From Cavenderia fasciculata (lineage: Eukaryota > Evosea > Eumycetozoa > Acytosteliales > Cavenderiaceae), in NCBI RefSeq assembly GCF_000203815.1, contig NW_004457695.1, positions 2,974,054-3,038,053 on the forward strand: a stretch of 64,000 bases of DNA, in the 5' to 3' direction. This document shows positions 1 to 64,000 of the stretch, in pieces. Position 1 is the first letter of the stretch. Every line of letters begins with the position of its first letter. A model generated the notes under the pieces. The model was not told where the DNA came from and searched no databases. It saw only the letters and a program-made list of their open reading frames with translations. The translations under genes were made by a program, and so were the position numbers.

Positions 1-2567
1 ACCACAAAGTAAGTTTCACACCATCCATACACTACTTTCCTTTTTAAGAGGGTAACAATCAATTCCATCATCCATGTTGCGCAAACAAGCGAAAAACAAA
101 AATCGCTTGATCAGATTTTTGTCAAGACAATTACACAATCCGTCTTTGCAGCAGCGACACACACCCCTTTGCCCTTCGTTTTCTGGGTTATTTGAATAAC
201 GACGCTACACCTTGCAATTGTGTTATATTCTTTTAATTTAACCTCTTAAACTAGCTAGCTAGCTAGAGCAAGGCAAACATAAATCATCATTACATATCTA
301 CCAACCAAAAGTTATTTAAAATTATATATGTAGGTGACTACACTCGTAGATAGTCGCGTCTTTTCATCAAAACTCGTGTCGTCGTCCTACATACACCCAA
401 AACACAACAAAGTTTCCCTCCTTTTATACTTCAACTCTACTCTTTACAACACCAAACAGAATACAGTCAGTAAACAAAAAATATATATATATATATAGAA
501 TCAAGAAGAATAACAAACAAGACAAACAAGAAGAAGAAGAAGAAGAAGAGGTATTTGAATGAATGAATGATTTAGAGATGTATTTTAAAAAATGTCGATG
601 GAAATGTGTAGTAGCGATAGCAACACAACAACAACAACAACACACATTTGTTAATCTTGATAAATGAGGGAAATGTGAACATACGAATCATTGTCAAGAC
701 ATATACATTCATTCAACTTCTCTCTCTCTCGACTACTATGGTATTTAATCTATTCGTATGGTGGTGTTGTTGTTGTCGCAACAAATAACCCCCTAACCCT
801 TTCTGCACCCACATATATAATACAACGACAATTGTGGGGGGGTGGTGACCTAGAAGTAGAAGATGAAGAAGAAGAACAATACACATTTCATTTATACACC
901 TACCACCCAGTAAAAGAGTAGAAATAAGAGAGATAGAGAGAGAGAGGTAACAATATACCAATACCCCTATAACACCAGATTAACTACTACATCATTGTGT
1001 TTTTTTTTTTTAAAAAAGGAATTAGAAAAAGAGGGAGCATTGAAGAAGAGAGGAGGAGGAGGAGTAAGAAGACAAAGATAGAAATAATTTGTGTACATCC
1101 ATATTGTTGTTGTTTTTATTCTTCTTTTTACTTCTTCTAGATATAAATTTTAAATTATATAATTATTTTTAAAACACTCCTCCAGAGTTAGAGTAGTAGA
1201 GTACATCACACATCAAATATAGAAATACTAGTTTCATATAATATATATGGTAATTAATTCAAATAATATATAAATAATAATAATAATAATAATATAATAA
1301 CAATAGTCAGTCAGTCACAAGTCAGAAAGTGTAATAGTAATATTATTAGTATTGGAGACAAATAACGACGACGACAACCACAGCGACAACGATGTTCATA
1401 GTCATAGTTTATAGTTTATAATAATAGTTCATGTGTTAATAATTATAGTATATAGAGGTTGAAGTTATTTTGTAACCATATATCTCATCTCACCTCATTG
1501 TTGTATGGTTAGAAACGAATGCATCATCTTGGTGACATTCGAATTGTAGTTGAAACTCAGATCCACAATCATTCTTTGACAAATATGGTCAAAACTCAGA
1601 GTCATTTCGCGAAAAATATGACATGTCATGTTGACAACTGAGCAGTAATTTTGGCACCAGACGTTACATTTCCATCAAAAAACAATTTGTCCAACCACCG
1701 TTTGGTCCTTCCTTTTCTCTCTTGTTCTTACTACTTAAACAAAAAGACATATATATGAATATAATTTTTTTGAAAACAAATATATATTTATACTTTTGTG
1801 TATTAATAATAATAATAATAATAATATTGTACCATATTAAATAATAATAATAATAATGATTATAAAAATAGAATAATTTTGGATTTGTAATATTACCCAT
1901 AGTAACATATAATAATAATATATTAGAACTAGTCAGTATCATTCATTCATTCCATTCATTCATCATATTGTCTACGATAATGTAGATATTTTTACTTTTT
2001 CATTGGACTGTTGTAGTCAAATCAACAATACACCAACACACAATGTGACAAACACACAATTTTATTTTAAATCTCTAACGGAAACAAACATATCACCCCA
2101 TTTCATCATTACATCGCTTCTACACTCAATACTAGCCATAGCGATCATCTTTCATCATCATTTGATATCGTTTATTCTAGAATTTTGTTGTTATTGTTGT
2201 TATTATTATTATTCATTTGACAACTTTAGTTTAGTTATGAAAAAAAACACTAACATTGATTATTTTTTTTAATCAAATTATAGGATTTTAATATATCAAT
2301 ACTATAGTTGAAATTTATTTAGTTTTTTATATATTTAGCTAAATATCAACAACAACAACAACTCTTTAATAATAATAACAATTTAATATACCAAAACTAT
2401 AACTTATATATATATCAACACCAAATACTTTAATCATTATAATTATTACTATAGTTTAGTTAATTTTTTATTTTAATATTTTCATGAACATAATTAAATA
2501 TAATTGGTTTAAAGACTTTTATCAATAATATTTACATCAATAATAATAATAATAATAACTTAAAATA
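1..2567. other. Long intergenic spacer, no gene seen
   Basis: This stretch is dominated by AT-rich sequence, trinucleotide runs (GAA near 528-550, AAT/TAA near 1277-1294 and 1807-1860), CT/GA tracts and short homopolymers. Open frames here translate to poly-C, poly-S or poly-Y strings from simple repeats and have no recognisable domain. No tRNA box pair or snRNA motif was found. The part nearest 2568 is presumably the 5' flank of the PAP2 gene. A gene on the far side of the window edge may own the left end. Confidence 0.6.
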
Positions 2568-4214
2568 ATGGGAGTTCCACAACCAATAGAATTACAAGCT
2601 CAAACTGGCAACTTTAAATATTTTACACTTAAAGAAGAGATCAATTTGGATGAAAGTACAGAACAACTTGTAAAGGATGTTCCACAACTTTCAGTATGGG
2701 GATGGTTTCCACCAGTTCAAAACTATCTCAACAAAAAGATTCAAAAAAATAGCAACAATAGTGACAAGATTGGATTGAAAAAGTTTGAAAATGGAGGTCT
2801 CGACAAGACATTGGGATTCCGTGCCACCACCTCTGACATATTGGAGACCAATAGCAACAGTAGTGTAAGTGATGACGACATCACTCTCGATGGCATCAAC
2901 AAACCTGGTTACCAAATCGAATTTCCATATCAGGTTAGCGGCGGTGCTGAATTTGATAACGTTTCTAGTAGTACTCAAAAATATCAAAAATCAAACGATA
3001 ACACAGTCTATCCTTATTCTCCTGTCTACTCTGACATTACCTTTTCAATACTCGTAGGAGTTGTCTGTATATTTTCTATAACCTTTTCATTTTTAGTTGG
3101 TCCATTGGTATGTAAAAAAAATCAAAAAAGAAAGAAAAAGAGTATTATTATTTTTCTAACATCTATCTCTCTCATCTTTCTTTAGCCAATTATATTTGCG
3201 TTTTTTGTTTCGATTTTAGTAGTAACTTCATATGTATCTCTTTGTCTAGCACCAAGTAATAGATGGTATTTATATTCAATAACTGCCTGTGCAATCGGGT
3301 TGGGATTATGTATCCCATCGTTTTTCAATGCCACAGGACAAGTTGTATTGGGTATCGACCTTCACTTGTGGGACACTGACTTGTTCAGAGGAGATAAGAC
3401 ACTCATGGGTTGGGTTTTCCCTCTCGGTCAATTGGGTTTGTTTGTCCAAGACAGCAGTTGGTTTGGTCCTTCTTCATTTATTGGACGTCTCTCGACCGAA
3501 ATCTTCCAAATCTCCTACATCTCTTATTATATTTGGGGCTACTTTATGGAGATTTACATTTTATACAAGCTTTGGAGAGCTTCATTGTCTAGCGACTTGG
3601 AAGAACGTAAAACAATCTCCTTGTGGGATCAAAGATTAAAAATGTTTATTTGTTCTTGGATTAGTACCTATTTTGTTTGTTTCTCAATTAATTTAATGTT
3701 TCCTGCTGAAAGTCCAAGAGTATTTTTACAAGTAAGTAGAAAGAAACAAATAGAGAGAGTAAAAAGCTTAAATTTAATGATTTAGTTATATTAATATTTT
3801 ATTTATTTATTTATTTGTTTCTAGGGATATTATGATACAAAATTAGTTGGATTTGGATTTGCAGGATGGATTAGAGGTTTGATTGATCAAGGAGCAACTG
3901 GAAGTTTTGGTAGCTTCCCAAGTGGTCATATTGCCACTTCATGGGCCGTAGCTTTTGCATCATATAAGATCATTCCAACCTATGGATACGTATCTGCTAC
4001 TGCCGCCTTTTTAATTACCATTGCCACAATGTATCTCCGTTACCATTATTTTGTTGACTTTTTGTGTGCAGTTCCCGTTGCCTTTGTTTGTGTAATGTAT
4101 GGTGGTTTCTATTCTCTTGCTGATATTAGAAACGGTATTTCCAATATCTACCATGGCATTAAAAACAAAATCTCCTCCAAATCTAAAAACGATGATATAA
4201 TAAATACTCTTTAA
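2568..4214 (+). CDS. PAP2-superfamily multipass membrane phosphatase/transferase
   Basis: The gene has three exons, 2568-3107, 3186-3731 and 3825-4214. Both introns are phase 0 and begin GTATGT or GTAAGT. The product is about 491 aa. A hydrophilic N-terminal region of about 155 residues is followed by several hydrophobic segments. The PAP2 active-site signature FGSFPSGHIATSW lies near residue 394 and a second block, TMYLRYHYFVDFL, near residue 434; together they supply the two catalytic histidines expected of the superfamily. The family hydrolyses or transfers phosphate groups on lipid substrates at membranes. The second block resembles that of Aur1-type inositol phosphorylceramide synthases, but the first reads PSGH rather than the PSLH usual there, so I cannot choose between a lipid phosphatase and a sphingolipid synthase. 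It is the first gene of a plus-strand run. Confidence 0.85.
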
Positions 4215-5748
4215 ATAAAAGAAACATTATTATTATTATTTATTAAAAAAATATATATACAAAGTATTATTATTATTTTGTTTGTTATAATTTTTTGTTT
4301 GTTTCTCGGTTTGTCAAAACGTTGCGCTTGTACTGGTTATTAATCGATGAAGGTCTCGACCCAATTTTTGTCGACATTGGTTCTACAAGTTTTAGGACGA
4401 TCAGAGTTCGTTGTGAGCTTGAGGGCATGATACCACTCTGGGGGTTCAAATATCTAGATTTTTGTCATCATTGGTTGGCGACAACTGTTTTTTTTGTGAA
4501 CAATGCGCCCAATCAGAGCCTTTCAAGTTCTTTCCACCATTCAATTCCACAGTTTCGTTTAAGAACCATAGCCCTTCTTCACTACAATAAAAGGGACAAC
4601 CCAAACTTTGTAGTCATTTCATTTAGTTGTAGTAGTAGTTATACATACAGATAAAACAAGTCAGTAAATATATATATTTCAATCTTTGTATTATCATCAT
4701 GTTTTTTTTAAAATCAATTACAATTGTCATACATACCAACTTTCTTTTCACTCGTCTCTCCATCTTTTGTTCATCTTTCAATCTATTCATCTAAAATCTT
4801 GTTGTTCTAGTAGTAGGTGTGGTAATCGTTCGTCGGTTGATTGGTTAAAAAAGGGGTAGCATTGTGTCTGACACTGACGAATAGATGATCTATACATGTT
4901 CAAACAAACAATGACTTTCTCATAATTATCAACTTGCTTGTTATTCTTTATCTTTACCACCCCCCGTTGTCGCTTTTCTTCTCCTCGTATTACTTGTTCC
5001 TTTATCTGTATTAGTAGTTTGATTCAAACTAACTAAAAAAAAAAGGGTTTGCATCATGGTGCAAACTAATGCACCAACAACAGATATTATTTGTCAAATC
5101 GCATACTCGACGTTGTGGTTGGACACGGTTCCGATAGTGGTTATTATTATTATCCTATCCTATCTTCAATCAATTTCAGGTCAATTTTAAAATTGACTAT
5201 TATTATTTATTATAATCTTTAATTTGTCTCTTCTCCTCTCCTCTCCTCTCCTCTGCCTATAAATAATGATAAATCTCACTCTCTTGGAAATTATAATTAT
5301 TTGTAAATAGAACAACATTTTAATTAAAATCAACAATAATATAAACACAAAACTTGTTTGTATTCTCTTTATTTATCCAAAATCCCCCTTAATTATTGGT
5401 ATCGTACCGATTTTTTTATCACAACCACATTGTTTCAATTTCATAGTGATCATTGTAATATCACTCTTCACACCACCACCACACGCACACATACACACAT
5501 ACACACCATTCGAATCACAGACAGAAAACATCAATAGATTTGCAGCATCCCGCTTTGTGTGTCTCTTTTGAACATAACATATTATTATTTTTTTTTCTTT
5601 GTATTCCACAACAACAACTCCAAATAATAATAATAATATATCATTTTTATCATCTTTGTTGTCTTTGACCATTTTTAAAATAATATTCTATTTATATCCC
5701 TAACATTTAAATCATTCATTTTCTTGTTTCCTTTTATAGATAAAAAAA
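4215..5748. other. Intergenic spacer upstream of gluA
   Basis: About 1.5 kb without a supported gene. It holds TAT/ATT repeats just after the PAP2 gene, a perfect 7-bp inverted repeat (5047-5053 with 5060-5066) and TCTCC repeats near 5231-5253. A GGTTCAA string near 4444 looks like a tRNA B box, but no cloverleaf can be drawn around it. The last few hundred bases are the presumed gluA promoter. Confidence 0.55.
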
Positions 5749-8400
5749 ATGAAGAGACTATTTAATCTTTTCATTGGCATTAGTATTGCTCTATTTGCCA
5801 TTGCATTTTATACCGAGGTTTCAGTTGCCTTGTCACCATTATCATTAAGAGACATTAGTGTTGGGGAATCTGACAAGCATATTCACTCTCACCACTATCT
5901 CAAAGAAGCCAAACCAACCGTTTTCAACCACAAGAGAACCGTCTCTATTAATCATCCAGAATATGCCAAAAATGTTCGCAAACCAGCCAACTCTGACAAA
6001 TTCCTCAAGGAACGTGATTCCTTTGTTGATAGATTAATGTCAAAGATGTCAATCACTGAAAAGATTGGTCAAATGACTCAAGTAAATAGAATAGAAAAAA
6101 ATAGAATCCAATCAGTCATCCATTTCTAACTCTTTTTCTTTTTCTTTTTTCTATTTCTTTCCAGTTGGATATTACTACATTGACAACCATTCCAGGCACA
6201 ATTGATATTAATGCCACTACATTGGAATACATTTGTAAGACCTTTTATGTTGGTTCTTTCCTCAATTCTCCAGTATCTGGTGGTGTTGTTGGTAACGATA
6301 TCTACACCATCAACAGTACTACTTGGATGAGCATGATTCAAACCATCCAAGAAGCTACCATTGCTGCCTCTCCAAACAAAATTCCAATGATTTATGGTTT
6401 AGATTCAATTCATGGTGCCAATTATATTCATGAAGCTACTCTTTTCCCACAAGTAAATATAGAAAAAAAAAGAAAAAAATAGAGAAATAGAATAATTTAA
6501 TATTAATTCCTTTTTTTTTTAGGGAACAGGTATGGGAGCTACTTTTAATCCAGATATTGCTCATGCTGGTGGTGAAATTAGTGCCAAGGACACTTCATCA
6601 GTAGGTATTCCATGGATTTTTGCACCAGTTTTGGGTATTGGAGTGCAACCATTATGGCCACGTATCTATGAAACCTTTGGAGAAGATCCATTGGTTGCTG
6701 CTGTTATGGGTGCCGCCACTGTCGCCGGTTTACAAGGAGACAACAATCCATTTACCAGTTCGATCAAGCCACCCTCTGTCGTTGCCACTGCCAAGCATTT
6801 CTTTGGTTACTCTGATCCAGCCTCTGGCAAGGATCGTACTCCAGCTTGGATTCCAGAACGTATGTTGCGTCGTTACTTCCTCCCCTCTTTTGCCGCCGCC
6901 ATTGGTGATGCCGGTGCCGGTACAGTCATGATCAACAGTGGTGAAGTCAATGGTATCCCAATGCACGCCGACAAAAAGTACTTGAACGACGTCCTCCGTA
7001 ACGAACTCACCTTTGAAGGTGTTGCCGTCACTGATTGGGAAGATATCGAAAAGTTGGTCTATTTCCATCACGTCGCTGCCGATGAGCCAGAAGCCATCTT
7101 GATGGCACTCGACGCCGGTGTCGATATGTCTATGGTGCCATTGGACTACTCTTTCCCAATCATTCTCAAGCAACTCGTCGATGAAGGTCGTGTCGAGGAA
7201 TCCCGTCTCGACGTCTCTGTTCGTCGTATCCTCAACCTCAAGTATGCCCTCGGTCTCTTTACCAACCCATACCCCAACCCACAAAACCCATACCTCGGCA
7301 CCATCGGTTGCTTTGAAGATCGTCAAGTCGCCATGGATGCTGTCGGTGAGTCTGTCACCCTCCTCCAAAACAAAAACAACGTCCTCCCACTCGACCCATC
7401 CAAGATTAGCAATATCCTCCTCACCGGTCCATCTGTCGACTCGCTCCGTAACCAAAATGGTGGTTGGTCCATCCACTGGCAAGGTGCCGTCAACGACGCC
7501 GAAATCCCTTACGGTTCCACCATTTTGGACGGTGTCTTGAACTACTTTAACGGCTCGCAATCCTCTGTCACTTACCAACCAGGCACCCAAGTCGGTGTCT
7601 TGAACCAAACCATGATTGACCAAGCTGTCGCTGCCGCCGTCCACGCCGACGCTGTCATTATCGCACTCGGTGAATTGCCAGAAGCCGAAACACCAGGAGA
7701 CATTAGCGACCTCGAGATTGACATTGCTCAATCGACCTTGTTGCAAGCTATCCGTGCCGCCACTACCGCACCCATCATCCTCGTCATCATCGAAGCCCGT
7801 CCACGTGTATTCGATCCACTCTTGATTGCCCAAATCGATGCTGTCCTCATGGCCTACCTTCCAGGCAGTGACGGTGGTCAACCCATCGCCGACATTATCT
7901 TTGGCAAGATCAACCCATCCGGTAGACTTCCACTCACCTATCCAGCCTTTACCGGCGACATTGGTGTTCCCTACTACCACAAGTACTCGGTGAACGGTGT
8001 CACTGCCCCACTCTTTGAGTTTGGAACCGGTCTCTCTTACACCAACTTTACCTACACTGACATTTGCTCCAACGCCACTGCCATCGGAGGTGCCAACTAC
8101 ACTGCCCAAATCGGAGACTATGTCTCCATCTCGATCAACGTCACCAACATTGGTCAAGTTGAAGGCAAGGACTCTGTCTTGCTCTATCTCTCCGACTTGT
8201 ACGCCCAAGTCACCCCGGAAGTCAAGATGCTCCGTTCTTTTACAAAGGTCGACCTCGTTCCACAACAATCGGTTCAAGTCGAATTTGTCCTCCAACCATA
8301 TGACTTTTCCTTTATCGGTATCGACAATACCGCCGTCATTGAATCTGGTCAATTTGTTATTGCTATTGGTGATCAACAAATTTGGTTAAATTTACTCTAA
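5749..8400 (+). CDS. gluA: Lysosomal beta-glucosidase, glycoside hydrolase family 3
   Basis: Three exons, 5749-6081, 6165-6452 and 6523-8400, both introns phase 0, give about 832 aa. This is close to the roughly 820 aa of the D. discoideum gluA product. A hydrophobic N-terminal segment (residues 5-28) is a likely signal peptide. The GH3 catalytic barrel shows KHFFGYSDP near residue 298 and the nucleophile block GVAVTDWED near residue 378, whose Asp is the predicted nucleophile. The second alpha/beta domain and a C-terminal fibronectin-III-like domain (VTNIGQVEGKDSVLLYL) follow. The enzyme removes terminal beta-glucosyl residues in the lysosome. From about 6900 onward the third exon uses many C-ending codons (GTC, CTC, GCC, ATC), unlike its neighbours, as expected for a strongly expressed gene. 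The start is the first Met and leads directly into the signal peptide. Confidence 0.96.
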
Positions 8401-8889
8401 ACCAAGTTCTTAAACAACATATTTCAGGTAATAGGGTATAAAGAGAAACCTATTTTTCAACAAACATTTTAAAACAAAATTATCTCTATATATTTAATTT
8501 TGATTATATATAAACATACATACATACATACATACATAAACCTTAAAAATAAAACCTAATAATAACAAACAAAAACAAATTTAGCATTCCCCTTTTTTTG
8601 TCTTTAGTTTGGGATCTCTCGCACCACTAAAAAAAAAAGACATATTTTTATTATAGTTTTTAAAAAAATCATTCACCTTTATGATTAAAATTAAAATGAA
8701 TAAAGAGGGGGTACTATTTCTACGAACATTAGTTTACTTACACTTTACATTATTATCATCATTTCAAAGTTTATTGTTATTTATCAAAGATTAATATTTA
8801 TATTTATTTATTTCAATTCTATCCGTACAAATTTTTATATATATAAATTTTATTTTTTTATTTATTTATTTTAAAAGAACAAGAGAAAG
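8401..8889. other. Spacer between gluA and histone H2B
   Basis: About 490 bp of AT-rich sequence with a short ACAT tandem run (about 8514-8538), several AATAAA-like polyadenylation motifs after gluA, and T-rich tracts just before the H2B start. No coding or RNA gene is seen. Confidence 0.6.
8514..8538. repeat. ACAT tetranucleotide tandem repeat
   Basis: About six copies of ACAT in the 3' flank of gluA. It is a simple microsatellite. Confidence 0.8.
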
Positions 8890-9384
8890 ATGGCAAAATC
8901 AGCAGCCAAGAAAAAGACAACCAAGGAGAAGGAAATAGAATCAACTCCTCCAACTCCTCCAACTACTACTACAACAACAACAGAGGTACCAAAAAAGGCT
9001 GTTAAAAAGACACCAAAGGTAGCGGACACAAAAGGGGAAACAAACAAGACTCCCAAAAAAAGTAAGATCAAGTACACATCATTCTCTAGCTATATTCATA
9101 AAGTATTCAAACAGGTGGTGGCACCAGACAGAAAGAATGAAAAGAAGTATAGTATGTCATCAAAATCTATGGAGGTAATGAATTCATTTGTATTGGATAC
9201 ATTTGAAAGGTTGGCCACTGAAGCAGCCAGTCTGGTTAGAAAGACTAAAAGACAAACTTTAGCTTCTCGTGACATTCAAGTCGCAACACGTATTATCCTT
9301 TCTGGAGAATTGGCAAAACATGCAATTGTGCAGGGAATGGCTGCTGTCAATAAATTAAACTCTGATAAAAAACCAAGATCCTAA
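8890..9384 (+). CDS. Histone H2B, long-tailed form
   Basis: This intronless gene encodes 164 aa. Residues 1-58 are a Lys/Thr-rich tail that is longer than in animal H2B and contains a TTTTTTT stretch. The histone fold follows: SYIHKVFKQVVAPD, then SSKSMEVMNSFVLDTFERL, then LASRDIQVATRIILSGELAKHA, all recognisable H2B helices. Between the first helix and SSKSM there is an insertion (RKNEKKYSM) relative to the usual H2B loop. The protein would pair with H2A in the nucleosome. The 3' flank has AATAAA motifs near 9487 and no visible histone-type stem-loop, so the mRNA is probably polyadenylated. From the sequence alone I cannot tell whether this is the main H2B or a variant. Confidence 0.92.
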   Translation: MAKSAAKKKTTKEKEIESTPPTPPTTTTTTTEVPKKAVKKTPKVADTKGETNKTPKKSKIKYTSFSSYIHKVFKQVVAPDRKNEKKYSMSSKSMEVMNSFVLDTFERLATEAASLVRKTKRQTLASRDIQVATRIILSGELAKHAIVQGMAAVNKLNSDKKPRS

Positions 9385-9716
9385 ACTACTCCATCCAAAT
9401 CCATCAAATCCGTCTTCAATCCATTCAATCCAATTATTAGATCAAAATAATATTATTATTACCTATCAACAAATTGTAAATAAATGAATAAATATATATA
9501 TATTCACTATTGTATTTGATCTAATCAATCAATCAATTTAAATTAAAAAAAAAAAAAAAGAAACAAAAAATAAAATAATTATTTGTTGGTTTTGTTTGTT
9601 GTCTTTTAATTTTTATTTGTTTATTATTGACAGAGGTAATAATTTAATTTAATTTAATGGTATTGGTTATTGATATAAAAATTGTTATAATTATTATTAT
9701 TAATTCATTTAATTGA
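9385..9716. other. Convergent 3' spacer, H2B / dynein LIC
   Basis: AT-rich shared 3' flank with polyadenylation-like AATAAA motifs near 9487 and a poly-A tract near 9545-9559. No gene is seen. Confidence 0.6.
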
Positions 9717-11559
9717 TTACTTTTTGTTTTGTTTAATTTTTTCCAATTCTTTTTGGGCGTCTGCTCGAACGTTTGATGTTGGTGGACTGGTGAGAGAGGC
9801 CTTTAAATCCTTGGATGCGCTTCTGTTGGTTAACTTGTCCTTGGACATGAGACTTGTAAAGAAATTGGCGAGAACTGCCTTTTCGGCACTTGGAGCTGCT
9901 CCAGTGGCAGCAGTCGATGGTGACGATGTCGACGACGATGATGTGCTAGTGGTACTCGAACGCAAATTGGGTGGCGATGATGTTTCAACCACCTTTGGTG
10001 TCTCTGGTGTATTGCCATCTGATCCTGCTCCAGCTGGATTACTTGATTTACTTTGCATTGGTGATTCTTGATCCAATGAATTCTTAATTTTGTTTAAAAA
10101 TTCCTAAACAAAAAAAAAGATTAAAAAAAATTAATTAAATGTTTGTTCCATCCATCCTTTTTATCATTATGATTTCATCCATAGTTACTTGATCATCTTC
10201 TGCCAATACTGCTGATGCTTGATTCATTTCTCTTCTTTTTATAATACTTGGCTTTTTTACAACATTTTCATACAACTCTTCAACGTCACGACAAACTTTT
10301 TGATTGTCGAAATCGAGTGTGATCTTGGCAAGAGTGTCCCAACCAGATGGCACGAATATTTGGTCCTTTTCCAAAAGTTGTGTTCTACTCTTTAATTCAA
10401 ATCCAAATAAAATATTTTCAATATATTCCAAAGCAACATCGCAATTAATCTCTTTTCTTGCTGATGTATAAATTAATCCTGCTCCATCTAAATAAATAGA
10501 AATAATCATTTAATTTAATTAATTTCTTTCCTTTCTTTCCTTTTCTCTTTCGCTTATTCTTTCTACTATCGATATTTACATTGTAAACATATTCTTCTAA
10601 GATATTGTTGAATATAATCGAATAAATCATCTTTGAAAGAAAAGTCCTTTTCCAACATGACAACTGAATCACTCTTGCAACAAACAACCAAAATTGGTAC
10701 GCCAAGATTCTTTGTTAAAATATTTTCTCCCAATGGTGGTAATACCTATCAAAATGAATGAATGAATGAATCAATAGTTTAGGGTTATTAATTCTCTTAT
10801 AGTCTTGATTATCAATATATATATATATAACATACACTTGTATCTTCAATGGTAGAGTTGATTTTTCTTTTCTTTTTCTTTTGAGCATTTGAAAGTAATG
10901 GATTATTATTATTGTTGTTGGTAGTATTAGCAGCAGCAGCGGTTAAAGATTGTGATGGTTCAACATAATCATGCCATTTAATCAAAAGTTTATCTTGGAG
11001 TGATCCAAAGAGACCTTTGTTGTTTGATGATGTGGCAATGGTTTTGATGTGTTCCTCCAAGATGTGTAACCATCGTTTGAGTGAATCGACAATATTCCAT
11101 GGTTGTGAAAAGTCCAATGTAATGACAACCATAGAGTTGGCAATATTATCGCTATTTAGTGCAAATTTGAGAAGTTCATTGTGTTCAGTCTCACCTTCCA
11201 ATGTCCAAAAGTTGGTTCGAGCAATAGGATCTTCGCTACTATCATCTTCAAATACATCTGTAAACGTATAACTCAATGCAATTCCTTTTGCTTTTTCTAC
11301 ATCCGATATTGGTTGAAACTTTGAAAGTAATGATGATGATCCTGAAGTTCTATCTCCTAATAATAAGTAATATTAATAAAAAGAAAAGTAAGTATCACAG
11401 GTGGTATAAGAATATCTATCTATCCTATCCTATCTATATATATATCTCACACATACCCATCATAACAACATTCTTTGTTTCAAAGTAGTTTGTCTTGTTG
11501 GCAGACTCTCGCAAGATATTGCCCCAAATATCTTCTTCTTCATCTTGTTGGTGTGACAT
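9717..11559 (-). CDS. dync1li1: Cytoplasmic dynein light intermediate chain
   Basis: Five exons on the minus strand join in phase: 11457-11559, 10836-11356, 10580-10745, 10189-10487 and 9717-10103, giving about 491 aa. The first junction creates the P-loop-like string VVMMGDRTSGSSLLSKF (residues about 31-47). Family blocks follow: RTNFWTLEG, MVVITLDFSQPW, LGVPILVVCCKSD and YGAGLIYTSARKE. The C-terminal tail is Ser/Thr/Pro-rich, as in metazoan LICs, which use it for cargo-adaptor contact. The protein is a subunit of cytoplasmic dynein. Position 4 of the P-loop (Thr-Ser rather than Gly-Lys) departs from a standard Walker A, so nucleotide binding is uncertain. The fourth intron was placed at CAA/GTAACT because this restores AEDDQEFLNKI, which fits the family. 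Confidence 0.93.
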
Positions 11560-12431
11560 GATTGATGATGATGATGATGATTACTATATATTGTTATCTT
11601 TCTACTTCTTCTCTTTAATCAATCACTTCACGAGTACAAAGAAAATTAATGTTTAATGTAATAAGATTGTGACTCTTCTTTCTCTCTTGCAACTTCAAAC
11701 AAAAATTGATTTTTTTGAATAAAAAAGCGCACTTTGATAAACAGTTCAAGTAATACAGAGTATTGATGTGTTTGTTATCTCTACAGCATTCAAAGAGATA
11801 ATAATAATCACCATTAGATATAGATATACAAAATAGTATTTCTACTTCTTTTAGAATATTTTCAATCCAATCAATACATTATTTGACTCAAATAGACTTG
11901 AAATTTTAGATTATCCAACCCTTACCCATTTGTTTGTTTGTTGGAGGTTTCACCGTCGTCGTGATCATCATCGCCACTCTTGGGTTGATAGGACGAGGAT
12001 GTTAACTATAATAGTCAATTTATAATGATTGAACACTTTGGAAGTCGAGTAAAGTTCCCATAGATTGATTGATCGATGAATTCGGAAACCTTTCCATCTT
12101 TTAATCTAATCAAAACAAATTGATTTATAAATATACTCTGTTTGTATCTTGCCAACCTAGGAGGGTATATAAAATTAAAGCTTGACAGCCGATTACTCCC
12201 AAAAATTTAAACCCCCCATATTCCCCTCCCTCCCTGGTCTGAAAACATTAATTACTTTTTTTTACAACGACAGTAAAAGTTAAAGAAAGTCATAGTATTG
12301 TAAATTATATATATATATATTATTATTATTATTATTATTATCAAGTAATATTATTTATTGTCATTATCATATCAAGTATTAGTATTAGTATCAAGTATTA
12401 GTATTATAGTTAGTTATATATTCATGTCACA
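11560..12431. promoter_or_regulatory. Divergent promoter region, dynein LIC / lipase
   Basis: About 870 bp separate the two start codons. It is AT-rich, with a TATTATTA run near 12319-12340. A C-rich block at 12212-12234 has four C runs of at least three and would form a G-quadruplex motif on the minus strand. No gene was found. Confidence 0.5.
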
Positions 12432-12822
12432 ATGACCACGTCAACAATCGATGATATAGATATTGATACAGACGATACTTTTGGTAATGCGACTGCCACT
12501 GCTATCACCAACAATAGTAATGTACAAAAGGATAGTACTGTTAGTAAAGTAGACTCTACTGCTGCTGCTACTACTACTGCTACTACTAATGGTGAACAGT
12601 GTAATGGGAACCACAAGGATGATGAAACCACCATAACAACAACAACAACAATGGTCCAAAAAGAGGTTGTTACAACCACAAAATCATCAGCTTCCATTCA
12701 AATTGAACAAAACATTTGTAGTACTAGACAAACACTTCACAGTTATCATCCTATCGATGAAAGCATAGCAAATAACATTCATCTAAATATGCCAATGATG
12801 CCTTCAATGGAAGTAACTAAAG

Positions 12823-12875
<53 letters not shown>

Positions 12876-14909
12876 AAATCAAACATTGAAATAACAAGTA
12901 CAACAACAAAGAAGAAAAACAAAGGCTCATCTACAAGTTTGAGTGCTCCAAACAGTCCAGTAAGAAAAGGATTATCACCAAATCTATTTGGAAGTAGTCC
13001 CAATCTATCTGAACTGTCATTACAACAATCATCTTCTCCCACGACTGATGAATCCTCAAAGTTACTCATTGAACAAAAAGAAAAGGAAAAGGAAACTAGT
13101 ACCAGTTGGTTTGGTTCATTTAAGAATTCAATCTCTAGTTTTAATACAAAAGTTAAACAACTATTTATTTCTTCTGAAACGTATGTAAAGAGATATATAT
13201 TTATATCACATACATAGATTGACATTATTTATTATATTATTATTCAAGGGAAGAAGCATTTGATCATATAAATGCATTATTTACAGAATTCTTTAAAGAT
13301 GTTAAATACTCTAAAATGGATTTATTCATGGGTTTATTATTATTGGATAGTATGTAATTTAAATTAAATTAAGTCATTGATACAATGGATGATTATTTAT
13401 TAATCTCCTTTTCATTTTCTTTCTTTTCCTTTTTTAGGTTATTATAAAAATGCACATGTTGTTAGTGATGAAAAAGTAGAGGATAAAGATTTCATTAGAA
13501 CGGCAGCACATTATATGAAGTTTGCCAATGCAAGTTTTGGATCAAAATATGTATACTCTTATAAATATACAACTGGAGCAACTGGATTTATAAAGGGTGT
13601 TGCTGGTACTGATAGTCTCAACTTAAAGTCATTGTGTGATTATACAGGCGTTAAAAGAGAGGATATCATAAGTTATCGATTCACTAGCACCAACTTTGAT
13701 CCCGGACACTATATTGCAATCGACCATAATCACGAATCGATTGTATTCTCTATTCGTGGTACATTCCATCCACGTGACGTACTCACTGATTTGGTTGCTA
13801 CCAATGCACCGTTTTTAGATGGATTTGCTCATACTGGTATCTTGAGATCTGCTCAAAACAAGTTAAATGAGTTGGGATCTCTCATTGCAGAGACCTCTGA
13901 AAAACATCCAACCTATAAAGTCATTGTAGTTGGTCATAGTCTTGGTGGTGGTACTGCTTGTTTATTTACTTTACTTTTTAATGAAGGTAAAAAAACAACA
14001 AAGAATAAGACATGGATAATATTTATAACAAACAAGATATTAATATTCTATTCTATTTTATTTTATTTATTTAATTATTTTTTAGCATATCCAAAAGTAC
14101 CAATACATTGTTATGCATTTGCACCACCATGTGTAACTTCATTAGAGATTGCATTGTCGAGAAAAGCCAAGGATTTGATTACAACGTTTATTCTCAACAA
14201 TGATATTATTCCACGTCTTAGTTATCAGTCACTGGATCATTTGAAAGCACTCATTCACACCATGTTGGACAACAACACCAATTTCGTACAGAGATCATTC
14301 CATATATTGACGGCTGGCAATAATCTTGGCGACGAGCTGACCAACAAGATTGCCGGTTATCTAAAGGTGAGTCGAGAGGTTAAAGTAGACTATTCAAACC
14401 GTCCAACCATTTCCACCACCACCATGTTGCCACCAGGCTCCATCTACCGAATGTACAAACTATCGACGATGCACAAAGACTATATCATGGAACTATCCAA
14501 CCCTTCATTGTTTAACGAGATTATCATCTCTGGAACAATCCTTTCCGATCATCTCCCAGACAACTATGAAATGGCATTCAATTCATGTATAAAAACTCTC
14601 AACGATATCACTCCAAACTCTGTCGTTGAAGTATTAAATGATTTTGTTCAAATTGATGATTATACAGATACTGTAGACACCAACAATAATAATAATAATA
14701 GTAATGACGCAACTACAACCACTATAACTACAACTACTACAAAGACTATAATAACTGAATCAAAGGATGAAGATGGTGCAAGTAAAGAGAATGAAATAGA
14801 AGGAGGAGAACAACAACAACAAGGGGAACAAGAAGACAAGAATAATAATCTTGTTGTAAGCAGAGAAACTGATATTGTTCAAGAGATTACAACAAGAGTT
14901 CTTTTTTAA
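12432..14909 (+). CDS. Class 3 (diacylglycerol-lipase-like) lipase
   Basis: Four exons, 12432-13180, 13249-13349, 13438-13986 and 14086-14909, join in phase to about 740 aa. The first 250 residues are low-complexity and include 17 Gln in a row (CAA repeats 12825-12875). The alpha/beta hydrolase domain carries SIVFSIRGTFHPRDVLTDL and the nucleophile elbow VIVVGHSLGGGTA near residue 449, then CYAFAPPCV and FILNNDIIPRLS. This order is that of class 3 lipases and sn-1-specific diacylglycerol lipases. Ser of GHSLG and Asp of NNDIIPR are the likely catalytic residues; the His is not assigned. The C-terminus is Asn/Thr/Gln/Glu-rich. There are no obvious membrane helices, unlike animal DAGL alpha/beta, so it may be a soluble or peripheral enzyme. 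The third intron (99 nt) has no in-frame stop. Confidence 0.9.
12825..12875 (+). repeat. CAA trinucleotide repeat coding polyglutamine
   Basis: Seventeen uninterrupted CAA codons lie in the first exon of the lipase gene. Such tracts are typical of dictyostelid coding sequence. Confidence 0.9.
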
Positions 14910-15190
14910 AATAACCCAAATCCAAATCCAATTACGCTAAAGGAGTCTAGATTATGAATCCAACAAAGTATCACTATCCACTTAAATTATTAATTAATAA
15001 AACCAATAATGTACATCATCATTTAACTGATCCCCATGCAAGGTCCAAACATCATAAAGTGTGTTGTAGATCATCCATCTTGTTTTGGTTGTTTTCTATT
15101 TTTGTTTGTATTCTTGATATTTATTCGTTTGTTGTGTCGTGTTCTTTGTATATTTATAGAGTCTATCTATCGTCGTAGAAGTAGTTTGAT

Positions 15191-15852
15191 TTAAACCTTT
15201 TTCAATAATAAATAAATACGAGAATCCAATTCCAAACCAGGTAAATATCTTGGATCACCTTGAAGTAACATTAATAATCCACCAAATGATGCAAAAATAG
15301 AACTATCAAGAACAAAAGGTTTAGTTATGATTAGTAAAAATGGGTATATATATACAGAGATATATTTATATAACTATCATATCTCCTCTCAGAATCGTTG
15401 TTGTTATCTACATACACTTTTGAAGAAACCTCCTTTTGATATTTAAAGATCTTTCCATACATGACATAATCGTATTTATCGGCCAAAGATGGTTTGTTGC
15501 TATCGAATGCTACTTGCTCCAATGAACCATCAAGACTGAGTGATGATGCTAGAACAAGTTTAAACTTTTCATGTCCCAATTGATATATATGAGTTGCGAG
15601 ATCTAAATGAAGGTCCATTTCATAACTTTCACTTTGACAAACATATCTTGATACTGTATATTACAGTAGTAGAATAGAAATAGATGATATTAGTTTTAAA
15701 TTGATCGTCTATCTATTTTATCACTATGATAGATCAGGTCTGTTATAACCCTAACTCCTCCTCGTCGTTCTCTTCGTACCTCTATCGAATTTCTTTCCAT
15801 CAGGATCAATATCCTTTACTTCAAAGTTATCTTCGAATAATATATTTGACAT
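15191..15852 (-). CDS. rpb8: RNA polymerases I/II/III shared subunit RPB8 (RPABC3)
   Basis: Three minus-strand exons, 15780-15852, 15356-15653 and 15191-15302, give about 160 aa against about 150 in human. The protein begins with [20 protein letters not shown] and continues [38 protein letters not shown], and the final block [14 protein letters not shown] with IYLLLKKV at the end, all matching RPB8. The subunit is an OB-fold component common to the three nuclear RNA polymerases. The variable loop before the last block is longer here and Asn/Asp/Ser-rich. Its second donor (GTATAT, 15355) was chosen because it alone keeps phase. It sits head to head with the gamma-CA-like gene, 239 bp between start codons, and tail to tail with the lipase. 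Confidence 0.93.
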
Positions 15853-16091
15853 CTTCTCTCCTCCTATCTAACAATAGCTCGCGCTTCTAACTACTAACTA
15901 CTACTGATCACAACCAAATTGAGACAAAGACGATTGTTTGGCTATGAATGAATGAATTTTTTTTTATTTTTATTATTTTTTCTCACCAACACTCTGTGTC
16001 AGAGTGTAGATCATTAAACTATAAGGGGGGTGAGCAAAGAAAGAGAAAGGTGTGATCAGATCAAAGCAGTACAGCAATATAGATAGATAGG
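15853..16091. promoter_or_regulatory. Divergent promoter, RPB8 / gamma-CA-like
   Basis: A 239-bp spacer between two start codons. It contains a perfect 8-bp inverted repeat, ACACTCTG (15989-15996) and CAGAGTGT (16000-16007), with a 3-nt centre, which could be a dimer binding site or hairpin. Confidence 0.5.
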
Positions 16092-17202
16092 ATGATCAAA
16101 CAATTCATTGGAAAGAACATCACAAAGATAGTGTCAAGTAACACAACATCTGCTGTAGTTGCAGGCAAAAGATCATTCTGTACTTATTACGATACCAAAG
16201 ACAATCAACTTCCTTATGATACCACTCCCATCAAGATTGAAAAGGATAACCAAAATCATGTTGGCAAATATTTAGATTTATGTATGTTTATATATATAGT
16301 AGCAGTTAGTAGCAATTAGCAGTAAAGATAGTAATAGTAGTGATAAATGAATGAGTGAATGAATCGTCAACTAACATTCATCTCTCTCTCTCTCTCTTTC
16401 AACAACATGATGTATCTATCTATCTATCTAACTCTGTACAGACAACAAACATAAGAATCAAGTACCATTTTATAATAAGGATAGTGCTTTTACCCCGGGT
16501 GTTTGGGGTTTATATCCAAGAGTATCAGATGGTTCTTTTGTAGCTCCATCTGCTTCACTCGTTGGTAATGTATACCTTGGTTATGGTGCTTCTATTTGGT
16601 ATGGTGCTGTTCTTAAAGGTAATTGAAATCACTTATAGTTATACATATGTTGATATTAATATTTTATATATTTTCTATTTCTAGCCGATGTTAATATTAT
16701 TTATATTGGTACCTATGCAAATATTCAAGATGGTACTGTTATTCGTGAAGCTACACGTCCACTTTCATTGGACCATGATGGTAGCACTGTCGTTGGTCAC
16801 TATACCACTATTGGACACAACTGTATACTCGAGTCTTGCACTGTCGAAGAGAACTGTCTCATTGGTATGGGATCTATTCTCGAGTCTGGATCATATGTCG
16901 AAGCCAACTCTATTCTAGGCGCCAACTCTATTCTTCCAAAGGGTGCTAGAGTTTTAACCGGTGAGTTGTGGGCTGGCAGACCAGCCAAGTTTGTTAGAAA
17001 ACTAACGGAAGAGGAAATCATCAACATTCACAACCAAGCCGCTCAATACTATGACTACTCTGAAACTCACAACCAAGACTTGGGTCTTCACAACCCATCT
17101 AGTGTACATCTTGATGCTGAATCTCAAGGTGTTGAAGTTGGATACAAAGGTGAATATTACTTTACCGAAGAAGAAGAAAAACAATTATTAGTAAAGAATT
17201 AA
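16092..17202 (+). CDS. Mitochondrial gamma-carbonic-anhydrase-like protein
   Basis: Three exons, 16092-16281, 16442-16618 and 16685-17202, join in phase (both introns phase 1) to about 294 aa. The N-terminus (MIKQFIGKNITKIVSS, then GKRSFCTYY) is basic, hydroxylated and lacks acids, as in a mitochondrial presequence. The core is a left-handed beta-helix of hexapeptide repeats: VAPSASLVGNVYLGYGASIWYGAVLKAD, interrupted here for length, then VGHYTTIGHNCILESC and GMGSILESGSYVEANSILGANSILP. The family includes archaeal gamma carbonic anhydrases and the matrix arm attached to respiratory complex I in plants and amoebae. Two of the usual zinc histidines are visible (VGHYTT and IGHNC). The first appears absent (VIREATRP), so catalysis is doubtful and a structural complex I role is more likely. 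Confidence 0.88.
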
Positions 17203-17252
17203 AAACAATAATAGGATAAATGATGAGATGATTATCATTTAACAAACACACA

Positions 17253-17316
<64 letters not shown>

Positions 17317-17734
17317 CAATCATAATCGTAATTAATCATTGTCATAATAATATATAAAAGAAAATTTTTCAAACACACCTATCCTAACCTAAATTTACAG
17401 TTGTCTTCTTTGGATTGCATCTGAACCACAAGTCCATCGATCTAATAATAATAATAATAATTAGATAATTGCATGTATGTGATTAAAGGTGGGAACTTTA
17501 ATTTTGCGTGATTAATCACGCATTCTTGTTGGATTGCGACGGTTGTCGACACAACGCATTCATTCGAGTTTTGTTTGCAACGAGATTTTTTGTCCTTTTA
17601 AATTATCTTTTATTTAATACACCAAAACCCAACCACATCATCAAAAGACGTTGTTTAAAGTATATTAGTAGTAGTAGTTAGTTTATTTATATATATATAA
17701 AGAGAGAGGGAAAGAAGAAGAAAAAGAAGAAGAG
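17203..17734. promoter_or_regulatory. Spacer and presumed promoter of syntaxin gene
   Basis: About 530 bp. It contains a TAA repeat (17254-17313), short TAA runs near 17440-17460, and a perfect 18-bp palindrome at 17505-17522, TGCGTGATTAATCACGCA, about 212 bp upstream of the syntaxin start. No gene is seen. Confidence 0.5.
17254..17313. repeat. TAA trinucleotide microsatellite
   Basis: About twenty nearly perfect TAA copies in the 3' flank of the gamma-CA-like gene. Confidence 0.9.
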
Positions 17735-18598
17735 ATGGCAAGTTTTGAAAATGTACCAGGACAATTACAACGTCTCAATAATATAACTCAACAAATCAGA
17801 CTTAAAAAAGCAACCATTGGATCACCATCTGATAGTGTACAATTTAGAGATCAATTAAAAACTGTATGTTACACACTATGTTGTTGTTGTTGTTGTCGTT
17901 GATGATGATGACTAATATTGATTCTATCTATCTTGAATCTTTTATAGTCGATAGAAGAAGGTAATAATATAATTCAATCTATAAAGACATTTTTGAATAA
18001 ACAATTTGATAGAAATGATAGAACAAGAGTCAACAAGATCAAGAATGACTTTAAACGTTTGTCGGATGAATTTGAATCAGAGGCTACACAAATCATCAAT
18101 TTGGAGTTGAGAAATGCAATTGGATCGGGTGGTAGATCAAGAGACCTTTCGGTTGGTGCTAGAGATCGTGGATCGTTTTCCAGTCGTATCCAATACAACA
18201 GCGAAAGAGATAGAGAACTGAGTAGAGGTGGAAAGAATCAAGTAAGCGATGTACAATTGGCACAGATGCAAATCCATCTCACCGATGCACAAGAAGTAGA
18301 CGATTTAATATTGCAAGAGTACAACACCGAAGTAAAGAAATTGGTAGAGGATCTCCAAATCGTTCAAGAGATTACCAAAGATATTCATGCACTGACCGTT
18401 GAACAAGGTGAAATGTTACAAGTCGCCAATATACAGACAGAGAATGCTGCCAACGAGGTAAAGAGTGGCGTGCAAGAACAAGAACAAGCATACGGTTACA
18501 AAAAGAGTTATCGAAAGAAAATTATCATCTTGATCATCCTACTTATCATTCTTGCTGCCATCATTGTTGCAATCACTGTACCTTTAGTTAAAAAATAA
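17735..18598 (+). CDS. Qa-SNARE, syntaxin-7-like (copy 1)
   Basis: Two exons, 17735-17863 and 17948-18598 (phase 0), give about 259 aa. The N-terminal half has heptad-rich helices of an Habc-type region. The SNARE motif runs from about residue 165 to 225, with the central Gln in ALTVEQGEMLQVAN. A basic linker (YKKSYRKK) leads into a C-terminal membrane anchor of about 20 aliphatic residues ending VPLVKK. Syntaxins of this type drive fusion of endosomal and lysosomal membranes. A second gene of the same type lies at 52289-53291; the two share the SYRKK juxtamembrane segment and the spacing of the SNARE motif. Confidence 0.9.
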
Positions 18599-19447
18599 AC
18601 AATCAAATAATATATATAAGTAAATTGTTTAAACCAAGATAGATATTTTTTTATCTCTCACGATTTTTCAGAGGTGGGATGTCCCATGTCTCTTTCTTTG
18701 CAATTGTGAAAATTAGAGAATCTCCGAACCAACAACGAATTGAGGAGGGAGGGAGGGAGGGGGTGTCGACACCAAACGAGTGGTGGTATCCAAGGTTGAA
18801 TTGAAGAAGAATCAATTTCACGTGCCCAGGACCAAGCAATCTTGTGTAAGATATTAAAAAATCAGACGTTGAGGTGAGAATGGGTCGGTCGTTTCGGTAA
18901 TCATTTTATTGCACAATATTATAACAAATAATTACAATTGTTAATTCAAGTTGTTCATTTATCTTTATATTTATTTATCTATCAATTTCATACACACTAT
19001 AAAAGAGAAGAAAGAAATAGAACAAAAGAAGAAGTTAGGAAAATCGATTGTCTACAACCACAACTTAAAAGTAATTCAACTAACCACCACTACACAACAA
19101 ACCACACAATCACAATGCTACTATTACTATTGGTATCAAAATCATTCGTTTTGTGGTGTGAAACGAACCAATTCAGATATTAGGGGTAATATCATCATAG
19201 AGTGATTGATTGACCCCGACCGATCTATATATCTTTAAAATCATCATCATTCAGATCACAAAACGATTGTAAAAAAAAAAAAAGAGTTAAAAGACAAAGA
19301 TGATAAATCTTTTCTTAATCTGAATATGTTGTCAGTTACATCATTTCATAAATCAACATTGATTTTATATTTATTAATTAAAATTATATATTTTTTAAAA
19401 AGTAGAAATAAAAACAAGGATATAAAAAGAAGGATATATAAAGATCA
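18599..19447. other. Intergenic spacer with G-rich block
   Basis: About 850 bp. At 18747-18763 four G runs of at least three separated by single A form a G-quadruplex motif. It abuts a 12-bp palindrome GGTGTCGACACC (18762-18773). Nearby are a CACGTG E-box-like hexamer and TGGGATGTCCCA-type inverted sequence near 18671-18684. Translations in this spacer have no recognisable domain. No tRNA or known snRNA motif was found. Confidence 0.5.
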
Positions 19448-21465
19448 ATGGATGAAAATAATATAGAGGGAGGAGGAACTGGAGGAGCAGGAGGAGGATC
19501 CATTGAATATGGTGGTGGTGGTGGATCAGTGGATGATTATGGTGGTTCATCAGCCGATGACAATGGTTTGGCAGTATATAATGGAGGATCTGTAATATAT
19601 CACGACGAACAAGAAAATGATACAATTGGAATATTGACAAAAAATAGAATTGATGATAATAATAATAATGATCCAGATGATATTAGTTTAGATGGAGCTG
19701 ATTTAAATACTACGCCTTTACCTATAATTGATGAAAAATCAAATACGACTACTACTACGATGAAGATGAAAAAGAAACAGAGTATCCTAAGTAAAGAATT
19801 TTGGAAAAAGAATTACAAGAAAATACTTGTATTATTTTTAATCATTAATCTTGGATTCCCTTTATATTTATCTTATAATATGCCAACTTCATTGGTTAAA
19901 ATTATTGGTATGTAAAAAATAATCATAAATCATAATTTTATGAAAATAATACTTTACTTTACTTACATAGTTTTTTATGTTTATTTTGATAGATAATTTT
20001 TATCAAATTGATGCACAACAATATGGCAATTTATATAGTGCATACGCATTACCTAACGTATGCCATCATTTATTTATATAAATATACATACATACATATA
20101 TACTTAGAGCTATTTTATCTCTCGCCATCTAGATTTTAATGGTATTTTTAGGTGGTATTTTAGTTGATTTGTTTGGACCAAATAAATGTAGTATAGCATT
20201 TATGGGTTTAATGACCATTTCAACCATTCTAGCTGGTATTTCGACAATCACTCCTACTCCTTCATTTGGATTGATTGTATTTTCTAGAGTACTTTTGGGA
20301 ATTGGTGGAGAATCTTGTTTGGTTTGCATCAGTGCCTTGTTGTCAACATGGTTCAAAAGTGATGAAATGCCATTTGTAATGGGTATCGAATCGACATGGG
20401 TACAATTTGCAAGTCTCCTAGCATTTGGAATGTTACCATCTTTATATGAAGCTACCAATTTCCCATTTACCGTTTGGTTTTGTTCACTAGTTACCATTCT
20501 TGGTTTGTTTTTAAATATTATATTCCTTGTATTTCAAAAAAGATTAGATTTTAGTATGTACACACAAAATTAAAACTACTATACATATATATAATTCTTC
20601 AAAAAATTCAAACAACTATTTATACATATTTTTTAAAAAATAGGAAATAAATATGGTGAATTAAAAGATGAAGATGAATTGGAATCAAAAGATAAAAATG
20701 GAAATAGAATTAGATGGAGCAAATATTCAACAAGTAGAAGATATTGAATTGTCAGAAGTAGATTTAATATCATCACAAGACAATGCATCTAATGATACAA
20801 TTAATTCAACAACAAAACAATCATCAATTAGAAAAATATTTAGTGAATTGAAAAAGGCTCTTTCATTGGTTAGAATGATTACACTTAGAATGTGGTTATT
20901 ATTTTTCATTACCTTTTTTGGGTATAGTGCATTCTATGGTTTCGATATTATAGTAATCGATATGATTGTTGAAAAGTATAAATACGGTGACACTAAAGCT
21001 GCCATGATGATGGCGATTGAAACGTTTTTCACTGGATCGATGGGTCCAGTATTTGGATTCTTTGTAAAAAAGTTTGAAAAGAGATTGACTGCACAGGCAG
21101 TTGGTATCACAGTCATGGGTATTGGATTGGCCATCATGACAATCACTACGACCACCCCTCTACCTTGGGTACTGATTACAGGTCTTGGATACGGTCTAAT
21201 GAACAATAGTATCATGTCATCGGTACCAGTGGTAGTTGACGAACAGGTGGTTGGTACTGCCTACGGATTGATTGGTACTAGTTACAACCTTGGTATCATC
21301 CTCTACCCCATTCTACTAGGTGCCACTAGACAATCAACAGGCAACTATACATTAGCAATGTGGATACTAGTACTCAGTTCAGTTCTAGCTCTAGTATTTG
21401 TTGGCATATTAAAATACTTTGATAAAAAAGAATTAAATGTAAATAAAAGATTAGATTCGAAATAA
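19448..21465 (+). CDS. Major facilitator transporter, MFSD1-like
   Basis: Exons 19448-19907, 19993-20057, 20133-20553 and 20644-21465 encode a 12-helix transporter of about 590 aa. A Gly/Asp/Asn-rich cytosolic N-terminus of about 110 residues precedes the first helix (ILVLFLIINLGFPLYLSY). The string IDAQQYGNLYSAYALPN followed by GGILVDLFGPNK resembles animal MFSD1, a lysosomal dipeptide transporter, and carries the MFS inter-helix 2-3 motif. Helices 7-12 lie in exon 4. Exon 4 enters in the frame reading NKYGELKDEDELESKDK, but everything after about 20700 is in another frame (MEIELDGANIQQVED onward). One base too many in the AAAAA run at 20694-20698 would explain this. It may be a sequencing error or a real lesion; both flanking parts look well conserved. 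Confidence 0.82.
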
Positions 21466-21647
21466 TCACATACACATAAATATCGTGATTCGAAATTAAT
21501 TTTTCGATTAATATTGGGAGTTGGGTGGTTTTTTGGGGAACTAACTTTCGTTCACACGAAAGAGTGTGTAGTTGGTTGGTTGGTAGGTAGTAGTTTTCAT
21601 ATATAGATAGAGATAGATAGATAGATAGAGAGAGAAGAGATAAAGAG

Positions 21648-24600
21648 ATGAGAGAGATTATATCAACTCAACCAAAGATTAAACCATTATTGGTTGATCT
21701 TAGAAAGGATTATGATTATCAAACATTAAAGAGATTCTATGATGAATTAATGTTACCAAATTTCCCAAAAGAAGATGGTATGATAGTTTAGATTAACTAT
21801 ATATTTATAATAACTAGTAATAATAATAATAATTTATTTCTCTTTTCTTTTTAGAATTAGAACCATTAGATAATTGGGTTGAAATGTTTCAAGAAGGATT
21901 ATCATCAAACTTTGAAGAAGATTATGATTTTGATACATATTATGATTATGATGGTGGTGGTGCAGCAACTGAATCAGGTAGTACAACCAACTATACTAAT
22001 AATAGTAATAATAGTCCAAAAACAAAAAGATATGAATCATCATCGTCATCATCATCATCTTCTTCCCCTTCGTCTGGAAATCAATCACCTTCATTCTCTG
22101 GTAGATACTCTACGATGGATGAAAATCACTTTTCATGTGATGTAGATTTTCATGTAGTATTGGCACTCTGTCCAAAAGAGTTAAAACAAGAGAATCAAAG
22201 TGATATTATGGGTGGAGTTGTATTTGAATTCTATCCATCAATCAATTGTGGATGTGTAACTTATTTATTGGTCAATTCAGAGTATCGTGGCCAAGGTTTG
22301 GCCGGTATGCTCCTCAAAGAGGCAACCGAAAGATTAATGGAAAATGGTAGACAAAGAGGTCATCTTGGTGGATGCAATGCAATCTTTTTAGAAACAAATT
22401 CCTCCGAAAAAGTTAATCCTGAAGATGATGTTATGGATCCTGCAAAGTAAATATCAAAACAAATATAAAAAAAAAATTATATATATTAATATTAATCTTT
22501 TCATTATTTATTTATTTAATTTTTAGGAGACATTCAATTTTTCATAAACTTGGTATTAGATTATTAGATTTTGATTATATTCAACCACCTTTATCAAATG
22601 ATAGTAGTAAATGTAAAGATTTATTATTGACATGTTTGATTACACCAAATACACCAAAACAAACGTTGGGACGTGAAGAAAGATATTATCTACCATCATC
22701 GTTGCTAAAAAACTTTTTGATGGTGTTTTGGGACAGCTGTTGTAGCAGACTAGACTATTTCGATTGGCGAAACGATATAGACTATCAGAGAATGATGGAT
22801 CAAATTAAAAGACGTGAGCGTATCCCACTGCTCGATCTTCCATGGGAGAGACCTTGGACACTACTCGATATACGTGATAGTCACGGTCACGAAGATTGTC
22901 AACAATTGGCCATTCGATTCTACAATGAAGTGTTGTTACCAAACTATGCCCAAAATGAAGAATTGGAACCTTTGGAAAGTTGGTTAAACATGTTGGAAAA
23001 TAATGGTGCAATGGGTCAAACTTTAAGAGGTCAACAACAACAACAACAACATGGTGGTCACCTTCATCGAAATAATTTTCATCTTTTAGTAGCACTTAGA
23101 TATCCAGAAGATGATATTAATCAACAACCATTGATATGTGGTGGATTGGTATTTGAGTATCACGGTGCCGTAAACTGTGGACTTTTGACCTATGTGTTGG
23201 TAGGTGGTGGTCCCAAACAAAGAGCAGAACGTATGGGACGTGCTCTCATTCAGAGAGCTGTCGATATTTTGGAACAAGATGCAGTTGAGAATGGTCACTT
23301 GGCTGGTTGCAATGCCATCTTTTTAGAGACTGCACAAGACCAACACAAGAGTGACATCATTTTTGAAGAAAATGCCGACAGCATAGTCGAAATATCTCAC
23401 AAACACCAGTTCCTTGAAAAGATGGGATGGCAGCGTGTCGACTTTTCATACATTCAACCATCGCTCACCTACGACAAGAAGCCAGGTCGTAGTCTATCGT
23501 TGGCCATCCTTTCGACCGATCGAATTCGTAAGCCCTACCTTCCAAACTCTCTTTTATTGTCATTCTCCCAAAACTTTTGGAAGAGTGAATCGACACGCAC
23601 TGGTTATTGGATCGACGACGACAATGACTATAAAAAGATGATTGACAGTTTGCAAAGAAGAAAGAGAATCCCTCTTGTACCACTCACACTACGTAGTCGT
23701 CCATTTGTCCTTGTGAATTTGGCAGCCGATTATCATGCCGATCTCTTGCAATCATTGTGGAGTGCACTTCCACAAAACCATGATATCGAAACATTGGAAC
23801 AAATGCAAGGACTGTTGGCACCATCAAGCTATTTTGCACCAACCACTCTTATACAACAAAACAACAGTAATGGTACAAACACCCATTTGGTTTTAGCAAT
23901 CAATTATCAAGACGGTTCAAAACCAACTATTATCGGAGCTGTAGTATTCGAATACTACCTACGAAGTAATTGCGGTATCATAAGTCACTTGTTTGTTAAA
24001 AAATCTTCTTCGTCCCTATCACTCAATGTAATGCATCTAAACGATGACGATGGAGCAGATGTAATTGTCAATGATACCTTAACAAGTGATAGTAGTAATG
24101 GTGGTATTTCAATGTATCGTGGTTGGGATATTGGAAAAGAATTATTAAATGAAGCCGTAGATATATTAAACAAAAATGCTAGATCTAGAACTCATATTTC
24201 AGGTCCAAATGCTATCTTTTTAGAAACTCCTCTCAATAATCAATTTAATCAAAATCAAAATAATCAAAATATTAATAATAATAATAATTCTTCTGTAAAT
24301 AATTTAAATACATTATTTATTAGAAATCAAAATGAAAATTTAAATCATCAAACCAACAATAGTAGCAGTTTAATTCATAATAACAACAATAGTTCAACTC
24401 TAACCAATCAAATTGATTCATCATTAAATTATGACCAAAGTAAATATAGTCAACTATCATATAATTTGGCACTTCAACAAAATGGATGGTTAATGGTTGA
24501 TATCGATTATTATCAACCTCCACGTGGAAAAGTTAGTAAAGTAGGACGACCTGCTATTCTCAGTGTATTTTACACCTCCCAATTACCAACACTTCCAAAG

Positions 24601-25110
24601 GACTCTTCTCCAATCCACTCTATCGTAAAAAACACAACCGAATTGATACACAACAATGCAAATCAAGGAATCAAATCAACATTACCAAAACCAAACTTTA
24701 CCATTAGTAGTATCACATCTGATCAAGATAATCATCAATATACTAGATCACCATTAATTGTATCATCATTAAATAATGGATTATTAAATTTAAATAATAA
24801 TAATAACAATAATAATGAACAACAACAGTCAGAGAAACCACAACCACCACAACAACAACCAAATGAAATATTACAATCACAATCCTATGTACCAAAAGAT
24901 TTGATTCGATCATTTTTAAGTCAATATTGGGGAAATGTATACAGAAGATGTAGAAGTCTCTCTCCAAACGATAAGCAATTCCCACTTGTTATGCCAGATC
25001 CATCAAAGAGAAGAGCTCTCATTGTCGGTGATGAATATTATAACAAAATGGTCGAACAAATTAAACGAACCGATAAAATCCATCTTTTAGAAACTAATCC
25101 AAAACTTTAG
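21648..25110 (+). CDS. Triple-module GNAT N-acetyltransferase-like protein
   Basis: Three exons, 21648-21777, 21855-22446 and 22527-25110, join in phase to about 1101 aa. The protein is three tandem copies of one unit. Each unit has a leader (YDELMLPNFP / YNEVLLPNYA / LWSALPQNHD), then ELEPLxxW or a relic of it, then a core GGVVFEFYPSINCGCVTYLL and its equivalents, then an acetyl-CoA-type loop (YRGQGLAGML near 185, AERMGRALIQ near 473, GWDIGKELLN near 770), then CNAIFLET or PNAIFLET, then a closing LGIRLLDFDYIQPP. Between units is a linker (LPSSLLKNF, then FW, then IKRRERIPLL). A final linker ends the protein at IHLLETNPKL. GNAT enzymes transfer acetyl from acetyl-CoA to amines. The substrate is unknown. 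Only the first copy keeps a clean RGQGLA loop. Confidence 0.82.
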
Positions 25111-25209
25111 AACCAAATTTAATAATAAATACATAAATAACCATAAAGTTTGTTTGTTTGTTTGATTTGAAAAAATAGAATTGTTCCTATAATAATAATA
25201 TTATATATA

Positions 25210-25768
25210 TTATTTATTTTGAACTGCCTCTGGTATTGAAGATGTAATGGTTGTTGTAGTTGGTTTTTCACCTTGTGTCTTATACCTAAATAAAAAGGAA
25301 AAGAAAAGAAATTAAAATGGAAGAACTTATCTTGAAAGGATTATTCCTTTGATATTGATGATACAAACCATCCCCAACGTCCAAGTTGAGTTGCTTGAGC
25401 AATAGAATTGGTAACATGACAAGCAAGTAACCAATAGTTTGGTGGTGAAATGGCAATAGACCATCTCGTAAATACCATACTATAACTTGCCAATGTAGTA
25501 GTCATGACTGGGTCAATTGTAGATGGATCATTTTTTAAGTTCATTATTGACTAGTAGTAGTAGTAACATAGTGTTAATATGATTTAAAAAGACTAAATAT
25601 ATATATAACTTACAGCAATTGGAATGGTCCAATTAGCAGCAGCACCAAGGAATCCAACGAATTTAGTCCACTTTTCTGTATAATCGATGAATGAGGAAAG
25701 AAAGATGTCAGTCTCTCGAGTAAGCTAAATTTAAATTAACATCATGTTTATATAAACATACCTGACAT
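25210..25768 (-). CDS. mpc1: Mitochondrial pyruvate carrier subunit 1 (MPC1)
   Basis: Four minus-strand exons, 25762-25768, 25614-25714, 25369-25550 and 25210-25285, give about 121 aa. The protein shows [18 protein letters not shown], then [18 protein letters not shown] and [23 protein letters not shown], the MPC1 pattern (human MPC1 is 109 aa, with LLFACHATNEVAQ at the matching place). It forms the inner-membrane pyruvate importer with MPC2. The first coding exon is only 7 nt (ATGTCAG) before a GTATGT donor. The acceptor at 25715 (after CTCGAG) is the one that keeps frame, a weaker call than the others. The gene lies head to head with MPC2, 647 bp between start codons. Confidence 0.88.
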
Positions 25769-26415
25769 TGTTATTATTTATATATATGAGTTTGTTTGTT
25801 AGTAAATGCTAAAGAAGAAGTGAGCGTGTGAATAAAAGGGGATAAAGTAGAACTAGTAGGAGCGAGTGAGGGGAGGGGATAAGCGAATCTCAACGAATGA
25901 TAATAATAAATAATAATAAATTATATCCTCTCTTTTATGTTTATAATGATATCTATTTAGTGAATGAGATGGTGCCTTTTGTTTACTGTTAAGGGTATGA
26001 CAAAACTTGAAGTTTTGTTACTAAAAGAGTCTTTCGGTAGGGTTCGAAAAAACAAGATATAGAAATTAATTTAAATTCATGAAAATCGATGCGTTCTCCG
26101 CCATGCTGACGAGGGATCTTCGCCTATTCCCTCTTGTCTTGTAGAATAGTTCTTGTTCTGTTGAGCAGTTTGTTTCATACATTTGTTGGTAAGAGGTTTA
26201 AAGAAAAGAGATAGACTTGTACAAGTAGAGTAGTGAATAGATTATAATCAACTAAAAATACAATACAGATATTTTTACAGATTTATCTGTTCAAAAACAA
26301 GAAGAAGAAGAAACAACAATAACCGACGATAGTAGTACTGATATATATAACAAACTGACTGACTCTTTCAATTATTATTATTAAAGTAATCAATATACAT
26401 ATATACAAATAAACA
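25769..26415. promoter_or_regulatory. Shared divergent promoter, MPC1 / MPC2
   Basis: A 647-bp spacer between the start codons of the two carrier subunits. Near its centre lies a 19-bp palindrome at 26000-26018, ACAAAACTT-G-AAGTTTTGT, followed by a GGGTTCGAAAA string near 26040. Both flanks are AT-rich with TATA-like tracts near each start. No other gene is seen. Confidence 0.6.
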
Positions 26416-26889
26416 ATGGCATCAATTTTAAACAAGTTTGTTGGTAACCGTGTTGTATTTAGCAACAAGTTTGTACTTGGGTTATGTGAAAAGTTCCCAA
26501 AGCTCGCCTTTCTCAATGATGGTATGACGATGATATTTTAACCATGTGGTTTTATTTATATCACAAATGTATTAACCTTTTTCTTTTCTTACTATATTTT
26601 AGTTACCAATCTTGCACCAATTATGAAATGGTCATTATCAATTGTACCACTTTCACAAATGATTTCTGGAAACAAACCAGCTGATAAGATTGATCTTCAA
26701 CAAACTGCTAGTTTATTCTCTACTGGCACTATTTGGACCTACTATGCCACTTTAATTCAACCGCAAAATGCTGGTACTCGTGCTTTGGCTGCTTGCAATG
26801 CTGCCATGGCCATTTGTCATGGTTCCAATTTATATAGAAGATATCAATTTGATAAAGAAAAGGAAAACCAACAACAACCATCATCCTAA
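26416..26889 (+). CDS. mpc2: Mitochondrial pyruvate carrier subunit 2 (MPC2)
   Basis: Two exons, 26416-26521 and 26603-26889 (phase 1), give about 130 aa, close to the 127 aa of human MPC2. Diagnostic blocks are APIMKWSLSIVPLSQM (human APIMKWGL), then PADKIDLQQTASLFSTG, then TIWTYYATLIQPQN and NAAMAICHGSNLYRRY, matching the three short membrane helices. With MPC1 it forms the heteromer that imports pyruvate into the matrix. The tail is Lys/Glu/Gln-rich. The start is the first Met after a typical A-rich leader (AAACAATGG). Confidence 0.93.
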
Positions 26890-27098
26890 TCGACTACTAT
26901 AGTAAATATACTCCCTTAACAACAACAACAAATTTACCGACGATCAACTTGCTTTAATAATAGATAATGATTAAAGTACCAAAAAAGTTTTAAAACACCA
27001 ATCCACAACAATATATTTATTTATCATAGAATTAATAATAATAATAATAAAACCTTTCTTTTTTTTCCACAATTTATGTTGGTTTAATTAATTATAAT

Positions 27099-28712
27099 TT
27101 AATTTAAATTTTTATTTAAGATTCCAATTTTTTTAAAGATTGGAGTTATAATAGAATTGATTGATTTTTGATTATAAGCAAGATAAGCCATTCCAACAAT
27201 GGAGACAATAGGTAAAAGGACTCTAAAAGTTTTAAGAGCAAAGGAAATTGATTTGTTGATTGGTGGTGGGTTGTCGGCATAACGACTAGTGTCGACAGTC
27301 CAGATATTTTTGAGTGATGGGTCGATAGCTTGAGCGGCGAGGAGACCCGAGATGATACCATCTTCGTGGAAACCATAGCCATAGTATGCACCACAATAGT
27401 AGGTTCTACGTGTACCTTGAATGGTGGACAATCTTTCACGAGCAGCTTCCGAAGTGCCATTGTAGAGTGGGTGATCATATTGAATGACCTTGTGAACTAG
27501 ATTACTGGCTGGTGGGAAGACTGGATTGAGGGTGACGTAGAGTGGGGTCTTTTCACGATCCAACCACGGTTGGATACGATTGATCCAATAGGTGACACAA
27601 ACTTGCTTGTCTGTACTGGAATGGTCGTCGTAGATATAGTTCCAGCTAGACCAGGTATTTTTACGCTTGGGCATGAGACGTTCGTCCGAGTGAAGGTAGA
27701 CGGTATGTGGAGTGTATACAAATTTCGACATAACATCCCTTTCATTTTCGGTGAGGTCTTGGACGAGTGGAAGGAGATCGGGTGGATGACAAGCCATGAC
27801 AACATAGTCAAATGTTTCAGTGGCTGGAGTTGTACCCTCAGCGGTTGTATATACAATGTCTACAGAGTCGGTCTCTGGATGACGGATGATTTGGGTGGCT
27901 GGAGAAGAGAGGAGAACTCGACTGTTGTTGGCCTCTAAATACTCGCGGAGCTTGGCCATGTAGAGGTAACTGCCACCGAGTACAGTCTTCCATTGTGGAC
28001 GTCCAAACATTTGAAACATACTATGATTGTTAAAGAAACGGACGAGTGTGAGGATGGGGAATTGATCAATCTCGGCAAACGAGGTAGACCACAAAGCAGA
28101 CATGACTGGCACGAGATAGTAGTTTTTAAAGGCTTGAGAGTAACGATGCTTGCGTGTAAACTGTTCGATGGTCATATCGGCGTACAAGTGTGGCGTGTGG
28201 AGAATCATAGGTGCTTCCTTGTGGAATCTACCCATATCGATAATCATCATCCAAAACGATGGACTAAAATAATTCTTCCATTGTGAAAAGACTGTCGAAA
28301 CAGTGTCACTACACCATTCAATCTCGGGACGACGAACTAGTTTGTTTGACGACGACGACGACGATGACGATGTCTTGGTTTGTGGACCATTGGCATCAGT
28401 ATCGGGTGATAATTGTGGGTATGGGAATGGTCTTGCGTTGAGTGACAATGAAAATGATACATCAGAGTCTGCTGATTTGATACCCATCTCTTTAAAGAGT
28501 CTGACTAGATTGGGATACTTTTCATCGTTGAATACGAGGAACCCAGTATCTGCCTTTACTGTTACATCTCCAAATGTTGCATCGACTGTATTTGTATGAC
28601 CTCCCAAATAATCACCCTTTTCAAACACTGTCACTTCATGTCCACCTTGTGTCAACAAGTATGCTGCTGACATTCCTGAAATACCTCCTCCTACAACTGC
28701 TACTTTTACCAT
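27099..28712 (-). CDS. FAD-dependent amine-oxidase-like oxidoreductase (COG2907 type)
   Basis: A single uninterrupted exon encodes 537 aa. The N-terminus VKVAVVGGGISGMSAAYLL is a Rossmann dinucleotide loop, followed by an acidic ribose-binding end (VTVFEKGDYLGGHTNT). The YYCGAYYGYGFHEDGIISG block near the C-terminus is the second FAD contact typical of this group, and the protein ends with a possible membrane anchor (VLLPIVSIVGMAYLAY). The family is the predicted NAD/FAD-binding protein that accompanies cyclopropane-fatty-acid synthase in many bacteria and forms the N-terminal half of the plant enzyme. Here it stands divergent from exactly such a synthase, 1389 bp away. Its reaction is not firmly known; a redox role on unsaturated or cyclopropane acyl chains is an inference. 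A short poly-Ser run (residues about 116-123) is a local insertion. Confidence 0.9.
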   Translation of the reverse strand: MVKVAVVGGGISGMSAAYLLTQGGHEVTVFEKGDYLGGHTNTVDATFGDVTVKADTGFLVFNDEKYPNLVRLFKEMGIKSADSDVSFSLSLNARPFPYPQLSPDTDANGPQTKTSSSSSSSSNKLVRRPEIEWCSDTVSTVFSQWKNYFSPSFWMMIIDMGRFHKEAPMILHTPHLYADMTIEQFTRKHRYSQAFKNYYLVPVMSALWSTSFAEIDQFPILTLVRFFNNHSMFQMFGRPQWKTVLGGSYLYMAKLREYLEANNSRVLLSSPATQIIRHPETDSVDIVYTTAEGTTPATETFDYVVMACHPPDLLPLVQDLTENERDVMSKFVYTPHTVYLHSDERLMPKRKNTWSSWNYIYDDHSSTDKQVCVTYWINRIQPWLDREKTPLYVTLNPVFPPASNLVHKVIQYDHPLYNGTSEAARERLSTIQGTRRTYYCGAYYGYGFHEDGIISGLLAAQAIDPSLKNIWTVDTSRYADNPPPINKSISFALKTFRVLLPIVSIVGMAYLAYNQKSINSIITPIFKKIGILNKNLN

Positions 28713-30101
28713 GATGATGATGATATATTTATATTTATAAAAATATGTAAAAAGAAAAAGATAAAAATAGATAGATAGATAGATAAATCGATAAATTTTA
28801 ATCGAGTTGTGAATAGAGAGAGAGAGAATAGAATGATGTCAAAGAAGAAATAGAAGAATAATTTCTTGTTGTTGATGTTATCTGTTCTGTTGTTGCTAAT
28901 AATAATGAATGAATGATGATTTCTATTCCTGAACCAAATTCTGATCAGAATAGGAAAGTGGTGATGATCATAGAGTAATAGTGTCATGACTTGAGAGTTT
29001 GGCAGATCTCTGGCCGTGCATAGGTGGCACTCTGATGATATGATGCTCAATGAGGATTCGTTGAAAGATTTGATTTTTATCCGGCGAATAGTAAAGTTTG
29101 TGGGGCCGGCTGATATCGATTTGTGATCGAAGTCTTGGCATTGGTCAGATCCCTTCACCTAATGGCCTTGCAACGATGGCGCTTGCATTTTTATTGGGTG
29201 GAAAATAGAATCCTCTATCCTCGACGAACTGTTTTTGTTTGCTTGTTTGTTTGCGAAAGGGCTGAAGGGTTTTAACCGCTCAACAACTTGAGCCCTACAC
29301 TGATGTTGTGAGAAGAAAAATAACCATCCGATGATGATACAAAAGGAGGAGGAGGTCGAGAACCACCGATTTTTTTTTAGGCTTGTTGGTGAAGTTACCC
29401 CCTCCACAAAACAAAAACACCAGAACTGATCAAAACTGGTCTATCAACCAACCTCAATCTTCTTATTCTATTATTATTATTGTATTATTATTATCTTTGT
29501 AACAACAAACCAACTCACCAATCATCCATCTACCATCTCTCTCTCTCTCTTTGCCTATTTGCCCCAAAGTTATTGCATCTCAACAAACAGTTTTGATTGT
29601 TGTATTATCTTTTAAATCCTTGTTGTCCTTCGTATCGACAATCTCGACAAGCGACGTAAGTGACCTATCTTGTTTGTCTCACCACCTCCTCACAACCTAT
29701 CTTTGCAGCCACTGCACCCCTACACAACAGGTTTTATCGTCCTACTATTCAGCCCCTTATTTTATCAACTTCTCCTCCTCTGTCCAATCAACTTGTTTGA
29801 TTGTTTTTGAGACTCTAGAGAGAAGTGAGGAAGGAGGAGAGGGTTGGCTAGCTTGTGACCCTCCGATTCTATTTTTTCATCTTCTTCTTGTTTTTTTTTT
29901 AGTTGTTATCTGTTTCGTCCTACTACGAGTTGTATGTTCTATCTATCTATCTATCTACCTCTATCTATCTATTTGTTTGAATTATTTCAAAAGTTTACAA
30001 ACAATTTATTAACAAACAAACAATAATAATACAAAAAACTTTTAGTGACCCTCTTTTTAATCAAAAACACAGTATATAGAAAAAATAGCCCATCATAAAA
30101 A
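28713..30101. promoter_or_regulatory. Divergent spacer, FAD oxidoreductase / CFA synthase
   Basis: About 1.4 kb between start codons, with GATA repeats near 28770-28785, GA repeats near 28816-28830, and CT-rich stretches near 29537-29555 and 29940-29970. Two frames of about 150 codons (28706-29158 minus, 29551-30012 plus) have no domain and are rich in rare residues. I looked for the DUF1365 protein often found in bacterial versions of this locus and did not see it. Confidence 0.55.
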
Positions 30102-31695
30102 ATGTTGAGTGTATTAGTTCCAACCCCGATAAGATCAGCATGTGCTTCATCGCTTGTATCATGGGGACATTCATTTGTCTTTAAAAATTTCCTACCAAAG
30201 ATCAAGACTGGTTGTATTATCGTCGAGATCAATGATACCGATTATCCATCCTATTCTACCACTACCACCAAACCAATGGTATTTGGTGATATCAATAGTC
30301 CAGAATCAAACAAATCAAAAATGACCATTACAAACTTGTACAGATTTTTAACAAAACGTAAGAAAAAGATAAGAGAAGAGAAAGAAGAATATATATATCC
30401 AAGCAATATTCTAAAATACTAATATTAATTGATTTATTTCTTTCTTTTGTAGTTTTATTTGGAGGTGATATAGGATTCTCTGAAACTTATATTTTAGGCG
30501 ACTTTGTAGTTGATAATTTAACAACTCTTATAAAATGTAAGTATTTAAATAACAAACAATACATACAATAACAAGTTTAATAATATTAATATTTTCTTTT
30601 TTTCTTTTTTCTATTTTTAATTTATTTTATTTAGTATTTATTGATAATAGAAATAATATGGATCAATTGGATAGTAAATGGGCAATATTTAAACATGGAG
30701 CAGATAGAATATTCCATATTCTTAATAACAATACTGTTGCCAAATCCAAGGAAAACATTAGAGCTCATTATGATCTTTCCAATGATATGTTTCAATTGTT
30801 CCTTGACCCAACGATGAGTTATTCGTGTGCTGTCTTTGATTCACCCGAACAAGACTTGGAAAGTGCCCAGATGAACAAGATCCGTAAATTGATTGACAAG
30901 GCTAATCTTAAACCACACCACCATCTCTTGGAGATTGGGTCGGGCTGGGGTGCCTTGGCCATCGAGGCTGTTCGTCGTACTGGATGTCGTGTCACTACCA
31001 TCTCGTTGTCAATCGAGCAGGTCAATCTTGCCAAACTCAGAGTCAAGCAGGCTGGCCTAGAAGACAGAATAGACGTCGTGTTGATCGACTATCGTAACGT
31101 CGCCGGCCAGTTTGACCGTATCATTTCATGTGAGATGCTCGAAGCTGTCGGACACGAACACTATGACGAATACTTTGCATCGCTCGAAAAGCTTCTCAAG
31201 CCCGACGGTATTGTCGTGTTGCAGTACATCTCGTTTTGCGATCAACGTTATGAGACGTATCGCAAGAGTTGTGACTTTATCCAAAAATATATATTCCCAG
31301 GTGGATTGTGTCCATCCAACACGTCCCTCCTCGAATCCATGACACGTAGCTCTCAACTCATGTTGGAGCATCTCGAAAACTTTGGTCCCCACTATGCCAT
31401 GACCCTCGCCCGTTGGCTCCAAACCTTTACCAACAACCGTGAAAAGATCCTCTCGACCACTGGATTTGACCAACAATTTATTCGAATGTTTACCTATTAC
31501 TTTTGTTATTGCGAGGCTGCCTTTGCTACCCGTACCATCAACCTTATTCAAATGGTTCTATCTCGTCCATGTAATTTAAATTTACCAATTTTCAACAAAG
31601 ATATTAATCAAAATACTACTACTACTATTGTATCTGATGACAGTGATCATGCAGATAATGCCAATTCTTCACAAGTAGCTGATCGTGCTTGTTAA
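30102..31695 (+). CDS. Cyclopropane-fatty-acyl-phospholipid synthase
   Basis: Three exons, 30102-30357, 30453-30536 and 30635-31695 (phase 1 introns), give about 466 aa. The N-terminal region has GGDIGFSETYILGDF, the small lipid-binding domain motif of the family. The methyltransferase domain follows with RAHYDLSNDMFQLFLDPTMSY (run broken here for length: RAHYDLSNDMF then LFLDPTMSYSC), the SAM loop LLEIGSGWGALAIEA near residue 215, the bicarbonate-site block CEMLEAVGHEHY, and YIFPGGLCPS. It transfers a methylene group from SAM onto the double bond of a phospholipid acyl chain. The divergent neighbour is the COG2907 FAD enzyme. Confidence 0.93.
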
Positions 31696-31976
31696 ATTAA
31701 ACCAACTATCAACTAAAACTAAACAACAACAAAAAATCGACACCAATCCAATCTTTTCTGTACCATTACCCACAATCGATCCTATTAATTAATAATAATT
31801 TGTAACATTACCAAAAACCAACCAAATTTAAAATATAAATACCACTCTTCTAATTATAGAGTGATTAAAACTATTAATACTAAAATATAGATATATAGTT
31901 TTTGATGTATTGTTGTGAATTTAAAAAGATGATTGATACTAACTAATAGTATGATTGATTGATTGATATTCCTTGC

Positions 31977-32990
31977 TTAATGAATTAAATCAATAATAAA
32001 TATTAAATGAGATAAAGATATACAAGTTACAATTTCTTGTGATGTAATATTGGATGTACTAATTAACTCTCCAAATTTAAGAGAGTTGTCTGAGAGATTC
32101 CACTTTAGTCCAGTGGTTGTAACTGATTGAGCAGGACCCGCCAAAGGAATGAGTGAGCAATGTACATCTTTTTTGATATTGATTGTATGTTTACAACCAC
32201 TGTTGAGGAGGTAGGCAAAGTTTCCACTAGAGAATAAAACAAGGTTTCTATCTGTATGTTCAAACAAAACATTTAAATTGGCAAATTCATGTGATATATT
32301 ACCTCCTAATCCTCCACTAATAAATATATTTGAAAACTAAAAAGGATGATGGATGATGTTAAAGATATATATATAATTGTAATATATATATTTATAATAT
32401 GATTTAATTACATACTTTGAAAGAGTATTGTGATTCAATGCTATTTACAAGTTCCATTGTTTTTTGGAGATCAGTAGTATCTTGACTCTTGTCACTCATG
32501 ACAATTGAACCTTTGGAAGTGTAATAATCTTTTACATGATTGTCAAGAGAATCCAAATCACCTTTAATAAAATCAGGTATCCATTTGTTTACCAATTCAT
32601 CACCTCCTTTATCTTGAAAGTATCTATTTAATTGATTTGCTCCTCCATCTGCACATATTACCAATATTGCTAAAAAAAAAACAAAAATCACTTGTGAGTA
32701 AGACAAGATAAACTATAAACTCTTTTCTAATAAATGTTCATACACTTTGACCACAAGTATTCAAATGTATCTTGAGCAATATTAGAGTTACAAATAATCA
32801 AACAATTCTTTTCTTCTTCTAGTTGTTGTTGGTTGTTTGCTGCAGACATGACTATATTAAAGTGAGGTCTTGTAGGTGTATATGTATAGTTTTCTTTGGC
32901 TACATCAACTTCATTGGCAGCCGATGAAGATCTTGAAGCTTTCAACATTGGGCTCCAATTATTACAGTTCCATGTTCTAGAGTTCATCAT
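31977..32990 (-). CDS. tpk1: Thiamine pyrophosphokinase
   Basis: Three minus-strand exons, 32744-32990, 32416-32669 and 31977-32336, give about 286 aa. After an N-terminal extension of about 60 residues come the family blocks: CLIICNS, then VICADGGANQL, then WIPDFIKGDLDSL, DKSQDTTDLQKTM and ISGGLGGNISHEFANLN. The C-terminal beta-sandwich includes CSLIPLAGPAQSVTTTGLKWNL. The enzyme makes thiamine diphosphate from thiamine and ATP; the Asp residues of GDLDS and DTTD are the metal and substrate ligands known in the family. The gene is convergent with CFA synthase and divergent from the GH47 mannosidase. Confidence 0.93.
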
Positions 32991-33543
32991 TATTTCTATA
33001 AATTATATATTTAAATAAATATAAATAGTTCGGAATAGAGAAATTTGAAAAGTAATTTTAAAAACTTTCATTTACCCTTTTCGGGATATTATTATGAGCT
33101 ATTTTTTAATTAATTTAATTTATTCTTGAATGAGTCACCACTCTCTCTCTCTCCTCATTTCATAGTTCACTTCTTTCTTTTTATTTGTTGATCGATGGAC
33201 ACTTTTATTATGTATTTATTTGGGAACATGAGATCTATTGGTTGATTGAGGTGAGGGTTGGAGAGTGATGTGTATAGTGGGTTTGCTTTTTTTGGTTGTG
33301 TGTTGGTTTGAGGGTTAACCATCAAACCATTAAAAAAATAAAAAGGAGGGAGTAGTCTACCACCACCTCCATAGAACACACCATATAATATATTGGTGAC
33401 AGCAATAAATTAATTAGGATCAACACCAATCATTCAATTGGTCATTCTTTATCAAGTACTTTTATTGTGTTATTGCAATATTAAATTTAATCACATATAT
33501 AAATATTAAAAGAGGGAGGAGATAGAGAGAATAGCAGAAAGAC
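32991..33543. promoter_or_regulatory. Divergent spacer, thiamine pyrophosphokinase / GH47
   Basis: About 550 bp of AT-rich sequence with a CT run near 33140-33152. No gene, tRNA or strong symmetric site was found. Confidence 0.5.
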
Positions 33544-35618
33544 ATGAGGAATTATTTTAAATATATATTATTAGTCTGTTTGACTATTTTTCTTGTTTTT
33601 TCATTGATTTCATTATCAAGGATAGTCGATACCAATGACAAAGAAGATTATAAACCAAGAAAAAATCAACGTCAAATCAATGTTCCTTTTAATTGGAATA
33701 ATATTAGGCCAATATCATCACCATCATCATCATCATCATCCACTCCCATTCCCACCCCATCTGTAGTTTCCCTATCCAACAAAACTACCAAAATTCTAAG
33801 TACCAATACTCCATCTCCTACTCCAACGGTTGTTCCAACAACTAATTTTCCTACTCCAACTCCTACTATCCGACCAACAGTACCTGTTGCTACTCGTCCA
33901 GCGGTAGTTCCTACTCCTACTCCTACTCCTACTCCATCTCCTAATACTCGACGAGTGGTTGTTCCTACATCTAGTCAAACAACTGTTGCTCCAACTACAA
34001 TTATTCATACTCCTACCAATTTCTCATATGATAATACCAAAAAAGTTTATGCAGCCAACAAAAGCAAGAATATGAAAAGAGCAGAAGAAATCAAAGGAGC
34101 AATGAAATATGCATGGGACAAGTACGTCGAATATTCTTGGGGAAAAGATGAACTTTTACCACTAACACAATCTGGTAAAAATTGGTTTCATATGGGTCTA
34201 ACCATTATCGATTCAATCGACACTCTATATCTCATGGGATTACAAGAAGAATATACCAAGGCACGAAATTATATAGAACATGATTTGGATCATTTTATTG
34301 ATAGCAATGATTCCATTTCAGTGTTTGAAGCAAATATTCGATTTTTAGGTGCCTATCTGTCAATGTATCACTTTACAAGTGATATATTATATCTTGACAA
34401 GGCATTGGAAATGGGTCAAATCCTTTTAAATGCTTTTCAAAATAATGATCCATTCCCACAATCTCAAATTTATGTTGCAAAGTAAATATAATATAAAAAG
34501 AAATATTGGTTATATTTTTAATAATAATTAATTTGTTTTATTTAGAAATTATTCAACAATATTTGGATGGACAGGAGGATGTTTAATTTTAGCAGATGTA
34601 GGAACATTATTTTTAGAATTTACAGAATTGTCAAGAGCTAGTAGTGATCCAAGATGGAAAGAAAAATCAGATAAAATGTTGGAACAATTTGAAAAGTTGA
34701 AATTAAAAACTAATGGTCATCTCATTCCACAATTTCTATCACCAAATGGTGAATCATTTTGTGGAAATACTGTATCGATGGGTGGTTTATCCGATTCATT
34801 TTATGAATATACTTTAAAAATGGCTCTTTACCATGACAAGAGAGACAATACCCACCACAGATATAAAAAGATGTACAATGATTTTGCTGAAATGATTGTA
34901 AAAGATTTATATAAAAAAACTAAAACTGGTATTTCTTATTTAACTATACTTCATGTAATGAAAAGAAAATAATCAAACAAATAATATTTATAAAATATTA
35001 ATTAATTAATTATTATTTTTTTATTAATTTATTTAGGGAGATATACCATCAAATACATTTGAACATTTAGCATGTATGTCTGGTGGAATGTTGGCACTTG
35101 GAGCAGTATCAAATATTAGTGGAAACAAAACATTAAATGATCAGTATTTCAAGATTGCAGAAGAATTGACTCAAACTTGTGCAGAGTTGTATTTTAATTC
35201 AACGACTGGGTTGGGACCAGAAGTAGCATATTTTAATCCTGATATCGATCAAGCTTCCGATCATATATTATACCATAATTACTTTTCATCACCAGCTTAT
35301 TTCTTACGTCCAGAAACCATTGAATCGTTGTTTTACATGTATCGATTTACAGGTGACACCAAATATCAGGAATGGGGTTGGAGAATGTTTGAAGCCATTG
35401 AAAAGTATTGTAAAACTGAAAATGGTTATGTTGGGTTTTTAAATGTCAACATGGGAGCTGGCGATAATCCAACCTATGAAAACCTTCAACAAAGCTTTTT
35501 CATGGCTGAAACCTTGAAATATCTCTATCTACTCTTTTCAGATTCCTCCCTAATCCCATTAGATAAATATGTATTTAATACTGAAGCTCATCCTTTTTCA
35601 ATTCCAAATAAAAAATAA
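33544..35618 (+). CDS. Mannosyl-oligosaccharide alpha-1,2-mannosidase, GH47
   Basis: Three exons, 33544-34481, 34546-34954 and 35037-35618, give about 642 aa. A short cytosolic end and one signal anchor (residues 5-25) are followed by a stem of about 130 residues of Ser/Pro/Thr repeats (TPTPTPTPS), giving type II Golgi/ER topology. The (alpha/alpha)7 catalytic domain shows TIIDSIDTLYLMGL, SMGGLSDSFYEYTLK, EHLACMSGGMLALG, YFLRPETIESLFYMYR, QQSFFMAETLKYLY and a final NTEAHPF. The acidic residues in these blocks and the Thr of NTEAHPF, a calcium ligand, are all present, so it should be active. It trims alpha-1,2-linked mannose from N-glycans. Confidence 0.95.
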
Positions 35619-35708
35619 ATGAAAATAAGAAAAGATAATATTTACTTTTTGTTTATATTAATTTAATTTATTATTTCTATTTATTTGATTTATATTATTA
35701 TTTTTTTT

Positions 35709-37963
35709 TTACATTTCAATACCATTATCAAAATATTGGAAAACATCATAAAAGTAAGTAGAGAATGTTGAAATGGTAGAGAATGAATCGACGACGACCT
35801 TGGTCATGAATTTGGCAGCATAGGTTTCACTCTTGTTGGGACAGAAACGTTGACGTAGATGAAGGATAGTTTGTTCCTTGAAGCAAGGGAGCTTTGTATC
35901 GAGCATGAGCTCAACAAGGGTGATGATTGAATCCATATGTTGACGGGCGGCAAGGAAGGCACGGACACTTTGTTCCATGAACCATGTGAATTGTTCTGCA
36001 TTTGGTTTTCCACCCATAATGTCAATCATTTCCTGATTCATCTTGAATGGCGATGCCTCAAAGGTGAGCAAATCACCACCTGGCGAGATATCAAAGATAA
36101 AACCAAAATCAATGTGTACAATGTGGCCCTCATCATCGACCAAAATGTTTGCGTTGTGTCTGTCTTTGATTTGGAGAATGTAGGATACGACAGAGTAGGC
36201 AGCCATTGATTTGATAAAGTTTCTACGTGCATTTTGGAAACCCAAACTATTCTTTTGACCATAACGAGAGATAAAATAGTCATAGAGTGAACCATTTACC
36301 TTTTTACCAATTTGATCACGAGACATGGTGTTGGGTACGAGCTCGATCATACCACAACCAGGTTTGGTAGCAATGACCTTGTATGGGAAGAGGTAGAGGT
36401 CAAGACCGACCGATTGGAAGATACGCTTAAAGAGATCAATCACTTGAAGTGCCAACATGTCTTGACGGATATCATCACCACTCTTGAAAATACAACCTTG
36501 GAGGTGTACTTCGTTTGATGGTGGGGTGGGGTCGTGAATGACACGTCTCGACAGTTTACGAATACGTGTCGATTCTCTGAGATGCATAATGTTGGTGTTG
36601 GACAGTTTGGGTGAGGTGGATTTGAGAATCGAGGGGATAATGGCCGTGGTGGACGATGTGATGGTTGCACCCATCAACGGCGAGTTGCTTGGCGATGGTG
36701 ACTTTACCTCGAGATGTGATGGGTGACTGCTTGGAAGACGACGTTCCAACACCTTAAAGTTGACGAGAATAGGTACCTTGGCAGCAGACTGCAATGTCAT
36801 GGCCGAATCAATATCAAGACCAATGACAATACTCTTTGGATTGGTTGGGAGGTAGAGAGGGTTGTTTGGATCTTCTCTTTGGTTGTTGGAGAGAATACGG
36901 AGTTCTTCGTGTAATTGTGTCTTTCTCTTGATGGGGTCTTTATGCTCGCGCAATAAACGTCCAGAGATGGCAGTAAACGACTCGAAATAGTCAAACTCTC
37001 GTTTGTAGTTGTCTCGTGCCTTGGCGTCCATTTCGCCAATAATGCGGTTCTTTAGACGCTTGGCAATGTCGTGGATGCCGGGATCATCAATCAACTTGTC
37101 AGTGTTGGGATCGGCTTCCGTGTAGGTTTGCACGTTCCAAATGATCTGGTGTGCCAACAACTCGGATGTCTTGCTTGCAGCGACCAAGTAGTTTTCAACA
37201 AGACCCGTACGGTCATAACGCAGTGCCTGCACCAACTGTGGAATGTAAAACATAATCGTTTCGGGTGGGAAGTTACGCAACACACGACATGCGTACTGAA
37301 TCACCAATGGATGTGATCTAAAGCTCTTGGCAAGCAATGAAATGGCCATGGGTGGGGTGACAGTCTCCCAATACAAGAGGTACTTGAGTTCAGGTATGTT
37401 CCGAGCAACATTTTCCTCAGTAATGAGAAGTGGCAGTGCTTCCGGGATATTCAAGACTGCCTTTGTATTCTTGACAACCATTTCAGACAAGATACGACGA
37501 ATCTTGGCAAGTTGGAAACGAGCACTAAAATGAACGGCCAATCTAGGGTCAATACGCCACGATGATACCAAGTATTCTCTCCAACTAGATTTCATGTTTT
37601 TGGGTAAATTGTCATAGGAGAATTTGAGTTGTTCTTGAATTTGGAGTGTTAAACGGTTGATTGGATTATTCCAAGCAGACATTCTCTCCAATTCATTGCC
37701 GACGAGGAGGAGGATAAGATTACGACGTTTTCTAAGTTCCTCAAGTTGAAGTTCATTCAATGGACGTTCTCCACTCTTACAAGTCTCTAAAAGTGTTTGA
37801 CTCACTAAAATACCTTGTGCCGATGAAACTGTCATGGTTCCAATACCACTACCAATCACATCCAACTTGATTGTACCAGGTGTTGAACTACCAACTGAAC
37901 TTGCAAGTGCAGCAGTTGATCCATTCATAGTATTTGATGATTGTTGTAGTTGTTGTTGTTGTA

Positions 37964-37995
<32 letters not shown>

Positions 37996-40900
37996 GCAAG
38001 TCCAATACCAACAGCTCCACTTAATCCACTACCAACATGATTTGATCCATTTGATTGTGACGATGGTACGGCATTGGTTAGTGATGGAATGGCAGATCCA
38101 GAAACATTTGAAGAATTGGCCAATAGATTTAGACGATCTGAACTTGGACGACTATTACGAATGGTAGAATAACCATTGATAGATTGTGATGAATTAATCA
38201 AGGAACCAGTATTCTTGTCACGTGAAAAAGAGATGGTATGACGTTTTTCAATGGCATAGGAAAAGATTGGTTCTGTTTGGAGAGCCTTGCAGAAATCAAT
38301 GAGCGTGTGAGTATCTGCTTGCAAGTCACCACTCGACTCGTTTTGTCCGTACCAGATTGGTGGTAGGTAGAACCAACTGAGTGCAGCCAAATAGACACGG
38401 TCACGCATTAATTTGACAAGTGTTTGGTCGCCGATATAGTCACCTTGGATGAATCGCATACACAACAAGAGAAGTTTGAATCTCGTACCAAGACTACGTG
38501 GTGAAACACTAAGCATATTCTGATCGGCAATTGCCTTTAGCAACATTGAAATGATAACATCAACTTGTTCCTTGCTAGAGTATTTTACAACATAGAAACG
38601 TTCCTCCAAGAAATTAATCATAATCTTGTGTGGTACATGATTATGTCTTTCTGGTAAATTACCAACATTCTTTTTTTGTTCTACTGGTGTTCCTCCCATC
38701 ATTACATCTATATTTGGTTCGTTGGAATCTTTTTGCGTAGCAGATGGTTGTGATTGTGATTGTGATTGTGTTGGTTGTTGTTGTTGTTGAGAAATTGAAA
38801 ATGGTGATGGATCACGTTCAGTATTTGTAAATAGACCAATACGTTGATTGACAGTCCAAGACCAAATATCAGAGATGGAAGTCATAATGAATTGAGTCAA
38901 ATCTGGACGTTCGGCCAATAACCATTTCCAAGCAGTTACACCAACCTCCATTGAGTTGGGTGTAAAGATAAAAGCTGGAGCATAACAGACCATGTGAATC
39001 AATTTAACACTCTGACCAAAATAATGATTGATAAGGAATGCACATGATCGATACATGATTGAACTAAATGCCAAAGAATCGACAATCTTTCCACGACGGT
39101 GTTGTTGAATCAACTTTTCAAACTCTTCAATCAAACGTAAAAATGCCAATTCCTCGACAATCTCGCTCAACTTTTCGTCTTCTTGTTCGCCAGAGTTTTC
39201 GTTATAGTCGACCATCATCATATTGATCATACCATTGACCTCGCCAGAATAGAGGGATTTGAGTTGAAGTGTACTAATAAAGTTGGCAGCATTACTATTG
39301 TAACAAATTGGGTAGGCACTAGCCAATACATCTTGGTTGTTGGAATTGCCAGTGAATCTACTACCAATGGCAGATGCAGCAGCTGATGCAATGTTGCTGT
39401 GAGCTGGTTGAGGAGAGGTTCCAATAATTCCATTGACACCGTTTAATCCGTTGCCAATCGATGTGTTGTTGATGGAACCAATCTCTACAGCCAACGAGAA
39501 ACCAATATGGTTACGTGAAAAGGTGCTGAATCGTTGCATGTACTCTTGCAACTGTTCTTGAATTTCGATGGGAGCGACTTGAGCACCATTCTTGAGCCAT
39601 ACATTACCAAGCTCTACCACTTCTTGGAGGAGACGGTGACGGGCAGGTGTCTCGTCGGGCAACTCGATGACATAGTCGACGGATGGTAGTTTGATTGAAA
39701 TCATATCCATTGGCTTGACTTTGGCAGCTTGTCCAATAGCTTCAATCAGATCGAGTAGAGTTCCCAAACATTCACGATTCCAAAGGATTTGTGGGAAACG
39801 AGCGACCAATGAAGAGATGGATTCATCCGATGCCTTTCTAACTGGTTGGTAGGGGTAACAGAATTTGAGCAATAAAAAGCTGGCATGGTCAGAGAGAACA
39901 CGTTCACAAGAAGCTGGTGACACACAGAGATAGGTAGTGACAAAGTCATTAAATACCTTGTCAACAATACCACGAATACAAGCATTGACATAAATACTTT
40001 CGATTGACTGATCTTGTAAATAGGCAAATACAACCTTGAAAGAATGAGACATTGAGAAACGCATAGTCTCTAGTGTATAGACAGAGTATACATAGGCAGC
40101 CTGAGCAAATGTAAGATTCTTGATGACATGTGCATGGTTTGGCAGTACCTCTAGCAGACGAGAACGTAACTCTACAAAGTATTCCTTGTCAAATCCTTGT
40201 TTGATAATACTATCAAGTTCCAGTTCCATCTCTAAATGCAAATGACTCTTGGTAGAGATGAGAGGTAAAAGATGTGATGCAATGACTTGTACACACTCTC
40301 TCCAATCACTTCTCCATGTACCAGGTGTAGAGAATCTAAACAATACACAATAAAACCAAATACTACGGAACAGTCTCATATTTGATACTTCTGTACTATT
40401 TAACAAAGCAGTAAAACTTGAACTATTCGAGTTATTGCCCGAGTTTGAGACATTACCACCGATAGGGACCTTGATTAATTCTGCAATAGTTGGTAAGAGG
40501 AAACCCATACCTTTGAGAACTGGTGATGCCAACTTTTGATTCAACTCTTCACGTTTTAACGTTTTACCAAGTTGTTGGAACAACTTTAGGACACGTTTAC
40601 AAAGATCTTGACGAAGTTCTTGACTAGAGAGGTCTTTGGCAAGACGTTGGAGAGCGTTGGGGGTGATGTTTCGGATGAGTCCTTGATGAGGATCACGACA
40701 AATCTTTTTAAAGAGTTTGGTGATCAATACGACAATGTCTTTGGTGACGGATGCGTAACCGAGCAATGCAATCTCTGTCAGCTGTTCCAGCACTAGATTC
40801 TCGATAAAGGTTGGTGGATAAGTGACACGACTCATAAAGTTTGGTAGAATCATGTCAATGACGTGTTGATCGTTGAGCATACACGCAATTCTACCAAGAC

Positions 40901-42606
40901 ATGTGATAATGTTGGAGAGTGCGTCAAACTGTTGTTCAGCAGCTTGAGTAGAAATGACTGATGGTGATCGGTTGCGTCCATCAGGTCCTACATTATTGGC
41001 AGTAGTAGCCATCAAACTGATACTGTACTCGCTGTATTGAATGTGCATCGTGTTGATGAGTGAAGAAATGACAGTCTTGCAAATCTCGATACCATGTTCA
41101 CGACGATGTTCGTTTTTAAGTATACGACATACACTATCGAAAACGGTCAATCGTACGTTGTTGTTGTTTTTTGGGATCCTAGAGTGTTGAATAAATTCCT
41201 TTAGCACTTCAATCACTCTAATCGACTTTTCAGAATAACGATCACACAAATCGACCAAACTCGTCAAAATGGTAGTATACAACAACTCGCTATGTGGACG
41301 ATTCAAACTAACCAACACTTCACTATTATTTAGATTTTTTGTCTCTTGTACAAATCTAATTGTATAATCCATCACTTCTTTACCAATTGATGCATCTGAT
41401 ATTCCACATCTTACAATTACATTCTAAAAAGAAAAAAGAAATTTAAAATATTAATTTTAAAATGATTCTTTAAAAGTTTGGTTTCAATGTTTGACTTACA
41501 ATAATTGAAATAAATGTTTCATTATCAGTTATAGTTGTAGTATAATGAAAAACTAGATTATATAATCTTCTATAAGTTTCACTTTCAACTTGATCTGTTG
41601 AAAGATGAGTTATTTGTTCAAATGATTTACAAATTAATAATAAACACTAAACAAAGAAAAAAAGAAATAAATATTAGTAAATAGAAGTATAAATAGATCA
41701 TATCTCTTTTCTTCTGCTTTACCTTTTTCTGATTAAGTTTGTTACTATTATTAATATTATTATTAGTTGTACTATTGACACTTTTTTTAAGAGTTGAGGG
41801 TGAAGAGATTGGTATTTGAGTTGAAATGTTGGAGAGGATATTTTCAATGATACCAATGACACGAGACAATTCATCTTGTTGATAGTTGAAATGAGTTGGT
41901 TCACCTAGAGCCATGAGGGTACCATAGAGGATGGGTACATTATTTGATTGTACAATATGTGAAAAAAAGTCTATAAACGCAGGCATGATCATTCCACGAG
42001 CCGACGTTGGTTGATTGTCATCACTGTCGGCGACATGTGTCAATGCTGCCAATTGTCTAATCAAGTAAAATGTAAAGTTGGTGGCATGTACTATATCCGA
42101 TGGTGCTGTGAAATCACTATACGTCAAGTATTTGATAAAGGCAATCAATATTAAAATTGCTTTTTCTCCAATCACTCCATTTGAACATTTATAAAGATGT
42201 GATAATGCAATTACACTTTCTTGTGATCTTATACTCTAAAGTAAAGTAGAAAGTAGAAATAAAGATAGATACTATTAATATCAACACATACATATGATTA
42301 TCTTTTTCTTTTTCTTTTTCTTTTAAGACTTACAACCAAGGATGACATTAAAGTTGGATTATGATCAAGAATATGACAAAGATGTTCATCATTTGCTTCT
42401 ACATTTAAATATCTACGATTGGGTAGGAGAGCTAGACAAGAGTTTATAATGACTTGTATACTATCCTCGGGTATTGGGTTGAGGAATGATATAGTCTCTG
42501 CTAGTTGTACCTTTGCTGATAACCGAAACAATTCTGGTACTGTTTCATTTAACTTGTTGAATTCTGTTGAACTCTTATAGTTTAATGAAATCATCTTTGT
42601 TTCCAT
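35709..42606 (-). CDS. pikD: Phosphatidylinositol 4-kinase alpha (type III)
   Basis: Four minus-strand exons, 42334-42606, 41723-42235, 41500-41646 and 35709-41423, join in phase 0 to about 2215 aa (human PI4KA about 2100). The long helical-repeat N-terminal part is followed by an accessory helical domain, an Asn/Gln/Ser-rich low-complexity insertion (about 37940-38100) and the kinase domain: FKSGDDIRQDMLALQVIDLF near residue 1957, GMIELVPNTMS, the catalytic loop IKDRHNANILVD and metal site HIDFGFIFD, then LTFEASPFKM. It makes PI4P at the plasma membrane and Golgi. It lies 198 bp head to head with PRP31, and its 3' end is about 90 bp from that of the GH47 gene. Confidence 0.95.
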
Positions 42607-42804
42607 TTTAGTTAAGTATATATATTTATATTACTCTCGAGAGAGAATAAAAGAAGAGATATAAAATCAAAAACCAAATTTTGAAAAATTTTATAATGAT
42701 CATCACAAGAAAACAAGTTGGTTTCTTTTTTTTATTTTCAAAAGTAGAAATAAATAATTTACTTATTTATTTATATATATATATATATAGAAACAGAATA
42801 TATT
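42607..42804. promoter_or_regulatory. Short divergent promoter, PI4K alpha / PRP31
   Basis: 198 bp separate the two start codons. It is extremely AT-rich with a TATATATATA tract at about 42773-42788, close to the PRP31 start. No symmetric element was found. Confidence 0.5.
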
Positions 42805-44741
42805 ATGTCAACATTAGCAGATGAATTCTTAAATGATTTAAATGATATAGGAGATGAAAATTATAATAATGAATATGACGATGATGACGATAGAGACGAC
42901 AACGAAGAAGATAATGACAGAGACGAAGAAGAATCATCGTCATTAACTAAAGATCAGCAACAACAACAACAAACAAAAAATCAAGAAGAAGAAGATGCTG
43001 ATGATGTAGGTGAAAAAGATGATCTTATGCTTACAGATGATATATTGGAAAAGAAACAAAATCAATTAATATCCTCTATTAAAGATGCTCCTATAGAGTC
43101 TATTGCAACTTTAAAAAATTCAACTAGATTAAGTAATATTTTAAAAGTATGTAAAACAAAAAAGAAAAAAGAGAAATAGAAATAGATATATTAGAATCTC
43201 TTTTTATTAATTATCTTTTTTTCTTATCTTTGTAGAAAGTAGAACATCAACTTTGTCAAGCATTACCAGAAAAGGGAAAAAAGACAGTTCAAGGTGTGAT
43301 TGAACATCAATTGATTGTTGATTGTAACAAGATTATTCAAGATATTCAACATGAAATCTATCTCATTCACAAATATGTTAAAGAAAAATATAGTACCAAA
43401 TTTCCTTCACTAAGTAATACAATTCAAAATCCATTAGATTATATTCTTGTTGTAAAAAGAATTGGAAATCAAGATGTAAGAAGAAAGAAATGAAAAAAGA
43501 AATAGAAAAAGAAACTATACTTTTTATTAACTCTCTCTTCTTTTTATTTTAGGATTTAATAAATATAAATTTATCAGATTTATTACCAAAAGCAACTATA
43601 ATGGTAGTAATAATGTCAAGTGGTACAGATAAAAGTTTATCAGATGGAGAATTGGAAAGAATTAATTCGGCGTGTGATATGGCAATTGAATTGGACAAGA
43701 CAAAGAAAGTTATTTTGGGTTATCTCGAGAGTAGAATGGCATTTATTGCTCCGAATCTTTCGGTGTTGTTGGGTGGTAGTATTGCAGCTCGTCTTATTGG
43801 TATTGCTGGTAGTGTCTCTAATCTTGCTGTCATTCCAGCCGGTAATCTACAAACATTTGGTGCAGATACCAAAGCATTGGCTGGTTTCTCTGGTATGGGT
43901 AACCGTAAATTCCAAATGGGTTTCATCTCTCAATGTGATATTGTTAAATCGGCTCCTGTATATCTTCAAAAACAAGCTATTCGTGCAATAACTGGAAGAG
44001 TTTCAATTGCTGCCAGAGTTGATTCTTGTCAAGAATCAAATCATTGTAAGAAAATAGAAAAACAAAAAAATAGAAACAAAAAAAAAGATAGATTACAAAA
44101 CTAATATAATATAATATATTTATTTTCTTTTTATTTATTTTTTTTGTTTAGATGGAGAATTAGGACAACAATATAAAGAAGAAATTGAAGCAAAGATTGA
44201 AAAATGGCAAGAACCACCACCAACCAAACAAATTAAAGCACTTCCAGCACCAGCCGAACATAAAAAGAACAAACGAGGTGGTAGAAAGGCAAGAGCCGTC
44301 AAGAAACGTTATGGAATGACCGATATGAGAAAAGCACAAAATAGAATGGCATTTGGTGAAGAGGAAAAGACTATTGGCGACAGTGGTATTGGTTTGGGTA
44401 TGGTCGGTGAAGGTAGTGGTAAATTGAGAATGATGGCACAGGATCGTGGTATTTTGAAAAGAAAGAAAATTGAAGATGGTCATAAATCAAGACCTGGTGC
44501 TGGTGGTGGTGCAGGTGCCAAATCTGTTCGTCCCGGTGGTCTTACTACTGTTGGTGGTGCAGGTGGTGCTGTCACTTCGATTGCTGGATCATTTACAATG
44601 AGTGGTTTACAATCTGTCATGGTTACTCCTGCAACTGGATTACAAGTTGCTATTGGTAGTGGCGGCGGCAGTAGTGGTGATGCATCTGTTAAAAATAAAT
44701 ACTTTGGTGATGGTATAAAGAGAAAAATTGATCAACTCTAA
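42805..44741 (+). CDS. prpf31: U4/U6 snRNP protein PRP31
   Basis: Four exons, 42805-43146, 43236-43475, 43553-44045 and 44152-44741, give about 554 aa. An acidic, Asp/Glu/Gln-rich N-terminus follows MSTLADEFLNDL, the usual PRP31 opening. The coiled-coil part includes VIEHQLIVDCNKI. The Nop domain (about residues 200-340) has AFIAPNLSVLLGGSIAARL, GNLQTFGADTKAL and ISQCDIVKSAP with ARVDSC. A basic segment, HKKNKRGGRKARAVKKRYG, precedes the C-terminal tail, which is Gly-rich here and ends KYFGDGIKRKIDQL. The protein binds the U4 15.5K-RNA complex and is needed for tri-snRNP assembly. Confidence 0.96.
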
Positions 44742-44797
44742 AAAAGATAGAGAAATCTAATAATAAATTGACCAATCAATACATATCGATCAATCAA

Positions 44798-45466
44798 TCA
44801 ATGATGATGATTATTTTTAGAACGACTACTAGTTGGATGTGTTGGAGTTTTAAATGATAATGCTTCAACTGATGCTATTTGATTTGTATATTCACTATCC
44901 ATAAAATTCATTACTCTTATTTTTCTTGAATATAATTCTTCCAATTTCATATTATCATTATTATTCATTTGTCTTGATTGAGTTTGAATTAATATTTCAC
45001 CAATTAATGATGCAATTTGATGTTTACACTAAATAATATAATATATATTAGATAACAAGTAGTGTATTATATTATATATTGAATTACATACATAGATTGA
45101 ATCTTGTTTTGATAGAACATTAAAACCAAAACTTGGACAACTACAATAATTTGCATCCAATAGACACATATACTTTGTTCCTTTTCTACCATCGACCACA
45201 TAGATTGATCGATTCGATGGAAAAAAGATATATTTTGATATTGAATCATTATCTACTAGTTGTAATGATGAGAATACTGTCTTGTTAAATATTGAATAAA
45301 GACATATTAATGTATCGTCTGACACTAAATATTTAGAAGAAAAAAAAAAGTAAATAGATTAGACTAGACTAACATAATCTACTCTCAATGATATTAACCT
45401 AAAACACATACAAGGTCTATCTGCTTTTAATAAATCATCAACTATATCAATTAATTTAACATCCAT
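44798..45466 (-). CDS. zswim7: SWIM-domain protein ZSWIM7 / SWS1
   Basis: Three minus-strand exons, 45412-45466, 45092-45324 and 44798-45028, give about 172 aa (human ZSWIM7 about 140). The zinc-binding SWIM motif is Cys79-x-Cys81-x15-Cys97-x-His99 in the context CLLDANYCSCPSF, FNVLSKQDSIY and CKHQIASLIGE, which aligns block by block with ZSWIM7. A preceding stretch, FSSLQLVDNDSIS, also matches (human ALDLVDRQSI). SWS1 partners a RAD51 paralogue in the Shu complex, which promotes homologous recombination and tolerance of damaged bases at forks. The last intron splits the SWIM motif exactly before Cys97. It is head to head with HMCES, 179 bp apart, and convergent with PRP31, 56 bp. Confidence 0.88.
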
Positions 45467-45645
45467 CCTTTTGAGCTAGTATAACTTTAAGATAATATTA
45501 TATGACTATACTTGACATTAATCGAACTATTATCTTTACCTATGAATCTAAATTTCGAGGAAATCTGAATAAAATTGTTTTGGGGTGTGAAGATGCAAGT
45601 TTGTTTGTTATTATTTTTATTAATTTTTTTGTTTATAGACAAAGG
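45467..45645. promoter_or_regulatory. Short shared promoter, ZSWIM7 / HMCES
   Basis: 179 bp between start codons. It includes a T-rich stretch ending TTTATAG at 45639, which resembles an intron 3' end and could mark a small intron in the HMCES leader. An in-frame ATG at 45502 is not favoured as the HMCES start, because the catalytic Cys must follow the initiator Met. Confidence 0.5.
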
Positions 45646-46824
45646 ATGTGTGGAAGATCAGTATTAACATTAGAACCACAAGATATACAAGCTAGAACTA
45701 ATACAACTAGAGTAATAGGTCAATACCAACAATCATATAATGTAACAATCGGTATGGTTCAACCGGTCATTGTGGCAAGTGCCAATCAACATGTTGTTCA
45801 AGCCATGACATGGGGAGGTGTAACGATTGGAACTCAAATGGGTCTAAGCAACATTAGATCAGACAACAAAAATGGTCTATTCAAATCAATGTTAAAGAAA
45901 CAAAGATGTTTGGTGGTAGCTAATGGTTTCTATGAATGGAAACATCCAACTCATGGTAATTCAAAACCTCTACCTTATTATTTTCATATTCCAAATCAAG
46001 AAGAAAAGACAAAGACAACTTCTTCTTCTTTGTCATCATCAGATTCAATGATGATTAGTGAATCTGATAGATTTGGAGGTAATGAAAAGATTATAGATAA
46101 ATCTAAAACAATCATGTTGATGGCTGGTGTATACCAAGTTACAAAGGATAATGGTGGTAATGACTCTTATAGATATTCTGTCATTACAACTGATGCTTCA
46201 AAAGAAGTGTCACCTGTACATCACAGAATGCCAGTTATCTTTAGAGATCAAGATGATATTAATAGATGGCTATCAGAAAGCACTACCGATGAAGAATCCT
46301 ATGGTATGATGAAACAATTTATTGGTCTTTCCTCTCATAGAGTTCCAATGTTGGTCAATAGTATTAAAAATAATGGTCCAGAATTGATTGAAAATGAAAA
46401 GGATTATTATTCAAAACATGGTATAAATAGATTTTTTCAACCAATCCAAGATGTACAACAATCTCAACAAGATGTACAACAATCTCAACAACCTATAGAA
46501 CAACAAAATAATGTGCAAATACAACCAACAATATTAGATGAAGAAGTTGAATTTGATTTTTTCGATGATACTCCTCCTCCTTCGTCTTCTTCTTCTTCCA
46601 CCATTTCTCAACCATCTTTTGTAAATACACAAATATCCTCCTCCTCCTCATCCTCTTCATCCCAATCAAAACCAAGAGCCAATTCAAACACCACAACCAA
46701 AAAACCAACTGTATCAAAATCACCATCAAAGTCACCATCCAAATCAACTCTTCTTGCCAACAAGAAATCATTTACAAATCCACCCAAAGGTGGAGGTATT
46801 GAAAGGTTCTTTACTCCACAGTAG
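45646..46824 (+). CDS. hmces: Abasic-site shield protein HMCES (SRAP domain)
   Basis: A single exon of 392 aa starts MCGRSVLTL. The family crosslinks abasic sites in single-stranded DNA through the alpha-amine and thiol of Cys2 after Met removal, and this decides the start at 45646. SRAP blocks present are SYNVTIGMVQPVI, MTWGGVTIGTQ, CLVVANGFYEWKH (Asn near 91 and Glu near 95), YRYSVITTDAS and PVHHRMPVIF (His near 192), so all the active-site residues are there. An Asn/Ser-rich insertion lies in the middle. The C-terminal 130 residues are low-complexity Ser/Gln/Lys and end GGGIERFFTPQ, which looks like a PCNA-interacting peptide. A similar string, HGINRFFQP, closes the SRAP domain. Confidence 0.94.
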   Translation: MCGRSVLTLEPQDIQARTNTTRVIGQYQQSYNVTIGMVQPVIVASANQHVVQAMTWGGVTIGTQMGLSNIRSDNKNGLFKSMLKKQRCLVVANGFYEWKHPTHGNSKPLPYYFHIPNQEEKTKTTSSSLSSSDSMMISESDRFGGNEKIIDKSKTIMLMAGVYQVTKDNGGNDSYRYSVITTDASKEVSPVHHRMPVIFRDQDDINRWLSESTTDEESYGMMKQFIGLSSHRVPMLVNSIKNNGPELIENEKDYYSKHGINRFFQPIQDVQQSQQDVQQSQQPIEQQNNVQIQPTILDEEVEFDFFDDTPPPSSSSSSTISQPSFVNTQISSSSSSSSSQSKPRANSNTTTKKPTVSKSPSKSPSKSTLLANKKSFTNPPKGGGIERFFTPQ

Positions 46825-47151
46825 AGAGAGAAAGAGATAATAAATAAATATTTGTATCGCCGTTAGTTTCAGGAAAGTGAAGTTACTAATGCGAAAGCAT
46901 TGGGGGTTCGAGTCCCACACATCACTTGTTCAAGTCCTTTGCTGCATGTTTGTTGCTACTCTTTTTGACACTTGCAAACCAAACCAAGTTGTGTCCACCT
47001 AAATGATAGACCTAGACATTGATATACATCTCTAAACATCTCTATCCTATCCATATCTACCTTTTCTGTTTCAACACATAACAAACTACTACTGCTACTT
47101 TAAAATCTTATATAAACAAATCCTTTTATTTATTTATTATTTATTTATTTA
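46825..47151. other. Convergent spacer, HMCES / beta-helix protein
   Basis: About 330 bp between two 3' ends. The middle is filled by the duplicated partial tRNA-Leu and its flank (46861-47031). The remainder is AT-rich with a TTTA run near 47127-47153. Confidence 0.7.
46861..47031 (+). pseudogene. 5'-truncated tRNA-Leu(CAG) copy with 3' flank
   Basis: This 171-bp block matches, in inverted orientation, 49447-49619, which covers the 3' two thirds of the tRNA-Leu gene and about 107 bp of its downstream flank. The acceptor 5' strand and D arm are missing; the copy opens at CGTTAG, the D-stem/anticodon-stem border. The T-stem has lost two of five C, so it cannot pair fully. Apart from that 2-nt loss I see no mismatch by eye, which suggests a recent event. 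It keeps a good B box but no A box, so transcription is unlikely. Confidence 0.88.
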
Positions 47152-48936
47152 TTAAAAAGAACCATAATGATTATTCTTATTTTGACTTGGATGATGATGA
47201 TGATGATATTTGTGATGATTATGATGTCTCTTGTAGAGGACGTAGATAATGATTACTAAAATGGCAACACCAAGTACAACACCGATTGCAATACCTGCTT
47301 TTTGGCCACTGGTTAAACCACTCTTTGGTTTAGATGGTGCTACACATAAATCATCACCCATTCCTCCATTAATGGTACACTCTGCTCCACTTAGACAAGA
47401 AATAAATGGTACCACTGTTTCATTTTTAGTAAAAATATGAACAATATCTACATCTTTAATTGTAATGGTTGAACTATTTTGACATTGCTTAATAATAATA
47501 ATAATAAATCAAAAAAATTGAATTAATATATAAATACCAAATCATACTAATCATTTTAAACTTTTTTTTTGACTTACAATTGAAGTAATAATATTTGAAA
47601 CGGTAATATAATTTAGATTAATTGTTGAACTACCAGTAACATATAAGATACTACCATTTCGAGCAGCATTACCAATAAATTGTGAACCATTGAATGCACC
47701 AATATAGGAATTGGATGAATAGATAGCACCACCTTCTTGAGATGCGGAATTACCACTAAAATCACAACCAGAGATTGTAACGATAGAAGTTGAAAGAGCA
47801 CTGACAACACCTCCTTGCACAGCAGAATTACTAATAAAACTACTATTATATAGACCAACTCGAGAGTTTGTTGCAACGATTTGACCATTATATGGAGCAG
47901 TGTTACTAGTGAAATTGGAATCCAAAACTTGAATGTCTGAATTGGTCAATGTAAATGCACTAGTATTGAGATTAGAAGTGACAGATGATTCAACAAAGAC
48001 AACGTTTGTACTTTCAAAAGCACTGATCAAAGATCCATTACCAACGGCTTGATTATTTGTAAATACACATTCCGACAATATACTGCTGGCGAGTGAATTG
48101 AATATGAGAATGAGTGAACCTTTGGATGCAAGTGTATTATTGGTGAATTGGTTCTTTCCAAGGTAGATGTTGTTGACCAAGCTGGATTGAATGAGGAATT
48201 GTGCTTGGTTTTGATTAAATGTATTGTCGGTAATAGTAACAAATAAAATGTTACCAGTCATTTTAATCAAGGAGTTGGCCGTTGTAATATTGTAAAAGTT
48301 GGATTGTTGGAAAACAACTTGTGATTCGAATGGGAGGTTGTTTTGAGTACTGACCGATAGAATGGAACCGTCAAACGTGGTAATATTGGCAAATGTACAT
48401 GACAAGAAACTGATGGATGACTTTGAATTGATGCTAGAGTAGACGATACCACCCGATAGATCACCAGTGACTGCTAGATTGACAAAGGTAACATTGATGA
48501 CGGCCAGAATGGTTTGATCGGCAGAAGTGATGGGACCACCATTAACTGGCAATAGAATTTGTACAAAGTATGGTACAAAGACACCGGTCATATCAATGAC
48601 GACCGATCCATTATTAGCGACAATATTGAGTGTTTGATTGTAAAGTTGAATGTTTGAATTGGCGTTACCAGTGTAAGTACCCTCTGACATGAATATGGTC
48701 AATTGATGGCCTCCACCAACCGTCACATTGTTGAAAGATGCGATAGCACTTGCAATATCTGGACATGTGTTATTTACATTACTATTATCTGCACCACAGT
48801 TGATACTAGTGTTGGTTGATTGCGAATTTACATAAAGTGTTGTTTGTGTGCCTGTTGTTATTGTTGCTTGTGCTGATAATGTAAAAAAACTAACCAACAC
48901 AATGAAAACAAATAAAAATGTTTTTAAATATTTCAT
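47152..48936 (-). CDS. Secreted/type I membrane protein with beta-helix repeats
   Basis: Two minus-strand exons, 47578-48936 and 47152-47487 (phase 0), give about 564 aa. A signal peptide (YLKTFLFVFIVLVSFFTLSAQA) is followed by a parallel beta-helix region with repeated short strands, for example NNTLASKGSLILIF, NQAVGNGSLISAF and GNSASQEGGAIYSS. Many NxS/T sites suggest an N-glycosylated outer face. After a Cys-containing segment (FISCLSGAECTI) comes one membrane helix (AGIAIGVVLGVAILVIIIYVL) and a short cytosolic tail with ten His in a stretch of about 25. Such pectin-lyase-like repeat proteins are a large dictyostelid group of unproved function, often supposed to act in adhesion or sensing. 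It lies between the two inverted tRNA-Leu copies. Confidence 0.85.
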
Positions 48937-49339
48937 CTTTGTAAAAATAAATAAATAATCAAATAAATATTTGTTGTTGTGATTAAAAATGATGACGTTG
49001 TTTGTTACAACTTATAATAATGAACCGTTGTTACATTACATTATAAAGTTGTCGCTTTTATCTTTAATTTTTCTAAAGACAAGAAAAATCATCATAAAAT
49101 TTTCTCAAAATATCTGAGTCGCGTGGGGCCACCCTTTGATCTTTGGAATGGAAGTGGGTTCCCCAATATTTTGTTTCTGAATAGATCAAGGTCCTGCTTT
49201 TTAAAGATAAGGTATTGACGTAGATGTTTGGACATATGCAATGTAATTACAATCAGTTAATATTGGTTGATTAACATATATGTTATGAGTAGTTTGGTTC
49301 CAACAACAAAATCAAATTATTTCCCTTGTTGGCGATTTC

Positions 49340-49358
49340 AAAAAAAAAAAAAAAAAAA
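49340..49358. repeat. A19 homopolymer
   Basis: Nineteen consecutive A between the beta-helix gene and the tRNA gene. It is followed by a T-rich stretch. I see no target-site duplication that would mark it as the tail of an inserted element. Confidence 0.85.
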
Positions 49359-49553
49359 TTGATTTTTTTGGGTGTTGAGCTGAAGTTGTGTCACATGACC
49401 CGACCATCAAACAAAAGTAGTTTGTTGTGTGTTGACAGATAAGGGTAGATGTATATCAATGTCTAGGTCTATCATTTAGGTGGACACAACTTGGTTTGGT
49501 TTGCAAGTGTCAAAAAGAGTAGCAACAAACATGCAGCAAAGGACTTGAACAAG

Positions 49554-49644
49554 TGATGTGTGGGGGACTCGAACCCCCAATGCTTTCGCATTAGTAACTT
49601 CACTTTCCTGAAACTAACGACTCTACCAATTCGTCTAACACACC
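49554..49644 (-). tRNA. tRNA-Leu (anticodon CAG) with 10-nt intron
   Basis: The minus strand folds as a class II tRNA. The acceptor GGTGTGT pairs with ACACATC (one G-T), with discriminator A as required for Leu. The D arm is GAC/GTC around GAATTGGTAGA. The anticodon stem TTAGT/ACTAA is perfect. The loop reads TTCAGG then a 10-nt insertion then T, so the anticodon is CAG with the intron at the canonical 37/38 site. The variable arm is TGC-GAAA-GCA. The T arm is GGGGG/CCCCC with TTCGAGT, giving a perfect B box. The D-arm sequence is more like bacterial or plastid tRNA-Leu than typical eukaryotic ones. T runs of five follow about 50 nt downstream. Confidence 0.93.
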
Positions 49645-50055
49645 GATCGTTGAAACCAAAACTTTTTGGCGCTCCCGGAGCGTCACCCAACGACCCACCT
49701 CTCTCCCTTCCAATGCTCCCCCCTCCCCAGCCATACAAACACACACCAACACCTCTACATACAATACACATACAACTCTATTTGCAAGCTTGCGTAGATG
49801 TGTTGGAGCAGACAAAGCATTACGCGACGAAAAACCGAAAATTGTCAAAAAAAACAAAAATCTGGTGATGAGCGAGAACGAGTTTGTTGTTTACGCAATC
49901 GACAAATCCCTAGCAACTTTTGTATGACAACATGGTGAGCACAAGCTAATACAGGAAAAGAGAGAGTAGAATGGAGTTTGAAGAAACAATCCGATGCTTG
50001 ATCTGATAGGTAGGTAGGGGGAGGTAACTAACTCTATCATCAAGCTAAATGATAA

Positions 50056-50082
50056 AAGAGAGAGAGAGAGAGAGAGAGAGAG
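50056..50082. repeat. GA dinucleotide repeat
   Basis: An uninterrupted GA run of about 13 copies upstream of the CstF-50 3' end. A second, less perfect one lies near 50177-50198. Confidence 0.85.
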
Positions 50083-50534
50083 GCAAGTAGTACGAAACAG
50101 TCGAGACAATAGACATGGTGCGGAGGTATAGTACACTACTGATGATATAAAGACACATAAGAGGAGAGAAAGAATAGAGAGAGAGGGAGAGAGAGAGAAA
50201 TAAAGTATATATATTGTATGAGTTGATATACAACTGTTGTATCTATCTGTAATAATTATTTATAAATCGATTTTGAAAAATGAATTAAAAAAAAAGACTT
50301 CTTATGTCTCTCATCTTTTTTTTGAAACGACTGACAGGATTAGTTTGATAAACTATCACACAAACATTCATCAGAACAATACAAGGCAACATGTGCGCCC
50401 ATTAAATATTAATAGACTCAATCAAAGGGAAAGAATAATACAACCAAACCCTCCTCAAAACATCAAATATAACTCAAACAAGTAAAAGAATGAAATGGTT
50501 GGTATTTTTTATATATCTTTTATTTGCCTTTTAT

Positions 50535-52074
50535 TTATTCCTTGTCAATATTCATACTATTATTAATAGAAGATTTACTTTCACACCAAAATCTGGCTCT
50601 AAAATCGTTGCTACAAGTCATCAATGCATTCTCGACGGGAGAAGATGCAATTGCTCTAATAGATTGAATATGTCCTGGCAATGATTGCATAGCCTCTCCA
50701 TTTCTTGAATTATAAATTGCCAAGTTTGAAGGTTGATTATCCAATGTTAATATTAATTCTTCGTTAAAATTAAACGTTGCTGTCATTTTATTTTTCTAAC
50801 AGAAAAATAAATAAATAAATAAAGTATTAATAATTAATCCAATTCTCTCTTTTCTTTTTTTTCTATTTTTTCTATTTTTTCTATTTTTTCATACAATATT
50901 ATTTGATAATTGAACACCAGTATTTATAGTATTAATTAAACGACCAGAAGAAATTTCCCAAAGTTTAACACAACTATCACGACCCGATGATAATAGGTAT
51001 TTTTGATTACGAGAGATTTGTACCGACGTGACTTCCATACCATTGTGAGGAGTAGCCAAAGTATTGATAAGAGAAAAGTTTTGAGCGTCCCAAATCTTGA
51101 TGGTACAATCTTTAGAGCACGATGCAAAGATGTTTCCATCGATCGAGTATCGCACCATATTGATTGGACCATGATGATGTTCGTTTACCTTGCGCGATGT
51201 AAACGATTGAAATGTATTGACATCGTAGAGACGGATCATATGATGATCAGTACCCGCCAAAATCATATCACCACACGGATGGAATTGTATGGTTCTAACA
51301 CTATGAGAATCTGGTAGATATTTAAATGATCGTTTCAATGAGCTCTTGTAATCATAAAATCTAATTGTACAATCTTTTGATGCTGATGCCAGTATTGGTG
51401 CTGTTGGATGAAAATCTAAATCTGTTATTGGCTAAAGAAATATAAATAAGTAAAAACTATATATCTTTCTTATATTTTAGTTACCTTTGAATGATCATAA
51501 AAAGTTCTAAATACAGGTCTACTTGGAGCAAAGTCTTCACTTGTTTCATTTTTAGTTTGATTAAAGTTTCTCATTTTGTTGACGTCTAGTACTTTGATGC
51601 TTGCATCCGATGACCCAGTGGCCACATATTTACCATCACCACTAAACTTTGCACATCTACATGCATTCTTGTGTGTTGTTATAAATTTGGTTATAAATGT
51701 AGTCTGATTACCAAGAGGTGATGATGATTGTGGTGGTACATCTAAATCTAATCCTGTTAATATTGTATTATTATCCATTGATAATATTGATGATTCATCT
51801 AAAAAATAGAAAAAGATAATGTATTAATATGTGTATAGATTATAATCTATCTATCTATCTCTTTCTCTCTCTATCTCTTTCTTTTACCATCATTCCAAAT
51901 ATCTTGTTTCTGAGGACTAATTTGAAACAATGTAGAAAGTTTATTTGATGCTTCATTTGGTAGAGGACAAGGAATCATCATTGATTCACTCAACTTTGTT
52001 GCTTCATTTACATATCCATCAAATACTAATTGATTTAATATTAATGAATATAAATCTCTTTGTTCTTCTTTCAT
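50535..52074 (-). CDS. cstf1: Cleavage stimulation factor subunit 1 (CstF-50)
   Basis: Four minus-strand exons, 51888-52074, 51485-51798, 50895-51431 and 50535-50795, give about 432 aa (human 431). The N-terminal dimerisation region is QRDLYSLILNQLVFDGY (human QQLYKLIISQLLYDGY). WD40 repeats follow: CAKFSGDGKYVATGSSDASIKVLD, split here as two blocks, then LDFHPTAPILASASKDCTIRFYD, again split, then IQFHPCGDMILAGTDHHMIRLYD, and SSGRDSCVKLWEISSGR. It ends with MTCSNDFRARFW, matching the human end. The protein is part of the CstF complex that recognises the GU-rich element in pre-mRNA 3'-end formation. Confidence 0.95.
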
Positions 52075-52288
52075 ATTTGAATGGTAAAAGTATTAATGAA
52101 AAAAGTAGTAAACATGTTTTCGTGATGATCGACTCTCTCTTTGAATTTGTCTTTTTTTTTTTTTTTAATTTAATTTAATTTAGATACATAAATATCTATA
52201 TGTATGTATTTATTTGTTATTTATTATTATAAGTTGAATTATGAATATATATATATATTTACAAAAAAGATATCTTTTTCTATTATTA

Positions 52289-53291
52289 TTATTTCTTTAA
52301 GACACCAAACCAAATTCCTAAAAAGATACCGACTCCAACCAAAGTAATTAATAGACAAATTGCAAGACAAACTAGTTTCTTACGATAACTACTCTTGTAG
52401 ACATGAGCCTTTTCCAAATCAATGACAGCATCTTCAACCTTTTGATCAGACACTTCTACATTATCATTGGCAATGACCAATTGTTCACCTTGTTCATTGA
52501 CCATATCCGAAATATCAGTCATCACCTCTTTTAATACCAACATGTCTTCAACCAATTGTTTGGTTTCCTTGTTTCTCTCTTTAATAATTTCTTCATAAAC
52601 TTCATCTTGACTAATTGATTGTCCTCCTAATCCCATTGTTTGATATTGTTGTTGTTGTTGTTGGTATTGTTGTTGTGGTTTTTGTGAAAAATTGGATTGA
52701 TATCTATCATCATCCATATAATTATTATTATTATTATAATTATTATTATTATTATTATTATAGTTATTTTGTTGTTGTTGTTGTTGTTGTTGTTTAAAAT
52801 TAGAATTATTAATACTTGGAGATTCGACCAACGAATTTCTAAATTGTTGGTCTTTGATGGGAGCATGTTGTTTTTCATGTTGAATAGATTGTTGTACGAT
52901 ATGATTAAATGAATTGGTAGAGTCTGTCAAACCCTTGACAAGCTTGTCCAATTGCATCTTTGGTACTTTAGACTTGGTCGATGGATTTCGTAATCCATCA
53001 GATACTCGTTTCAAGTTTTCTGATATATCCAACTTTCTAAGATGAACATTATGTCTAAATGAATCAGTATCTCTAACAGTTCCCTACAAAATAAATAAAT
53101 GTACATTTATATAAGTTATCTCTATCTCTCTCTCTCTCTTTGTTGTGAATAACACATACATAATCACGTAATAATTTCTCTAATTGTGATATCTCTACAT
53201 GTGTCTTTGTTAATAGATTAGTGATAGTTTGAATTTCATTATTATTATTATTATTGTTATTATTATTTAATAAAGGTTGTCTTTCTGTCAT
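52289..53291 (-). CDS. Qa-SNARE, syntaxin-7-like (copy 2)
   Basis: Two minus-strand exons, 53160-53291 and 52289-53083 (phase 0), give about 308 aa. It starts MTERQPLL followed by an Asn run, then an Habc-like helical part (SENLKRVSDGLRNP). A long Gln/Asn/Tyr insertion (about residues 140-180) comes before the SNARE motif EIIKERNKETKQLVEDMLVL, with the central Gln in MVNEQGEQLVIAN. Next are the basic YKSSYRKK segment and a C-terminal anchor, LVCLAICLLITLVGVGIFLG. It is paralogous to the gene at 17735-18598, with the main difference being the low-complexity insertion. The role expected is endosome or lysosome fusion. Confidence 0.9.
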
Positions 53292-53788
53292 TATTAATCT
53301 ATGTGTGTGTGTGTGTGTGTGTATATCACTCTCTAACTCCAATGTGATGATAAGAATAATAACTTGTTTAACTTTTAACTCTTCACAGACACAGACAGAC
53401 TTTGATTAAAAAAATATCTTTTTTGAAATATTTTTGGCGTGGCGAAAATGTCTTAGAGGAACGAGAGAAATCACAAGTCATCAAGAACATGCAAATATTT
53501 AAATAAATATAAATAAAATAAATTATCTAACCAACCCCTAAACCATACACCTTTTAGGGTATTGATGAATGAAGATCATTCTTTTAACTTGTACTTTTTT
53601 AAAATTTTAAAAATAAATATTTTTTTCTAAATAATTTAAATCGTAATTTTTGGAAAAATCTGATTTGTTGGTTGCGAGTTCATTGTCTCTCTTTTTTTAC
53701 AAATCAAATAAATATAAATATTTTTTATAGAAAGAGATAAAAAGACAACTTGTAATTTAGATTATTATAAATTTAACAAAGAAAAGTA
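53292..53788. promoter_or_regulatory. Divergent spacer, syntaxin / DDX60-like
   Basis: About 500 bp. A GT run near 53300-53322 lies in the syntaxin leader. The rest is AT-rich, with a TTTAAAATTTTAAAAATAA stretch near 53597-53618. No gene is seen. Confidence 0.5.
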
Positions 53789-56700
53789 ATGAGCGATCCT
53801 CCAACAACGATAACAGAAACAGAGAATGAAGAAATAGAAATAGAAACAGAAACTACAACTACTACAACTACAACCGAACCATTCATTCCACAATGGAAAA
53901 AAACAGACAATTGGGAAGGTATGATCTTATATATATATCTATCTAACTATGTTTACTACTCTTCCCTTCCTTTTCCTTTTCTTTTACTTATCTTTTTTTT
54001 TTATTATTTTTTTTATTTTTATTTTTAGATATGTTTGATTTTATTGAAGGTGATATTTTTAGTGATTTTGGTAGAGGTGAAGAATTTTTAATTGATGGTG
54101 ATTCATTATTACTATATCTTGTTGCAATTGAAAACGAGATTGAAAAGGATCATTTAAAGGGTCTTATTGGTAGAAAAAGAAATAATACCGAAAGAGACGA
54201 ATCGATCTTTGCTGCAAAACACTCTCAACAAACTCTTCACTTGATTTTCAAGTTTGAGAAATTCTTGAATAGTCTTTTACAAAGAAAGGCAAAGTTTAGT
54301 ATCATCTTTTTATCGAAAAATGATCGTTTCTATAAATCCTCTTCATTGGTATTGGTTAGAAGATTGATTATCAATTCCTATAAAGATAATATTAGTTTGC
54401 CATTTGGTTTTAAAGTTTTTGATCAAGAATGGTTTAGTCAAGAAATTGGTTCTTTTAATCCTTTATTCGATTATTTTAAATCAAAAACTGTAAGAAAGAA
54501 AAAAACAAAAAAGAAATAATTATATAACTTTATTAACATTTTTTTCTATTCTTTTTTATTTAGTTTTCATTTTTATTAGTTTTACCTCCAGTTGTAAACA
54601 ATTTGAGATTAATTAATGATTTATTTAATATGAATGCAATCCAAGTATGTAGAACAAAAATAGTAACAAATTTGTCTCTCTTTTACTTATTTTATTTTTC
54701 TATTTTTTAGTTATTTACAAAAAAATCAACAGAATATTTTTCACATTTTGTTGATTTAATATCATCAGAATTTAGAGGATCAACAATGAATTCATATATT
54801 TATACTTTTAGAAAAAATATTATATTTTCACCACAATTACAATCAACTATTCAACAAGAAATTTGTCAAGTAAATTCCGTAACGTCGTCGGTTGGTAATC
54901 AAAAAAAATCAACCATCACCGAGTTGGAAAAGGAATTGGATACTATTGGACAATTAAATTATCGTAATCTTTTGACATTGTTATCAATTTTGGATCTTGG
55001 CAAAGTTGATATATCGTCATTTTTATTAAAATCATTATCAGTCTATTTGGTGATTATGAATAATTTACCACTTTCAAAGAGATCATTTGATAGTTTGGAT
55101 TATGAACCAATTGAATTTATTCAATTGTTTCAAGATCTTTGTCGTCCAATGCTATGTTATTTGGGTAACAACAAAAAGGATCAGTTCACTTTTGATTTGG
55201 TAGATGTTAAACAATATTCATTTATTGCTCTCATTCTTTGTAATTCAACTGGTGGTTCTTGGTCAAATTTAATTGGTCAAGAATTATTTTTGGCTAGTAA
55301 ATCAATTTTAGAAATTCTAAAAAAGTTTGGTCCATCATCTTGGTCAAGTATCAATTTTGTTGAACAAGGGGTAGAGGAGAAATTCATTTTTTCAACTCAA
55401 CCAGAATATAATCAATATGAAAAAGTATTGACTAAAATTCAAACAAATAGTCATTTAAATGACAACAAGAATATGGATTTATACAAGGTTGATAATGAAT
55501 TTATTTCTGCCATTGTGGGAGATTCACAAAAGGATTTGGTTTTCCAATCAACCATTCCACAAGAAATTCAAGATCGTCAAAATGCCCTTCCAGAATTTTA
55601 CAACATCTCTCATCATCATAGTCTTAGATTACTCGAAAATCTACCAGATGCCTATCTTGAAACAATCAAGGAAAATCGTCAAGCAAACAAACCAATTTCA
55701 AAAAAATTTGCTGATAAAATGAAACATGGTGCTGCAAATAGTAAGAAAAAGAAAATACAAGAGAGAAAAAAAGAATATAATCTAATTTTTGTTTATTTTC
55801 TTTAGAATTTTTTAGAATAGCAGATAGTTTATATGATAGTAAAAAAAAAATTGTTATTACAGAATTGGATAAAGATGTAAAAGAGGTAGCAAAACAAAAA
55901 CAAAGTCATCAAGTAAACAAACAACATGACAAGATGAAAAAGTTAAAGAAAAAGGATGAGGTAAAGGAAAGAGCCGACAAGAAACAACAAGAAAAGGCAA
56001 AAGCATTCTCAAAACAAATGAGAGCATCAACCGTTTTGGAAATTGTTGATAGTATTGATTTGTATATTGCCAATGAAATTGTTGAACACAATGAATTTTC
56101 ATTGGACAAGGATACTATGGATCAACTATTCAAAGGAATGGAAAGAATCAACAAAAAGTATTCGAGTCAAGAAAAGGAAAAACTTAAACTCTATCAATTG
56201 TTACAAAAGATTCTTAGATTGTTGGATTCAAAACAAATCAAACCTGAAAAGGGTCAAGAAATCAATCTCTATCAATCATTGTATCATTTATCATTGCTAC
56301 TCAATCTCTACGATCTCACTAATTATATAAATGATCGATTCTCTCTTAAAAACAAAGAGAAAAAAGAAAAACAACAATCATTTGAAAACTCTGCAATCGT
56401 TTATCAAATGACTCACTCCCATACTACTTTGGTTAGATCAATTGGACAAAGAAAGGATGAAAGAGTAAAAACTTTCATTCCAGATGCATGGCAAAGAGAT
56501 CTTTTAGATGTGGTTGATAAACATGAATCTGCTCTTGTTGTTTGTCCAACAAGTAGTGGTAAAACATTTATTAGTTTTTATATCCTTGAAAAGGTATTAA
56601 GAGAATCAAATGATGGTATGGCAATCTATGTCAGTCCTACAAAGGCTTTGGTCACTCAAACTTATTGTGAAGTTATTGGTAGATTTGATAAATCTTATGA

Positions 56701-59313
56701 TAATATTTGTGGTAAAGATTCTTCTGCTCAATATAGAATGGTAAGAGAGGAAAAGAAAAGAAAATAATAATATTTTAATGTTAATATTAATTTATTTTTC
56801 TTTTATTTTTTAGTGTGGAATATTTACAAGAGATTATAGAATTGATGAACAAAAATGTCAAATTTTAATTACAGTACCACAATGTTTAGAGCTGTTATTA
56901 CTTTCAGTATCAAATTCAAATTATCTTTCAAAGATTAAATATATTATATTTGATGAAGTTCATCAAATTGCAAATGGTACAGAGGGTGCTATTTGGGAAA
57001 GTTTACTCTTGTTGAACCCTGGACCATTTGTAGCCTTGTCTGCAACTGTTGGAAATACAGGTGAATTTAAAGATTGGTTACAAGAAATTGATCCAAAGAG
57101 AAAAATTCATTTGGTTCAACATAGTAATAGATTTAATGATTTGAAACATTATCAATATGATCACGATAATCTACAGTTATTACCTCATCATCCATGTGAA
57201 ACATTACGTATCAACAAATCAACAGAACAATTATTCTTATTGTCTGAAGAGGCCATTCAACTATATCAACACATCAAATCTAGTTTTAAACAACTTGACA
57301 ATGAAATTGGTGAATTGGATCCAATCAAAGTATTCACCCGTGTCTCTAATAACAACAATGTTTATAATCTAAACAAACAAGATATTAAAGATTATCAAAG
57401 AGCTTTATTGGATTTGGTAGAGTCAAGATTAAAGAGTGATGAATTTTCAGCATTCATGTCTGAACATTATCCAGAAAAACATTTACGACACGATGATTGG
57501 AGAAGTAGAGTACCAGAAGTGATTATGGATTTGAAAAAAAGAGACATGTTGCCAGTTATCGTATTTTGTCTCTCTAGAAGAATTTGTGAAAAGCTTGCAC
57601 TCGCTCTCGAGGAACATATTGACAAGATGCATTATGATCCAAAGAAACAACAAAAGATTGACTTGTTAGAGAAAAAGATTGAACAAGTTAAATTGGAAAT
57701 CAAGACTGTCAACCCGACTCAAGACGATGATATCTTTCAAGATTTGGAAAAGTTGACATCGACTCTCTCCCTACTCGTCTCTAGAAAGCCAGAGTTTGGT
57801 ACCATCTTGACAGATGATGTTCACGATCCAAAAGGAAAGATCAAGAAATTGGATTTGTTTGGTCCACTCATGGAAGGAATTGGAGTGCATCATGCCGGTC
57901 TACCAAAAGATTATTTGGAAAATGTCGAAGTCTTGTATAGAAGAAAGAAGATTTCAGTCATTTTTGCTACCGGTACGTTGGCACTTGGTATCAATATGCC
58001 ATGCAGAACCGTTGTTGTCGCAGGTGATTCGCCATACCTCAACTCTCTTTCATTCCGTCAAATGGCTGGTCGTGCCGGTCGTAGAGGTTTTGAAGATAGA
58101 GGTAACGTCATCTTTTTGGGCATCTCTGATACACGTGCTCAAAAGTTGATCAACTCTAATCTTTCAGATATCGTTGGAAACAGTGTCCTCACACCATCCC
58201 TCTGCCTAAAGATTCTTTGTCGTTACAATTTCTTCCAACTCGAAAAGCAAACCGACCTCAACGAAAAGCACGTTCAAGAACTCATCTTTGCCACTCAAAA
58301 GGTGGTAGGCAAGAGTTTCTTTATGAAACGTTCTCCATTCCAAAATCCATTCATGTTTTTATTCAGTTTGGATTATCTCTTTAGACAAGGATACCTTTCT
58401 CAAAATGGTCAAGCTCTTGGTTATGCTTCCATCGCCACCCATCTCTCCTACCTCCAACCTTTCAACTTTGTCGTCTGTCGTCTCTTTAGAGATCAAGTAT
58501 TTGGTGATTTCCTTGGTAAATCAAAATATGATGAAAGAGAAATCTTACATATTCTTTGTTATCTTTTTAATAGAAAAGAAATTCCAAATATTATTGGTAA
58601 GAAAAAAATAGAAATAGAAAAAAAAGAAAAAAAGAAAAAAGAAATATAATTTATTAATACTCTTTTCATTAATTTTTATAGATATTGATAAATGTCCATC
58701 AAAGATTACATTACCAAAATTACCAAATAATGTAATAACTTCAATCAATAAGAATAATCAAGAAGTGATTGATACATTTGTAGCCTATGTTGCTGGTTTA
58801 CAGAAAAAACTACCACTTGTTTACATGCCAATTAGTAAATCGATGGATGAACAATTTACCAAGGAAGAGGAAAATACTATTGACCAATCCAATAGTCATA
58901 CTACTTGGTTTAATACCATTGACAATTATATTGAAAAGAAACCACAACTAAAGAAATCAATTACATCACTTGCTGGTAGTTGTAATAATATTGTCGATAC
59001 TACAACACTCCAACATTCAATGCCACCAGGAACCTTTTTCGATCAATCGGTTCTACCAATTTGCAACATTAACACCAAACAAGCAAATTCTTACTTGCTC
59101 GATTTGTACAAGCACAAGCAAGTCAACACTGTCATTGAATGCAACCATATCCCCAAGGGAGAGATCTTTGAGTTGACCAAAGACTTTGCCCTAACTCTCA
59201 AGGTTCTCTCTACTTCTCTACTTAGAATTGACAAGGATTCAAATGTTGCCAAATCTTTTGAAACATTAGCAAATAATTATTCTCGTTTGTTCAATCAACT
59301 TTTCTTAAATTAA
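53789..59313 (+). CDS. ddx60: DDX60-like Ski2-family DExD/H helicase
   Basis: Seven exons, 53789-53918, 54029-54489, 54564-54644, 54711-55740, 55806-56740, 56814-58596 and 58682-59313, all in phase, give about 1683 aa (human DDX60 1712). An N-terminal region of about 780 residues precedes the helicase: motif I CPTSSGKTFISF near 814, Ia VSPTKALVTQ, II IIFDEVHQIANG near 924, III LSATVGN, then GVHHAGLPKDYLENVE, V ATGTLALGINMPC and VI RQMAGRAGRRG near 1295. The long low-homology segment between the RecA domains and the C-terminal helical part also match DDX60/Ski2 architecture. In vertebrates DDX60 is an interferon-induced antiviral and mRNA-surveillance factor; the amoeba role is unknown. Confidence 0.92.
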
Positions 59314-59478
59314 AGAAATAAATCTAGTTGATAGAATTTAATTCAATAAAATAAATCTTGCAATATTTATAATATTTACCAATTAATATGTGATCGAACA
59401 TTTTCGAAATAAAATAGTAGTTTATTGGTTCATTTTATAAGTATCCTAAACACACACAATAGTGATGGTTGTTATAAT

Positions 59479-61230
59479 TTACAGCTGAAATAATGATGGA
59501 GAAAGGAAACTTGAATAGTTAGAGTAAAAACATTCTCTACAGGCATAATCTTTTAAGGATTTTGATTGTTGGAAATATCTGTGTTGATTATATTTAAAAT
59601 AGGGCCTCTCCCAACTACCGTCAACCACCAAGTAGTGAACAGTGTCACTATGCAACAATGCGTCGAATAGATGGGAGGTACCAATCTTATCAAACGAGTT
59701 GCCTGATACATCGAGAACCTTGATTGACTTGTTTTGTTGGAATGCATACTGTAACTGGTCACACCACTCCAAATATTTGTCGGCGATTGAAAGTGTTTTG
59801 ATGGTGGTCGAGATTGCAATCATCGTTGAGAATTCAGGTACGTATAGCGGATGAATGGTCTTTTGTGTCAGGACCAGGGTAGTGATGGTTCGGTTATATG
59901 AAAGACTGGCAAAAAACTGGGGCGATATAACGTGCGAAAAATAAGACATGCCAAGATACTCGATGGTTTTATTGGTCTCCCAAATAAGCTCGAACGGCAT
60001 TTCAAAAGCTGGTATCGTCTGAATTGGATCCAATGGTGTGCCATGGTGGCTTTGATTATTGTAATCCTTGAGAAATAGTAGTTTTAGAGTTGTGTTGCAT
60101 TCAATGGCTTCACAAACATAATCCCATTCTGTCATGCCTACATCTTCATCTTCTACATCTTCATCTTCATCTTCTTCATCTTCATCTTCTACTTCATCTT
60201 CATGATTTAAAAGATGGTGACTATAACTTTGAATAAAACCACCTTGACGATTTCTTGTTGGGATCAAAATTATTGAGGTTTCGAATGACTCCAAGTTTGA
60301 ATTTGGTTGTGTGAGCAATTGATACAATTCTGGTAGTTCGAGATAATCATCGTCCATTGAGATGTGTTTGGTGTGTTCAAGTACACCAAACATTTTGCTG
60401 TATTGGAGGTGGTGACTTGCGTAGTCTTCGTCACGGAATAGATTGAGGTAACTTGGTTTGAGATTACCTAGCAACTCGAGTATCTCGGCGCTATGATATT
60501 TCATAGCTATAATCAACGAGACCACTGTACTATGATTTGGGACGAATCCATGCATATTGATCTTTATAGCTTTCTCGAGGGATCCGATTTCCAAGAGCAT
60601 GGTAGTCTCCAATTGTCTTCCTGCTGCTGCTATTACTTCATTCATTATTTTGGAGATTGATTCTAGTCTTGTACCACTTGTTATAATATTGATAGTATCG
60701 AGCTGTGGCAATTGATCCAAGACTTGTTTGTAATCGAGCTGGTCTGTGCGATCATTATTACCATTATAATAATCACCATCATCAGCATCATCATCATTGT
60801 CAACTATTTCCAAGCAAGTGTTCCAATTTATCCTTTTAATATTGCATGCTTGGTGGATAGAGTACACGTTGACTAGTCGGATCAATCTATCCTTGTCGAA
60901 CCTTCCCACAACATTGATCTCTGCTTTGATTTTTCTGATCACTTGAAACCACCATTTCGAGACCAATGCCAAGTCGATCATATCCGAATGTCTATTGTGT
61001 TGGCGAACAGGTAGCTCACCAGTGTATAGCAATTTGCATATATCACTGTATGATGCCACGTGATCACTGCTCGCGCTCCAACACTGTCCACCATAAAATG
61101 GAGCTCTTGAGTATTTCCAGTCGAGGAAGTCATATGGGGTTCGCAGAGTGCAAATGTGAGTGTAGCTGTAAATCACCAACTTGTTGATGATTGTAGCTTG
61201 TATATATAATGGTAAAAAGAATTGATCCAT
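59479..61230 (-). CDS. F-box/LRR-like dictyostelid protein
   Basis: A single exon of 583 aa. The N-terminal QATIINKLVIYSYTHI with LALVSKWWFQVIRKI resembles a degenerate F-box, in which the first helix (LPxxIxxKI) and the SLVSKxW helix are kept. The rest has spaced leucine-rich units, for example LKLLFLKDYN, ITTLVLTQKTI, IKTLSIADKYL and IKVLDVSGNSF, and an Asp/Glu-rich loop (residues about 340-365). I do not recognise a specific orthologue. Proteins of this shape are numerous in dictyostelids and may act as substrate adaptors of SCF ligases; that role is an inference. It is convergent with the DDX60-like gene and divergent from another F-box/LRR-like gene. Confidence 0.75.
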   Translation of the reverse strand: MDQFFLPLYIQATIINKLVIYSYTHICTLRTPYDFLDWKYSRAPFYGGQCWSASSDHVASYSDICKLLYTGELPVRQHNRHSDMIDLALVSKWWFQVIRKIKAEINVVGRFDKDRLIRLVNVYSIHQACNIKRINWNTCLEIVDNDDDADDGDYYNGNNDRTDQLDYKQVLDQLPQLDTINIITSGTRLESISKIMNEVIAAAGRQLETTMLLEIGSLEKAIKINMHGFVPNHSTVVSLIIAMKYHSAEILELLGNLKPSYLNLFRDEDYASHHLQYSKMFGVLEHTKHISMDDDYLELPELYQLLTQPNSNLESFETSIILIPTRNRQGGFIQSYSHHLLNHEDEVEDEDEEDEDEDVEDEDVGMTEWDYVCEAIECNTTLKLLFLKDYNNQSHHGTPLDPIQTIPAFEMPFELIWETNKTIEYLGMSYFSHVISPQFFASLSYNRTITTLVLTQKTIHPLYVPEFSTMIAISTTIKTLSIADKYLEWCDQLQYAFQQNKSIKVLDVSGNSFDKIGTSHLFDALLHSDTVHYLVVDGSWERPYFKYNQHRYFQQSKSLKDYACRECFYSNYSSFLSPSLFQL

Positions 61231-61531
61231 TTATAATGTTATCAGTTTTACAAGCTTTGCCCTTGTAAACGCACAACAAATTTCCGAGTGAACATTTTGT
61301 TTTTGATTGAGGATGGGATCTTGTCGGGTTGAAAAGTATCTCTGTAGCTAAGTTGCGTTTAAACTCTTCTCTGCTTGCTGATACCGATGCTGTGCCATTC
61401 GTGTAGTGGCTGACACACTTAAAGGTGATTGAATTTTTCGAAATAAAATAGAAAGAGATATTTGTTCAAATCGATTTATGTCCATCTTGCATTTGTTTTT
61501 CTTTTGGTTTTATCTTTTAGTTTAAAATACA
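61231..61531. promoter_or_regulatory. Divergent spacer between two F-box/LRR-like genes
   Basis: About 300 bp separate the start codons. The part next to the minus-strand gene is less AT-rich than most spacers here. No RNA gene or symmetric site was seen. Confidence 0.5.
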
Positions 61532-63502
61532 ATGAGTAAGTTATAAACATATATGATCCTACCTACCTCTGTTACTTAATCTTTCATCTCTAATTTAGAT
61601 GCAGCAATTTCATTTTCATTACCCATACTTTTACAAAAAAAGATATTAGAGTTTATTTTAGAAAAAGATGTTGTTATCTATCAATCAAATATGAAAAGTG
61701 CATCAATCAATCTATCTCTAGTATCATGGAAATGGTTTGAATGGGTTAGTCAAGTGTATAGTGATTCATTGACAAACCTAGGGTTACAATCTTTTTTCAA
61801 AAGGTTCACCGCCGATCAAACAATGCAAAAGAGATTAGAATCAAAATATTGTCTTTTTAAAAGTATTAGTAATTGGAAAACTGATATTGATGGAGCCCAT
61901 GTAATCAATATTAATAGTGAAATGAAATCAAATTTAAGAATAGAAATTGAAAAGCAAAAAGAAATAGAAATAGAAATAGAAAAAGAAAAGGAAAAACAGA
62001 AATCTTCTACTTCTTCTTCTTCTTTGACAAAGAAAAAAAAGACAACAAATATATTATCAAGTTTATTTAAAAAAGAAAAAAAACAACAACAACAAATAGA
62101 AGCATCTATCGATACCGTATTGTCAATACCAAGATATACATCAACTATGTATTTTAGATTGGAGAGAATGGAATTTTATAACAAATTTATGGCACATGGT
62201 TTAAAAAGATTGACATTTGGGTATAGGTCGTTGGGAACTGAACCATTTTCAATGGTTCCAAATTTACCAGAAACGGAATTGATGCGCATTATGGAATTGT
62301 CAAAATCAACACTTCAAAGTTTAAATATCAATCATCCACATATTCCAAAATGTATTCCTACGTGTTTGATTGATTGTACCAATATCACTGCATTGTCCAT
62401 TTCCATCCCTCGAAAGAAAACAGAAACCGATCAATTCTTTATTCGAAGCATTGAATTGGTTGCTAGAGGTTTGGAAAGCTTGTCCATCTTTTTCCCTCTC
62501 AATGCACAAGACGTACAATTTCCAGAAAGTTTTATGATTGAAAACTATCAATACGCCAAAGACACGGTCGTCAAAGTACTCGACAATGACGCTCTCAAGA
62601 GTAATCTAAAGATTCTACACGTTGAATTTTTACCAAGTCTCGAACTTTCAAATGTATTGTCACAATACACATCACTCAAAGAATTAAAGTTTAATCGATC
62701 TCGACTATCAAGTATCAATCAACTAGGAGACATGCAACCATTTTTAAATGATTCCAAGGTATCTAGTATCAACATACCAATAGATTGTTCATTTGGCAAG
62801 TCCAAAGTACACTTAAACAATCATCTATGTGAATTGGTATTCCATTTATACGCTTATCCAAAGGATATATTTCAATATATATTTGACAGTGTCTTACCAT
62901 CATCCATTTCCTCACTCTCTATTCACAGTTTCAACGATACCTCTGTACCAACTCCCAATCTAACTGTCTTTCAACCACTCTCGCACAGTCTACAAAAGGT
63001 TGATTTTCTATTAGACTATTCTCATTTAGTACCCATTCTAGAGTTGGTTCAAGCTTGTCCATTGATTCAACACATTGTCATCAATATTGGATATGTTCAA
63101 TCCCGTTTTCATTCACACTATCAACATTGTCTAGCCGATCTTTTTACTCATGGGTTTCCACTACTCGTCAGAATATTCTCTTCGCCATTGAGAATGATTC
63201 GTCATTTTGATTTACAGCTTCGTACAGCCGATAAATCATCTGGACGAATTGAAAAGGTACATGGTGAAGAAGTACCTAATCAAATATTTGGCTTTCTCAA
63301 AGAAGTATTGTCACAAAATTGCAATCATGGCAACAATTTAGAGTTTATTCGTTTCTGTATCACTGGAAATGCTCCATTTAATCCTCGCTTCAAAGTACCA
63401 TTGGTTTTCGAAAGAGAGGTCTCACCAAAATATCATATCACTGTAAGGGATGAATACTCTCCTCGTCTTTATGAATTTTCAACTTTATTTTCATTAAAAT
63501 AA
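61532..63502 (+). CDS. F-box/LRR-like dictyostelid protein
   Basis: Two exons, 61532-61535 and 61599-63502, give about 635 aa. The first exon contributes only ATGA before a GTAAGT donor. The start at 61532 is preferred over the Met at 61691, because the extra segment ISFSLPILLQKKILEFILE is the first helix of a typical dictyostelid F-box, followed by INLSLVSWKWFEWVSQVY. A Lys/Glu/Ser-rich charged insertion spans about residues 130-190. Leucine-rich units follow, such as LKILHVEFLPSLELSNVL, LKELKFNRSRL and ISSLSIHSFND. The substrate or partner is unknown. It is a head-to-head neighbour of the similar protein at 59479-61230, but I see no close similarity between them beyond domain type. Confidence 0.78.
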
Positions 63503-63559
63503 ATCAGAGTTCTCTAAGTCTATCAATTTTATTTAAATAAAATTATTTAATTATTTATT

Positions 63560-64000
63560 TTATTTCTTTATTGATTGTTTCTTTGTTGTCTTTGTTGTTG
63601 CCTTTGTTGTTGTTGGTGTCTTTGATGGTTGTTGTGGTTGTTGTGGTTGTGGTTTACTTTCCTTTGATTGTTGTTTTAATTTAAATTGTTGAGTAGCAAT
63701 GATTTTAACTTTTTCCAATCTCTTTAATTGTCTTGATAATTTTAATTCTTGTTCATAGTCTTTTAGCTCTGTGAAATATGAAGCAAATGAAACAGATGAT
63801 TCGTCAAATTCTTGGACTTGTTTGGTAATGTCTGTCAAAAACGAAGACTTTGGATATTGACTGCTTGGAATGACAAAGACCTTTTGCTTTTCCAACATTT
63901 CCAACTTTTTACCCTTTGCCTTTAATTTTTCCTCTTCAAGTTTCTTGGCTCTAAGTTTTAATGGATGATCGGCTGGAATCTTGATTGGTGGATTAAAGCC
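63560..64000 (-). CDS. Unknown Lys/Glu/Gln-rich protein, 3' part only
   Basis: The reading frame is open from the window edge to a stop at 63560, giving the last 146 residues of a gene whose 5' part lies outside. The visible part starts GFNPPIKIPADHPLKLRAKK and contains charged helical segments (KKLEEEKLKAKGKKLEMLEK) likely to form a coiled coil, a more conserved-looking middle (VFVIPSSQYPKSSFLTDI), and a Gln/Pro/Thr/Lys-rich tail ending TTKKQSIKK. I do not recognise the family. A basic tail and charged coil would fit a nuclear or nucleolar protein, but this is only a guess. It is convergent with the F-box/LRR-like gene, 57 bp between stops. Confidence 0.7.
   Translation of the reverse strand, partial: GFNPPIKIPADHPLKLRAKKLEEEKLKAKGKKLEMLEKQKVFVIPSSQYPKSSFLTDITKQVQEFDESSVSFASYFTELKDYEQELKLSRQLKRLEKVKIIATQQFKLKQQSKESKPQPQQPQQPSKTPTTTKATTKTTKKQSIKK

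Follow-up and report, generated by a model that had tools for sequence, protein, structure and literature searches.

ZSWIM7/SWS1 and HMCES form a real gene pair in the window (the whole 64,000-nucleotide stretch of DNA that was analysed), in which they lie head to head with 179 bp from ATG to ATG, and their adjacency is most probably an accident of gene order and not a selected module. The two would be ordinary conserved genes: SWS1/ZSWIM7 would encode the SWIM-domain component of the Shu complex, a helper of RAD51, and HMCES a protein that would crosslink to abasic sites in single-stranded DNA and shield them. In a compact genome that looks dictyostelid in its introns, composition and gene content, they would have become head-to-head neighbours by happenstance, and each protein most likely performs its usual task independently of the other. 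A bidirectional promoter may lie in the gap even if the gene order is accidental. An earlier, sequence-only reading had proposed these identities, strands and spacing, and all of them were confirmed.

The coding sequence of SWS1/ZSWIM7 spans 45466-44798 on the minus strand and consists of three exons that encode a product of 172 aa. Exon 1 (45412..45466) carries the start codon at 45466, exon 2 (45092..45324) the first half of the SWIM motif (YCSC), and exon 3 (44798..45028) the second half (CKHQIA) and the stop codon, which ends at 44798. Splice enumeration on this strand left 46 combinations that survived a crude filter, and the three-exon model was picked out of them because both introns (87 and 63 nt, with the ends checked) start with GTATGT and end with TTTAG. 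In the spliced protein, Pfam recognises the SWIM domain PF04434 (4.6e-5, 23.3 bits versus a cut-off of 19.6) as a short match over residues 73-104. The sequence CSC, followed by 15 residues and CKHQIA, corresponds to CXC...Xn...CXHXXA, the motif given for Shu2/SWS1 in a passage of the review PMC6316741; CXHXXA is not exclusive to ZSWIM7 and is also carried by another SWIM protein of the same genome (L002). Similarity extends beyond the SWIM core, both to an archaeal relative over residues 41-99 and to human ZSWIM7, with 35% identity over 139 aa (77.8 bits), a figure as reliable as the human sequence used for the comparison. A search against solved structures gave no match for the protein among the four entries listed (best E 0.88). 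Like the Shu2/SWS1 family of the Shu complex, ZSWIM7 is thus a small protein with the CXC...CXHXXA motif and a nearly full-length resemblance to the human sequence used; unlike the latter, it is 32 residues longer and has a Ser/Asn/His-rich end, and unlike in known SWS1 systems, the RAD51-paralogue partner of SWS1 was not identified here. The gene call is good, and its function is predicted from homology.

Both genes had been described as single-copy, which fits HMCES, the one SRAP match found in the 31.0-Mb, 21-contig genome. For ZSWIM7, a profile search found three other SWIM loci (L002, L003 and L004, the last with two SWIM proteins), none of which is alike beyond the SWIM core: in blastp against ZSWIM7, L002 and both L004 proteins gave no hit, and L003 reached 19 bits within the SWIM core. 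The profile search reads exon by exon and its list lacks the ZSWIM7 of the window itself, and since this copy, with its motif split by an intron, was missed, a further intron-split copy could escape as well. The two L004 proteins (G000:C12:581726-584824, minus strand) are similar to each other, lie in tandem in frames of 195 and 214 aa and have acidic tails, and L002 (on C8) looks like a third relative of theirs.

The archaeal relative comes from a scan of prokaryote genomes, in which the human ZSWIM7 sequence served as the second query row. The 61 stretches that fitted the patterns yielded this one relative, a 100-aa SWIM protein of Nitrosopumilus that is 41% identical to ZSWIM7 over the residues given above and has a Pfam score of 18.8, just below the cut-off of 19.6. 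Its SWS1-like gene and a gene for a metallophosphoesterase stand head to head (L032:3186-4273), and the ORFs mechanically listed for the two overlap; no SRAP match was found in the MAG that holds them, the completeness of which is not stated. This different neighbour counts in favour of chance in the case of ZSWIM7/HMCES. An archaeal link between SWS1 and SRAP was rejected on the basis of this single relative, whose MAG has no SRAP match.

HMCES is intact and its gene call is good: it occupies 45646..46824 on the plus strand as one open frame of 392 aa that starts with MCGR. The SRAP domain PF02586 is matched at 4.5e-45 over positions 1-213 of the 214 in the profile. Ten distinct solved sequences were matched at E 1 or less, of which human HMCES is the best (5ko9/6oe7, 1.4e-21, residues 63-248 aligned), followed by the non-human SRAP chain 2f20 (4.2e-10), 2bdv (0.0015) and YedK (0.0022-0.0042), which places the protein nearer to the HMCES of eukaryotes than to the SRAP proteins of bacteria. 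The SRAP active site is present, with MCGR as residues 1-4 and with GFYEW and HHRMP aligned with human HMCES; Cys2 is the catalytic residue of the SRAP family, the active site of which also has a Glu and a His. Unlike known HMCES, the protein has a dozen or so extra residues in a low-complexity stretch within the domain, and it has a long low-complexity tail. A PCNA-binding box is a feature of the human HMCES tail, and the classical box has a leading Gln, which is absent from both FF motifs of the tail here (HGINRFFQP and the C-terminal GGGIERFFTPQ). The function of HMCES, like that of its neighbour, is assigned by homology. No stop codon interrupts the frame in the 50 codons upstream of the gene (window 45502-45645), which include an ATG at 45502; the probability of this by chance is about 0.012, and it was noticed post hoc. 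The start is likely to be 45646, because a start at 45502 would bury the presumably catalytic Cys2; automatic annotation could wrongly extend the gene in this way.

The gap between the two start codons (45467..45645, 25% G+C) is shorter than the 1000 bp that PMC2871058 gives as the convention for bidirectional promoters. It may be a bidirectional promoter and is a possible shared regulatory region; the shared promoter of the sequence-only reading is suggested by the distance between the genes, and their co-regulation is possible. A symmetric shared element was discarded because the best inverted repeat, with 9-nt arms, was within chance: of 200 random sequences from a first-order Markov model, 34 had arms of at least this length. 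The gap also holds two AGATAA words, against 0.22 expected, and one of the two copies of GGGGTGTG that the window contains; all of these were left out as evidence because they were chosen after looking, and a scan for bacterial promoters (one found, 3.7 expected) is not applicable to this genome.

On its other side, ZSWIM7 lies tail to tail with PRPF31 (42805..44741, plus strand; Nop and Prp31_C domains in the two last ORFs, likely start at the ATG at 42805), and the coding ends are 56 bp apart. Since ZSWIM7 is this close to an unrelated splicing gene, its tight packing is a local trait found on both of its sides and does not single out HMCES. HMCES in turn lies tail to tail with a gene at 47551..49011 on the minus strand, the product of which is a probable secreted repeat protein; its Chlam_PMP match is weak, at 18.6 bits against a cut-off of 20.6. 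The stretch 46860-46925 has a tRNA-like look and was dropped as a candidate, as ARAGORN places no gene there and Rfam gives nothing at E 1 or less. At 49553-49644 (minus strand), ARAGORN calls an unusual tRNA, with an anticodon of four bases, which is probably false because Rfam lists nothing in the window at gathering scores. Elsewhere in the window, an FAD amine oxidase gene (27099-28838, minus strand) and a gene for CMAS (cyclopropane fatty acid synthase; 30553-31695, plus strand) are also divergent; these families are neighbours in bacterial operons as well, so the pair may be transferred or functionally linked.

The frequency of short head-to-head gaps was estimated with a codon-score exon finder in the window and 22 stretches of 9.9 kb (281,822 bp), 22 of these 23 stretches having been chosen for repair genes and not at random. 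Gaps of 250 bp or less were found at 9 of 36 junctions with a loose threshold, where several of the nine rest on short, weak and doubtful ORFs, at 2 of 28 with a middle threshold, where one of the two rests on a doubtful ORF (window 20204-20509), and at 1 of 22 with a strict one. Missed first exons act oppositely, making gaps appear longer, and the ZSWIM7/HMCES pair is itself outside these counts, as the finder misses the short exons of ZSWIM7. Gaps as short as that of the pair are uncommon and not unique; with the two more stringent thresholds, they fall within the shortest few per cent. Intergenic distances in Dictyostelium are described as very short in a passage of PMC2871058, and the intergenic space of D. 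discoideum averages about 700 bp according to part of PMC5295588, which also indicates that non-coding RNAs of that species are not, as a rule, expressed together with their divergent neighbours.

A second base rate concerns the neighbours of 22 other repair-type genes, which were located in the genome by family (Rad51 with 3 loci, IMS 1, MutS_V 6, XPG_I 3, UDG 4, HhH-GPD 2 and DNA_ligase_A_M 3). Among the 50 nearby ORFs scanned, a set that leaves out some flanks of the control genes, 13 have no family and three are parts of the same repair gene; a PBZ-domain ORF adjoining the weakest UDG match (L026) probably belongs to the same gene as that match. A recognised repair neighbour was seen for one control gene in 22, a RAD51 paralogue with a homologue of Nse1 (NSE1; 2.7e-21; SMC5/6 complex) about 180 bp downstream of it, at L012:4582-6344 (G000:C7:1169281 onward). 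As this pair is on the same strand, adjacency of repair genes arises in this genome without a divergent promoter. Another stretch (L023:3894-8017, G000:C15) has an ORF for a uracil-DNA glycosylase close to one of 485 aa with a SWIM domain; the two are separated by a 302-aa ORF of no assigned identity. If this genome holds, as we assume, about 150 repair genes among about 12,000, then chance alone should produce around two repair-repair neighbour pairs per genome, and ZSWIM7/HMCES was singled out by a reader seeking something noteworthy. Furthermore, all three RAD51-family loci found are on contigs other than that of the pair, so the likely kind of partner of SWS1 does not adjoin it. The human ZSWIM7 and HMCES genes are on different chromosomes.

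The step from adjacency to an 'abasic-site tolerance module', which the sequence-only reading had taken, is not supported by these results, since short gaps are not unique, PRPF31 is even closer to ZSWIM7 than HMCES is, and a repair neighbour occurs in the control set as well. Selection on the pairing would seem to be absent. What counts against chance is the uncommon spacing, at the middle threshold (where one of the two cases is doubtful) and the strict one, together with the one lesion class of both proteins, and the chance reading is limited by the small number of control genes, by the neighbour ORFs without a family and by a gap sample taken mostly around repair genes. A module is a reasonable guess, and the evidence neither demands a selected pairing nor rules against it.

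It is possible, if on the unlikely side, that the two genes have the gap in common and are controlled separately, which is compatible with chance adjacency. Either two independent core promoters would then stand back to back in the 179 bp, or HMCES would have a 5' leader intron, with a transcript that starts at or inside the leader of ZSWIM7. A T-rich run that ends in TATAG directly before the HMCES start codon resembles a 3' splice site and may be the acceptor of such an intron, and the frame left open upstream of HMCES points the same way, with the reservation that it was noticed post hoc; T-rich runs, however, are also usual in dictyostelid promoters.

Less probable is a pair selected for the tolerance of abasic sites, in which one bidirectional promoter would set the dose of HMCES and SWS1 and thereby raise shielding and recombination bypass in step. 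HMCES would shield the abasic site and block error-prone bypass, and SWS1 would promote RAD51-mediated template switching past it. The head-to-head geometry and the intact look of both proteins are in keeping with this, and so is the literature. That both act on the same class of fork lesion, as had been claimed, is real biology and already in print: in the passages concerned, the yeast Shu complex recognises abasic sites (PMC6683157), and HMCES, the Shu complex and RAD51 are listed jointly as factors that protect abasic sites of single-stranded DNA (PMC12572151). In addition, in a hypothetical scheme in part of PMC10250235 the HMCES crosslink 'induces TS', read here as template switching. The passage in PMC6683157, however, treats HMCES and the yeast Shu complex as two contrasting ways of handling abasic sites and does not join them. 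The base rates of gaps and of repair neighbours do not require selection either, and no RAD51-family locus was found near the pair. According to part of PMC2871058, bidirectional promoters are often associated with DNA-repair genes, and conserved divergent pairs tend toward functional relatedness in metazoa and fungi. The RAD16/RAD7 pair of Pezizomycotina, described in the same source, resembles ZSWIM7/HMCES in that two DNA-repair genes lie head to head; it differs in that its products act in one complex and that it is conserved as a pair across species. In the open-access literature searched, the ZSWIM7/HMCES gene pair was not found described, and nothing was found on ZSWIM7 or on HMCES with Dictyostelium.

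A stronger version, which we regard as quite improbable, is that the two genes form a unit conserved in Amoebozoa, with one promoter that would couple covalent shielding by HMCES to template switching by SWS1 and RAD51 in a direct handover; if true, it would reveal such a handover between protections that have so far been described side by side. That one of the genes is misidentified, as a generic SWIM protein or a bacterial-type SRAP protein, is scarcely credible: the SWIM match is short, CXHXXA recurs in L002, no solved structure matches ZSWIM7 and 2f20 also matches HMCES, but human HMCES leads the structure matches by eleven orders of magnitude, and ZSWIM7 resembles both the human sequence used and the archaeal relative.

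To conclude, chance adjacency is the preferred reading, and ZSWIM7/HMCES illustrates how little weight a single adjacency carries as evidence when the genome is compact; conservation is what would give meaning to such a pair. As matters stand, apparently intact HMCES and SWS1 genes are documented in this genome. Conservation and co-induction of the pair, if they held, would amount to natural genetic evidence for HMCES and the Shu complex acting in one abasic-site pathway, and a tractable amoeba could then be used to test that single pathway.
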